Assembly: GCF_002923755.1 (NCBI RefSeq)
Contig: NZ_PGFZ01000004.1
Coordinates: 80,290-121,287 of the forward strand
Direction: 5' to 3'
DNA: 40,998 bases
Origin: Methylovulum psychrotolerans
Lineage (GTDB): Bacteria > Pseudomonadota > Gammaproteobacteria > Methylococcales > Methylomonadaceae
Positions 1-40,998 of this stretch are shown in pieces. Each line of letters starts with the position of its first letter. The stretch's first letter is position 1. The notes under the pieces are model-generated. The model did no database searches. It had not been told where the DNA came from and saw nothing but the letters and a program-made list of their open reading frames with translations. Position numbers and translations under genes: made by a program.

Positions 1-320
1 CCAATATAACCATTGTCTATAAAAATATATGACGCAAAACCAAGGCTTTCATCTATTTGTAATATCTTGTAGATCTCCTCAACACCTATTTCTTTTCTGT
101 TTATTCTTTTTATTACTTCATTTGATCTTGTCATTACGAATAAGAATACATCATTTGAACGCTTAAACAAATAAAGATTTTCATCTATGTGAAAAAAATT
201 GTTTTTATAACTAGGCGAATCAATATCGCAAAATGCACGCATCATATTTTTTATATTAAAAATAGAGCCTTCTCCTGTTTCTTTGTTTTTTATATAGTAA
301 CCGTAATAATTTACTCTCAT
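1..320 (-). CDS. Partial hypothetical protein, AT-rich, runs off left edge
   Basis: The reverse strand is open from an ATG at 318-320 to the window edge (106 codons, no stop), so the C-terminus is missing. The product begins MRVNYYGYYIKNKETGEG and is rich in Lys, Asn, Ile, Phe and Tyr, with no signal peptide or membrane segment. I do not recognise the family. The stretch is much more AT-rich than the glycan genes that follow, which suggests recent acquisition. Upstream (321-597) I see no other gene. Coding status rests on an uninterrupted frame in AT-rich DNA, where chance stops are frequent. Confidence 0.6.
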   Translation of the reverse strand, partial: MRVNYYGYYIKNKETGEGSIFNIKNMMRAFCDIDSPSYKNNFFHIDENLYLFKRSNDVFLFVMTRSNEVIKRINRKEIGVEEIYKILQIDESLGFASYIFIDNGYI

Positions 321-597
321 CTAGCATCCTTTGTTGTAATTTTGTAATTAATTGTTAGTGCGGTATTTTTATAATAGTGGTTTTTTTGTGAATTTATAGA
401 TGTAATCCAATGTTTCTTACTAATTTTGCCCAGACCAGTCTAGCAATTTAATATGCTATCTGCTATGAACTATTACCATTTTCATAAAGTTTTTAGAAAA
501 TAATCCGTCTGACATCCCCTTTATTTTAATGGCGTATGTTTTGAGCCGGAACGCCAAAACTCCACAAGAAGCAAATACCGCATCATCAAGTCTACCT

Positions 598-1632
598 CTA
601 ATCCCGCACAGCCCGCGCCGCCAACATCGCCTTAAGCTCGCCAACATCCATTTGCCTAACCGCTGCAATCGCCTCGGCCTGTAAGTCGCTGTGCTGGCTG
701 TCGGTAGCGGGCGGTTGTTGGTAGATGTGGCGGATGATGGTGTAGGGGCGTTGTTTGACTTCTGTAAAAATGGTGGCGATGTAGATGCCTTGGATGCCTA
801 GGAAGAAGATGATGAGGCCGGAGAATAGCCAGAGGGCGGCGATGAGGGTGCTGGTGCTGGTGGGTGGGGTGTTTAGGGCGGTGGCGCAGAAGCTCAGGTA
901 GGCGATATAGGCTAGGGCGGTGCTGGTGAGTAGGGTGCCGGCGTATAAGGTAGCTGTTAGGGGGCGGTTGCTGAACGATACCACGGCGGTGACGAAGTGG
1001 CTGAGTTTGCGCCGGAACGAGTAGGTGGTGGGGCTGGTGGCGTGTTTGCGGACGGTTTGGTGGCATTGTTTAAAGCCCGTAGTGATCCATAAGCCGCCGA
1101 TGTTCAGCTCGCGTTCTTGGTGGCTGAGCAGGGCGTTGACGTAGCGGCGTGTCATGAGGCGGGCGGTGACGATGTTATCCGGTTGCGCTAAGCCTGTAAC
1201 GGCCCGGAAGGTTTTGTAGAACAGGCTGCCGGTCAGTTGTTCCCAGCGTGTGCCTTTGCGTTGGCATTGTACGCCATAGACCATGTCGGCGGCTTCGGTG
1301 TTCAGTTGTTCGGCAAAGCTAGGTAGCCATTCGGGTTCTTCTTCTAGGTCGCTGTCGAGCAGGAATACCCGGTCGCCTTGGCTTTGCGCTAAGCCGGTCA
1401 TCATGGCTTTGTGGTGGCCGAAGTTACGCGCCAGGTCGATGACGCGTAGCCGAGGGTCGGTTTCGGTCAGGGCGATGGCGATGGCGAGCGAGTTATCTGG
1501 CGAGCCGTCGTTAACTAGGATGATTTCATAATCTGTGCCTGCCTGTTGTTGGGCGACGGCGCTGCTCCGCGCGTAAAATTCGTTGAGGTAGGGGGCGGTG
1601 TGGTAGAGGGTGGCGACGATGGACAGTTTCAT
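598..1632 (-). CDS. Family 2 glycosyltransferase with two C-terminal membrane helices (DPM1/GtrB-like)
   Basis: The 344-aa product likely transfers a sugar from a nucleotide donor to a lipid carrier on the cytoplasmic face of the inner membrane, in surface-glycan synthesis. It opens with [16 protein letters not shown], typical of GT-A enzymes. It has the nucleotide-binding acidic motif ([12 protein letters not shown], DxD type) near residue 95 and two hydrophobic segments near residues 230-255 and 270-300, followed by YTIIRHIYQ, as in polyprenyl-phosphate glycosyltransferases. The frame stays open 43 codons further upstream, but that extension overlaps the WbqC-like gene and is proline-rich noise. 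The chosen ATG overlaps the upstream stop by 4 bp (ATGA), indicating translational coupling. Sugar specificity cannot be read. Confidence 0.88.
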
Positions 1633-2321
1633 GGGCGGACGTATTTCATGTAATGGGGGGCTTGGGGGCCACAATTGAACAGTAAGTCGAGGATGGAGAC
1701 GTAGTGGGTGAAGTCGCCCCACAGTTGCGGGTAGTCGGGATAGTCCTGATAGTCGAACCAAGTGAGTTTGATGCCCCGGTCGGTGAAGACGTTTTCTTGC
1801 AGGTAGTCTTTGGCGGCGGGGCCGGAGAGGTATTCGCTACCGCCTGCTTGTGCGCACAGGTCGGCGAGCCGTTCGGTTTTGCCTTCGGGCAGGTGGTAGT
1901 CCCAGGAGTTGCTGATGACGGTGTTTATGCCCAGATAGGCGCAGACAGCTTCGAGAAAGCGGCGGTTGAGGGTTGATAGGTGGCTGTCTGGGGTGTGGTA
2001 GAGCGGTTCTAGCCACGCGGCGATGTCTTTGAAGTGGGGGGCTTGGCGGTAGTTGTGGGTGAGGGTTTGCCAATGGTGTTGGCGCCAGGTGTCGCCGTCG
2101 ATTTGGGTGTCGCGGATTTTTTGCAGGTATTTGCCTTTGACTTGTACGGGGACGGACAGCCATTGCCCGCCTGTCGGGGTTTTGATCTGGTTGCGGTTGC
2201 GCCAGTCCCGCCGGGTGTATTGCATGTCGTCGTAGAGGATAAATTCATCAACGGCGGCAATTAGGTCAAAGTATCCTTTCCAGGGAATGTAGTTGGATTG
2301 TAGGATGGCGACTTTTTTCAT
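1629..2321 (-). CDS. WbqC-like family protein
   Basis: The 230-aa protein starts [21 protein letters not shown] and continues with [20 protein letters not shown]. This is the characteristic opening of the WbqC-like family found in O-antigen and capsule loci. The family's reaction is not firmly established; it is associated with synthesis or modification of unusual sugars. No membrane segment or signal peptide is visible, so a cytoplasmic role is likely. It is coupled to the glycosyltransferase by a 4-bp overlap. The 2322-2580 gap upstream holds repeats rather than an obvious promoter. The length matches the family. Confidence 0.85.
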
Positions 2322-2340
2322 GGGGGCTTGGGTTGTTTGG

Positions 2341-2480
2341 GTAAGGAAGGTGCGTAAAATTAAATAGGTGTTTCATTGCATCTCTGCGTGTTAAACCCCA
2401 CTCCAGCCCTCCCCTTCGCAGGGGAGGGAGCTTATGGCTTTCCCGTCGTACAGGCGAAAATTAGGGGGAAGGTGCATAAG
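2341..2480. repeat. Truncated copy of a MITE-like dispersed element
   Basis: This stretch is clearly similar to 10345-10475: both carry a TAAGGAA(G/C)GTGCGTAA start, a GTGTTAAACCCCA segment, the hairpin CCCTCCCC..GGGGAGGG and the text AGCTTATG.CTTTCCCGT. The right third of the 10.3-kb copy, including its terminal inverted repeat, is absent here, so this copy looks truncated. It lies between the WbqC-like gene and the methyltransferase. Confidence 0.6.
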
Positions 2481-2519
2481 ATAACTTTGGCTATTCAGTA
2501 TCATGAGGCGGTTTCTTCT

Positions 2520-2571
2520 TTGGAGCGCGGGCATCTTGCCCGCTCTTGCGGGCAGGATGCCCGCGCTCCAA
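2520..2571. repeat. 24-bp-arm inverted repeat, possible terminator
   Basis: A near-perfect palindrome has arms starting TTGGAGCGCGGGCATC (2520-2543) and the complement at 2548-2571, with one mismatch and a 4-nt loop. It sits just downstream of the methyltransferase stop and could fold as a strong RNA hairpin. No long U-tract follows. The core GCGGGCA..GATGCCCGCGC recurs at 12014-12031, so it is probably a dispersed palindrome family. Confidence 0.6.
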
Positions 2572-2580
2572 GATGCGTAT

Positions 2581-3456
2581 TCATTCCCGTTTTTGGGCAA
2601 GTATAAACCGGGAGCCGCCGATGGGGAGGTTGAGGCCGATTTTAATGGCCGCCAGTTCAACGCGCAGTATCGCCGCTAAGACTGTGTTTAGCCAGCGGGG
2701 GATTTTCAGCTCTGCCGATGCGTCTCGTGTGGCGTGGGGTTTGCGGTGCTGTAGCCAGCGGGAGAGCATCATGGCGGGCAGTAGGGTTGAGACAAAAGAG
2801 GTGCTGCGGATCAGGGTAAATCCGGCGGCGGTGATTTTTTGGTGCAAGTCGTTGGCCTCATAACGGCGGGCATGGCAGGCATAGTCATCTAGGTGGCTCC
2901 ATAACCAGGGATGCTGGGGGACGGTCAGGATAAGGTAGCCTTGGGGTTTGAGGGCGGCGTGGATTTGCGCCAGTACGCGGCGGTCATCGGCGATATGTTC
3001 TAAGACATCGAAAGCGCCAATGGCAGCGAATTCTGCGTAAAACGGGATGTGTTGGGCATCCATTTGCATGAGGTTGGCGGTGGGTACGCGCTGGGCGGCA
3101 AAACTCAGGCCGTCGCTGAATAGGTCGCTGCCGTGCAGTTGGGCTTGGGGGAAGGCGCGGGCGATGGCGGTTAAGACAAAGCCGGTGCCGCAACCGATTT
3201 CTAAGAAGGATCGGAGGTTGGGGCAGTAGGTGGTCAGCGCCCACAGGATGAGGCGGTTGCGTGTGCAAAACCAAAAATTGCCTGCTTCTAGCTGGGCCAG
3301 TGCGCTGAAATAGCTGGTTTTAAAGCCGTTGCCGTTCTGCGCGGATTCGGGGCTGTAGGCGGTGAATCCGGCGATGGCGGCGGGGGTTGTCCCGCAATGC
3401 GGGCAACTTAGTGCTGGCGCGTCGAAATAGCCGTTACAGTTTAGGCAACGTTTCAT
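2581..3456 (-). CDS. Class I SAM-dependent methyltransferase with N-terminal zinc ribbon
   Basis: The 291-aa protein begins with a small zinc ribbon (C4xxC7 ... C18xxC21), followed by a Rossmann methyltransferase with motif I FLEIGCGTGFVLTAIARAFP and an acidic residue in HGSDLFSDGL. The C-terminus holds hydrophobic segments (around TLLPAMMLSRWL and RWLNTVLAAILRVELA), so it may contact the membrane. I chose the ATG at 3456 because AAAAGGA lies 6 nt upstream; the ATG at 3489, 11 codons earlier, has no such site. It probably methylates a glycan or glycolipid intermediate, inferred from its neighbours. The substrate is unknown. Confidence 0.82.
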   Translation of the reverse strand: MKRCLNCNGYFDAPALSCPHCGTTPAAIAGFTAYSPESAQNGNGFKTSYFSALAQLEAGNFWFCTRNRLILWALTTYCPNLRSFLEIGCGTGFVLTAIARAFPQAQLHGSDLFSDGLSFAAQRVPTANLMQMDAQHIPFYAEFAAIGAFDVLEHIADDRRVLAQIHAALKPQGYLILTVPQHPWLWSHLDDYACHARRYEANDLHQKITAAGFTLIRSTSFVSTLLPAMMLSRWLQHRKPHATRDASAELKIPRWLNTVLAAILRVELAAIKIGLNLPIGGSRFILAQKRE

Positions 3457-3559
3457 TTTTGGTCCTTTTGGGCATAAGTATCTAAACAAGTTTAATTAAG
3501 GCTTCGATGGGTTTCACAGGCTTTGGCCGCTAATAAATGTAGCGACAATAAATCTACCC

Positions 3560-3785
3560 GTCATTCGGGCATACCCCTGTCATAGCCACAGCACGGAGTG
3601 CAATGGTCTTTAGCCATTGCACGTTGGCCTAAGCTGGGCGCACCAAGGTACCGATAGCCTCCGGCGTTAGGTAAGCGACAGGCTGAATGTTGCCTTGCGC
3701 GGTTTAAGCCATCGTGCAATGGCTAAAGACCATTGCACTCCACGCTATGTCGCCCCATGAGTGACGGTATCTGTCGGAATGACGG
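3560..3785. repeat. Pair of REP-like palindromes in inverted orientation
   Basis: Two 25-bp palindromes, 3598-3622 (GTGCAATGGTCTTTAGCC..) and 3714-3738 (its inverse), flank about 90 bp. The similarity extends outward on both sides (GTCATT..., GGAGTGCAATGG...), so the whole region is an imperfect inverted repeat, the usual REP-doublet (BIME-like) arrangement. Further members lie at 4871-4893, 20237-20261 and 20291-20311. No gene is seen in the 445-bp gap between the methyltransferase and the propeller protein. Confidence 0.75.
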
Positions 3786-3868
3786 ATGGATTAATGGTTG
3801 CTATATTTTTTAATAAATAAACTGGTGTAGATACCTATGCCTTTTGGGTGGGGCGGAATGGTTAAAAC

Positions 3869-3892
3869 GTCGGGCAGAACCGCTTGCCCGAC
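3869..3892. terminator. Hairpin downstream of the propeller-protein gene
   Basis: An 8-bp perfect stem GTCGGGCA/TGCCCGAC with an 8-nt loop starts 10 nt after the end of the minus-strand gene at 3902. There is no clear T-tract on the minus strand, so it may be a dispersed palindrome acting as a weak terminator or mRNA end. Confidence 0.4.
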
Positions 3893-3901
3893 CTACGGCG
3901 G

Positions 3902-4822
3902 TTAGCTTTCCAACACCGCTAAGCCGAAGCCGCTTTTGCCGTAGCCGTTACCATTATAGAGCATATAGGTTTGGCTTTGGTGGGTGAAGACAAAGGGGTA
4001 TTCGATCATGTCCGCATCCCAACCGCTGGCGGATACGTCTATGCCGGCGGTGTCTAAGGCGAGTTGCCAGTGGTGGCCGTCGGAGCTGGTGGCGTGGCCG
4101 ATGCGGTAGCTTGTGCCTGTGCCGCTGCGGTAAGAAAACCACATCTGGTAGCTGCCGTCGGCGGCTTGTATAGCGGTCGGTCTGGAGAAGGCTTGGGCTA
4201 TGCCCAGTGCGTAGGGGATGGCTAGGCCTTCGCGCTGCCAGTGTTGGCCGTCGGGTGAGGCGGCGGTGTTGATGACGTGGAGCATTTCGCCATTGCCTGC
4301 ATCCCAGCTTTGGGTGGAGCCGTACCACATCCGGTAGCTGCCGTCGGGGTGTTGGTGTGCCCACGGGTAGGAGAAGCTGAGCGGGTCTAGGTGGTTGGCG
4401 GTGAACAGCGGTGCGGGGTTGGCTAGGCTTAGGCTGCCGTCGGGGTGCACGGTCAGTTGGCCGATGTCGCCGCGCCAGTGGCTGTGTTGGGGCGTTTGCC
4501 AGCCCATGAACAGCATATAGCGGACTCCGTTAGCGGTGTAGCAGTTGCCGATGCTTACGCCGTCGGCATAGAAGCTGCCTGCCGGGCCGTGGGTAAAGAG
4601 GGGTTGTTCATGTTCGCGGATGACGGTGCGGCGGACAATGTCGATATCGACCGCGCCTACTGAGGAGCGGTTTTGGGCATCCCGCCCGCTGAAAAAAATC
4701 CGGTAGACATCGCCGCCGATCAGGACGGGTAGGGGGTTGGCGGCATGGGTCAAGAGTTTGGGGTGGCGGTTATCTCCCGCTGGGCAATAGAGTAGCCCTA
4801 GTTTGCGCCAAGTTTGGTTCAT
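3902..4822 (-). CDS. Five-bladed beta-propeller, glycosyl hydrolase 43/62/68-like protein
   Basis: The 306-aa product shows the repeated blade signatures of glycosidase-type five-bladed propellers: YRIFFSGRDAQNRSSVGAVDID, DGSYRMWYGSTQSWD, DGSYQMWFSYRSGTGTSYRIGHATSSDGHHW, and a final TYMLYNGNGYGKSGFGLAVLE. There is no signal peptide, so it is probably cytoplasmic. Proteins of this type occur in O-antigen and exopolysaccharide clusters. Whether this one hydrolyses or transfers a sugar, or only binds it, cannot be told; I could not place the catalytic acids with certainty. REP-like elements border it on both sides. Confidence 0.75.
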   Translation of the reverse strand: MNQTWRKLGLLYCPAGDNRHPKLLTHAANPLPVLIGGDVYRIFFSGRDAQNRSSVGAVDIDIVRRTVIREHEQPLFTHGPAGSFYADGVSIGNCYTANGVRYMLFMGWQTPQHSHWRGDIGQLTVHPDGSLSLANPAPLFTANHLDPLSFSYPWAHQHPDGSYRMWYGSTQSWDAGNGEMLHVINTAASPDGQHWQREGLAIPYALGIAQAFSRPTAIQAADGSYQMWFSYRSGTGTSYRIGHATSSDGHHWQLALDTAGIDVSASGWDADMIEYPFVFTHQSQTYMLYNGNGYGKSGFGLAVLES

Positions 4823-4870
4823 GTAGCGTCTGATGTTAAGTAAATGACGATTAATCCGGTTAGGTTATTG

Positions 4871-4893
4871 TGCAATGGCTAAAGACCATTGCA
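4871..4893. repeat. REP-like palindrome
   Basis: TGCAATGG/CCATTGCA arms enclose a 7-nt CTAAAGA loop, with the same sequence as the palindromes at 3598-3622 and 3714-3738. It lies in the gap upstream of the propeller-protein gene. Confidence 0.7.
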
Positions 4894-4900
4894 GGCCGTA

Positions 4901-5048
4901 TATACTTTAAACGGTCAAGTTTTCGGTTTTTTTGGTAGGGTACGCTGTGCGTACCTTTAAAAAACCCTCATAAAATCAGTGCAAAAGGTACGCACAGCGT
5001 ACCCTACGGTGAATTGTAAAAGCCGAAAACTTGGCCGTTCAGAGTATA
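4901..5048. mobile_element. 148-bp palindromic MITE-like element
   Basis: The inner arms 4935-4958 and 4984-5007 are perfect 24-nt complements (starting GTAGGGTACGCTGTGCG). The outer arms 4901-4928 and 5021-5048 match in about 24 of 28 positions (TATACT..., with CAAGTTTTCGG shared). The centre is a 25-nt AT-rich loop. It has no coding capacity and ends 7 bp before the acyltransferase stop. The near-symmetrical structure fits a non-autonomous transposable element or a large REP-like hairpin. No transposase is nearby. Confidence 0.65.
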
Positions 5049-5055
5049 GCTTGGT

Positions 5056-5721
5056 TCATAGTTTTCTTAGCCGGGTGCTGGGTACTCTGGCGCGTTCGGT
5101 GGCGTTGCCGATATATACGCCTTCCGCTGCGGCATCGGCCAGCAATAGCGCCCCCGCGCCGATGACGCAGCGGTCGCCGATTTTAATGTGGTCGCGCAGG
5201 GTGGCGTTGACCCCGATAAAGCATTGTTCGCCGATTTCCACGCCGCCGGACACCACGACATGGGAGGCGATGAAGCAATGGTCTTTGATGACGGAATGGT
5301 GGCCGATATGGTTGCCGCTCCAGAGCGTGACATTGTTGCCGATGCGGACGAAGGGTTGAATGGTGTTGTCTTCAAAAATAAAGCAGTTATCGCCGATTTG
5401 GCCGTCATTGAGCAAGCTGGCGCGGGGGCTGATGAAGCTGGCTAAACTGTAGCCTAAAGCTTTGGCGGCGCGGTATTTGTCCCGGCGCACGGCGTTAAGT
5501 TGCGCGTAGCTGAGGGCGACAAACAAGTCGTAGGTGCTGGGCGGGTAGTGTTCGGTCAGGCTGTCAAAGGCGATGACGGGCAGGCCGCAAAACAGGCCGT
5601 CCGGCAGATAGGCCCGGTCGACGGTGAAGGCGGCCACATCGTAGTCGGATTCGCGGCTGAAATAGAAGTGCGCCAGTTGGGCGATGTCGCCGGTGCCAAA
5701 AATAACCAGTGGTTTGCCCAT
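5056..5721 (-). CDS. NeuD/PglD-family sugar O- or N-acyltransferase (left-handed beta-helix)
   Basis: The 221-aa protein has an N-terminal nucleotide-binding-like alpha/beta domain (PLVIFGTGDIAQLAHFYF, residues 4-22) and a C-terminal hexapeptide-repeat beta-helix (about residues 105-205, e.g. GQIGDNCFIFEDNT, VEIGEQCFIGVNATL, IKIGDRCVIGAGALL). This two-domain layout is that of PglD/NeuD acyltransferases, which acylate an amino sugar or sialic-acid-like sugar from acyl-CoA. The cluster NHIGHH (138-142) is a candidate for the catalytic histidine. It follows a methyltransferase at 3-bp spacing, so the two are co-transcribed. Acceptor and acyl donor are unknown. Confidence 0.85.
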   Translation of the reverse strand: MGKPLVIFGTGDIAQLAHFYFSRESDYDVAAFTVDRAYLPDGLFCGLPVIAFDSLTEHYPPSTYDLFVALSYAQLNAVRRDKYRAAKALGYSLASFISPRASLLNDGQIGDNCFIFEDNTIQPFVRIGNNVTLWSGNHIGHHSVIKDHCFIASHVVVSGGVEIGEQCFIGVNATLRDHIKIGDRCVIGAGALLLADAAAEGVYIGNATERARVPSTRLRKL

Positions 5722-5724
5722 AGT

Positions 5725-6360
5725 TTAGCTTTTCCTGACTAAGAGGGTGAATTCGTATAAGTCGTAGTCATGCAGTAAGGCGACGTTGCGCGAATATTTG
5801 CGCTTGCACAGGTCGAAGAGTTGGCACGGGTCAGCGTAGTACAGGTTGGCTTTCATTTTGTCGGCATCGGCGTAACGGGTCAGGCAATTGAAGGCAAAAC
5901 CTCGGCTGCTGCTGCGGTCTAGGCTGTCTAAGGTGGTTTCTAAGTAGGCCTGCCATTCTGAATCTGTCCGGCCAAAGCGGACATTAAAAATGCCGCTGGT
6001 GACGGCATAGTCGGCGGTTTGGTCGGGGCTGTCGGCGCAAATGAAGCGGGCTTGGGTTTGTCCGGCATGGCGTTGCTGTGCCGCTTCGGTCATCGCTTCA
6101 CAGATGTCGATGCCGATGTAGGCGGCATGGGGATAGTGCTGGCTGATAAAATCATAGAATGCGCCATAGCCGCTGCCTAAGTCGTTGACGGAAAAGTGTT
6201 GGTTGCCGTCAAACAATTTGGCGAGTTGGTGAAAGCGTAGCCATTGGCCTGCGGCGCTGTTCCAGTCCACGCCTTGCGGGGTTTGCCCATGCTGGCGGAG
6301 TTTTTCGGCATAATAAGCGGCCACTTCTTCAAGCAATGCCGGGGTTGCGGTCTTAGCCAT
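5725..6360 (-). CDS. Class I SAM-dependent methyltransferase
   Basis: The 211-aa product has motif I as VNDLGSGYGAFYDFI (about 58-72) and a following acidic motif in AAYIGIDICEAM. It is a soluble single-domain methyltransferase of ordinary length. The end of the gene lies 3 bp from the start of the acyltransferase, so the two form an operon that probably modifies one sugar or its carrier. The substrate is inferred only from context. Confidence 0.82.
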   Translation of the reverse strand: MAKTATPALLEEVAAYYAEKLRQHGQTPQGVDWNSAAGQWLRFHQLAKLFDGNQHFSVNDLGSGYGAFYDFISQHYPHAAYIGIDICEAMTEAAQQRHAGQTQARFICADSPDQTADYAVTSGIFNVRFGRTDSEWQAYLETTLDSLDRSSSRGFAFNCLTRYADADKMKANLYYADPCQLFDLCKRKYSRNVALLHDYDLYEFTLLVRKS

Positions 6361-6372
6361 TTAATGTTGTTC

Positions 6373-6489
6373 TCAATCGCGCGGGTGTGCCTCGAAATAC
6401 AGCACGAGGGCGTGTTCGGCTGCTTCTAACGCCGTATCGGGGCGGTTTTGCTCAAGAATACCGTAACGGGTAGCAGGGATATGATGCAT
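6373..6489 (-). CDS. Possible 38-aa small protein or gene remnant
   Basis: A short frame from ATG at 6487-6489 encodes MHHIPATRYGILEQNRPD and 20 more residues, ending 12 bp before the methyltransferase start. The composition looks protein-like and it is positioned to be first in the operon. No convincing ribosome binding site is visible and I do not recognise the peptide. It may be the tail of a lost gene. Confidence 0.25.
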   Translation of the reverse strand: MHHIPATRYGILEQNRPDTALEAAEHALVLYFEAHPRD

Positions 6490-6698
6490 GGTGATAATTA
6501 GGTTGTTTCTGCGTCAGGGACACTTGCGTCTTGGAAAAATTATAGTATAAATGACGGAATTTGCATAAATGATTGTGGAAATTATGGCCAAGGTTTATTC
6601 TTTGCCTGGCACATTCTTAAAGCTGGATCTTATGGCCTTAGTGTGTTATCTGGCGCATAATTTGACTGGCTATGAACGTCTTACTTGATTAATCTTAC

Positions 6699-7853
6699 AT
6701 GGAATTTATAGAAGCATCGCCGTCTTTTGGCAAAAAAGCCCGCTTAATAGCACTTTATCTGCCCCAATACCATCCTATCCCCGAAAATGACTTGTGGTGG
6801 GGCAAGGGCTTTACCGAGTGGACGAATACCACAAAGGCTAAACCGTTATTTTGGGGGCATTATCAACCCCATATCCCGGCTGATTTGGGCTTTTATGATT
6901 TGCGGGTACCGGAAACCCGCGCTGCCCAAGCCGATATGGCCCGCCACTATGGCATTGAGGCGTTTTGTTATTATCACTATTGGTTTGCCGGAGAGCGGTT
7001 ATTGGAACGGCCTTTTGAAGAGGTGTTGGCATCGGGGCAGCCGGATTTTCCGTTCTGTTTGTGTTGGGCGAACCAGACTTGGTCGGGCATCTGGCATGGT
7101 GCGGCGGATAAGGTGTTGATAGAGCAGACTTATCCGGGCATGGCAGACCATCGTCGGCATTTTGAGTATCTGTTGCCGTCGTTTTTGGATAAGCGTTATG
7201 TGTGCGTCGATGGCAAGCCGGTTTTTGTGGTTTATAACCCTAAGGAATTGCCGGACGCGCTGCAAGTGACGGATTTTTGGCGGGAGTTGGCGGTGCAGGC
7301 GGGCTTGCCGGGGTTGTTTCTGATTGCGGAAACGCGTTTCTCGCCGTGTTGGGACCCTAAGCAGGCCGGGTTTGATGCCAGCATTGATTTACATTTTCCG
7401 CTGGGTAAACAATGGCTGTCTTGGCGGCAGCCTTGGCGTAAGTTGACGGCAGTGTGCCGGAAAAAGCTGTCCCAATGGTGTGGGTTACCGATGGTTTACG
7501 CGTATCAAAAAGTCAGCGAGGAATTTATTGCGCCACCTGTCAACGGTATTGAGAGCTATCCTTGTGTGATCCCCAATTGGGATAATACCCCGCGTAGCGG
7601 CAAACGGGGTATAGTCCTAAACAATTCGACCCCGAAATACTTTCGCCGCCAGTTGAAAAAAGCGTTGCGGCGGGTCAGTAGCTTGCCTGAGCAGCGGCGG
7701 TTTGTGTTTGTCAAATCATGGAACGAATGGGCTGAGGGCAATCATCTGGAACCGGATTTGCGCTTTGGTCATGGCTATCTTGAGGTGATTAAAGAAGAGT
7801 TGCTCGCAGATACTGGCGGGGAAGAGGAGGGGCGCGGCTCGCTCGACCCTTAA
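6699..7853 (+). CDS. WbsX-family protein (glycoside hydrolase 99-like, putative glycosyltransferase)
   Basis: The 384-aa product carries the family signatures LYLPQYHPIPENDLWWGKGFTEW (residues 19-41, abridged), YHPHIP-type segment HYQPHIPADLGFYDLR, a CYYHYWF segment, WANQTWSG and, near the C-terminus, KSWNEWAEGNHLEPD. These are diagnostic of WbsX/GH99-like proteins from O-antigen and rhamnan loci, annotated variously as glycosyltransferases or endo-glycosidases. It is the only glycan gene on the plus strand here. The final residues (GGEEEGRGSLDP) look like read-through into repeat DNA. The preceding region (6490-6698) is AT-rich and likely holds its promoter, but no convincing -35/-10 pair was identified. 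Confidence 0.85.
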   Translation: MEFIEASPSFGKKARLIALYLPQYHPIPENDLWWGKGFTEWTNTTKAKPLFWGHYQPHIPADLGFYDLRVPETRAAQADMARHYGIEAFCYYHYWFAGERLLERPFEEVLASGQPDFPFCLCWANQTWSGIWHGAADKVLIEQTYPGMADHRRHFEYLLPSFLDKRYVCVDGKPVFVVYNPKELPDALQVTDFWRELAVQAGLPGLFLIAETRFSPCWDPKQAGFDASIDLHFPLGKQWLSWRQPWRKLTAVCRKKLSQWCGLPMVYAYQKVSEEFIAPPVNGIESYPCVIPNWDNTPRSGKRGIVLNNSTPKYFRRQLKKALRRVSSLPEQRRFVFVKSWNEWAEGNHLEPDLRFGHGYLEVIKEELLADTGGEEEGRGSLDP

Positions 7854-7889
7854 CTGATGTTACATAGTCATTTTGCGACATTGAAAAAT

Positions 7890-8170
7890 GTAGCGATGAG
7901 TCGCTATCGCGACGGTTTTTTAATCGGGTTCTCGCACCCGAAGGCGAGATACTTTCTTTTGCTCCGCCAAAAGAAAGTATCCAAAGAAAAGGCGGCCCGG
8001 TTGCCGCTTAATCCTGCGCTTCTCGGTTTTGTCGGGGGTCGGCAGAGAGGGCTCCTGCCCTCCTGCCGACGCGCGGCATCCCTGCCGCGCCCCTTCGGGC
8101 TGATCCCGACAAAACCTGCGATGCTCGGCGCGGCAAACGGGGGTAAAGCGACGTTACTGCGTAACGTCAG
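7890..8170. repeat. Dispersed repeat with several hairpins between convergent genes
   Basis: The stretch contains a perfect stem ACTTTCTTTTG/CAAAAGAAAGT (7951-7961, 7968-7978), a long-range pair TTTTGTCGGG/CCCGACAAAA around 8028 and 8106, and a hairpin GACGTTAC/GTAACGTC (8150-8157, 8161-8168). Its text (CCAAAAGAAAGTATCCAAAG and so on) belongs to a dispersed repeat I know from many gammaproteobacterial genomes that generates spurious ORFs on both strands. I see no gene here. The last hairpin may terminate transcription from both sides. Confidence 0.65.
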
Positions 8171-8185
8171 CCGCTGAGCCAAGCC

Positions 8186-9058
8186 TTACATCTTCTCGCG
8201 CAGTTTCAAAAAGCGTTGGTAGCGGCTGGGGGCGATGGTGCCTTGTTCGGCGGCGGCGCGGACGGCGCAGCCTTTGTCGGAGACATGGCTACAATTGTTA
8301 AAGCGGCATTCGTCCTGCAAGGGTTGGAATTCGCGGTAGCCGTAAGCCAGTTGTTGTAGGCTCATATCCGCCAAGCCAAAAATCGCCACGCCGGGGCTGT
8401 CGATCAGGTCGCCGCCGTCGGGCAGGTGGTAGAGGGTGGCGGCGGTGGTGGTGTGCCGCCCGTGTTTGGTGGTGGCGGAGATGGTGTTGGTTTTCAGTTC
8501 TTTGTCGGGGATCAGGGCGTTGGTTAAGGAGGATTTGCCTACCCCGGATTGGCCGACAAAAATGCTCAATTGCTGGTTCAGGACGGCTTTCAGTTCGTCC
8601 AGGCCGTTGCTGGCGGCGGCGCTGACGCGGTACAGCGGGTAGCCGAGTTGCCGATAATGCGCCAGTTCGTGTTCAATATCTGCCGAGGCGGGCAGGTCGG
8701 TTTTGTTCAGCACCAAGGCGGCGTTGAAATTATGGTTTTCGCAAATCGCCAGATATTGGTCGAGCAATAAAAAGTCGCAAAACGGTTCGACAGCAAAGAT
8801 GATGAACACGGTGTCGATATTGGCGGCGACTGGGCGGGCTTTGTCGCCCCGGGCGGGCCGCAGCAGCACGGAGCGGCGCGGCAGGATTTCTTCAATACGC
8901 CCTTGCAGGGGCGCGGCTTCTGAGACCATCACTTGGTCACCGACCGCGACGGTGTCAATCTTCCGGCGCGTTTGGCAGAGCCAGATAGCGCCGTCGTGTT
9001 CGACGGCGATACCTTGGCCTAAGTGGGCGATGACCAAGCCTTGAAATACCGCCGCCAT
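8186..9058 (-). CDS. rsgA: Ribosome small subunit-dependent GTPase A
   Basis: RsgA is a circularly permuted GTPase that checks late maturation of the 30S subunit. The 290-aa product has the expected order: N-terminal OB-fold, the G4 motif LNKTD (118-121), then the P-loop GQSGVGKSSL (169-178), switch segment TTKHGRHTTT, G3 as DSPGV, and the C-terminal zinc site CRFNNCSHVSDKGC. Its ATG overlaps the stop of the upstream protease gene by one base (TGATG). Length and motifs are fully typical. In many gammaproteobacteria rsgA sits beside orn, as it nearly does here. Confidence 0.97.
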   Translation of the reverse strand: MAAVFQGLVIAHLGQGIAVEHDGAIWLCQTRRKIDTVAVGDQVMVSEAAPLQGRIEEILPRRSVLLRPARGDKARPVAANIDTVFIIFAVEPFCDFLLLDQYLAICENHNFNAALVLNKTDLPASADIEHELAHYRQLGYPLYRVSAAASNGLDELKAVLNQQLSIFVGQSGVGKSSLTNALIPDKELKTNTISATTKHGRHTTTAATLYHLPDGGDLIDSPGVAIFGLADMSLQQLAYGYREFQPLQDECRFNNCSHVSDKGCAVRAAAEQGTIAPSRYQRFLKLREKM

Positions 9059-10305
9059 CAGGCTTTGGCGGTCAGGTGGGCGATGCGGATGGCCGCTGGG
9101 GGGTGGCTGTAGTGGAACGCGGAGTAGAGGGGGTCGGGGGTCAAAGTGCTGGCGTTCTCTTCGTAAAGTTTGACTAAGCCGCTGATCATTTTGCTGGCTT
9201 GGGCGTTGTTGGCGGCAAAATCGTCGGCCTCAAACTCGAATTGGCGTTGCCAGAAAGCGGTGATGGGCTGCATAAAAAAGGTGAAGGTGGAGGAGACCAG
9301 CATAAACAGCATTAACGCCGCCGCATTGGATTTTTGCTCTAAGCTGACCCCTAAGCCGGTATAGAACCAGTCTTGGTTAATCAGCCAGCCTAACACGGCG
9401 AAGCCGATCAGGCTCATAACGGCGCTGGCGACCAGCATTTTTATGACATGCTTGCGTTTGAAGTGGCCCAGTTCGTGGGCTAAGACCGCTTCCAGCTCTT
9501 CTTCGTCTAAGGAATTGACCAAGTTATCGTAAAAGACGATGCGTTTGTTATTGCCTAAGCCTGTGAAGTAAGCGTTGCCGTGGCCGGAGCGTTTGGAGCC
9601 GTCCATGATGAAAATGCCTTGGCTTTGGAAGTCGCAACGCGCCAGCAAGCCTTGGATGCGGTCTTTTAAAGAACCTTCTTCCATCGGGGTGAATTTATTG
9701 AACAGCGGCGCGATGACGGTCGGGAACAGCCAGCTCATCAGCAGCGAAAAGCCCATTAATATCGCCCAAGCCCACAGCCACCAAGAGGAGCCGATGCTGT
9801 CCATCACCCATAAGATCAACGCCAGCAGCGGCAAACCAATCGCCGCACCCAAGGCCAGTTGCAGGGCTTGGTCTTTGGCGAATTGTTGGACGGTGCTTTT
9901 GTTAAAGCCAAAGCGTTCTTCAATGACGAAGGTTTGGTAGAGCTGGGTGGGGATTTCCACCAAGGTCATGATGAGAAAAACGGTCGCGGTGGCGAACAGC
10001 CCGGCCAGAAACGGCGAGCTAAGCAGTTGTGACCAGCAGGCAAACGCCAAGTTGATGCCGCCGCCTAAGGTCAGCGCCAGCAAGGCCACGGCACTGATGA
10101 TGCGGTCAATGTCGCCGAGTTTGCCTTTTGCCAAGGTGTAATCGGCGGCTTTTTGGTGCGCTTCTAACGGGACGCTGTTACGGAAGGCTTCCGGCACGGC
10201 GGGGCGGTGGTCGGCGACATGTTTGGCTTGGCGCTGCGCCAGCCAGTATTCTACCCCGAACGACAAGCTCAGGGCGAAGAGAAAAAATAGCGTAAAGGTG
10301 TTCAT
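9058..10305 (-). CDS. M48-family zinc metallopeptidase, Ste24/CAAX protease type
   Basis: The 415-aa integral membrane protein has several hydrophobic segments in its N-terminal half, the Ste24 signature EERFGFNKST (about 129-138), the zinc motif HELGH (277-281) and the distal EFEADDFA with the third ligand. Family members cut membrane or prenylated-like substrates at the inner membrane; bacterial substrates are mostly unknown, with quality control the likely role. It precedes rsgA with a one-base overlap, so the two are co-transcribed. A MITE-like element begins 40 bp upstream of its start. Confidence 0.92.
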   Translation of the reverse strand: MNTFTLFFLFALSLSFGVEYWLAQRQAKHVADHRPAVPEAFRNSVPLEAHQKAADYTLAKGKLGDIDRIISAVALLALTLGGGINLAFACWSQLLSSPFLAGLFATATVFLIMTLVEIPTQLYQTFVIEERFGFNKSTVQQFAKDQALQLALGAAIGLPLLALILWVMDSIGSSWWLWAWAILMGFSLLMSWLFPTVIAPLFNKFTPMEEGSLKDRIQGLLARCDFQSQGIFIMDGSKRSGHGNAYFTGLGNNKRIVFYDNLVNSLDEEELEAVLAHELGHFKRKHVIKMLVASAVMSLIGFAVLGWLINQDWFYTGLGVSLEQKSNAAALMLFMLVSSTFTFFMQPITAFWQRQFEFEADDFAANNAQASKMISGLVKLYEENASTLTPDPLYSAFHYSHPPAAIRIAHLTAKA

Positions 10306-10344
10306 TAATAGTCCTTTTTAATTGGTAACAGGTGTGGCTTAAGT

Positions 10345-10553
10345 GCTAAGGAACGTGCGTAACATTAAGTAGGCGTTCCATTGCGCCTCAGCGTGTTAAA
10401 CCCCACCCCAGCCCTCCCCTTGGCAGGGGAGGGAGCTTATGTCTTTCCCGTTGTACAGGCGAAAGTCAGGGGGAAAAGCCCCTCCCCCTGGCAAGGGGGA
10501 GGCTGGGAGGGGGTTGCCGTACTTTCGATTTTATTTCATGCACGTTCCTAAGC
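10345..10553. mobile_element. 209-bp MITE-like element with terminal inverted repeats
   Basis: The ends GCTAAGGAACGTGC (10345-10358) and GCACGTTCCTAAGC (10540-10553) are inverted copies with one mismatch. Inside lie two GC-rich hairpins (CCCTCCCC..GGGGAGGG and CCCCTCCCCC..GGGGGAGG). There is no coding capacity. A diverged, right-truncated relative is at 2341-2480. It separates the protease gene from orn. Confidence 0.65.
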
Positions 10554-10712
10554 GTCGTTGACGGCACGGGTGGTTGTCGTTCGGCACCGTTCATTTAGGC
10601 CTGCATCCGTCCGCCGTCAATTGTGGGTGGTTTTACGCACAAGCTGCACAAAGGTGCGGATTTAACTGCCCAATGCTACACTAAGCGCCAGATTAAACAC
10701 AACGGAATTGAC

Positions 10713-11258
10713 ATGGCACAAGATTCTTCACATCTTATTTGGATAGACTTGGAAATGACCGGTCTTAACCCTGATATAGACCTTATTATTGAAATGGCAA
10801 CTATTGTCACCGACAAAGAGCTGAATATTTTGGCGCAAGGGCCGGTTATCGCCGTGCATCAGTCTGAGGCGGCCTTAGCGGCAATGGATGACTGGAACCA
10901 AGCGCATCATGGCGCATCCGGCCTAATCGAACGGGTTAGGGCCTCGACGATTGGCGATGCCGAAGCCGAAGCGATGACGCTGGATTTTTTGCGCCAATGG
11001 TTGCCTGAGCGGACATCGCCGATGTGCGGCAATACCATCGGCCAAGACCGCCGCTTTTTATACCGCTATATGCCTACGTTGGAGGCGTTCTTCCACTATC
11101 GTAGCATTGATGTCTCGACCTTGAAAGAACTGGCGGCGCGTTGGGCACCGGAGCTTAAGCAAGGTTTCCAAAAACAGGCCAAGCATCAGGCCTTAGACGA
11201 CATCATCGAGTCGATTGAAGAATTGCGCTATTACCGGACACATTTTCTTAAATATTAA
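10713..11258 (+). CDS. orn: Oligoribonuclease
   Basis: Orn is the essential DEDDh 3'-5' exonuclease that degrades di- to pentaribonucleotides, including pGpG from c-di-GMP turnover. The 181-aa product starts [18 protein letters not shown], carrying the first catalytic Asp and Glu. It continues through [10 protein letters not shown], the [12 protein letters not shown] segment with the next catalytic Asp, and [11 protein letters not shown] with the final His and Asp. The open frame extends 30 codons upstream, but the ATG at 10713 gives exactly the family length. The previous gap (10554-10712) may hold a promoter (TACACT at 10675-10680). The crcB start follows 2 bp after the stop. Confidence 0.97.
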
Positions 11259-11260
11259 GC

Positions 11261-11974
11261 ATGAACCAACTGTTTGCAGTCGCGTTGGGCGGCGCTTGCG
11301 GGGCCGTGTTACGCTTTATGGTGTCGACTGGCGTTTATCACTGGTTAGGGCGCGGTTTCCCTTACGGCACGTTGGCGGTTAATGTCATCGGCTCCTTGCT
11401 GTTGGGCTTGCTGACCGAAGCCCTGGTGCTGAACCGCATCGCTTTTGCTTTGGATTATCGGGCGGCGATTCTGGTCGGTTTTATCGGGGCGTTCACCACG
11501 TTTTCCACCTTCTCCTTAGAAACCGTATACTTGCTGCAACAAGGCCAAGCCGTTAAGGCTTTGCTGAATGTGGCGGTGAGTGTCGGTGTCTGTCTGCTGG
11601 CCATCTGGTTGGGCTTGCTTTGCGGCAAGGCCTTGGCGGGGCAAACCCTTCCCGGCCCCGATGGCCTGTTCCCTTACGGCATTATTCTCGTCAATGTGTT
11701 TGGCGCGTTTTTAATCAGCGCGGTCGCTACGGCGCTGTTACCGAAAGTGCCGCTGGCTATCGAACAGCAACTGACGTTAATGATTGTGCTGGGGTTTTCT
11801 TATTTGGGGCTGTCAGGTTTGTATGTGTTGCTGTATTTGTTGGAACACGGGTCTGCATATCCTGCCCAAGCGCGGGGCTTGGCGCTGGGTTTTACCGCCA
11901 ATACGCTGGCTGGCTTATTGGGGCTGGGCTTGGGTTGGTGGGCGGTGCGGCAACTTGCTAAGTTGGGTGGGTAG
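11261..11974 (+). CDS. crcB: Double-length CrcB/Fluc fluoride channel, fused with a degenerate second domain
   Basis: Single CrcB proteins are about 125 aa with 4 helices and work as antiparallel homodimers exporting fluoride. This one is 237 aa. Residues 1-127 form a complete CrcB: GGACGAVLRF, GTLAVNVIGS (N41), GAFTTFSTFSLE (F81, F84). Residues 136-233 resemble CrcB from its second helix onward: FPYGIILVNVFGAF (N145), then LGFSYLGLSGLYVLLYLLEHG and a final hydrophobic helix. In my alignment the two box phenylalanines become glycines 183 and 186. A 4+3 helix count would place the second half inverted relative to the first. The start lies 2 bp after orn. No fluoride riboswitch was recognised. 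Confidence 0.85.
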   Translation: MNQLFAVALGGACGAVLRFMVSTGVYHWLGRGFPYGTLAVNVIGSLLLGLLTEALVLNRIAFALDYRAAILVGFIGAFTTFSTFSLETVYLLQQGQAVKALLNVAVSVGVCLLAIWLGLLCGKALAGQTLPGPDGLFPYGIILVNVFGAFLISAVATALLPKVPLAIEQQLTLMIVLGFSYLGLSGLYVLLYLLEHGSAYPAQARGLALGFTANTLAGLLGLGLGWWAVRQLAKLGG

Positions 11975-12013
11975 GTGTGCGCATTAGCTAACTTCGGCAA
12001 TTCTTCTGCTGTT

Positions 12014-12031
12014 GCGGGCAAAGATGCCCGC
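12014..12031. terminator. Hairpin between convergent crcB and tetR
   Basis: A 7-bp stem GCGGGCA/TGCCCGC with a 4-nt loop lies between two converging genes. It matches the core of the palindrome at 2520-2571. There is no T-tract, so its role as a terminator is uncertain. Confidence 0.35.
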
Positions 12032-12076
12032 GCTGCAATCGCCGTGCCTTTTGGCGTTTTGCCGGACTGTTCCGGT

Positions 12077-12760
12077 TTAGTTTTCATGGCAGTTTAAGAC
12101 GCGAAACAGCATGTCCTCAAGAAAAGCGACGGTGTCGGATTCGTCTTTTTTGTCGCCAAAATCGGTTAAAGAAGGCAGGTGGTCTTTAAAGAAATTCTGA
12201 AAGTGCGCCATTTCAATAATGGTGGAGGCTAAGGATTTTGGGTATCGGTAGTTGGGGTTATATTCCAGAATGACTTGGGCGATATGGGCGCATAGGTCTT
12301 TGTAAGGTTTAAATAATTTGTCGTTGTTGTCTTCCGATACCCGTTTCGTCAAATAGGTTTTAGAGCCTTCCGTGATAATGATTTGATGCAACAGGTTTGC
12401 ATCGACATAGCTGGTTTGGACTCCCTCTTTTACGGTGGTCGCCAATAATTTGATGATCATTTTCAATTTAACGACAGGGTCGTGAATATTATTGGTCTGA
12501 TACATGACCTGATATTCCAGCCATGCCCAGTACCAAGCGGCAATGTAAATCAACAAGCGGTGTTTGTTTTCGAAATACCGATAAACGCCCGCCTCAGTCG
12601 TGCCTACTTCCTCGGCCAGCTTTTTAAAGGTAAAGGCTTCAAAACCGTTTTTATGTATTAGCCGAATGCTGTGCATAATTATTTTCTTGCCCAGTTCGGA
12701 TTGTTCTGGGTTTCTGAGAAACAATTTCTCATTCATCTTTATCTGCAATTCTATTTCCAT
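12077..12760 (-). CDS. TetR/AcrR-family transcriptional regulator
   Basis: The 227-aa protein has the TetR N-terminal DNA-binding fold with helix-turn-helix around residues 44-63 (FKKLAEEVGTTEAGVYRYFENK, abridged), followed by a divergent helical ligand domain. It is transcribed away from the exporter operon, with 352 bp between the starts, and that gap carries overlapping palindromes at a likely exporter promoter. The simplest reading is a local repressor of the exporter and perhaps of itself. The ligand is unknown. ATG at 12736 (MNEKLFL) is an alternative start; neither site has a strong ribosome binding site. Confidence 0.88.
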   Translation of the reverse strand: MEIELQIKMNEKLFLRNPEQSELGKKIIMHSIRLIHKNGFEAFTFKKLAEEVGTTEAGVYRYFENKHRLLIYIAAWYWAWLEYQVMYQTNNIHDPVVKLKMIIKLLATTVKEGVQTSYVDANLLHQIIITEGSKTYLTKRVSEDNNDKLFKPYKDLCAHIAQVILEYNPNYRYPKSLASTIIEMAHFQNFFKDHLPSLTDFGDKKDESDTVAFLEDMLFRVLNCHEN

Positions 12761-13001
12761 AATCCTGGTTGCGTGCTGATTTTATGTTGTTGATGGTGAC
12801 TATGCTGGCACATGACGGCAACTGTCTTTTGCAGCAGAAGCCGCTGGCATGGCCCTCTTTGCGCGACGCTGCGCCTGCTTTCCAAAACGGCTCGTGTGCC
12901 GATGTGTCCGGTAATTTTTTGATTTAACAATAGTTTATTTGTGAATTTGGTTTTGTCATGTCCAGAGGCCATGAGGGTTCTTTTTGTCCGGCAAAAATTT
13001 C

Positions 13002-13046
13002 TTTACAATCTATATTGATAGTAATACTATCTTTTATAGATAGTAT
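13002..13046 (+). promoter_or_regulatory. Putative exporter promoter with overlapping TetR-type operator
   Basis: A candidate -35 TTTACA (13002-13007) and -10 TACTAT (13025-13030) are spaced 17 bp. Overlapping the -10 is a perfect 7-1-7 palindrome, GATAGTA-A-TACTATC (13017-13031). Its right arm also pairs with a third half-site, GATAGTAT at 13039-13046 (8-bp arms, 7-nt spacer). Three half-sites of one motif across a -10 box are what a TetR-type repressor operator looks like. That the adjacent regulator binds here is inference. Confidence 0.55.
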
Positions 13047-13112
13047 ATTATTGCCTATGATTGTAGGTTTCTTATTTAAAAAAGTAAATGATTGTTTTAG
13101 GACTGGCATCTT

Positions 13113-14777
13113 ATGAATAGTGCGCATAGCCCCTTACAGCGGTTGCAACAGCTTATCGCTCTTGAGCGTGAAGATATTGGCACGTTGATTATTTATGGTC
13201 TCGGCATTGGGGTGCTGTCGTTAGCTACGCCGGTTGCTGTGCAGGCGTTGGTCAATACGATTGCGTTTGGCGCGTTGTTTCAGCCATTGTTGGTGCTGAC
13301 GGTGGTGTTGTTGGTGTTGTTAGGCTTTAGTAACAGCTTGCTGGCCTTGCAGTTTTATGTGGTGGAGATGCTGCAACGGCGGGTGTTTGTCCGCTTATTT
13401 GGCGAAACGGCGGTGCGCTTACAGCAAATCCGCTATGCGGCTAAAAACGATTATCACCTGCCGGAATTGACCAATCGGTTTTTTGATGTGGTGACGTTGC
13501 AAAAAACCGCCTCTGTAATGTTGTTAGAGTTGTTGGGCTATGTGTTGCAGGCGGTTATCGGTATGTTATTGTTGGCGTTTTATCATCCGTTGTTACTGGC
13601 TTTTGATTTGTTTTTTGTGTGCGTGTTGGCGTTTATTTTGTTTGGGATGGGTAAAAATGGCTTGGCGTCCGCCATTGAGCAATCTAAGGCCAAATATAAG
13701 GCGGCAGCTTGGTTGGAGGAGCTAGCCGCCAATCCTTTGCTTGGCAAGTCGTCGGAAAACCGGGCGTATCTTAATGCCCAAACCGACCAGATTGCGAAAA
13801 ATTATGTGGATGCTTGCGCAAAGCATTTTAAGGTGTTGTCCGGCCAAAATATCAGTGCCTTAATTTTGCACGCGCTGGCCAATACCTTGTTGTTAGGTAT
13901 GGGCGGCTGGATGGTGATTTCTGATCAGCTGAGTTTGGGGCAATTGATTGCGGCGGAATTGGTGGTTGGGGCGATGATTTACGGCTTAACGCGCTTGGGC
14001 AAGGCATTGGAGAATTTTTACGATATGTTGGCGAGTGTCGATAAGCTGGGCTATTTGTTGGATTTGCCGCAGGAAAAAGACCACGGCGAAATGCCGGCGC
14101 GTATAGACGCGCCCTATACGGTTGCGGTTGAAAACCTCTGCTTACCTGAAAGCATGTACTTGGATGCACTTAATCAGGTCAGTTTTCAGCTTGCCCCAGG
14201 CGAACGTCTGGCTGTTAGCGCAGGGATTGCTAAGGGCAGTTTGTTGGATATTATCTATGGTTTGCGCGAGCCTCGGTCGGGGCAGGTTTGTTTGAATGGT
14301 CAAGACTTGCGTGACCTTAATCTGGGACAGTTACGCAATACGGTCAGTCTGGTGCGGGAGGCTGAGATTTTTTCCGGCACGTTGGCGGATAACGTCCGGT
14401 TGGGGCGGGCGCTGGGTTTAACGGAGGTTAAGCGGGCGTTGGCTTCGGTTGGTTTGGCGGACACGGTTTCAATATTGCCTGACAGTGTGGAAACCCTGTT
14501 GCTGCCGAATGGTTCGCCATTAAGCCATGAGCAATGTTTGCGGTTGACTTTGGCGCGGGCTTTGATCGGACGGCCCCGCTTGTTGTTGTTGGATAGGGTC
14601 TTGGATCGGCTTGATAGCCGTGTGTTACCGACAGTTATGGGGGTTTTACTGGCCGAAGATGCGCCTTGGACACTGATTGCCACTAGCCAGCGTGCCGACA
14701 TTATTGCCCAGTTCCAGAGGCACATCAGGCTTGATGACAACCGCTTTTCAGGCAATAAAAATGAAGGTGGCTTATGA
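13113..14777 (+). CDS. Type I secretion-like ABC transporter protein with degenerate ATPase domain
   Basis: The 554-aa protein has an ABC exporter membrane domain (about residues 20-310, with multiple hydrophobic helices and a VVEMLQRRVFVRLFGETAVRL segment as in HlyB/PrtD-like proteins) and a C-terminal nucleotide-binding-like domain (about 335-545). The fold signatures are recognisable but the catalytic positions are not. The Walker A place reads SAGIAKGSLL (369-378) and the Q-loop Gln is R415. The signature is LSHEQ (470-474), Walker B ends LLLLDR (D494 kept, Glu replaced by R495) and the H-loop His is Q526. There is no N-terminal peptidase or C39-like domain. It overlaps the adaptor gene by 4 bp, so it belongs to a tripartite export operon. 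Hydrolysis by this chain seems unlikely. Confidence 0.85.
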   Translation: MNSAHSPLQRLQQLIALEREDIGTLIIYGLGIGVLSLATPVAVQALVNTIAFGALFQPLLVLTVVLLVLLGFSNSLLALQFYVVEMLQRRVFVRLFGETAVRLQQIRYAAKNDYHLPELTNRFFDVVTLQKTASVMLLELLGYVLQAVIGMLLLAFYHPLLLAFDLFFVCVLAFILFGMGKNGLASAIEQSKAKYKAAAWLEELAANPLLGKSSENRAYLNAQTDQIAKNYVDACAKHFKVLSGQNISALILHALANTLLLGMGGWMVISDQLSLGQLIAAELVVGAMIYGLTRLGKALENFYDMLASVDKLGYLLDLPQEKDHGEMPARIDAPYTVAVENLCLPESMYLDALNQVSFQLAPGERLAVSAGIAKGSLLDIIYGLREPRSGQVCLNGQDLRDLNLGQLRNTVSLVREAEIFSGTLADNVRLGRALGLTEVKRALASVGLADTVSILPDSVETLLLPNGSPLSHEQCLRLTLARALIGRPRLLLLDRVLDRLDSRVLPTVMGVLLAEDAPWTLIATSQRADIIAQFQRHIRLDDNRFSGNKNEGGL

Positions 14778-16141
14778 AATACGATGAAATAAACCAGCCC
14801 TTATTGTCGGTAGTGACGACCTTAAAAGCGGTTGAGACGGCACCGGTTGCCAAGCGGATTGCGCGGAGCTTGCTTAAGTTGTTCTTGCTGTTGCTGTTAT
14901 GTTTAGGTTTTACGCCGTGGCAACAAAACGTGCGCGGTGTTGGCCGTATCGTCGCTTATACGCCTGCTGATCGCCAACAATTGATTAGCGCCCAAGTGGA
15001 GGGCCGCATTGCGCGGTGGTTGGTTAGGGAAGGCTCACAGGTTAAGCAAGGCGAGGTGTTGGCGGAATTGTTGGATAACGACCCTCAGTTATTGCAACGG
15101 TTGGCGGCTGAGCAGGTAGCGGCTTTGGCAAAGCAAGAAGCGACCGACAGCCGGGTGAATACCTTTCGTGAGCAATTGCGGTTGGCGGAACGCGCCCGCC
15201 CCCAAGCCGTAGCGGCGGCACAATCGCGTGTGGCTATGGCGGCTGAGCGGCGGAAAGCGGCAGAACAAGCTGTGCAAGCGGCGCAGGCCGCTAAGCAGAC
15301 CACGGCTTTAAATCTGTCCAGACAGCAACAGTTGAGGGCGAAAGGGTTGGCTTCGCAACGGACGCTGGAGTTATCCCAACTCGATATGGCGCAACGTGCT
15401 GCGGATACCGAAAGGGCGCAGGCGGCATTGGCGGCGGCAACCAGTGAAGTGGCGGCGTTAACGTCGGATCAGCAAAAACTGGCGGCGGATGCCGCCGCTA
15501 CGGTGGAAAAATCCCGCGCGGAATTAAGTAAGGCGATTGAAGACCAAAATAGCGTCCGTGCCGACATTTTAAAATTGCAAACCCGTTTGGCCCGGCAACA
15601 AACCCAAACGGTTACTGCACCGCGTGATGGGGTTGTGTTGCGCTTATTGGCGAACCCTGGGGCAGAAATGGTCAAACCGGGGCAGGCATTGGCCATTTTT
15701 GTCCCGGATACGCAAGATCGGGCGGTCGAATTATGGGTGGACGGTAACGATTTGCCGTTGATTGTAACGGGTAGCCCTGTCCGCTTGCAGTTTGAAGGCT
15801 ATCCCGCGATACAGTTTGGCGGGTGGCCTGAATTTTCTGTCGGCTCTTTTGGGGGGCGGGTGGCGTTGATTGATGCAACCGATGACGGCAAAGGCCATTT
15901 TCGGATTTTAGTGAGGCCTGATGCTGATGATAAAGCATGGCCTGGCACGCGGTTCTTGCGCCAAGGCGTTCGGGTGAATGGTTGGGTGTTGTTAGGGCAG
16001 GTCACTTTGGGTTATGAGTTGTGGCGGATTTTTAATGGCTTTCCGCCTTTGATTTTGCCCGAACCTTATGGGGCGGACGTTGCAAAAGACGCTGTAAAAG
16101 AAGAGGGTAACAAAGCGAAAGATGAAGGGGGGAAAGGGTGA
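14774..16141 (+). CDS. HlyD-family periplasmic adaptor (membrane fusion protein)
   Basis: The 455-aa product has a short cytoplasmic N-terminus, one membrane helix (about 29-48, SLLKLFLLLLLCLGF) and a biotinyl-lipoyl half-motif (SAQVEGRIARWLVREGSQVKQGEVLAEL). A very long Ala/Gln-rich coiled coil (about 105-275) follows, then the second lipoyl half (TVTAPRDGVVLRLLANPGAEM) and a beta-barrel. Such adaptors bridge an inner-membrane transporter and a TolC channel. The ATG overlaps the ABC stop (ATGA) and its stop overlaps the channel gene (TGATG), so the three are tightly coupled. The C-terminus ends in a charged Lys/Glu/Gly tail. The transported substrate is unknown. Confidence 0.92.
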   Translation: MKYDEINQPLLSVVTTLKAVETAPVAKRIARSLLKLFLLLLLCLGFTPWQQNVRGVGRIVAYTPADRQQLISAQVEGRIARWLVREGSQVKQGEVLAELLDNDPQLLQRLAAEQVAALAKQEATDSRVNTFREQLRLAERARPQAVAAAQSRVAMAAERRKAAEQAVQAAQAAKQTTALNLSRQQQLRAKGLASQRTLELSQLDMAQRAADTERAQAALAAATSEVAALTSDQQKLAADAAATVEKSRAELSKAIEDQNSVRADILKLQTRLARQQTQTVTAPRDGVVLRLLANPGAEMVKPGQALAIFVPDTQDRAVELWVDGNDLPLIVTGSPVRLQFEGYPAIQFGGWPEFSVGSFGGRVALIDATDDGKGHFRILVRPDADDKAWPGTRFLRQGVRVNGWVLLGQVTLGYELWRIFNGFPPLILPEPYGADVAKDAVKEEGNKAKDEGGKG

Positions 16142-17544
16142 TGGTTAAAGCCGCTATATTTATGATTTTGCTGTTGCCTGCTTTGGTGTCGGCAGCAGGT
16201 GCCCCGCCGATACTCACCCTGGATAGGGTGGTCAGTTCGGCGCAACAGTCGTTTCCGGGGTTGTTGGCCGCTGAGCAGCGCAAGCAAGTCGCCGCTGGCG
16301 AACTGACGGCATCAGAAGGCGGCTTTGATACGTTATTAAAAGCACAAAACCGCTGGTCTGTTGCGGGTTTGTATGAAAACCAAAACAATGACATTAGCGT
16401 GGAGCAACCCACGGCACTTTGGGGGACAACGTTTTTTGGCGGGTGGCGGCGGGGCGTGGGCGATTACCCGCTTTATGAAGGTAAAAGCCAGACTGCCCAA
16501 AGCGGCGAAGCCCGCATTGGGGTGAATGTACCCTTATGGCGTAACCGTGACATTGACCGCCGCCGGGCAAGTTTGCAGCAGGCGGAGTGGGGGCAATTAG
16601 TCGCTGGTCATGACTATGAGCTGGCGTTGCTTGAAGCTACCCGGATGGCCTCTTATCGCTATTGGGATTGGGTGTTAGCAGGGCAGCGTTTAAGGGTTGC
16701 CTCGCATTTGCTGCAAATTGCCGAGCAGCGTGATAAAGGCATACGCGAGCGGGTGGCGGCGGGGGATATTCCTGATTTTGAAGCCTTGGATAATCGCCGC
16801 GCTATCATCGAACGCCAAGAGCGGGTGGTGGCTGCGCAACGTTTATTGGAACAGACGGCGCTCCAATTGTCATTTTATTGGCGTGATGCGGACGGTCAGC
16901 CCCAGTTGCCCAGTGCCGGGCAACTGCCGGAACGGTTTCCTGATCCGGTGTCGATAAAGACGCTTGATGCTGCCGAAGCGTTGCAAGTCTCGCTCAACCA
17001 TCGGCCCGAAGCCAAGCGTTTGGCCGTGCAAGCTAAACAAACCCAAACAGAATTGGAATTCCAGCAAAACCAGCGTGCCCCTGCCGTCGATTTGTCGGTG
17101 ATGGCGGCGAATGATATAGGCCATAGCAAAGATAAGATTAACCGTAACGAGCTGTATGTGGGATTGAATATTGATATTCCGTTACAGCAACGCGCCGCTA
17201 GTGGCCGCGCCCAAGTCGCGGCGGCTAATGTCCGCCGTTTAAAGTGGGATAAGCAATTGCAGGAAGAGCGTATTGCGGTGGAAGTGAAAGATGTTTTTTC
17301 GGCGCTGTCAGCGGTGCGCAAACGCTTGTCATTAAGCGCCGAGCAACTGAATGCCGCCGAGCAATTGGCGGACGGCGAACAGACGCGGTTTGATTTGGGT
17401 GAAAGCACGTTGCTGTTCGTTAATTTGCGCGAGATAGCGAAAGGGGATGCGGCCTTGCAGTACGCCGAAGCCACCGCCAGTTTGTTCAGGAGTTATGCTG
17501 ATTATCAGGCTGTGTTGGGTGTTCAGGAGCACTATGTTGACTAA
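16141..17544 (+). CDS. TolC-family outer-membrane efflux protein
   Basis: The 467-aa product starts with a signal peptide (MVKAAIFMILLLPALVSA, cleavage near residue 18). It shows the two-fold repeated helical-hairpin and barrel pattern of outer-membrane efflux proteins (LDRVVSSAQQSFPGLLAAEQ; later LQVSLNHRPEAKRLAVQAKQ; LYVGLNIDIPLQQRAASGR; DLGESTLLFVNLRE). It would form the outer-membrane channel of the exporter encoded upstream. I prefer ATG 16141, which overlaps the adaptor stop by one base; a GTG one codon earlier is possible. A dedicated TolC-type gene inside the operon suggests the system is self-contained. Confidence 0.92.
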   Translation: MVKAAIFMILLLPALVSAAGAPPILTLDRVVSSAQQSFPGLLAAEQRKQVAAGELTASEGGFDTLLKAQNRWSVAGLYENQNNDISVEQPTALWGTTFFGGWRRGVGDYPLYEGKSQTAQSGEARIGVNVPLWRNRDIDRRRASLQQAEWGQLVAGHDYELALLEATRMASYRYWDWVLAGQRLRVASHLLQIAEQRDKGIRERVAAGDIPDFEALDNRRAIIERQERVVAAQRLLEQTALQLSFYWRDADGQPQLPSAGQLPERFPDPVSIKTLDAAEALQVSLNHRPEAKRLAVQAKQTQTELEFQQNQRAPAVDLSVMAANDIGHSKDKINRNELYVGLNIDIPLQQRAASGRAQVAAANVRRLKWDKQLQEERIAVEVKDVFSALSAVRKRLSLSAEQLNAAEQLADGEQTRFDLGESTLLFVNLREIAKGDAALQYAEATASLFRSYADYQAVLGVQEHYVD

Positions 17545-17569
17545 TCTGCTTGCGTTAAGAGAGGCTCAA

Positions 17570-18013
17570 ATGACGGTAAATGAGAAGGTTAAAGATCAAA
17601 TAAAGCGCTTTCCGATAGTGAAATGGTTGCTGTGTTTGTTGGCATTGGGTTATCTGCTGCACTTTCCTGAGGCCATTGCTCATGGCATTGTCTGGGTGGC
17701 GCACACTTTTTATGAAGCCACATCGTTTGTGCTTGAGGAGTTTTTACGGCACACGTTTGGCTTTGATAAGTTTTTGGCGCAATTGACTGTGTTTTATTTC
17801 AGTGTCGTGGTGGGGATAGGGGGCATTTTTTTGGTTTGGCGGCCAGCTATTAGGGCGTTGCATAGCCTTAGGGATTACGCGCTCCGCAAGCTCTACGCTT
17901 ATCAATATCGGCTTGTGTATTACTGGCGCAGTCAGCGGACAGCGCAGAAAATTAAGCTGATACTGATCCATTCCGCCTTAATGATAAGCGGGTTTATGTT
18001 TTTGTTGATGTGA
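17570..18013 (+). CDS. Small inner-membrane protein at end of exporter operon
   Basis: The 147-aa product has hydrophobic segments near residues 18-34 (VKWLLCLLALGYLLHF), 69-92 (LAQLTVFYFSVVVGIGGIFLVW) and 128-147 (KLILIHSALMISGFMFLLM), joined by a basic stretch rich in Arg and Tyr. I do not recognise the family. It starts 25 bp after the channel gene with GAGAGG a few bases upstream, so it is probably the last gene of the operon. ATG 17534, 12 codons upstream, is an alternative start that overlaps the channel gene. Because the ABC partner looks catalytically dead, this protein is a candidate accessory or energising subunit, but that is speculation. Confidence 0.75.
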   Translation: MTVNEKVKDQIKRFPIVKWLLCLLALGYLLHFPEAIAHGIVWVAHTFYEATSFVLEEFLRHTFGFDKFLAQLTVFYFSVVVGIGGIFLVWRPAIRALHSLRDYALRKLYAYQYRLVYYWRSQRTAQKIKLILIHSALMISGFMFLLM

Positions 18014-18159
18014 CACAAGAGGGTTGTTATGGGGATTTTGAGGTTGCCGAATAAGTCTTGTTCGGCCAAGGCGAGGGTTGGGTAACGGCGGTTAGGCGTT
18101 AAATGATGGGTTGGATTGGCTTAAGGCTATATGGGTTATAACAAGCAGTGGAACTAAAA

Positions 18160-18807
18160 ATGAAAACGTTAACGAAAGCAATACAAGCAGGAATTACTCC
18201 GGCAATGGCATTGGCGTTGTTGCAAGAAGGTAATAAACGCTTTGTCAATAATCTGAAGGTCAACCGTAATTTGCTGCAACAGGCCAATGAAACGTCCGAT
18301 GGCCAACATCCGTTTGCGGTCATTTTAAGCTGTATAGATTCGCGCACCTCGGTGGAGTTGATTTTTGACCAAGGTTTGGGGGATGTTTTTAGTATCCGTA
18401 TCGCCGGGAGTATTATTAACGAAGACATCTTAGGCAGTATGGAGTTTGCCTGTAAGGTCGCCGGGGCAAAATTCATTGTCGTGTTAGGCCATACCAAATG
18501 TGGGGCGGTTAAAGGTGCGTGTGACCATGTCGAAATGGGCAACCTGACCGCCTTGCTTGCAAAGCTGCAACCTGCCGTTTATGATGAGAAAACCGAAACC
18601 GAAAACCGGCACTCAGGGAATGGTGAATTTGTCGAAAAAGTGTCGGTGATTAATGTCAAGCGGACGGTACATGCCGTTTTGGAACGCAGCCCTATATTAA
18701 AAGAGATGATTGCCGACGGCACGATTGGCATTGTTGGCGGTACGCATGATATCGCAAGTGGCGCGGTTACTTTTTATGATGATACGTTGTTGGTTAATAA
18801 CCCGTGA
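18160..18807 (+). CDS. Beta-class carbonic anhydrase
   Basis: The 215-aa enzyme interconverts CO2 and bicarbonate. All zinc and active-site positions are visible: C58 and D60-S-R62 in LSCIDSRTSVE, and H111/C114 in VLGHTKCGAVKGAC. There is no signal peptide, so it is cytoplasmic. I chose ATG 18160 (MKTLTKAIQAG) with a GGA seven bases upstream; the GTG at 18148 is an in-frame alternative. It has its own upstream gap and does not appear to belong to the exporter operon. A CO2-handling role would suit a methanotroph or autotroph but is not specific. Confidence 0.93.
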   Translation: MKTLTKAIQAGITPAMALALLQEGNKRFVNNLKVNRNLLQQANETSDGQHPFAVILSCIDSRTSVELIFDQGLGDVFSIRIAGSIINEDILGSMEFACKVAGAKFIVVLGHTKCGAVKGACDHVEMGNLTALLAKLQPAVYDEKTETENRHSGNGEFVEKVSVINVKRTVHAVLERSPILKEMIADGTIGIVGGTHDIASGAVTFYDDTLLVNNP

Positions 18808-18896
18808 TAAGGCTTCCCAGGTGCGATAGCCCGCTTTCTCCTCCTGAACGTTTTGCTGACAATACGCTCGCGGAGGGGCTGGTGGCGGTGGGCTAA
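18804..18896 (+). pseudogene. Possible remnant of leucyl/phenylalanyl-tRNA-protein transferase (aat) N-terminus
   Basis: The frame directly after the carbonic anhydrase reads IRLPRCDSPLSPPERFAD, then NTLAEGLVAVG, and stops. Aat proteins of some bacteria open with a proline-rich FPPPE segment followed by GLLAVGGDLSPE. The match up to GLVAVG with a stop exactly where GGDLSP should follow suggests a truncated gene relic. The similarity is short and judged from memory. Confidence 0.3.
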
Positions 18897-18936
18897 AAAC
18901 GATGCCATGCCGCTACCGAAATTCAAGATGAGATTG

Positions 18937-18971
18937 GGTAAGTTGGGCAAGTGCTGAATGCCCAACTTACC
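18937..18971. terminator. Bidirectional hairpin between carbonic anhydrase and lectin-like gene
   Basis: Perfect 13-bp arms GGTAAGTTGGGCA (18937-18949) and TGCCCAACTTACC (18959-18971) enclose a 9-nt loop between convergent genes. There is no T-tract. The arm core GTTGGGNA/TNCCCAAC recurs at 40677-40701, so it is also a dispersed palindrome. Confidence 0.5.
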
Positions 18972-18986
18972 GCGCGGCGCTTACTT

Positions 18987-19964
18987 TTAGAAGGTGTCGC
19001 TATACAGCAGGGCACCGGACTTGCTGTCGCGGGTTTCGGCGGTTGCCTTGCCTGTGGGCAAGACACCGACAACGGTTAATTCGCTAAAGGTTTTATCCGA
19101 GCTGTAAGTGGCGCTCAGCGAACGTGGCTGGTAGGTGCTGTTCAGAAAGTTAAACGTTTTTAAGGAAACGTTGTTGTTTTTTGCATCTTTAATTCTGATG
19201 GTCAGCCCTGACAGCACCGCTATTTCAGGAACACCGTTGATATTCATATCGGCGATGACTGCCAAACCAATAGGCGGTGTGGGGGTGGAGTTGGCAAAGG
19301 TTAGGGTGCTGATGGTCGTATGGGTTTTGGGGTCACGGATGATGACGGTGTGGTTGTTGGTTTTGTAGTCCAGATAAAGCGCGGCAGTTTCGTCTACACC
19401 GTTATTGTTAAGGTCGGGTACGGTGGCGCTGGCAACATAGTCATTGCCTTCCCATTCGCAGACGTAGCCGGTAGAGTAAGTGCCTTGATATTGTACATAG
19501 CCATCGTTGTTGGCTAACTGCCATTTTCCGTCGCTGACTTTCATCCCATAGAAGTCATAACCGCCGTTTGCAGACGGAAAGTTTTTGCCGAAGGCTTCAC
19601 CTGTCAGCCATGACCAAGTGTAGGTATTTTCATTGAATACAGCACCAATAAAGTTAAAATTATTGTTGCCATTCGGGGCTCCGGCAGGTGATTTGCTGAC
19701 CAGTTGCGAGTAAACAAAATCAGCTTCTTTATTGTCAACACCGTAATCAGTGCCTGCAAACGTCACCAAATGTGCCTTTAGTGCGCTGCAATTGGCGTTT
19801 GCTGTGGATTGTTTGACATTGGCCAAGTCAAAGCGCTGATAATAGTGTCCTGTTACAGGGTTAAATACCTTAAGGGAATCGGCGGCCACAGGCGTTAAAC
19901 CTTGTAGGGCGGCAGTTACTAATAGGGTATTCGCTATAGATAAACCTAATTTTTTATTTGTCAT
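18987..19964 (-). CDS. Secreted C-type-lectin-like protein with calcium-loop repeats
   Basis: The 325-aa product has a signal peptide (about 1-28, ending TPVAA). It then has a C-type lectin-like domain (about 38-172): NANCSALKAHLVTFAGTDYG, FNFIGAVFNENTYTWSWLTGE, GKWQLANNDGY and the closing YVCEWEGND. The C-terminal half carries two FG-GAP/VCBS-like loops, DLNNNGVDE and DMNINGVPE, each spaced like a calcium-binding DxNxNGxxE site. It is probably exported and may bind carbohydrate or calcium. There is no C-terminal anchor or sorting motif that I recognise. It appears to be monocistronic. Confidence 0.75.
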   Translation of the reverse strand: MTNKKLGLSIANTLLVTAALQGLTPVAADSLKVFNPVTGHYYQRFDLANVKQSTANANCSALKAHLVTFAGTDYGVDNKEADFVYSQLVSKSPAGAPNGNNNFNFIGAVFNENTYTWSWLTGEAFGKNFPSANGGYDFYGMKVSDGKWQLANNDGYVQYQGTYSTGYVCEWEGNDYVASATVPDLNNNGVDETAALYLDYKTNNHTVIIRDPKTHTTISTLTFANSTPTPPIGLAVIADMNINGVPEIAVLSGLTIRIKDAKNNNVSLKTFNFLNSTYQPRSLSATYSSDKTFSELTVVGVLPTGKATAETRDSKSGALLYSDTF

Positions 19965-20001
19965 TGTTTTTATCTCATTGTCGGGATTTAAGGATATACG
20001 G

Positions 20002-20043
20002 CATAAGGCGCATTCAACAGGTGGTTGTTGAATGCGCCTTATG
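20002..20043. repeat. 17-bp-arm perfect hairpin upstream of the lectin-like gene
   Basis: The arms CATAAGGCGCATTCAAC (20002-20018) and their exact complement (20027-20043) enclose an 8-nt loop. It lies 38 bp upstream of the lectin-like gene start, in its probable leader. It could be a regulatory hairpin, an operator or a small palindromic repeat. Confidence 0.6.
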
Positions 20044-20236
20044 TTATAGCCGCACGACTGAACGGTTGCTGAATAAAAAACAATAAAAGTGCGAAAAAAG
20101 TGATCCGGGTTTTATAATATTGCTTTTTTATGCTTATAGCAGCAGATGGTGCGCTTTATGCAATGCCCTGGGTTTTGTTTTTGCTAGGTGGCGATAAATG
20201 GGTATCTGGCAAAGTGTTGGTGCACACGGTTATATC

Positions 20237-20311
20237 GTGCAAAGGCTAAAAGCCATTGCACTCCGTCCGGTGTGGCCTCACTAGTGGGGCGCAAAGGTCT
20301 TTAGCCTTTGC
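20237..20311. repeat. REP-like palindrome pair
   Basis: 20237-20261 (GTGCAAAGGCTAAAAGCC..) and 20291-20311 (GCAAAGGTCTTTAGCC..) are relatives of the 3.6-kb and 4.9-kb palindromes, again in opposite orientation and about 30 bp apart. The 636-bp gap 19965-20600 otherwise holds the hairpin at 20002 and promoter-like sequence near 20403-20435. I see no gene in it. Confidence 0.65.
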
Positions 20312-20402
20312 CGAGGGGTTTTAAACTCGCGCCTAACGGTTACCAGTCTCTATGCCGCTTAATAAGTGACGGCATTTATTAAGCACCTTAACGCAAGGGC
20401 TA

Positions 20403-20435
20403 TTGACGTGCTAACCTGTCCGGCTAGTGTATAAT
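20403..20435 (+). promoter_or_regulatory. Possible promoter upstream of yceD-rpmF
   Basis: A perfect TATAAT is at 20430-20435 and TTGACG at 20403-20408. The 21-bp spacing is too long for a standard sigma-70 pair, so the -10 may use a different upstream contact. It lies 165 bp before the yceD start. Confidence 0.35.
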
Positions 20436-20600
20436 GTCCGGCCAAGACCCGTTTACGCCGCTACGCTGTGCCGAACGGCGGCGGGCGGGGAGACCTGAGG
20501 GGCTTAAAAGTACGGTTTTTTGCTAAAAAGAGCCTGATTTTAATAGATTATTCTTTCAATGTTTGACGCTTTTGGCGTTTCCATATATCATTGTGCGGTT

Positions 20601-21143
20601 ATGTTAGCTAGATTACCAGAATACATAGAGCCTTTGCACCTCGCCGATAAGCGCGGCGCTTTAAAAGGCCAGATACCTTTAAAAGACCTGAATCGTTTGG
20701 CAGATTTGCTAGTTGACGATACGGGTTCTGTTGCTATTGAGCTTTTTTTCCAACGGGAAGGGCGTTTGGCGACGATTGAAGGGCGTTTGGAAGCGGTGCT
20801 GCAACTAAAGTGCCAAAGTTGTTTGGCGGCTTTGCCGTGGCCTGTTAACAGCGAGGTCAAGCTTGGCATCGTCACGTCGATAGCGCAGGCCGACAAGTTG
20901 CCTGAAATCTACGAGCCGCTGATGCTGGAAGGCGAGACCATGCCCCTTAAGGAACTGGTTGAAGACGAGCTGTTGCTGGCGTTGCCGGCGTTTCCAAAGC
21001 ACGATTATGCCTGTTTTAAACCCATTGGGTTTGTCGAAGACGCAGCGGCTAACAAAGCAAAATTAATAGGGGATGACGAACCGTCGCCCCGCGAAAATCC
21101 TTTTTCCATCTTAGCCAACCTAAAAAATACTGGAGATTTATAA
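20601..21143 (+). CDS. yceD: YceD family (DUF177) protein
   Basis: The product is 180 aa from the ATG at 20601. The frame opens 14 codons earlier, but that start has no better ribosome site and makes the protein longer than usual. The C71xxC74 pair in [12 protein letters not shown] and the acidic [16 protein letters not shown] segment are YceD hallmarks. The protein is linked to ribosome or rRNA metabolism by its constant position before rpmF; its exact role is unsettled. Its TAA shares its last base with the rpmF ATG, so translation is coupled. Confidence 0.9.
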
Positions 21144-21325
21144 TGGCCGTTCAGAAGAGTAAAGTATCACGTTCAAGACGTGGCCAACGCCGTTCACATG
21201 ATGCTTTGACTAGCCGCGCCCTGTCACAAGACCCTATCACAGGTGAAATGCACTTGCGCCACCACATGACCCCCGATGGCTATTTTAAAGGCCGTCAAAT
21301 CGTGGGTGCTGTTGAAGAAGATTAA
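21143..21325 (+). CDS. rpmF: 50S ribosomal protein L32
   Basis: The 60-aa product [20 protein letters not shown]... with the central [26 protein letters not shown] segment (abridged) is a typical L32 of the 50S subunit. It lacks the zinc-binding cysteines found in some L32 paralogues. GGAG precedes the start (TACTGGAGATTTATA). It is coupled to yceD and followed by a hairpin with a T-tract before plsX. Confidence 0.97.
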
Positions 21326-21349
21326 GGCTTTTACAAGCCCTGATGCTAT

Positions 21350-21377
21350 GCCGGGCCTTTGCGGGCTCGGCTTTTTT
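21350..21377 (+). terminator. Intrinsic terminator or attenuator between rpmF and plsX
   Basis: The stem GCCGGGC (21350-21356) and GCTCGGC (21365-21371), with one G-U pair, is followed by six T residues (21372-21377). It lies 27 bp before the plsX start, so it may separate ribosomal from lipid expression or act as a partial terminator. Confidence 0.6.
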
Positions 21378-21403
21378 AATTTCTGGCGGAGTCACTGGAC
21401 AGC

Positions 21404-22432
21404 GTGGGCTTAACAATTTCAATTGATGCAATGGGTGGGGATCACGGTCTTTCTGTGACGGTTCCCGCCTCCTTAGATTGCTTGAAAGACAATCCGGACT
21501 TAGTGCTGATTTTGGTAGGTGATGAAGCTTTACTTAAGCAACATTTGGCGCAAGCATTAGTTGACTATCAGGGACGGTTGTCTATTCATCATGCCTCGCA
21601 ATGCGTCGGTATGGACGAGTCCCCGTCTAAGGCGTTAAAAAATAAAAAAGACTCGTCAATGCGGGTCGCCATCAATTTGGTGCGTGACGGCGTTGCCGAT
21701 GCCTGTGTCAGTGCGGGCAATACCGGCGCCTTAATGGCGACGGCGCGGTTTGTGTTAAAGATGATCCCCGGCGTTGACCGTCCGGCAATCGTTTCGACGT
21801 TGCCGTCCATTTATGGGCATACCCATGCCTTGGATTTAGGGGCGAACGTCGATTGCACCGCAGAGCATTTGTTTCAATTTGCGGTGATGGGCAATGAGCT
21901 GGTCAAGGCAATTGAACATATTGAACACCCGAAGGTCGGTTTGCTGAATATCGGCGAAGAAGACGTGAAGGGTAACGAACAGGTTAAAGCCGCCGCTAAG
22001 TTGCTGGAAAACTCCGGGCTGAATTATATCGGCTATGTCGAGGGCGATTCTTTGACGGCAGGCCATGTTAAAGTGGATTTGATTGTCGCCGACGGTTTTG
22101 TCGGCAATGTCGCGCTCAAGTCAATTGAGGGCGCGGCCAAGATGATGGGCACGGCGCTGAAAGAGGCGTTTGCGCAAAATCTGTTTACCCGTCTGGCGGC
22201 GGTGGTGGCGTATCCGGTGCTAAAGTCTTTAAAGCAGCGTATCGACCCCCGGCGTTACAATGGCGCGAGTTTTTTAGGCTTGCGCGGTTTGGTGATCAAA
22301 AGCCACGGCGGCGCGGATGTGCTGGCGTTTAAGACGGCGATTAAGCTGGCGGAAGTTGAAGTGCAAAATGACGTGATAAAAAAAGTCAGTGAACAGATTC
22401 AAGTGATTTTAGCGCAGAGGGAGAGTGCATGA
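21404..22432 (+). CDS. plsX: Phosphate acyltransferase PlsX
   Basis: PlsX converts acyl-ACP to acyl-phosphate for phospholipid synthesis. The 342-aa product begins [14 protein letters not shown] and contains [18 protein letters not shown]-type helix segments and the [18 protein letters not shown] stretch, all typical. Translation starts at a GTG with GGCGGAG about 15 bases upstream. It overlaps fabH by 4 bp (ATGA) and heads the conserved plsX-fabH-fabD-fabG run. Confidence 0.96.
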
Positions 22433-23397
22433 GCCGTTATGCAAGGGTGATAGGTACGGGCGGTTATTTGCCTGAAAAAGTGTTGACCAATGCGCAAATA
22501 TCTCTGATGGTGGACACCTCTGACAGCTGGATACATGAGCGTACCGGCATTAAGAGCCGCCGGATTGCCGCCGACCACGAAAGTGCGTCCAGCATGGCGG
22601 AAATCGCCGCACGGCAAGCCATTGACGCGGCGCAGATAGCCCCTGAGGACATCGATTTGATTATTGTCGCGACCGGCACCCCCGACCGCGTCTATCCCAG
22701 TACGGGGTGTTTGTTGCAAAAACGCTTGGGCATAAAAAATGGTGTCGCGTTTGATGTGCAGGCCGCCTGTTCGGGGTCTATCTTCGGCATCAGTATTGCC
22801 GACCAATATATTAAGTCCGGTGCGGCGCAAACGGTGTTGGTGGTCGGTGCGGAAATTTGTTCGCGCATTGTCGATTGGACTGACCGCAGCACTTGTGTGC
22901 TGTTCGGTGACGGTGCGGGCGCGGTGTTGTTGCAGGCTTGTGAAGAGGCGGGGGTGTTGTCCACGCATATCCATTCCGATGGCGAGTTTGACGATTTGTT
23001 GTATTGCCCTAACCCGCAAGCGGCGACCGAAGCGGGTAAGGATGAGGCCGGGTATATTGCTATGCGCGGTAATGAGGTCTTTAAAGTGGCGGTGAATACC
23101 TTAGGGCGTATCGTTGACGAGACGCTGGAGGCAAACGCGATGGATAAGGCTTCAATAGATTGGTTGGTGCCGCATCAGGCGAATATCCGTATTATTGCGG
23201 CCACCGCCAAGAAGCTGAAAATGTCGATGGAGCAGGTGGTGGTGACTTTGGAGACCCAAGGCAACACCTCGTCGGCATCGGTGTTGCTGGCGTTTAATGA
23301 GGCGGTGCGTGATGGCCGCATACAACGTGGGCAAGTGGTGTTGCTGGAAGCGTTCGGGGCCGGGTTTACTTGGGGTTCCGCGCTTATCAGATATTAA
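22429..23397 (+). CDS. fabH: 3-oxoacyl-ACP synthase III (KAS III)
   Basis: FabH condenses acetyl-CoA with malonyl-ACP to start fatty acid synthesis. The 322-aa product has the Cys-His-Asn triad: C114 in QAACSGS, His in VPHQANIRI and Asn in TQGNTSSAS. It also has the N-terminal [12 protein letters not shown] segment that contacts CoA. It overlaps plsX by 4 bp and is 30 bp from fabD. Confidence 0.97.
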
Positions 23398-23427
23398 TTA
23401 ACAATTATAATAATTATAGTTATCAAT

Positions 23428-24396
23428 ATGAGCAATCAATCATCTCATTTGGCTTTTGTTTTTCCTGGACAAGGCTCGCAATCGGTCGGTATGTTAGCGG
23501 ATTTGGCTGCCCACTATCCTAGTGTCAAGCAGACGTTTGCCCGGGCTTCGGATGCTTTAGGTAAGGATTTGTGGCGTATTGTCAGCGAAGACCCGGATAA
23601 AGAGCTGGACCAAACCCATAATACCCAGCCGATTATGTTGGCGGCGGGGGTTGCGGCGTGGGAAGTCTGGTGCCAGCATAGCCCGTTGCGTCCGGCTTGG
23701 ATGGCTGGGCATAGCTTGGGCGAGTACACCGCGCTGGTCTGTGCGGGTGCTTTGCAGTTTGAAGAGGCGATTAAGCTAGTGGCCTTGCGTGGCCGCCTGA
23801 TGCAGGAAGCCGTACCGGCTGGGGTTGGCGCAATGGCGGCAATCTTAGGTCTGGATGACGACGAGGTGGTGGCGTTGTGCGCCGAAGTGGCGGGTGGTGA
23901 AGTGGTTGCCGCCGTGAATTTTAATACCCCTGGGCAAGTGGTTATCGCCGGCCATGCGGCGGCGGTGACGCGGGCGATGGTGGCGGCTAAGGCAAAGGGC
24001 GCCAAACGTGCTTTGCCGTTACCTGTGAGTGTGCCTTCGCATTGCGCTTTGATGCAGCCGGCGGCGATTAAGTTGGGTGAGGCTTTGATGGACGTGGCGG
24101 TCAGCGTCCCTAATGTCGAGCTTATTCATAATGTCGATATTGAGTCGCATAAGGATGTCGGCGACATTAAGGCCATTTTGGTCGAGCAACTGTACAAGCC
24201 CGTCCGTTGGGTAGAAACGGTCAGTTATTTGCAGCAGCAAGAAGTGTCCTGCATTGTCGAATGCGGCCCCGGCAAGGTTTTGCTCGGACTGAACAAGCGC
24301 ATCGCCAAACATCTTGACCATTTTGCCCTGTATGATGCCGAAACCTTAGAAGAATTGTTGGAAGCACAGGCTTTAGAGGTAAGTTATGACGACTAA
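23428..24396 (+). CDS. fabD: Malonyl-CoA:ACP transacylase
   Basis: FabD loads malonyl onto acyl carrier protein. The 322-aa product has AFVFPGQGSQ at the start, the nucleophile motif GHSLGEYTAL, a basic residue in ALRGRLMQEA and the VPSHCALM histidine. The start ATG follows a short AT-rich spacer after fabH. Its end overlaps fabG by 11 bp. Confidence 0.96.
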   Translation: MSNQSSHLAFVFPGQGSQSVGMLADLAAHYPSVKQTFARASDALGKDLWRIVSEDPDKELDQTHNTQPIMLAAGVAAWEVWCQHSPLRPAWMAGHSLGEYTALVCAGALQFEEAIKLVALRGRLMQEAVPAGVGAMAAILGLDDDEVVALCAEVAGGEVVAAVNFNTPGQVVIAGHAAAVTRAMVAAKAKGAKRALPLPVSVPSHCALMQPAAIKLGEALMDVAVSVPNVELIHNVDIESHKDVGDIKAILVEQLYKPVRWVETVSYLQQQEVSCIVECGPGKVLLGLNKRIAKHLDHFALYDAETLEELLEAQALEVSYDD

Positions 24397-25117
24397 GCGC
24401 TTGGCCTTAGTGACCGGAGCCAGTCGGGGTATCGGCAAGGCGATTGCCGAGCGTTTGGCGGCGGACGGTTTTTTTGTGGTGGGTACGGCGACAACCGCTA
24501 ACGGTGCCGAAGCCATCAGCGCTTACTTGGGCGAACTGGGTAAGGGCATGATGCTGAATGTGGCCGATGCCGTTTCTGTTGAGGCGGTACTCAAGGCTAT
24601 CAGCGACGAATTCGGTACGCCCAGTGTGTTGGTCAACAATGCCGGCATCACCCGCGACAATTTGCTGATGCGCATGAAAGATGAAGAGTGGGACGATATT
24701 ATCGCCACCAACCTGACATCGGTGTTTCGGATGAGCAAGGCAGTGTTGCGCGGCATGATGAAGGAAAAATATGGGCGTATCATTAACATTTCCTCGGTGG
24801 TCGGGGCAACCGGCAATGCCGGGCAAGCCAATTATGCGGCGGCAAAAGCCGGTATGATCGGTTTTGCCAAATCGATGGCGAAAGAAGTCGGTTCGCGTAA
24901 CATTACCGTCAATACGGTCGCGCCGGGTTTTATTGATACCGATATGACCCGTGAGCTGAACGAGGACATTAAAAACCGGCTGTTGGCGGGTATCCCGTTG
25001 GCGCGTTTGGGTAATGCCGAGGAAATCGCCCATGCCGTAGCTTTCTTGGCATCGGCAGGGGCAGGCTACATCACCGGAGAGACGCTCCATGTCAACGGCG
25101 GTATGTTTATGCCTTAA
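24386..25117 (+). CDS. fabG: 3-oxoacyl-ACP reductase
   Basis: FabG performs the NADPH-dependent keto reduction of fatty acid elongation. The 243-aa short-chain dehydrogenase has TGASRGIGKAIAERL (cofactor loop), NNAGITRDNLLMRM, and the Ser-Tyr-Lys triad in NISSVVG...ANYAAAKAG. The C-terminal GETLHVNGGMFMP is typical. It overlaps fabD by 11 bp, and a promoter for acpP starts within 10 bp of its stop. Confidence 0.97.
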   Translation: MTTKRLALVTGASRGIGKAIAERLAADGFFVVGTATTANGAEAISAYLGELGKGMMLNVADAVSVEAVLKAISDEFGTPSVLVNNAGITRDNLLMRMKDEEWDDIIATNLTSVFRMSKAVLRGMMKEKYGRIINISSVVGATGNAGQANYAAAKAGMIGFAKSMAKEVGSRNITVNTVAPGFIDTDMTRELNEDIKNRLLAGIPLARLGNAEEIAHAVAFLASAGAGYITGETLHVNGGMFMP

Positions 25118-25121
25118 AATT

Positions 25122-25150
25122 GTGACATTGTTGTAATATGAAAGTATAAT
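25122..25150 (+). promoter_or_regulatory. Sigma-70-like promoter for acpP
   Basis: GTGACA (25122-25127, 5 of 6 with consensus) and a perfect TATAAT (25145-25150) are spaced 17 bp, just after fabG. The resulting leader of about 100 nt ends at a TGAGGA ribosome site. A separate promoter fits the high demand for acyl carrier protein. Confidence 0.7.
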
Positions 25151-25256
25151 TTCCCCACCGTCTGGGAATTGCCGGAGACGGGATTTCTAGTAAAACTAAT
25201 AACAATACTATTGCAAGCAGATTAGAGAAAGTTTGCATTGTTTGAGGATAATAATT

Positions 25257-25487
25257 ATGAGTAACATTGAAGAACGCGTAAAAAAGATTGTTTCTGAGCA
25301 GTTGGGCCTGAAAGGAGAGATTGCGACCGACGCTTCGTTTGTGGACGATCTTGGTGCTGATTCTTTGGATACAGTTGAGCTCGTGATGGCGCTTGAAGAA
25401 GAATTCGAATGTGAAATTCCTGACGAAGACGCTGAAAAAATCACTACCGTCCAGCAAGCCATCGACTATGTAGAAAAACACGTCTGA
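25257..25487 (+). CDS. acpP: Acyl carrier protein
   Basis: The 76-aa acidic protein carries the phosphopantetheine site Ser36 in [19 protein letters not shown]. It shuttles acyl chains for the enzymes encoded on both sides. I chose ATG 25257 (MSNIEERV), preceded by TTGAGGA; an ATG 8 codons upstream has no ribosome site. The gene has its own promoter and is followed by a hairpin. Confidence 0.97.
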
Positions 25488-25497
25488 TGACCGCCTT

Positions 25498-25526
25498 AGT
25501 GGATGGATTTTATGGGTCCATCCACT
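25498..25526 (+). terminator. Hairpin after acpP
   Basis: A perfect 10-bp stem, AGTGGATGGA (25498-25507) and TCCATCCACT (25517-25526), has a 9-nt loop and starts 11 bp after the acpP stop. The T-rich tail is weak, so partial read-through into fabF is possible. Confidence 0.55.
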
Positions 25527-25575
25527 TGCTATTTCCCCTTCTAATTCCTATCTTGACTTCTTACGGTACATTACA

Positions 25576-26820
25576 TTGAGCAAACGTCGAGTTGTAATAA
25601 CTGGATTGGGTGCTGTTACCCCTTTGGCTAACACTGTCGCAGCAACATGGGACGGTATCATCAATGGTAAAAGCGGTATCAGTTCGATTGATTCATTTAA
25701 TATTTCGCCTTTTGCGACCACTATCGGTGGCGTGATCAGAAATTTTGACATTACCCAATACATTGCGGAAAAAGATGCCAAACGCATGGATGGTTTCATC
25801 CATTACGGTATTGCCGCAGGCTGTCAAGCGTTCGAGGATTCGGGTATCGAAGTCACTGAGGCCAATGCCGAGCGTATCGGTGTGGCTATCGGGTCGGGCA
25901 TAGGCGGCATTACCGGTATTGAAGAATGTTACGCGACCTACGATAAAAGTGGCCCGCGGCGCATTTCACCGTTTTTTGTGCCGGGTAACATCATTAATAT
26001 GATTTCCGGCAACCTGTCGATTAAGTATGGCCTGAAAGGCCCTAACTACGCCATCGTCACCGCTTGTGCCACAGGTACGCATAATATCGGTGATGCGGCG
26101 CGTTTGATTATGTACGGCGATGCCGATGTCATGGTCGCGGGTGGTGCTGAGCGTTGCACCACGTCGCCGACGGCGATGGGCGGTTTTGCTTCCGCTAAGG
26201 CCATGTCGCGCCGCAATGATGACCCGCAAGCCGCAAGCCGCCCTTGGGATAAAGACCGTGACGGTTTTGTCTTAAGTGACGGGGCGGGTGTGGTTGTCCT
26301 TGAAGAGTTGGAACATGCCAAAGCGCGTGGCGCGAACATTTATGCCGAACTGGTCGGTTTTGGCATGAGCGGCGACGCTTACCATATCACCACGCCTTCT
26401 GAAGGCGGTGAGGGCGCGGCGCGGTGCATGAGGCTGGCGTTGCGCGATGCGGGCCTTAACGCTGATCAGGTCGATTACATCAACGCCCACGGCACATCAA
26501 CGCCCGCAGGCGATTTGGGTGAGACCCAAGCGATGAAGGCGGCGTTGGGCGATCATGCCTATAAGGTTGCCATCAGTTCCACTAAGTCCATGATCGGGCA
26601 TCTGTTGGGTGCGGCGGGCGGCATTGAGGCGGTGCTGACGGCATTGAGTATCAGGGATCAAATTGCCCCGCCGACCATTAATATGGAAAATCCAGACCCT
26701 GAATGTGATTTGGATTATGTGCCTAACACGGCCAGAAACATGAAGATTGACATTGCCATGTCCAATTCGTTCGGTTTTGGCGGCACGAACGGGACGCTGG
26801 TTCTCAAACGTTACGGGTAG
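25576..26820 (+). CDS. fabF: 3-oxoacyl-ACP synthase II (KAS II)
   Basis: FabF extends acyl-ACP chains and makes cis-vaccenate precursors. The 414-aa product [18 protein letters not shown]... has the Cys-His-His triad in [24 protein letters not shown] and [13 protein letters not shown]. It starts at a TTG, unusual but supported by the conserved N-terminus and the absence of an in-frame ATG nearby; the ribosome site is weak. It follows the hairpin after acpP. Confidence 0.96.
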
Positions 26821-26838
26821 CCGCACCGACTGCCATAG

Positions 26839-27687
26839 ATGTATCTTGTCAACGGTAGCCCCAGCACAACGTTTGATGTAGCCGACCGCGGACTCCATTA
26901 TGGCGACGGTCTATTTGAAACGATTGAAATAGACCGTCGGCAAGCGGTCTTTTTGGCGCAGCATTTCCGGCGGCTGCAAACCGGTTGCCAACGTTTGCGT
27001 TTGCCTGTGCCGGATCTGCACTTGCTGGCCGATGAAATCGCCAGCTTGTGCCAGGCCGCCCCCGAACATGGCCAGGCCGTCATTAAAATCATCATTACCC
27101 GTGGGGTCGGTGGCCGTGGCTACCGTCAGCCCGAACCCATCCAAAGCAGCCGTATCTTAAGCCTGCACCCCTTCCCAGATTATCCCGACAGCTTCCAAGA
27201 GCAGGGCATTGCCGCGCGTTTTTGCCAGACCCGCTTAGGGGTCAGTCCGGCCTTGGCGGGTATCAAGCATTTGAACCGTCTTGAACAAGTTTTGGCGCGG
27301 GCCGAATGGTCGGATACCGCTACCCAAGAAGGCTTGTTACTGAATGTCGACGGCCATGTCATTGAGGGGACGATGAGCAACCTTTTTTATGTCAAGGACG
27401 GCGTTGTGTACACGGCCTTATTGACCCGCTCAGGCGTGGCGGGGGTGGTGCGCGGTTTGGTGATGGAGTTGTGCCGGCAACAGCCGCTTAAGCTGGTCGA
27501 GCATGATTATACGCCAGCGGCTTTATTGGCGGCGGATGAGGTGTTTCTGAGCAATGCCATTATCGGTTTATGGCCAGTCAGGCAAATCGACGGCCACGTT
27601 TTTCAAGTCGGTGTGCTGACCCGCCATTTGCAAAGCCAGTTGCGGCACTTAAAAGCCTTGGATAGGGAAGTTGGCCATGCGCTATAA
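26839..27687 (+). CDS. pabC: 4-amino-4-deoxychorismate lyase
   Basis: PabC is a PLP enzyme releasing pyruvate to form p-aminobenzoate for folate. The 282-aa product has the class IV aminotransferase pattern: DRGLHYGDGLFETIEI near the start, the PLP lysine in GIKHLNRLEQVLARAEW, and EGTMSNLFYV. Its position between fabF and mltG is conserved in gammaproteobacteria and supports pabC over a branched-chain aminotransferase. It overlaps mltG by 11 bp. Confidence 0.93.
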   Translation: MYLVNGSPSTTFDVADRGLHYGDGLFETIEIDRRQAVFLAQHFRRLQTGCQRLRLPVPDLHLLADEIASLCQAAPEHGQAVIKIIITRGVGGRGYRQPEPIQSSRILSLHPFPDYPDSFQEQGIAARFCQTRLGVSPALAGIKHLNRLEQVLARAEWSDTATQEGLLLNVDGHVIEGTMSNLFYVKDGVVYTALLTRSGVAGVVRGLVMELCRQQPLKLVEHDYTPAALLAADEVFLSNAIIGLWPVRQIDGHVFQVGVLTRHLQSQLRHLKALDREVGHAL

Positions 27688-28672
27688 AGTATGGCTTGCC
27701 GCCGCTGCACTTATTGCGTGCTTAGGGGTGGGGGTAGGTTGGTCTTATTATTCGGCTTTGACGGATGTGGTGGTCAGCGTTCCCGTTACGGTGGAAGTGG
27801 TGAAGGGCGACTCGTTTACCCGCATTATTGAGAAGCTTCAGGCGCAACAAGTCCCCATCAATGGCCTGTGGTTTAAGCTGCTGGCCTTGCCCGGCGACGG
27901 GTATAAACGTGTTAAGACGGGCGAGTATGAATTGCCCGCCGGTTTGACCCAGCCGGATATTTTGGCGTTGTTGTTGGCGGGCAAAACCAAGCGCTATGCC
28001 ATTACCATCCCCGAAGGCTGGAATTTCAGCCAATTGCGCCGAGCCGTCGAGCAAAACCCGCATCTTGAACATACCTTAAATGGCCTGGAACCGGTTGCCT
28101 TAATGGCTAAGCTGGGCGCCACCGCCACCCATCCCGAAGGCGCGTTTTTCCCCGACACCTATTTTTTTGAAAAGCATACCAGCGATGTGGCGCTGTTACA
28201 GCGTGCCTATCTGAAAATGCAGCAAGTCATTGCCCGCGAATGGCCGCACAAAGCCGAACAATTGCCGTATAAAAATGCCTATGAGGCTTTGATTATGGCA
28301 TCGATTATCGAAAAAGAAACCGCCGCCGAGCCGGAGCGCCCGCAAATCGCGGGGGTTTTTGTCCGCCGCCTGCAACAGGGTATGCGTTTGCAGACCGATC
28401 CGACGGTCATTTATGGCTTGGGTGCGGCTTATCAGGGTGACATTACTTATAAAGACTTAAAGACCCTGACACCGTACAATACCTATCTGATAACGGGGTT
28501 GCCGCCTACGCCGATAGCTATGCCGGGTTTGGCCGCGATTAAGGCCGCTTTGCACCCGGATACGTCGGCTAGCCTGTATTTTGTCGCGCGGGGCGACGGC
28601 ACCCATGTGTTTTCGGCAAATTTGGCGGCGCACAATCAGGCGGTTAACCAGTACCAAAGGAAGAGCAAATGA
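27677..28672 (+). CDS. mltG: Endolytic murein transglycosylase MltG
   Basis: MltG cuts nascent glycan strands at the inner membrane and sets chain length. The 331-aa product has one N-terminal membrane helix (about 6-26), a LysM-like region, and the YceG catalytic segment ASIIEKETAAEPERPQIAGVF with the catalytic Glu. It also has RLQQGMRLQTDPTVIYGLG and TYLITGLPPTPI. I chose ATG 27677, with AGGGAAG six bases upstream; the frame opens at a TTG two codons earlier. It overlaps tmk by 4 bp. Confidence 0.95.
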   Translation: MRYKVWLAAAALIACLGVGVGWSYYSALTDVVVSVPVTVEVVKGDSFTRIIEKLQAQQVPINGLWFKLLALPGDGYKRVKTGEYELPAGLTQPDILALLLAGKTKRYAITIPEGWNFSQLRRAVEQNPHLEHTLNGLEPVALMAKLGATATHPEGAFFPDTYFFEKHTSDVALLQRAYLKMQQVIAREWPHKAEQLPYKNAYEALIMASIIEKETAAEPERPQIAGVFVRRLQQGMRLQTDPTVIYGLGAAYQGDITYKDLKTLTPYNTYLITGLPPTPIAMPGLAAIKAALHPDTSASLYFVARGDGTHVFSANLAAHNQAVNQYQRKSK

Positions 28673-29292
28673 TACGCGGTAAATTTATCACGCTGGAGGG
28701 GGTCGAAGGGGTTGGCAAAACCACCAATCTGGCGTTTATTAAAGAACATTTAGAAAAGTATAATATCCCGGTCGTGGTCACCCGTGAACCGGGCGGCACC
28801 TTGTTGGCGGAAAAAATCCGCCAGTTGCTGTTGGACGCGGACAGCGAGGCTATCAGTGAGCAGGCGGAATTGTTGATGATGTTCGCGGCGCGTGCCCAAC
28901 ACATCAAGCATGTGATAGAGCCCGCTTTGGCGCAAGGCAATTGGGTTATCAGCGACCGTTTCACCGATGCCACGTTTGCCTATCAGGGCGGCGGGCGCTG
29001 TATGAAAGTCAGCACCATTGAGTGGCTGGAGCAGTTTGTTCAAGGGCCATTACGGCCTGATTTGACCTTATTGCTCGATGCCCCGATTGAAGTGGGAATG
29101 GCGCGGGTTAAAAAGCGGGCGGTGATTGACCGTTTTGAGGCGGAAAAAATGAGTTTTTTTGAACGGGTCCGGCGCGGCTATTTGGTGCAGATGGAGTTGT
29201 ATCCAGAACGCATCAAGCTGATTAAGGCCAACCAGCCCTTAGTTGAGGTGCAACGGGCCATTAGCGAAGCCTTAAGGGTCTTGTTACGATGA
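28669..29292 (+). CDS. tmk: Thymidylate kinase
   Basis: Tmk phosphorylates dTMP to dTDP. The 207-aa product has the P-loop EGVEGVGKTTN, the TREPGGTLLAEKIR segment with the DR(Y/F)-type motif SDRFTDATFAYQGGGR, and a lid containing basic residues. It overlaps both neighbours by 4 bp (ATGA), consistent with one translationally coupled operon. Confidence 0.96.
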   Translation: MIRGKFITLEGVEGVGKTTNLAFIKEHLEKYNIPVVVTREPGGTLLAEKIRQLLLDADSEAISEQAELLMMFAARAQHIKHVIEPALAQGNWVISDRFTDATFAYQGGGRCMKVSTIEWLEQFVQGPLRPDLTLLLDAPIEVGMARVKKRAVIDRFEAEKMSFFERVRRGYLVQMELYPERIKLIKANQPLVEVQRAISEALRVLLR

Positions 29293-30278
29293 GCCTGTTG
29301 CCTTGGCAACAGCAGGACTGGGCGCATCTGCACAGCTATTGTGTCCAGCAACGCATTCCTCAAGCCCTGTTGATTAAAGGGCCGCAAGGTTACGGTAAAC
29401 TCCGGCTGGCCCAGCAGTTTGCCAAAGCCTTATTATGTGCTGCCCCGCAAACCGATGGTTTGGCGTGTGGCCACTGCCATAGTTGCCTGTTGTTTGCCGC
29501 CGCCACCCACCCCGATTTTATTAGCGTCGCGCCGGAAGAGGTGGGCAAGGGCATCACGATTGACGCCATCCGCGCCTTGATTACCCGCCTGAGTTTGAAG
29601 CCGCAGTTTGATAAAAACCGTGTCGTTATCGTCCATCCTGCCGATGCCATGAACCTGAGGGCATTGAACGCGTTCTTGAAATGTCTGGAAGAGCCGACCG
29701 AGCGCACCGTGATTTTGCTGGTGACTGACCGTCCCGCGAAATTGCCCGCCACGATAGTCAGCCGTTGCCAAAAGCTGGCGGTCAGCCCCGCCGACCCCGT
29801 CTGTGTGGCGGCGTGGTTGGCGCAACAGCAGCCGGAACTGAGCGCCGCCGAGGCCGCGTTGTTACTGGCCTTGGCACAAAACTCCCCGTTGCAAGCCTTG
29901 GCGTATGCCCGCCAAGATTATCTGCCGCAACGCAATAGTTGTTTTAAGGCCTGGTTGGCGGTCGCTAGACAACAAGCCCATCCGGTCATCGTCGCGGAAC
30001 AGTGGCAAGCTTTGCCTGAGCAGCAGTTGCTGTTTTGGTTAAGCTCGTGGGTGATGGATGTCGTCCGCTGCCATTACCTTGCCGAAGCGCGGCAACTGTT
30101 TAACCCTGATTTGCAGGCTACCTTGCAAAGTTTGGCAGTCGGTTTGGACTTAAAAAAACTCTACGGTCTCTATGATGTGTTGTTGGCTAGCAGGCAGCGT
30201 CTGGATACCCCCATTAACAAACAAAGCTTGTTTGAAGAAATCCTCATCTATTGGTCACAGCTTAATCGGAGTAAATGA
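29289..30278 (+). CDS. holB: DNA polymerase III subunit delta-prime
   Basis: HolB is the stator subunit of the clamp loader. The 329-aa product has a modified P-loop GPQGYGKLRLA, a zinc module (CAAPQTDGLACGHCHSC), and the sensor-type segments NAFLKCLEEPTERTVILLVTD and TIVSRCQKL. The delta-prime subunit does not hydrolyse ATP, so the altered P-loop is normal. It is coupled to tmk and followed by pilZ after 3 bp. Confidence 0.95.
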   Translation: MSLLPWQQQDWAHLHSYCVQQRIPQALLIKGPQGYGKLRLAQQFAKALLCAAPQTDGLACGHCHSCLLFAAATHPDFISVAPEEVGKGITIDAIRALITRLSLKPQFDKNRVVIVHPADAMNLRALNAFLKCLEEPTERTVILLVTDRPAKLPATIVSRCQKLAVSPADPVCVAAWLAQQQPELSAAEAALLLALAQNSPLQALAYARQDYLPQRNSCFKAWLAVARQQAHPVIVAEQWQALPEQQLLFWLSSWVMDVVRCHYLAEARQLFNPDLQATLQSLAVGLDLKKLYGLYDVLLASRQRLDTPINKQSLFEEILIYWSQLNRSK

Positions 30279-30281
30279 ACT

Positions 30282-30662
30282 ATGGCAGATTCTGTTGCCG
30301 GCAGCACTACCAGTGGCGGTTCGGCGCCCAGGTCAGGGATATTAACTTTGTCTATTAAGGATAAAAAGTCCTTGTATATGGCTTATATGCCGTTTTTGAT
30401 TAACGGTGGCCTGTTCATCCCCACGAATCGGCCTTATGAAATGGGTCAGGAAGTGTTTATGTTGCTGAACTTAATGGAAGATAACGAAAAAATCCCCGTG
30501 CAGGGCAAGGTGGTGTGGAAAACCCCGTCAGGATCGGAAAATTACCGTTCGGCAGGCATCGGCGTACAGTTTACCGAAACGGGCGGCGGCAATGCCCGGC
30601 TGAAAATCGAAAGCTATTTGGCAGGGGCTTTAGGGTCTGAGCGGCCTACCCATACGATGTGA
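30282..30662 (+). CDS. pilZ: PilZ-domain type IV pilus protein
   Basis: The 126-aa product matches the PilZ protein found after holB in gammaproteobacteria (GILTLSIKDKKSLYMAYMPF, NGGLFIPTNRPYEMGQEVF, GKVVWKTP). It lacks the RxxxR element needed for c-di-GMP binding, as true PilZ proteins do, and is expected to act in pilus assembly with PilB and FimX. A GGAG-like site (ATCGGAGTAAATGAACT) precedes the start. Confidence 0.92.
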   Translation: MADSVAGSTTSGGSAPRSGILTLSIKDKKSLYMAYMPFLINGGLFIPTNRPYEMGQEVFMLLNLMEDNEKIPVQGKVVWKTPSGSENYRSAGIGVQFTETGGGNARLKIESYLAGALGSERPTHTM

Positions 30663-30872
30663 GCGGGGGGTGTTTAGGGACGGGATTGGGTAAGTGGCAA
30701 TCCGTTTCAATGTGACGTATTTACTGGTTAAATGTAAGGATTAGCCTATACTTTGCGGGCAGTGAGGTGCGTGCCAAGCGGTAGCCGGGTACGCGCTTTA
30801 CTGACGGGCTGTTGATAAAACGGCTTCCATCGACTCTGTGCGGGCAGAGTTATACCCTCCAAGGAAAAAGCA
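30663..30872. other. Gap before the S53 peptidase: leader with small hairpin
   Basis: No gene is seen. A TATACT at 30747-30752 is a possible -10 box without a clear -35. A hairpin ACTCTG/CAGAGT (30833-30838, 30845-30850) and an AAGGA ribosome site precede the peptidase. Confidence 0.35.
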
Positions 30873-32123
30873 ATGACAATCAAAAAAATACATTTTTTAT
30901 CCGGCATTATCGCCCTGTTGCTAGCGATACCTGGCGCTTATGCCGCCGATACGGCGCAAATCATCACGCCCCCCTCCAGTGTGGACAAGCCTGAAGATGC
31001 TGGCTTAAAAGCCCGCACCCATTTTAAATTCTTAGTGCCGCCCGGCGGTTATGCCAAACTCCATGCCGCGATTGCCGCCAACACTGCACCGTTGGGCGGG
31101 CCGCCTTATTTGGGCTATGGGTATGAAACGCCCGCTTCTTTGGCCTGTGTTTATAATCGGGTGCCGAGGCTGTATGCCTGTAACCCTAATAAAGTCACTA
31201 CCGTGGTGACGGGCGGCAGTAAGGCGATTGCCTTGGTCGATGCCTACCATTATCCCAATGCCTTAAGCGATTTGCAGATGTTTTCCACGCAATTCGGTTT
31301 GCCTGCGCCTGATCTTGAGGTGGTTTATGCCAGCGGTACGCAACCTAAAACGGATCCGAACGGCTGGGAAGTGGAGGAAGCTTTAGATTTGCAATGGGCG
31401 CACGCGATGGCACCGAATGCCAAGCTGTATCTTGTGGAAGCGGCCTCTAATTCTAACAAGGACTTGACGGCGGCAGTCGATGTCGCCAGTGCCTTAGTGG
31501 CGGCGGCGGGCGGCGGCCAAGTGTCGATGAGTTATGGCGGCGCCGAGTTTACGAAAGAGGTGAATTTCGAGAGCCATTATACGACACCGAATGTCGTCTA
31601 TTTTGCCTCCAGCGGCGATGCGGCAGGAACCAGTTACCCCTGTATGTCCGCCAATGTCGTTTGTGTGGGTGGCACGACGCTGCGCCGGGAACCCGCCACG
31701 CAAAAACTGACGGGTGAAGTGGCATGGATTGACGGCGGTGGCGGGATTAGCCCCTATATAAAGCGACCCGGTTATCAGGATGCTTTGGCGCCGCTAATCG
31801 GCAGCACGCGTGCGGCACCGGATGTGTCTTTGGCGGCTGACCCCATTACGGGGGGCTGGCTGTATTATACAGCCTCTAATAACAGCAAAGCGGGTTGGTT
31901 TATTGTCGGCGGCACCAGTTGGTCATCGCCTACCTTAGCGGGTATCGTCAATGCGGCGGGCAGTTTTGAGGCTTCGTCCCAAGCTTTGTTGGCCAAAATT
32001 TATGGCGGCACCAGTCCGGTTAGCTTTACCGATATTAGCAAAGGTTGGTGTGGGCCTTATGCGGGCTGGAATGCTGTGGCTGGCTGGGATCCGTGTACAG
32101 GCTTGGGTAAGGTCGGGCAATAA
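30873..32123 (+). CDS. Secreted sedolisin-family (S53) serine-carboxyl peptidase
   Basis: The 416-aa product has a signal peptide (about 1-24, ending GAYA). The sedolisin catalytic set is present: E168 and D172 in WEVEEALDLQW, D249 in FASSGDAAG, and the nucleophile S349 in GGTSWSSPTLAG. The C-terminal D..KGWCG...GWDPCTGLGKVG resembles the calcium site. Sedolisins act on proteins, usually at acidic pH, outside the cytoplasm. The usual prodomain of well over 100 residues seems reduced: only about 85 residues lie between the signal peptide and the first strand of the catalytic domain. It is monocistronic, with a hairpin after the stop. Confidence 0.88.
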   Translation: MTIKKIHFLSGIIALLLAIPGAYAADTAQIITPPSSVDKPEDAGLKARTHFKFLVPPGGYAKLHAAIAANTAPLGGPPYLGYGYETPASLACVYNRVPRLYACNPNKVTTVVTGGSKAIALVDAYHYPNALSDLQMFSTQFGLPAPDLEVVYASGTQPKTDPNGWEVEEALDLQWAHAMAPNAKLYLVEAASNSNKDLTAAVDVASALVAAAGGGQVSMSYGGAEFTKEVNFESHYTTPNVVYFASSGDAAGTSYPCMSANVVCVGGTTLRREPATQKLTGEVAWIDGGGGISPYIKRPGYQDALAPLIGSTRAAPDVSLAADPITGGWLYYTASNNSKAGWFIVGGTSWSSPTLAGIVNAAGSFEASSQALLAKIYGGTSPVSFTDISKGWCGPYAGWNAVAGWDPCTGLGKVGQ

Positions 32124-32153
32124 GGTTTTTATCCGGTTACGGCTGACGTTAAG

Positions 32154-32182
32154 GCCTTTCAGGTTTTTACAGCCTGAAAGGC
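32154..32182. terminator. Bidirectional terminator hairpin
   Basis: A 10-bp perfect stem GCCTTTCAGG (32154-32163) and CCTGAAAGGC (32173-32182) has a T-rich 9-nt loop. It lies between the convergent peptidase and phosphatase genes, 30 bp after the peptidase stop. Confidence 0.5.
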
Positions 32183-32210
32183 TTGGAATTGTGGCCTGCC
32201 GATGGCAGGA

Positions 32211-34067
32211 TTAGTGCCGTTTAAACAGCAGTAAGGTAATGTCATCGGTAAAGGTCTCCCGTTGGCAAAAAGCCTTGAGCGCGTTGAGCAATGCGTCGAG
32301 GATGGCTTGTGGGCTTGCCGCCGCGTGTGCGGCCAACACGTCGGCGGCGCGTCGCCAGCCAAAAAATTCGCCTTGGGGATTGTCCGCTTCGGTCAGCCCG
32401 TCAGTATAGAGCAGCAGCACGTCACCTTCCGCTATAGGTACCGTTTTTTCTTCAAAAACGATAGTCTTGCGTACCCCTAAAATCATCCCGTCAGCATCTA
32501 AGAGCTCACAGGCCCCGGCATTGGCACGCATCAGCAGCGGTGGTGAATGTCCGGCGTTGGCGTAGCTTAACAGTTGGCTATCTAAGGCATATTGCAGATA
32601 AAAGGCGGTGATAAAGTAATCGGCCTTATTCAAGTCATCAAACAGAAACTGGTTCAGCAAACCGAGAATGGCGCCCGGTTGTCCCGAATGCTGGGCCTGG
32701 GTACGGATCATGCTCCGCGCTTCGACCATAAATAACGCAGGGCCTATGGAATGCCCGGACACGTCGGCGATCACCATATCCAAATGCCGGTTATTATGGT
32801 AAAAATAATCGAAATAATCGCCGCCGACCTTATCGGCGGGCAGGCACAATCCGGTCACGGTAAAATCTGCGGTTGCGATGGGTGCGGAAGGCAATAAGGA
32901 GGTTTGGATATATTGGGCGATTTTCAGTTCGTTCTGGGCTATCGCTAAGGTGATTTGCGCTGCCCGGATCTGTTGTTCGGCGGCTTTACGCAGGGAGATG
33001 TCACGGATAAAACCGCTAAAGCTATAACGTCCGTCGATGAGTAAGGGCGATACGCTCAGCTCGATAGGAAACTCGGTGCCGTCGCGGCGTAACGCGGTCT
33101 GTTCGGCCAAGGTGTTGAGCCAAGGGCAGATGCCGGTGTGCAAAAACAGTTTCAGGCCTTGCCGGAACAGGGCGCGTACTGGCGGCGGCACGATTAACGC
33201 CACTAAAACCTGCCCGACCGCTTCTTCGGCAGTCCAGCCAAAGGTTTTTTCGGCTTGGCGGTTCCAGTCGGTGATAAGGCCTTCGTCATCCATAATAACG
33301 ATGGCATTAGTGGAGTTTTCAATAATCAGACGGGTGCGCTGTTCGCTGGCGATCAGCGCGTCTTGGAAATATTTTTTCGCGGTGATGTCGCGGTCAACCC
33401 CCCGCCATTTCAGCAATGTGCCGTGGCCGTCGAACAGCGGTAGGCCGGTCGATTCGGTCACAACCCGATGCCCGTCTTTATGGCAGTGTTCGTTAAGCAA
33501 ATCATAAAAGGGGGTTTGGCGGCTGGCGTTCTGGGCTTGGACGGTGGTGTTCTGGGCGGTCAGAAAGCGCAGGTAGTGCTGGCCGACCACTTCCTCAGGG
33601 GTATAGCCCAAAATTTGTTGCACCGCCGCACTGCTGTACAGGTAATAGCCTTCGGGGTTTTGCTCCCATAACCATTCTCCGGTCAATTCCGCCATTTGCC
33701 GGAACCGCGCCTCGCTATCGCTTAAGGCCGAGGCAATGTCATTGCAATACTGGCCGTTAAGCTGATTTGGCGTTTCGATATGCAGGGCGATAGCCGGGGC
33801 AGGGGTGTCGGTACACAAAGCCCCTGCGCTGATTTGTACGGTTAAAGGTTGTCGGTTATGCCGCACGAAGGTAAAGGAGAACGGAGTGGCCGCAGTTATG
33901 GCACTTTGCCAAAGGCTAAGCGCGTCGCCATTGCCGCATAGCAGGCTCAGCGGTTGTTGGAGCAGGGCTTCGGGGTGATAGCCTAACAAATCCGCCGCTT
34001 CGGCAGTGGCTTGGCGGATAACAGGGACCGCACCGGGCGGGTATTCGATAATGAGTAGGCAAAACAC
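32211..34067 (-). CDS. Multi-PAS sensor with C-terminal SpoIIE/RsbU-type PP2C phosphatase
   Basis: The 618-aa protein has three PAS regions (about 5-95, 118-235 with EWLWEQNPEGYYLYSSAA, 243-365 with TNAIVIMDDEGLITDWNRQAE). A short helical linker follows (QLTLAIAQNELKIAQYIQTSLLP-like), then a PP2C domain (about 400-615) with GGDYFDYFYH, IADVSGHSIGPALFM, LYTDGLTEADN and FTDDITLLL. The metal-binding aspartates are intact. This RsbU-like layout usually dephosphorylates an anti-sigma-factor antagonist in response to a PAS signal. No membrane helix is visible, so it is cytoplasmic. No partner STAS or kinase gene is in the window. Confidence 0.9.
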   Translation of the reverse strand: MFCLLIIEYPPGAVPVIRQATAEAADLLGYHPEALLQQPLSLLCGNGDALSLWQSAITAATPFSFTFVRHNRQPLTVQISAGALCTDTPAPAIALHIETPNQLNGQYCNDIASALSDSEARFRQMAELTGEWLWEQNPEGYYLYSSAAVQQILGYTPEEVVGQHYLRFLTAQNTTVQAQNASRQTPFYDLLNEHCHKDGHRVVTESTGLPLFDGHGTLLKWRGVDRDITAKKYFQDALIASEQRTRLIIENSTNAIVIMDDEGLITDWNRQAEKTFGWTAEEAVGQVLVALIVPPPVRALFRQGLKLFLHTGICPWLNTLAEQTALRRDGTEFPIELSVSPLLIDGRYSFSGFIRDISLRKAAEQQIRAAQITLAIAQNELKIAQYIQTSLLPSAPIATADFTVTGLCLPADKVGGDYFDYFYHNNRHLDMVIADVSGHSIGPALFMVEARSMIRTQAQHSGQPGAILGLLNQFLFDDLNKADYFITAFYLQYALDSQLLSYANAGHSPPLLMRANAGACELLDADGMILGVRKTIVFEEKTVPIAEGDVLLLYTDGLTEADNPQGEFFGWRRAADVLAAHAAASPQAILDALLNALKAFCQRETFTDDITLLLFKRH

Positions 34068-34357
34068 TGAAATTAACCGCCTCTGCCGTTCATAAAAGAC
34101 TCCGTGTTTAGAGTGACATAATGTAATTTTAATATAGTGGGTTTATGATGGCTGTAAACCCCCAGCCAGGCAAACAGTGCTTTGGCATGGACAGCGAGAG
34201 TCTCCCCTGATAGCTTTGTTATCCTGTGGTTGCCCAAGATGCTGGGTTTGGAGGAGCGATAAACTATTTTGGGATTTTTAAGCCTAACACCCTACATAAG
34301 TTCTATAATACCCCAGCTCTCCAGCCTTCGCCTAACCATTGAAATGGAAATGCCAAC

Positions 34358-34738
34358 ATGAACGCTTCCCGTTTATTTATCAGGACATCGCTAGCGGTGT
34401 TAGCCTTGTTATTAAGCGGCTTTCATTCCCCATCCCGCCATCCTGCCCCGCCGCTAAAAAAACCGCCCGCCGCCGAATTGACCCCGCCGCCACAGCCTAT
34501 CCTAGCCCCCTTAGATTTGAGTGTGCCTTTTACCGCCGCCCCGGTCGGCAACGATGCCAACGGGCTTGACGATGATGCCGACATACTCAATGATTTTAAC
34601 GGCCTGTTTGCGGCCAAACCGAAAAAAATCGACGGCCCGCTCCAGTTGCAAGGCGGATGGATAGCCTCGCCCGAACCCGAAGTGGAAAAACGCAAGTCGG
34701 TGGACGGGGCGAGTATTATGATCAATATTAAGGAGTGA
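34358..34738 (+). CDS. Small exported proline-rich hypothetical protein
   Basis: The 126-aa product has an N-terminal signal-like segment (MNASRLFIRTSLAVLALLLSG), then a Pro-rich stretch (about 28-52) and an acidic segment (DANGLDDDADILNDFNGLF). The tail is SIMINIKE. There is no lipobox cysteine and I do not recognise the family. It converges on ycgN with 4 bp between stops. The 290-bp gap before it (34068-34357) holds no gene I can support. Confidence 0.6.
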   Translation: MNASRLFIRTSLAVLALLLSGFHSPSRHPAPPLKKPPAAELTPPPQPILAPLDLSVPFTAAPVGNDANGLDDDADILNDFNGLFAAKPKKIDGPLQLQGGWIASPEPEVEKRKSVDGASIMINIKE

Positions 34739-34742
34739 CGGG

Positions 34743-35183
34743 TTAATCCAGCCAAGCGATGATATGGTCTTCGTAGTCTTCGGAACGCTTCATGCTGGCG
34801 GTTTTTTTGGCGTAGGCGGCGGCGCTCATGCCTGCCGCCGCGACGCTGGCCGGGGTGCCGGTGATTAAGGGATGCCAATCCGGCAATGGTTTACCTTCGC
34901 CTAATAAGCGATAGGCGCAAGTTTTGGGTAGCCAGCGCCCATAAGTGGCAAAATCATGTTGCTGCAAATCCAAGCATTCGGGGACTAATTGGCTGCGTTG
35001 TTCATAATGTCGGCAACGGCAGGTCTTAATCACCAGCAAATCGCAGGCGATACGGGTCAGGGCGACTTGCCCGGTGTCTTCGTCCTCCAGCTTATGCAGA
35101 CAGCATTGGCCGCAGCCGTCGCATAAGGATTCCCATTCGGCGGGGCTCATGTCCGCCAAGCTTTTTTCTTGCCAAAAACTCAT
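34743..35183 (-). CDS. ycgN: YcgN family (UPF0260) cysteine-cluster protein
   Basis: The 146-aa protein has the family's cysteine pattern: CDGCGQCCLHK near residues 21-31, then RIACDLLVIKTCRCRHY and PKTCAYRLL, with the closing WHPLITG. The cysteines suggest metal or iron-sulfur binding; the function is unknown. It starts 12 bp after the B12-type regulator gene and is probably co-transcribed with it. Confidence 0.9.
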   Translation of the reverse strand: MSFWQEKSLADMSPAEWESLCDGCGQCCLHKLEDEDTGQVALTRIACDLLVIKTCRCRHYEQRSQLVPECLDLQQHDFATYGRWLPKTCAYRLLGEGKPLPDWHPLITGTPASVAAAGMSAAAYAKKTASMKRSEDYEDHIIAWLD

Positions 35184-35195
35184 CTGTTTGTTGCC

Positions 35196-36170
35196 TTATA
35201 ACGCGTCTGTGGTTTGGGGTTGTGCCGCCAGGCCGTCAAGAATAGTCCGAAAATGCGCGTAGTTTTGGATGTTCAGCACGCCGACCTCTTCCATCACGGC
35301 GATGTAATGCGCAGCGGCTCTGCCGCCGACAATCAGGGCGACGTTTTCCCCCAATAGGCTGCGCAAGCGTCTGATTTCTTTCGGGATAGTTAGGTCGTCA
35401 TTATTAAAACTGATGCTTAAGGTCACGGCGCGGGCTTGGGTGAAGTGGACGGCGGCGGCAATTTCCTCGGCGGGCAGGTTGGCTCCCAAATAAGTGACTT
35501 GCCAACCTTTCAGTTCGGCGATGATCGCCGCCAGCAAGGCGCCCAGTTCATGCAATTGGCCAATCGGCGTGGTCACGACCATGCGTGGCGCGTTGGCGGC
35601 AATAGGGTTATTATTGCGCAAAATATAAGTGAGCGTGCGGATAATTGACGAGGCCATGTGTTCATGCACAGGCCGCAGTTCGCCGACGCGCCAGCGTTCG
35701 CCAATTTTGGTCAGTAACGGGGTCAGCAATTGCTCGATAAAAATTTGTGTGCCCAGCTCGACGATCGCATGTTCAAAATGCGCCTCTAAGGCGTTGCTGT
35801 CAAACGCCAGTACCGCACTATAGCATTTGTCGACATACTCTTCGGCGAGATAGAGGCGGTCAGTGGGGTTATCTGGCGGCATTGCCAAGCCGAGGTCGCC
35901 GACCGCTTCGTCTTTAACCAATTGTTTCAGCTCTTCTAAGGGTAGCCGGGCAATTTGGCTGATGCTATGGCCGTTACTGGTCGCTTGGTTGAGGAGCTTT
36001 AAGCGGGCTATATCTTGCGCCGTGTAAACCCGGTGTCCGCCCGGTGTCCGGGTCGGGGTTACTGCCTGATAGCGCCGCTCCCATGCCCTGACGAGATCGG
36101 ACTTAACCCCCGATCTTTTGGAAACCGTGCTGATTAAATATTGTGCCGAGTCGTCATTAGGATTAATCAT
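35196..36170 (-). CDS. MerR-family regulator with cobalamin-binding domain (CarH/LitR-like)
   Basis: The 324-aa product has an N-terminal MerR helix-turn-helix (about 12-60: LISTVSKRSGVKSDLVRAWERRY, abridged, with RTPGGHRVY). A four-helix B12-cap region with the Wx9EH motif (W160, E170, H171) and a B12-binding Rossmann domain follow. H207 in GQLHELG is the expected lower cobalt ligand, and VGGRAA is the late Gly-rich loop. CarH proteins use adenosylcobalamin as a light sensor and repress DNA in the dark as tetramers. All three hallmark parts are present; the residue three before the ligand His is Gln rather than the usual acidic one. Direct repeats lie upstream at 36211-36254. Confidence 0.88.
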   Translation of the reverse strand: MINPNDDSAQYLISTVSKRSGVKSDLVRAWERRYQAVTPTRTPGGHRVYTAQDIARLKLLNQATSNGHSISQIARLPLEELKQLVKDEAVGDLGLAMPPDNPTDRLYLAEEYVDKCYSAVLAFDSNALEAHFEHAIVELGTQIFIEQLLTPLLTKIGERWRVGELRPVHEHMASSIIRTLTYILRNNNPIAANAPRMVVTTPIGQLHELGALLAAIIAELKGWQVTYLGANLPAEEIAAAVHFTQARAVTLSISFNNDDLTIPKEIRRLRSLLGENVALIVGGRAAAHYIAVMEEVGVLNIQNYAHFRTILDGLAAQPQTTDAL

Positions 36171-36210
36171 AGTTGCTTCTTTGCATCAGATTGATTGTAA
36201 ATTCCCACAT

Positions 36211-36254
36211 ACTAACACAAGCTTTACAAAACCTTGACAAAATTTGAACATTGC
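36211..36254 (-). promoter_or_regulatory. Four in-phase 11-bp direct repeats, candidate CarH operator
   Basis: Consecutive 11-mers at 36211, 36222, 36233 and 36244 all carry ACA at positions 5-7, and the last three also carry T at position 2, fitting nTnnACAnnnn. I recall Thermus CarH using tandem 11-bp direct repeats of this kind. They lie 41-84 bp upstream of the regulator start, where its promoter should be, and 234 bp from the divergent RTX gene. Binding is inferred. Confidence 0.5.
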
Positions 36255-36487
36255 GCTGCGGCTAAGGCGGGGCTTAGACGGAAGTCTGGAAGGCTGTTTG
36301 GGGGCATGTAGATAGTTTTATTTGGCCGAGGTTTTTAATGCGGAAATATTCTATATTTATCATGTAGTTAAGTTTTTTCGTCCTTTGCCGGAATGGCGGG
36401 GTGGCCGTAGCCTCAAAAACACTTTACCTTTATAAGCCGTAGCAGCGGCTATTGTAGACATTTTTCACTAACACAAGGCTATCCGCC

Positions 36488-39184
36488 ATGAGCCAAACAC
36501 CCCGCAAACTATTATTTATCGATACCGCCATTAACGCGGCTATCTTAACCGTAAATACCGCGCCAAGTTTTGCGACCGGCAACGGCATTTTTATCACCAC
36601 ACCCGCCGATAGGCCCAGCAATAGCCCTAGTGACCAAGAACTTGTGATGGCTGATGGTCAAAGGTTATTGGTCAGTACCCGTGTAAACGCCAACAATAAT
36701 CTGGATTTTGCCTTGTTGCGTTACCGTAGTGATGGCTTATTGGATAACAGTTTCGGCAATCAAGGCATAGTGGCGACGGCTATTAGCAAAGGTAACGATG
36801 TTGCGCATGGCTTGGCGGTGCAAGCGGACGGTAAGATTGTCGTTGTGGGCTGGTGTGATGGGGTTATTGGTGGCGATGATATTGCTTTGGTGCGTTATAA
36901 CAGCAACGGCACGTTGGATACCCGTTTTAGTGGTGACGGCAAGCTGACAACGGATTTTCGGGGTTTTACTGACCAAGGCACTAGCGTTGCTTTGCAACAG
37001 GACGGCAAAATAGTCGTGGCGGGTTCCAGTAATAATGGCCATGACGATGATTTTGCGTTAGTGCGTTATAACCCTGACGGCTCGTTAGATAGCCATTTTG
37101 GTCAGGGCGGCAAGTTGGGCACCGATTTTAGCGGCGGCTCTGATTTCGCCAATCATGTGCAGGTGTTGGCTAATGGTAAGCTAATGGTGCTAGGGAGCAG
37201 TGCCAGCACAGTAGGCCAAGGTTTTGACTTTGCCTTAGCGCGTTATAACAGTGACGGTTCGTTAGACAGCAGTTTCAGCGGTGACGGCAAACTGACGACG
37301 GACTTGTCCGGGTGGAATGATCAGGCGGTTAATATGGCGGTGCAAGCTGACGGTAAGCTGGTGGTGGTCGGCAGCGTTCAACCGGCAGGCAGCAGCTATA
37401 CCAACATAGCCATCATCCGTTACAACAGCGATGGTTCGGTGGATGGCCATTTTGGTAGTAATGGCAAGGTGATTACCGATTTAAGCCCTAACGGCAACGA
37501 TAGCGCCGATTCCGTAACGGTACAGGCGGACGGTAAAATCCTGGTCATAGGGCATAGCAATTATCAGGGCAAACCCAATAGCTTTACGATGCTGCGTTAT
37601 AACAGTAACGGTACGCTGGATACGGGTTTTGATAGGGTCAATACCCTAAATGGCTATCCCCATTATTTGAATGATGGCGGGATACCGCTTATTAATTTAG
37701 ATGACCACAGCATCCCTACTTACACTGAAAATTATTCGCCTGTCGCTATGGATGCGGATGTTGATGTGAGTGATGCCGAGCTGGATGCCGCCAATAATTA
37801 TAATGGCGCTTCGGTGACGCTGGTCCGCCATGGCGGCGCGAACAGTGACGACCAATTTTTTCTTGGCGGCTATCAGCATCCTTATTTTACCGTAAATAGC
37901 GTGGTTTTTAATAATGTTGCCGTTGCCAGTTACACGCAATCCGCTGGCCGTCTGAGCATCTATTTTAATGCCCATGCCACGGCCAATAGTGTCGATAGGG
38001 TTTTACAGACCCTTTCCTACCGCAATGTTTCCGATACCCCGCCCTCGTCGGTGCAAATCGACTGGATATTTAACGACGGCAATACCGGGGCGCAAGGGAC
38101 GGGCGGGGCATTGACGGTGTTAGGCGCGACTACGGTTAAGATTGTCGCGACCAATGACGCGCCAGTCTTGGTAACACCCCCCGGCATTTATTATACCGAT
38201 ACGGCTTTTGATGATAGTTTTGCTACGATCACAGGGACGTTAAGTGCCAGTGATGTGGACAATACCGTGTTAACCTACGGCATTATCGGTGGGGTCGCTA
38301 ATGGCAACGGCACTATCAGTAAAGCTGGCGCGTATGGCTTGCTGACGGTGACGAAGGCGACGGGAGCCTATAGCTTTGTCGCCAATGATGCCGCGCTGGA
38401 AGCGTTGACGGTGAATGCGGCACTTGATTTTACCGTGAGTGTGTCGGATGGCTCTTTAGTGACCAGCAAGACCTTAACGGTGAACGTCAGCCAAGATGGC
38501 ATTACGGAATCGAACGGCAATGATAACTTGCTGGGTACGTCAGGTAATGACAAATTTAATGGCTTGGCGGGGGCGGATACCATGACCGGGGGCTTAGGCA
38601 ATGATACTTATACCGTCGATAATATCGGCGATAAAGTGGTTGAAACCTCGGTGCTGGTGACGGAGATAGATAGGGTCAATAGCTCGGTGGATTACACCTT
38701 GCCCGTTAATGTGGAGATTCTTGTCCTCATCGGGGCGGCGCTGACTGGCACAGGTAATGCCGCCCCGAATGTCCTGATCGGCAATGCCGCTAATAATACC
38801 TTGTCCGGCGGGGCGGGCAATGATGCCATTAATGGTGATTTAGGTAGCGACAGGTTAACGGGCGGGGCAGGGCAAGACAGGTTCATTTTTAACACTGCAC
38901 CGACAGTGGGCGGTATCGACACTATCACCGATTTTGTTGTCGCTGACGATACGGTGCAATTAGACAAGGCCATTTTTACCAAGCTGACCACAACGGGCTG
39001 GTTGGACAGTGGCTATTTTAAGATTGGCACAGCGGCGGCGGATGCTAATGATTTTATTATCTATCATCAGGCGACTGGCGGGTTGTTTTACGATGCCGAC
39101 GGCAACGGCGCGGGCGCGGCGGTGCAGATTGCTAACGTGGGCAGTAACCTAGTGCTGACAAATGCTGATTTTTGGGTGGTTTAA
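36488..39184 (+). CDS. Large delta-60/VCBS/RTX repeat protein, probable type I secretion substrate
   Basis: The 898-aa protein has no classical signal peptide. Residues about 50-390 hold six delta-60 repeats of about 55 aa (pattern DGKIVVVGSS...DFALVRYNSDGSLDSSFG..GK). After a linker comes a VCBS-like region (about 567-645, TGTLSASDVDN...GLLTVTKATGAYSF). Two blocks of RTX calcium-binding nonapeptides follow (about 676-715, GNDNLLGTSGNDKF; about 762-800, GGAGNDAINGDLGSDRLTGG). The C-terminal domain ends LVLTNADFWVV, as in type I secretion signals. It is likely a surface or extracellular protein folding on calcium. No exporter is adjacent; the nearest candidate is the unusual one at 13113-17544. 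Confidence 0.85.
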   Translation: MSQTPRKLLFIDTAINAAILTVNTAPSFATGNGIFITTPADRPSNSPSDQELVMADGQRLLVSTRVNANNNLDFALLRYRSDGLLDNSFGNQGIVATAISKGNDVAHGLAVQADGKIVVVGWCDGVIGGDDIALVRYNSNGTLDTRFSGDGKLTTDFRGFTDQGTSVALQQDGKIVVAGSSNNGHDDDFALVRYNPDGSLDSHFGQGGKLGTDFSGGSDFANHVQVLANGKLMVLGSSASTVGQGFDFALARYNSDGSLDSSFSGDGKLTTDLSGWNDQAVNMAVQADGKLVVVGSVQPAGSSYTNIAIIRYNSDGSVDGHFGSNGKVITDLSPNGNDSADSVTVQADGKILVIGHSNYQGKPNSFTMLRYNSNGTLDTGFDRVNTLNGYPHYLNDGGIPLINLDDHSIPTYTENYSPVAMDADVDVSDAELDAANNYNGASVTLVRHGGANSDDQFFLGGYQHPYFTVNSVVFNNVAVASYTQSAGRLSIYFNAHATANSVDRVLQTLSYRNVSDTPPSSVQIDWIFNDGNTGAQGTGGALTVLGATTVKIVATNDAPVLVTPPGIYYTDTAFDDSFATITGTLSASDVDNTVLTYGIIGGVANGNGTISKAGAYGLLTVTKATGAYSFVANDAALEALTVNAALDFTVSVSDGSLVTSKTLTVNVSQDGITESNGNDNLLGTSGNDKFNGLAGADTMTGGLGNDTYTVDNIGDKVVETSVLVTEIDRVNSSVDYTLPVNVEILVLIGAALTGTGNAAPNVLIGNAANNTLSGGAGNDAINGDLGSDRLTGGAGQDRFIFNTAPTVGGIDTITDFVVADDTVQLDKAIFTKLTTTGWLDSGYFKIGTAAADANDFIIYHQATGGLFYDADGNGAGAAVQIANVGSNLVLTNADFWVV

Positions 39185-39819
39185 GTCTTGTCGCCTAAGG
39201 GTATACATTCGGTGAACGGGTAAGGTAATTCGCTAGGCAGCATCGCCTGCGCCTTTGCCACTTCGCCCTGTTGAACCAAAGCGAAAATCGCTTGGGCTTG
39301 TGGGGTGATGTCGGTTATGTTTTGTAGCCATTGGTTTACATACAAATCAACGGCGATGCCGCCTAAACCGATTTGGATGCTGCGGTGGGGCAGGGGGTTG
39401 AGTTGTAAATCCCGCTCTGGATCCCATTGGATACGGACGGGCTTGGCCTGCTTTAAGTGTTGCCATGTTTCTTGGTTTAGGGGCTGGTCAGGGTGGCTAG
39501 GGCAACTGTTTGCTAGGGCCCAAGCAAAACCTGCCCGGCTGATGTCAATGGCTAAAATACGCGCTTGGCTCGGATCTTTAAAGCCCCAGCCAGCCCGGTA
39601 CATCATCCATAGAAAAGAGGGCTTAATCCACGTCATGCGGGTCATTTTAAAAGGCGGCGCAAAAGTGCCTTGTGCTAATGCGGCATCGGCGATGCTGTCG
39701 GAATACGCCTGATAGACGCGGATGGTCTGTTCGTCATAGACGGCGCGGATTTGCCGGAGCGGGATTGCAGGGATAAGCTTTAAGCCATTGTCGGTTTGCA
39801 ATGTCTCTGTTAAGGTCAT
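39181..39819 (-). CDS. DUF4291 family protein
   Basis: The 212-aa product has the DUF4291 core: RQIRAVYDEQTIRVYQAYSD, PPFKMTRMTWIKPSFLWMMY, GWGFKD and RIQWDPERDLQL. The function is not known to me. There is no signal peptide or membrane helix. Its end overlaps the RTX gene stop by 4 bp on the opposite strand. It is divergent from kptA with 94 bp between starts, so a shared regulatory region is possible. Confidence 0.82.
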   Translation of the reverse strand: MTLTETLQTDNGLKLIPAIPLRQIRAVYDEQTIRVYQAYSDSIADAALAQGTFAPPFKMTRMTWIKPSFLWMMYRAGWGFKDPSQARILAIDISRAGFAWALANSCPSHPDQPLNQETWQHLKQAKPVRIQWDPERDLQLNPLPHRSIQIGLGGIAVDLYVNQWLQNITDITPQAQAIFALVQQGEVAKAQAMLPSELPYPFTECIPLGDKT

Positions 39820-39913
39820 CGGTTGCCCATTATCTATGCCTAAATTTACACTATTTACTATTTGCGCTTAGTCTACCCTGGGTATTTACAATTTAACAAG
39901 CCACCTATTGAAT

Positions 39914-40474
39914 ATGGATAAATTATTGACTGAAACGAGTAAGTTTTTAAGCTATGTCTTGCGCCACGAACCGCAGGCTATTGGCTTGGTTTTGGATAGC
40001 GAAGGCTGGGGGACTATTGCCGAGTTGCTGGCTGGGGCCCGCCAAACAGGCCGGGTGCTAGACGAGGCTCTGATAAGACGGGTGGTGGAGGACAATAATA
40101 AACAGCGTTTTGCCATTTCGGTAGACGGTTTACGGATTCGTGCGGTGCAGGGGCATTCGGCGGCAAGCGTCGCAATGGCTTATCCTGAACAAATCCCGCC
40201 GGAGTGGCTTTTTCATGGCACGGCGACGCGTTTTTTACCGTCAATTCTCGCGCAGGGTTTGTTGCCTGGGCAACGCCATCATGTGCATTTGTCGTCTGAT
40301 GTCGCGACGGCAACGGCGGTTGGCCAGCGTCATGGTCAGCCTGTGGTGTTAAGGATTGCCGCCTTGGCTATGCACCAGCAAGGTTTTAAGTTTTGGTTAG
40401 CTGAGAACGGGGTTTGGTTGAGCGGCCCGATACCGCCGATGTTTTTGGCGGCGGTTTCGGGGGGAGAGGGCTAG
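39914..40474 (+). CDS. kptA: RNA 2'-phosphotransferase, Tpt1/KptA family
   Basis: KptA removes an internal RNA 2'-phosphate by ADP-ribosylating it from NAD+, releasing ADP-ribose 1'',2''-cyclic phosphate. The 186-aa product has the N-terminal SKFLSYVLRHEPQAIGL with its Arg-His, the NAD-binding FHGTATRFLPSILAQGLLPG, HHVHLSSD and VVLRIAAL. I prefer ATG 39914; a TTG two codons earlier opens the frame. The natural substrate in bacteria lacking tRNA-splicing ligase of the fungal type is unclear. Confidence 0.92.
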   Translation: MDKLLTETSKFLSYVLRHEPQAIGLVLDSEGWGTIAELLAGARQTGRVLDEALIRRVVEDNNKQRFAISVDGLRIRAVQGHSAASVAMAYPEQIPPEWLFHGTATRFLPSILAQGLLPGQRHHVHLSSDVATATAVGQRHGQPVVLRIAALAMHQQGFKFWLAENGVWLSGPIPPMFLAAVSGGEG

Positions 40475-40554
40475 TGGGTCTGAATTTTATCCGCCTCTCT
40501 TTTGCCATTCTTTAAGCTGATTTCTGCAAAGACAGGGAGGCTGGCAGAATCACT

Positions 40555-40656
40555 CTACCGCTTTAAAAAACGTTGCTTTCGTCCGGTATCATTGGCAATG
40601 TTGGATATAAATAATTCAAAATCGAAATCTTCATCATCAATAAAACAATAGCCCAT
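40555..40656 (-). pseudogene. Possible 33-aa coding remnant
   Basis: A frame from ATG 40656 reads MGYCFIDDEDFDFELFISN and continues to FLKR before a stop. Its acidic, protein-like composition differs from random repeat translation. The frame is open further upstream through the palindrome at 40677-40701, which suggests an insertion-damaged gene end. There is no ribosome site and no recognised family. Confidence 0.2.
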
Positions 40657-40676
40657 CCTATATCGGATATTTGTGC

Positions 40677-40701
40677 GTTGGGTATAAGCAGCATACCCAA
40701 C
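40677..40701. repeat. Palindromic repeat downstream of the right-edge gene
   Basis: The 9-bp arms GTTGGGTAT/ATACCCAAC have a 7-nt loop and lie 16 bp after the minus-strand gene ending at 40717. The same core occurs in the hairpin at 18937-18971. It may serve as an mRNA 3' hairpin. Confidence 0.5.
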
Positions 40702-40716
40702 TTACTCGGCTATGAG

Positions 40717-40998
40717 TTACGGACTCTTGGCTCCAATAAACTTCAATAAATTATCTGATAAAGGTTCAGGAAGCGCGAGGTTAATTTTTTGCATCTTTTC
40801 TGTCTTCATATTGAGTGCATATAGTCTGACATCTGAATACCCAATAGCCTGTGCAAGTCCAACAATGTTTTCGGCATCTGAAAGACCGACATCGTCTCTA
40901 AAGACAATGTATAGAACAGTATCTCTTTTTTTATCTTTAAAAACAGAGCTTAGTTTCTCGCCAAGAGAATCAAAGTCTTTAATACGGCTACCGTTAAC
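40717..40998 (-). CDS. Partial hypothetical protein (C-terminal 93 residues), possibly ExbD/TolR-like
   Basis: The reverse strand is open from the window edge to a TAA at 40717-40719. It ends ...LSDNLLKFIGAKSP, and an inner segment reads DTVLYIVFRDDVGLSDAENI followed by VGLAQAIGYSDVRLYALN. An alpha/beta pattern with a repeat of 'value under load' and helix-strand order recalls the periplasmic domain of ExbD/TolR proteins, but the match is weak. The N-terminus lies outside the window. Base composition is more AT-rich than kptA. Confidence 0.55.
   Translation of the reverse strand, partial: VNGSRIKDFDSLGEKLSSVFKDKKRDTVLYIVFRDDVGLSDAENIVGLAQAIGYSDVRLYALNMKTEKMQKINLALPEPLSDNLLKFIGAKSP

Follow-up and report, generated by a model that had tools for sequence, protein, structure and literature searches.

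Within the type I ABC exporters, one old family appears to have abandoned ATP hydrolysis, and the ABC gene studied here, carried by Methylovulum psychrotolerans in the window (the whole stretch of 40,998 nucleotides that was analyzed), would be a typical member of it. Sequence comparison places its product among catalytically dead proteins that form a clade, remain under selection, belong to a conserved ABC-HlyD-TolC triad, share an invariant glutamate and an invariant glutamine in their membrane domain and recur near carbon genes. We give about an even chance to the proposal that the triad is an ATP-independent tripartite exporter, either gradient-driven or gated, and tied to inorganic-carbon or pH balance. 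In this proposal, the lack of ATP use, the coupling to a gradient, the cargo and the direction of transport are what we infer.

The genes of the locus and the relevant parts of the ABC protein are collected in Table 1. The ABC and HlyD genes overlap by 4 nt; the HlyD and TolC genes overlap by 4 nt if TolC starts at a GTG, or by 1 nt if it starts at ATG 16141. An ORF check returned the ABC, HlyD, TolC and small membrane protein (SMP) genes at the positions given by the original prediction.

Table 1. Features of the exporter locus, with their positions in the window
Feature	Position	Strand	Basis
TetR-type regulator, divergent; beside few relatives	12077..12760	-	Pfam TetR_N 40.2 bits
ABC-type half exporter, catalytically dead NBD	13113..14777	+	554 aa ORF; Pfam; clade and motif counts; AF2/Foldseek
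Membrane domain, residues 1-316, helical	13113..14060	+	AF2 helices; invariant columns
Codon of Q146 (TM3), clade-invariant	13548..13550	+	alignment rows
Codon of E282 (TM6, GQL[IV]AAE), clade-invariant	13956..13958	+	alignment rows
Degenerate nucleotide-binding domain (NBD), residues 335-545	14115..14747	+	predicted NBD fold; dN/dS
Lost Walker A, residues 369-378 SAGIAKGSLL	14217..14246	+	residue reading, strict test
Lost Q-loop, R415	14355..14357	+	residue reading, motif counts
Lost signature, residues 470-474 LSHEQ	14520..14534	+	residue reading, motif counts
Walker B: D494 present, catalytic Glu replaced by R495	14592..14597	+	residue reading, motif counts
Lost H-loop, Q526	14688..14690	+	residue reading, motif counts
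HlyD-type periplasmic adaptor	14774..16141	+	455 aa; Pfam HlyD_3 44.3 bits
TolC-type outer membrane channel	16138..17544	+	468 aa; Pfam OEP 91.1 bits
Small membrane protein (SMP)	17570..18013, from ATG 17570	+	147 aa
Beta-carbonic anhydrase, recurrent neighbour	18160..18807	+	Pfam Pro_CA 127.6 bits

Read residue by residue, the window ABC protein lacks a usable Walker A, Q-loop, signature, catalytic glutamate and H-loop, and its P-loop is two residues shorter than those of the relatives L061 and L038. The residues that the original prediction had read at these five motifs are exactly those of Table 1. Its wider claim that every ATPase motif is lost holds for the same five and goes too far for the remainder: the Walker B aspartate D494 and the D-loop aspartate D498, and only these, are retained, and the NBD is still recognized as Pfam ABC_tran with 49.5 bits (cut-off 25). 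The membrane domain scores 27.1 bits with ABC_membrane, just under the cut-off of 28, and the NCBIfam T1SS models fall far under their cut-offs, the best being LssB with 128.9 against 693.1 bits.

The loss of these features is not peculiar to the window. In the phylogeny, its ABC protein falls inside a single clade of 79 compared proteins, found across several families of Pseudomonadota and separated with a support of 100 from 20 intact outgroups. Walker A is intact in 21 of the 79 clade members, the signature in 3, the Walker B aspartate in 60, the catalytic glutamate in 3 and the H-loop in 19; the Q-loop is intact in none, its column being a gap in 78 of the 79 rows, where the residue opposite the glutamine depends on the alignment. 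The corresponding counts in the 20 outgroups are 20, 20, 20, 20 and 20, with 18 for the Q-loop, an intactness that is partly a matter of choice, as these proteins were hand-picked (15 from the lower-scoring matches listed and 5 from the genome of the window). The clade sample comes from evenly drawn genomes yielding at least 79 proteins; it includes near-copies, such as L047 and L022, and one incomplete row, L107, with its N-terminal part in another frame. Homologues with intact motifs do not dominate the family, since at least two of the six tested features are missing in each of the 79 members examined.

Different stages of this loss are visible. In the subclade of the window, Walker A, the Q-loop glutamine, the signature and the catalytic glutamate are absent from all 39 members by the strict test, with a gap at the first glycine of Walker A in 38 of them; this test also scores as lost the GSGKGT carried by L061 at Walker A, possibly still a P-loop. 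The strict Walker A test is likewise failed by 19 of the 20 distant rows. The basal row L105 has kept, besides Walker A and the Walker B aspartate, its H-loop and a partial signature. Two observations count against ATP-independence: a sister group of 704-aa proteins retains Walker A in 20/20 members, together with the Walker B aspartate (20/20), and the H-loop histidine persists in 16 of the 39 members of the window's subclade.

The dead domain is nevertheless maintained. Its dN/dS lies between 0.105 and 0.209 in nine of ten pairs, several of which have dS values above 1, the tenth pair being saturated. The view that the gene is selected and not decaying was thus borne out, with purifying selection acting on a dead NBD and a loss common to the whole clade. 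The lost motifs and a membrane domain just under its Pfam cut-off could suggest an ordinary type I exporter in local decay, a pseudogene in progress; this reading was rejected on the sharing of the loss by 79 proteins, the low dN/dS of the NBD and the intact overlapping genes, and is hardly credible.

Conservation within the ABC protein is inverted with respect to the outgroups. The membrane domain is the most conserved part of the protein in the clade: 12 invariant columns lie in it and none in the NBD, as against none and 13, respectively, in the outgroups. Among these positions, E282 in TM6 is present in 79/79 clade rows versus 0/20 outgroups, and Q146 in TM3 in 79/79 versus 2/20. This inversion, like the carbon-gene context described below, is absent from the original prediction.

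The AF2 model assigns the NBD fold with pLDDT 84-96 over the blocks of residues 331-540, and the membrane domain helices, from 7-51 to 273-316, with a low confidence (pLDDT 43-90 in 10-residue blocks); Q146 falls in a stretch where pLDDT is below 50. By analogy with type I exporters, the membrane domain would comprise six TM segments. Foldseek searches of the PDB retrieved Atm1, HlyB and PCAT1 with E-values as low as 8.5e-22, almost full-length alignments and TM-scores of about 0.5-0.6, the membrane domain being of low confidence; the top matches include the HlyB/D structures 8dck and 7sgr and PCAT1 8vox. HlyB also scores 135 bits with profile A1.

Relatives of the ABC gene are linked to an HlyD gene in 67/67 loci and to a TolC gene in 62/67, and a TetR gene lies beside only 5 of the 67. 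Conservation of the order TetR-ABC-HlyD-TolC-SMP, a check suggested with the original prediction, holds for the triad and in part for the SMP gene, found at 17/27 and 6/20 Methylococcales loci. It fails for TetR: the regulator regarded as the system's own is a local feature, and the TetR gene was rejected as a general component. A downstream lectin-like gene was rejected as well, no match to it occurring in 27 loci. In the distant families, no neighbour besides HlyD and TolC is common to most loci.

Genes for PEP carboxylase (PEPC), carbonic anhydrase, NhaR-type regulators and the SMP are repeatedly found beside the triad in Methylococcales. Carbon neighbours, defined as PEPC, pyruvate carboxylase B, carbonic anhydrase, SulP or DabA, lie near 23 of 47 Methylococcales-type loci (three of which are named Nitrotoga or betaproteobacterial) against 1 of 20 random places, with a Fisher p of 0.0003 that serves only as a guide because neighbour loci are not independent. 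One of the random places, which coincided in part with an SMP locus, was shifted by 1 Mb before use, and the single positive of this control, a DabA gene, was counted. The other 24 of the 47 loci have no carbon gene, and near the distant-family loci the frequency (1/20) equals that of random places. PEPC occurs at 16 of the 47 loci, on the strand of the triad in 16/16, and its link requires 10 changes on the tree, a count that omits 9 rows, mostly for short upstream flanks. Of the 47 Methylococcales-type ABC loci other than the window's, 7 have a carbonic anhydrase nearby. In the genome of the window, PEPC and NhaR are paired elsewhere on the contig, away from the triad. An NhaR-type LysR gene is found at the distant loci L113, L125 and L127. 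DAB genes adjoin the triad in L051 and, as a DAB operon, in the distant L117. The association with carbon genes could be peculiar to Methylococcales or arise incidentally from the NhaR-PEPC operon.

The SMP is a real associate of the ABC system and may or may not be the energy source that the original prediction considered; its paralogues also occur where no ABC relative is near. We took 40 such loci by hand and set aside L157, where the SMP follows a TolC-like gene; SulP lies near 19 of the remaining 39 and DabA near 5 (examples identified by Pfam), and profile A1 has no match at E <=1e-15 in any of them. Neither Pfam nor NCBIfam gives a match to the SMP itself up to E 0.1, and a search with its predicted model found no known fold (best E 3.9).

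These observations can be assembled into a possible mechanism. A dimer of membrane domains would form with HlyD and TolC a conduit spanning both membranes. The NBDs would be retained for their fold, probably to clamp the dimer, with no canonical ATP site possible, and transport would draw its energy from a gradient of ions or of substrate, E282 in TM6 and Q146 in TM3 being the likeliest site of coupling or selectivity. In Methylococcales, the role of the system would be inorganic-carbon or pH balance and its probable cargo a small anion linked to HCO3- use, either bicarbonate or an acid from the linked carboxylase; simple HCO3- uptake fits poorly because tripartite ABC systems are exporters. 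A broader scenario is possible, if doubtful: an ABC-fold class of tripartite transporters without ATP power, whose ancestor gained the TM6 glutamate in place of the N of the 'AFN' found in some type I exporters and became an ion- or gradient-driven carrier, the ATPase then dying across the Pseudomonadota clade. In methanotrophs, it would constitute a third system for inorganic carbon or acid, coupled to HlyD/TolC, beside SulP and DAB.

Energy could instead be supplied by ATP if the window protein were the inert half of a heterodimer, like those of Pdr5 and TM287/288, and a canonical ABC half encoded elsewhere performed the hydrolysis. Heterodimeric exporters often have a degenerate site, the genome is rich in ABC genes (62 PF00005 matches), and Pdr5 is reported to have one site altered in all motifs, with the signature LNVEQ (PMC7756269), which the LTxEQ seen here closely resembles. 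The ABC-type genes among the typed neighbours encode UvrA (L121), SufC (L058), FtsE, accompanied by FtsX (L110), and, at a distance of some 7 kb, an ATPase-only protein (L111), and include no half exporter; this typing covers part of all neighbours, and contig ends conceal some of the genes. Against a heterodimer also stands the constancy of the clade, greatest in the membrane domain. A canonical composite ATP site is built from Walker A/B, Q and H of one subunit and the LSGGQ of the other. The window protein offers neither half, so that a second ABC subunit, put forward earlier as an energy source, is weakened as an explanation and appears unlikely.

ATP or another ligand might also bind the NBD without hydrolysis and merely open the channel. 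The Walker A and Walker B aspartate of the 704-aa group, the features kept by L105 and the GSGKGT of L061 speak for such a gated conduit, whereas the uniform failure of the strict Walker A test in the window's subclade, with its gapped first glycine, and the failure of nearly all distant rows speak against it; we hold this improbable. A comparably small chance is given to a protein that transports nothing and acts as a membrane scaffold or sensor, stabilizing HlyD-TolC or regulating a neighbouring carbon transporter. ABC proteins without transport do exist, such as SUR, which regulates a K+ channel, and the carbon transporters indicated by the SMP and the regulators work by themselves. However, the whole membrane domain, cavity residues included, is the most constrained part of the protein, and the full exporter triad stands at most loci.

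ABC exporters are a class defined by ATP use. Here a selected clade possesses the exporter body and its two envelope partners without the catalytic features, and so nature itself provides a test of the idea that the membrane domain of an ABC protein might act as a secondary carrier, an issue opened by work on LmrA and MsbA. Different stages of motif loss are represented by L105, the 704-aa group, L061 and the window's subclade, among others. Methanotrophs release and then re-fix CO2; if the carbon link is true, the triad would be an unrecognized component of their carbon handling. The SMP, which the triad shares with SulP and DAB genes, is a new handle on those systems. We found no description of this ABC family or of the SMP among the matches listed in the open-licence PMC literature, which is no proof of absence from print.

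The closest known systems are the type I secretion ABC exporters HlyB, PrtD and PCAT1, with which the window protein shares its fold, its TM-NBD half-transporter architecture and the ABC-HlyD-TolC triad. It differs from them by the missing catalytic motifs and the invariant TM6 glutamate and TM3 glutamine, and an unsystematic look at the neighbours recognized no cargo gene beside it. Pdr5, TM287/288, TmrAB and MRP1 resemble it in the replacement of catalytic residues and signature within a still-folded NBD, and differ in that they are reported to retain one canonical site when assembled; the literature drawn on also includes PMC8277102 and PMC11423575. As reported for LmrA of Lactococcus (PMC2704374, PMC6155054), this transporter requires Glu314 in TM6, an essential residue near amide residues of TM3, and its membrane domain by itself conducts ions, part of the current depending on ATP binding and missing from the NBD-less form under the same condition. 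The likeness would lie in an ABC membrane domain with a TM6 glutamate near TM3 amides, ion coupling being a feature of LmrA, which unlike the window system is a working ATPase confined to a single membrane, with neither HlyD nor TolC. By residue counting on the LmrA layout, E282 presumably sits some 20 residues closer to the periplasm than Glu314; the two are probably not equivalent and their likeness is for that reason an analogy only. With SulP-carbonic anhydrase and DAB (DabA/DabB), finally, the system has neighbours in common, namely SMP paralogues, carbonic anhydrase, NhaR-type regulators and HCO3--using carboxylases. The window ABC, HlyD, TolC and SMP proteins have no SulP or DabA/DabB Pfam match up to E 0.1, and SulP and DAB belong to unrelated protein families that, unlike the window system, work without a TolC conduit.

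The ABC protein carries the altered residues claimed in the original prediction (Walker A reading SAGIAKGSLL, R415, LSHEQ as signature, R495 and Q526), and only the wording that every ATPase motif was lost goes too far, since Walker B D494 and D-loop D498 are retained. This motif loss is real and wider than had been proposed, as it belongs to a clade. Relatives of 52-79% identity occur in many Methylococcaceae and in Nitrotoga, a second group (36-44% identity) is mostly of ~700 aa, and more distant relatives are found in other families of the same class and phylum. Profile A1, used to find relatives of the ABC protein, matches at E 1e-60 or better in 14 of 369 class genomes and 11 of 398 phylum genomes, the window's genome being counted in each time, and at 1e-45 in two of 240 genomes of a second class, both previously known relatives. 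In a tree, the 79 clade rows and 20 intact outgroups stand apart with a support of 100. The profile scores loci L089-L128 at 224.6 to 562.6 bits (lowest relative 212.3), against 20.9 to 137.2 bits for the outgroups; among known structures, HlyB and PCAT1 reach ~134-135 bits and two-domain P-glycoproteins ~207.

Intact ATPase features in the clade and in the outgroups (signature scored intact on S and the fourth G)
Set	Rows	Walker A	Q	Signature	Walker B Asp	Glu	H
Window subclade	39	0	0	0	37	0	16
704-aa group	20	20	0	1	20	2	1
Distant rows	20	1	0	2	3	1	2
Outgroups	20	20	18	20	20	20	20

The protein of L105, the basal row on a long branch (the remaining clade rows are united with a support of 94), retains Walker A, the H-loop, ISIGE as signature and LDD in Walker B, and already has Q146 and GQLVAAE. 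This combination suggests an early change in the membrane domain (TMD) and a stepwise loss of the catalytic features. The relative L061 is a further intermediate carrying GSGKGT, which the strict Walker A test scores as lost.

The pattern of conservation is inverted: the clade has 12 invariant columns in the TMD and none in the nucleotide-binding domain (NBD), the outgroups 0 and 13, respectively. Glu282, in the TM6 stretch GQL[IV]AAE, is present in 79/79 clade rows vs 0/20 outgroups, five of which read AFN or AFQ in that region; Gln146 (TM3) is found in 79/79 vs 2/20, and Tyr157 and Tyr303 each in all 79 clade rows. In a PDB profile alignment with residues counted by hand, E282 lies opposite P-glycoprotein F331 (chain 6ujw), adjacent to residues that line the drug cavity. 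AF2 models the NBD fold with confidence (pLDDT 84-96) but the TMD only weakly, and the Foldseek matches include Atm1, HlyB and PCAT1. Over nine pairs, dN/dS is 0.105-0.209 for the NBD and 0.038-0.156 for the TMD, a tenth pair being saturated and several dS values exceeding 1. Local decay is excluded by these NBD values and by a loss common to the whole supported clade.

The ORFs of the window bear out the predicted gene positions, and few-base overlaps join the ABC, HlyD and TolC genes.

Genes of the operon and its surroundings in the window
Gene	Position	Orientation	Matches
TetR	12077-12760	divergent	Pfam TetR_N
ABC protein	13113-14777		Pfam ABC_tran 49.5 bits (above cut-off), ABC_membrane 27.1 bits (slightly below cut-off)
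HlyD	14774-16141		Pfam HlyD_3
TolC	16138-17544		Pfam OEP
Small membrane protein (SMP)	17570-18013	same strand as ABC-HlyD-TolC	no Pfam or NCBIfam match up to E 0.1
Beta-carbonic anhydrase	18160-18807	same strand as ABC-HlyD-TolC and SMP	Pfam Pro_CA
Secreted-looking protein	18987-19964	minus strand, convergent with carbonic anhydrase gene	C-type lectin, weak and below cut-off (E 0.013)

The proposed TetR-ABC-HlyD-TolC-SMP order holds for its core, HlyD accompanying the ABC gene in 67/67 loci and TolC in 62/67, and fails for TetR (5/67 only); SMP is present at 23 of the 47 Methylococcales-type loci (27 of the window subclade, 20 of the 704-aa group). Two of the five loci without TolC lie at contig ends and three (L118, L119, L128) belong to family f52. 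In the three f52 genomes, each of ~2 Mb, the ABC and HlyD genes stand, by eye, beside gatCAB-like genes, TolC is absent next door and the P-loop is not recognisable.

At least one carbon gene is nearby in 23/47 Methylococcales-type loci vs 1/20 random places (a DabA gene). PEP carboxylase (PEPC) accounts for 16 of the 47, carbonic anhydrase for seven, and pyruvate carboxylase B, SulP and DabA for one each; an NhaR-type LysR gene is found in 15. PEPC is always on the strand of the ABC gene (16/16). In 14 loci it lies upstream, across an ORF gap of 0 to 1.8 kb (L042: 2.8 kb), and in two it lies downstream; the link requires 10 changes on the tree (39 scored rows including the window, nine omitted). 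NhaR exceeds the NCBIfam cut-off in L095, L148, L055 and L097 and is the best match yet below cut-off in L113; the LysR genes of L117 and L043 are of other types. In L051, ABC-HlyD is preceded by, in this order, a partial NhaR-type gene, DabB, DabA and a DUF6671 gene. L117 is the only one of 20 distant loci with a carbon gene: its DabB and DabA are divergent from the LysR gene that leads into ABC-HlyD-TolC, DabA (L117:2835-6666) being split over two frames by a possible frameshift or sequencing error, as is PEPC in L101. In a MAG, the carbonic anhydrase 3' of the triad appears to be in pieces (L062:10928-11646). The window's own genome has PEPC and a divergent NhaR-type LysR gene apart from the ABC operon (L220:1501-5428; G000:C34, ~353-357 kb).

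The SMP family has a match in 163/201 family genomes, with up to eight copies per genome, and has many paralogues in methanotrophs. Near 39 copies without an ABC relative (L139-L156, L158 and L179-L198) we found SulP in 19, carbonic anhydrase in 17, DabA in five and DabB in five, and no carbon gene in 20; carbonic anhydrase is fused to SulP in both loci so checked (L143, L146). L102 and L148 have NhaR-type, pyruvate carboxylase and SMP genes in common, with the ABC triad in one and SulP in its place in the other. The AF2 model of SMP has four helices (pLDDT 88) and no match among PDB structures. By eye, one helix carries a conserved H...E......E pattern, and relatives of ~300 aa (L149:4525-5466, L158:3959-4960) have an extra N-terminal domain that resembles PilZ.

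Since a window-type subunit is missing both the Walker half and the signature half, a canonical ATP site is, judged from these motifs, not expected in a homodimer or a heterodimer, which makes a heterodimer with a hidden canonical ABC partner unlikely. Four further ABC-type ORFs lie near the loci, namely SufC (L058), FtsE with FtsX (L110), an ATPase-only protein ~7 kb off (L111) and a fragment in L107, and UvrA adjoins L121; these typed neighbours include no half exporter suited as an obvious partner. In L107 (8295-10357), the ABC gene itself occupies two frames, its N-terminal part in another frame, by a possible frameshift or sequencing error. Quite unlikely as well are a gating of the conduit by nucleotide and, improbable to the same degree, a scaffold role for the ABC protein.

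On the simplest reading, the system is a tripartite conduit in which the TMD dimer operates independently of ATP. An ion or solute gradient would power transport, E282 and Q146 being the probable coupling or selectivity site, and the NBDs would be retained as a structural clamp. Gene context in Methylococcales suggests bicarbonate, a bicarbonate-derived acid or pH balance as cargo or role; cargo, direction and coupling are all put forward here as inference. A methanotroph study proposes SulP and CA3 of M. capsulatus as a possible HCO3- importer or exporter. For an ATP-independent TMD, LmrA offers a precedent: in two reports (PMC2704374, PMC6155054), ATP binding is needed for one of its currents, Glu314 of TM6, close to TM3 amides, is required, and the membrane domain on its own moves ions.
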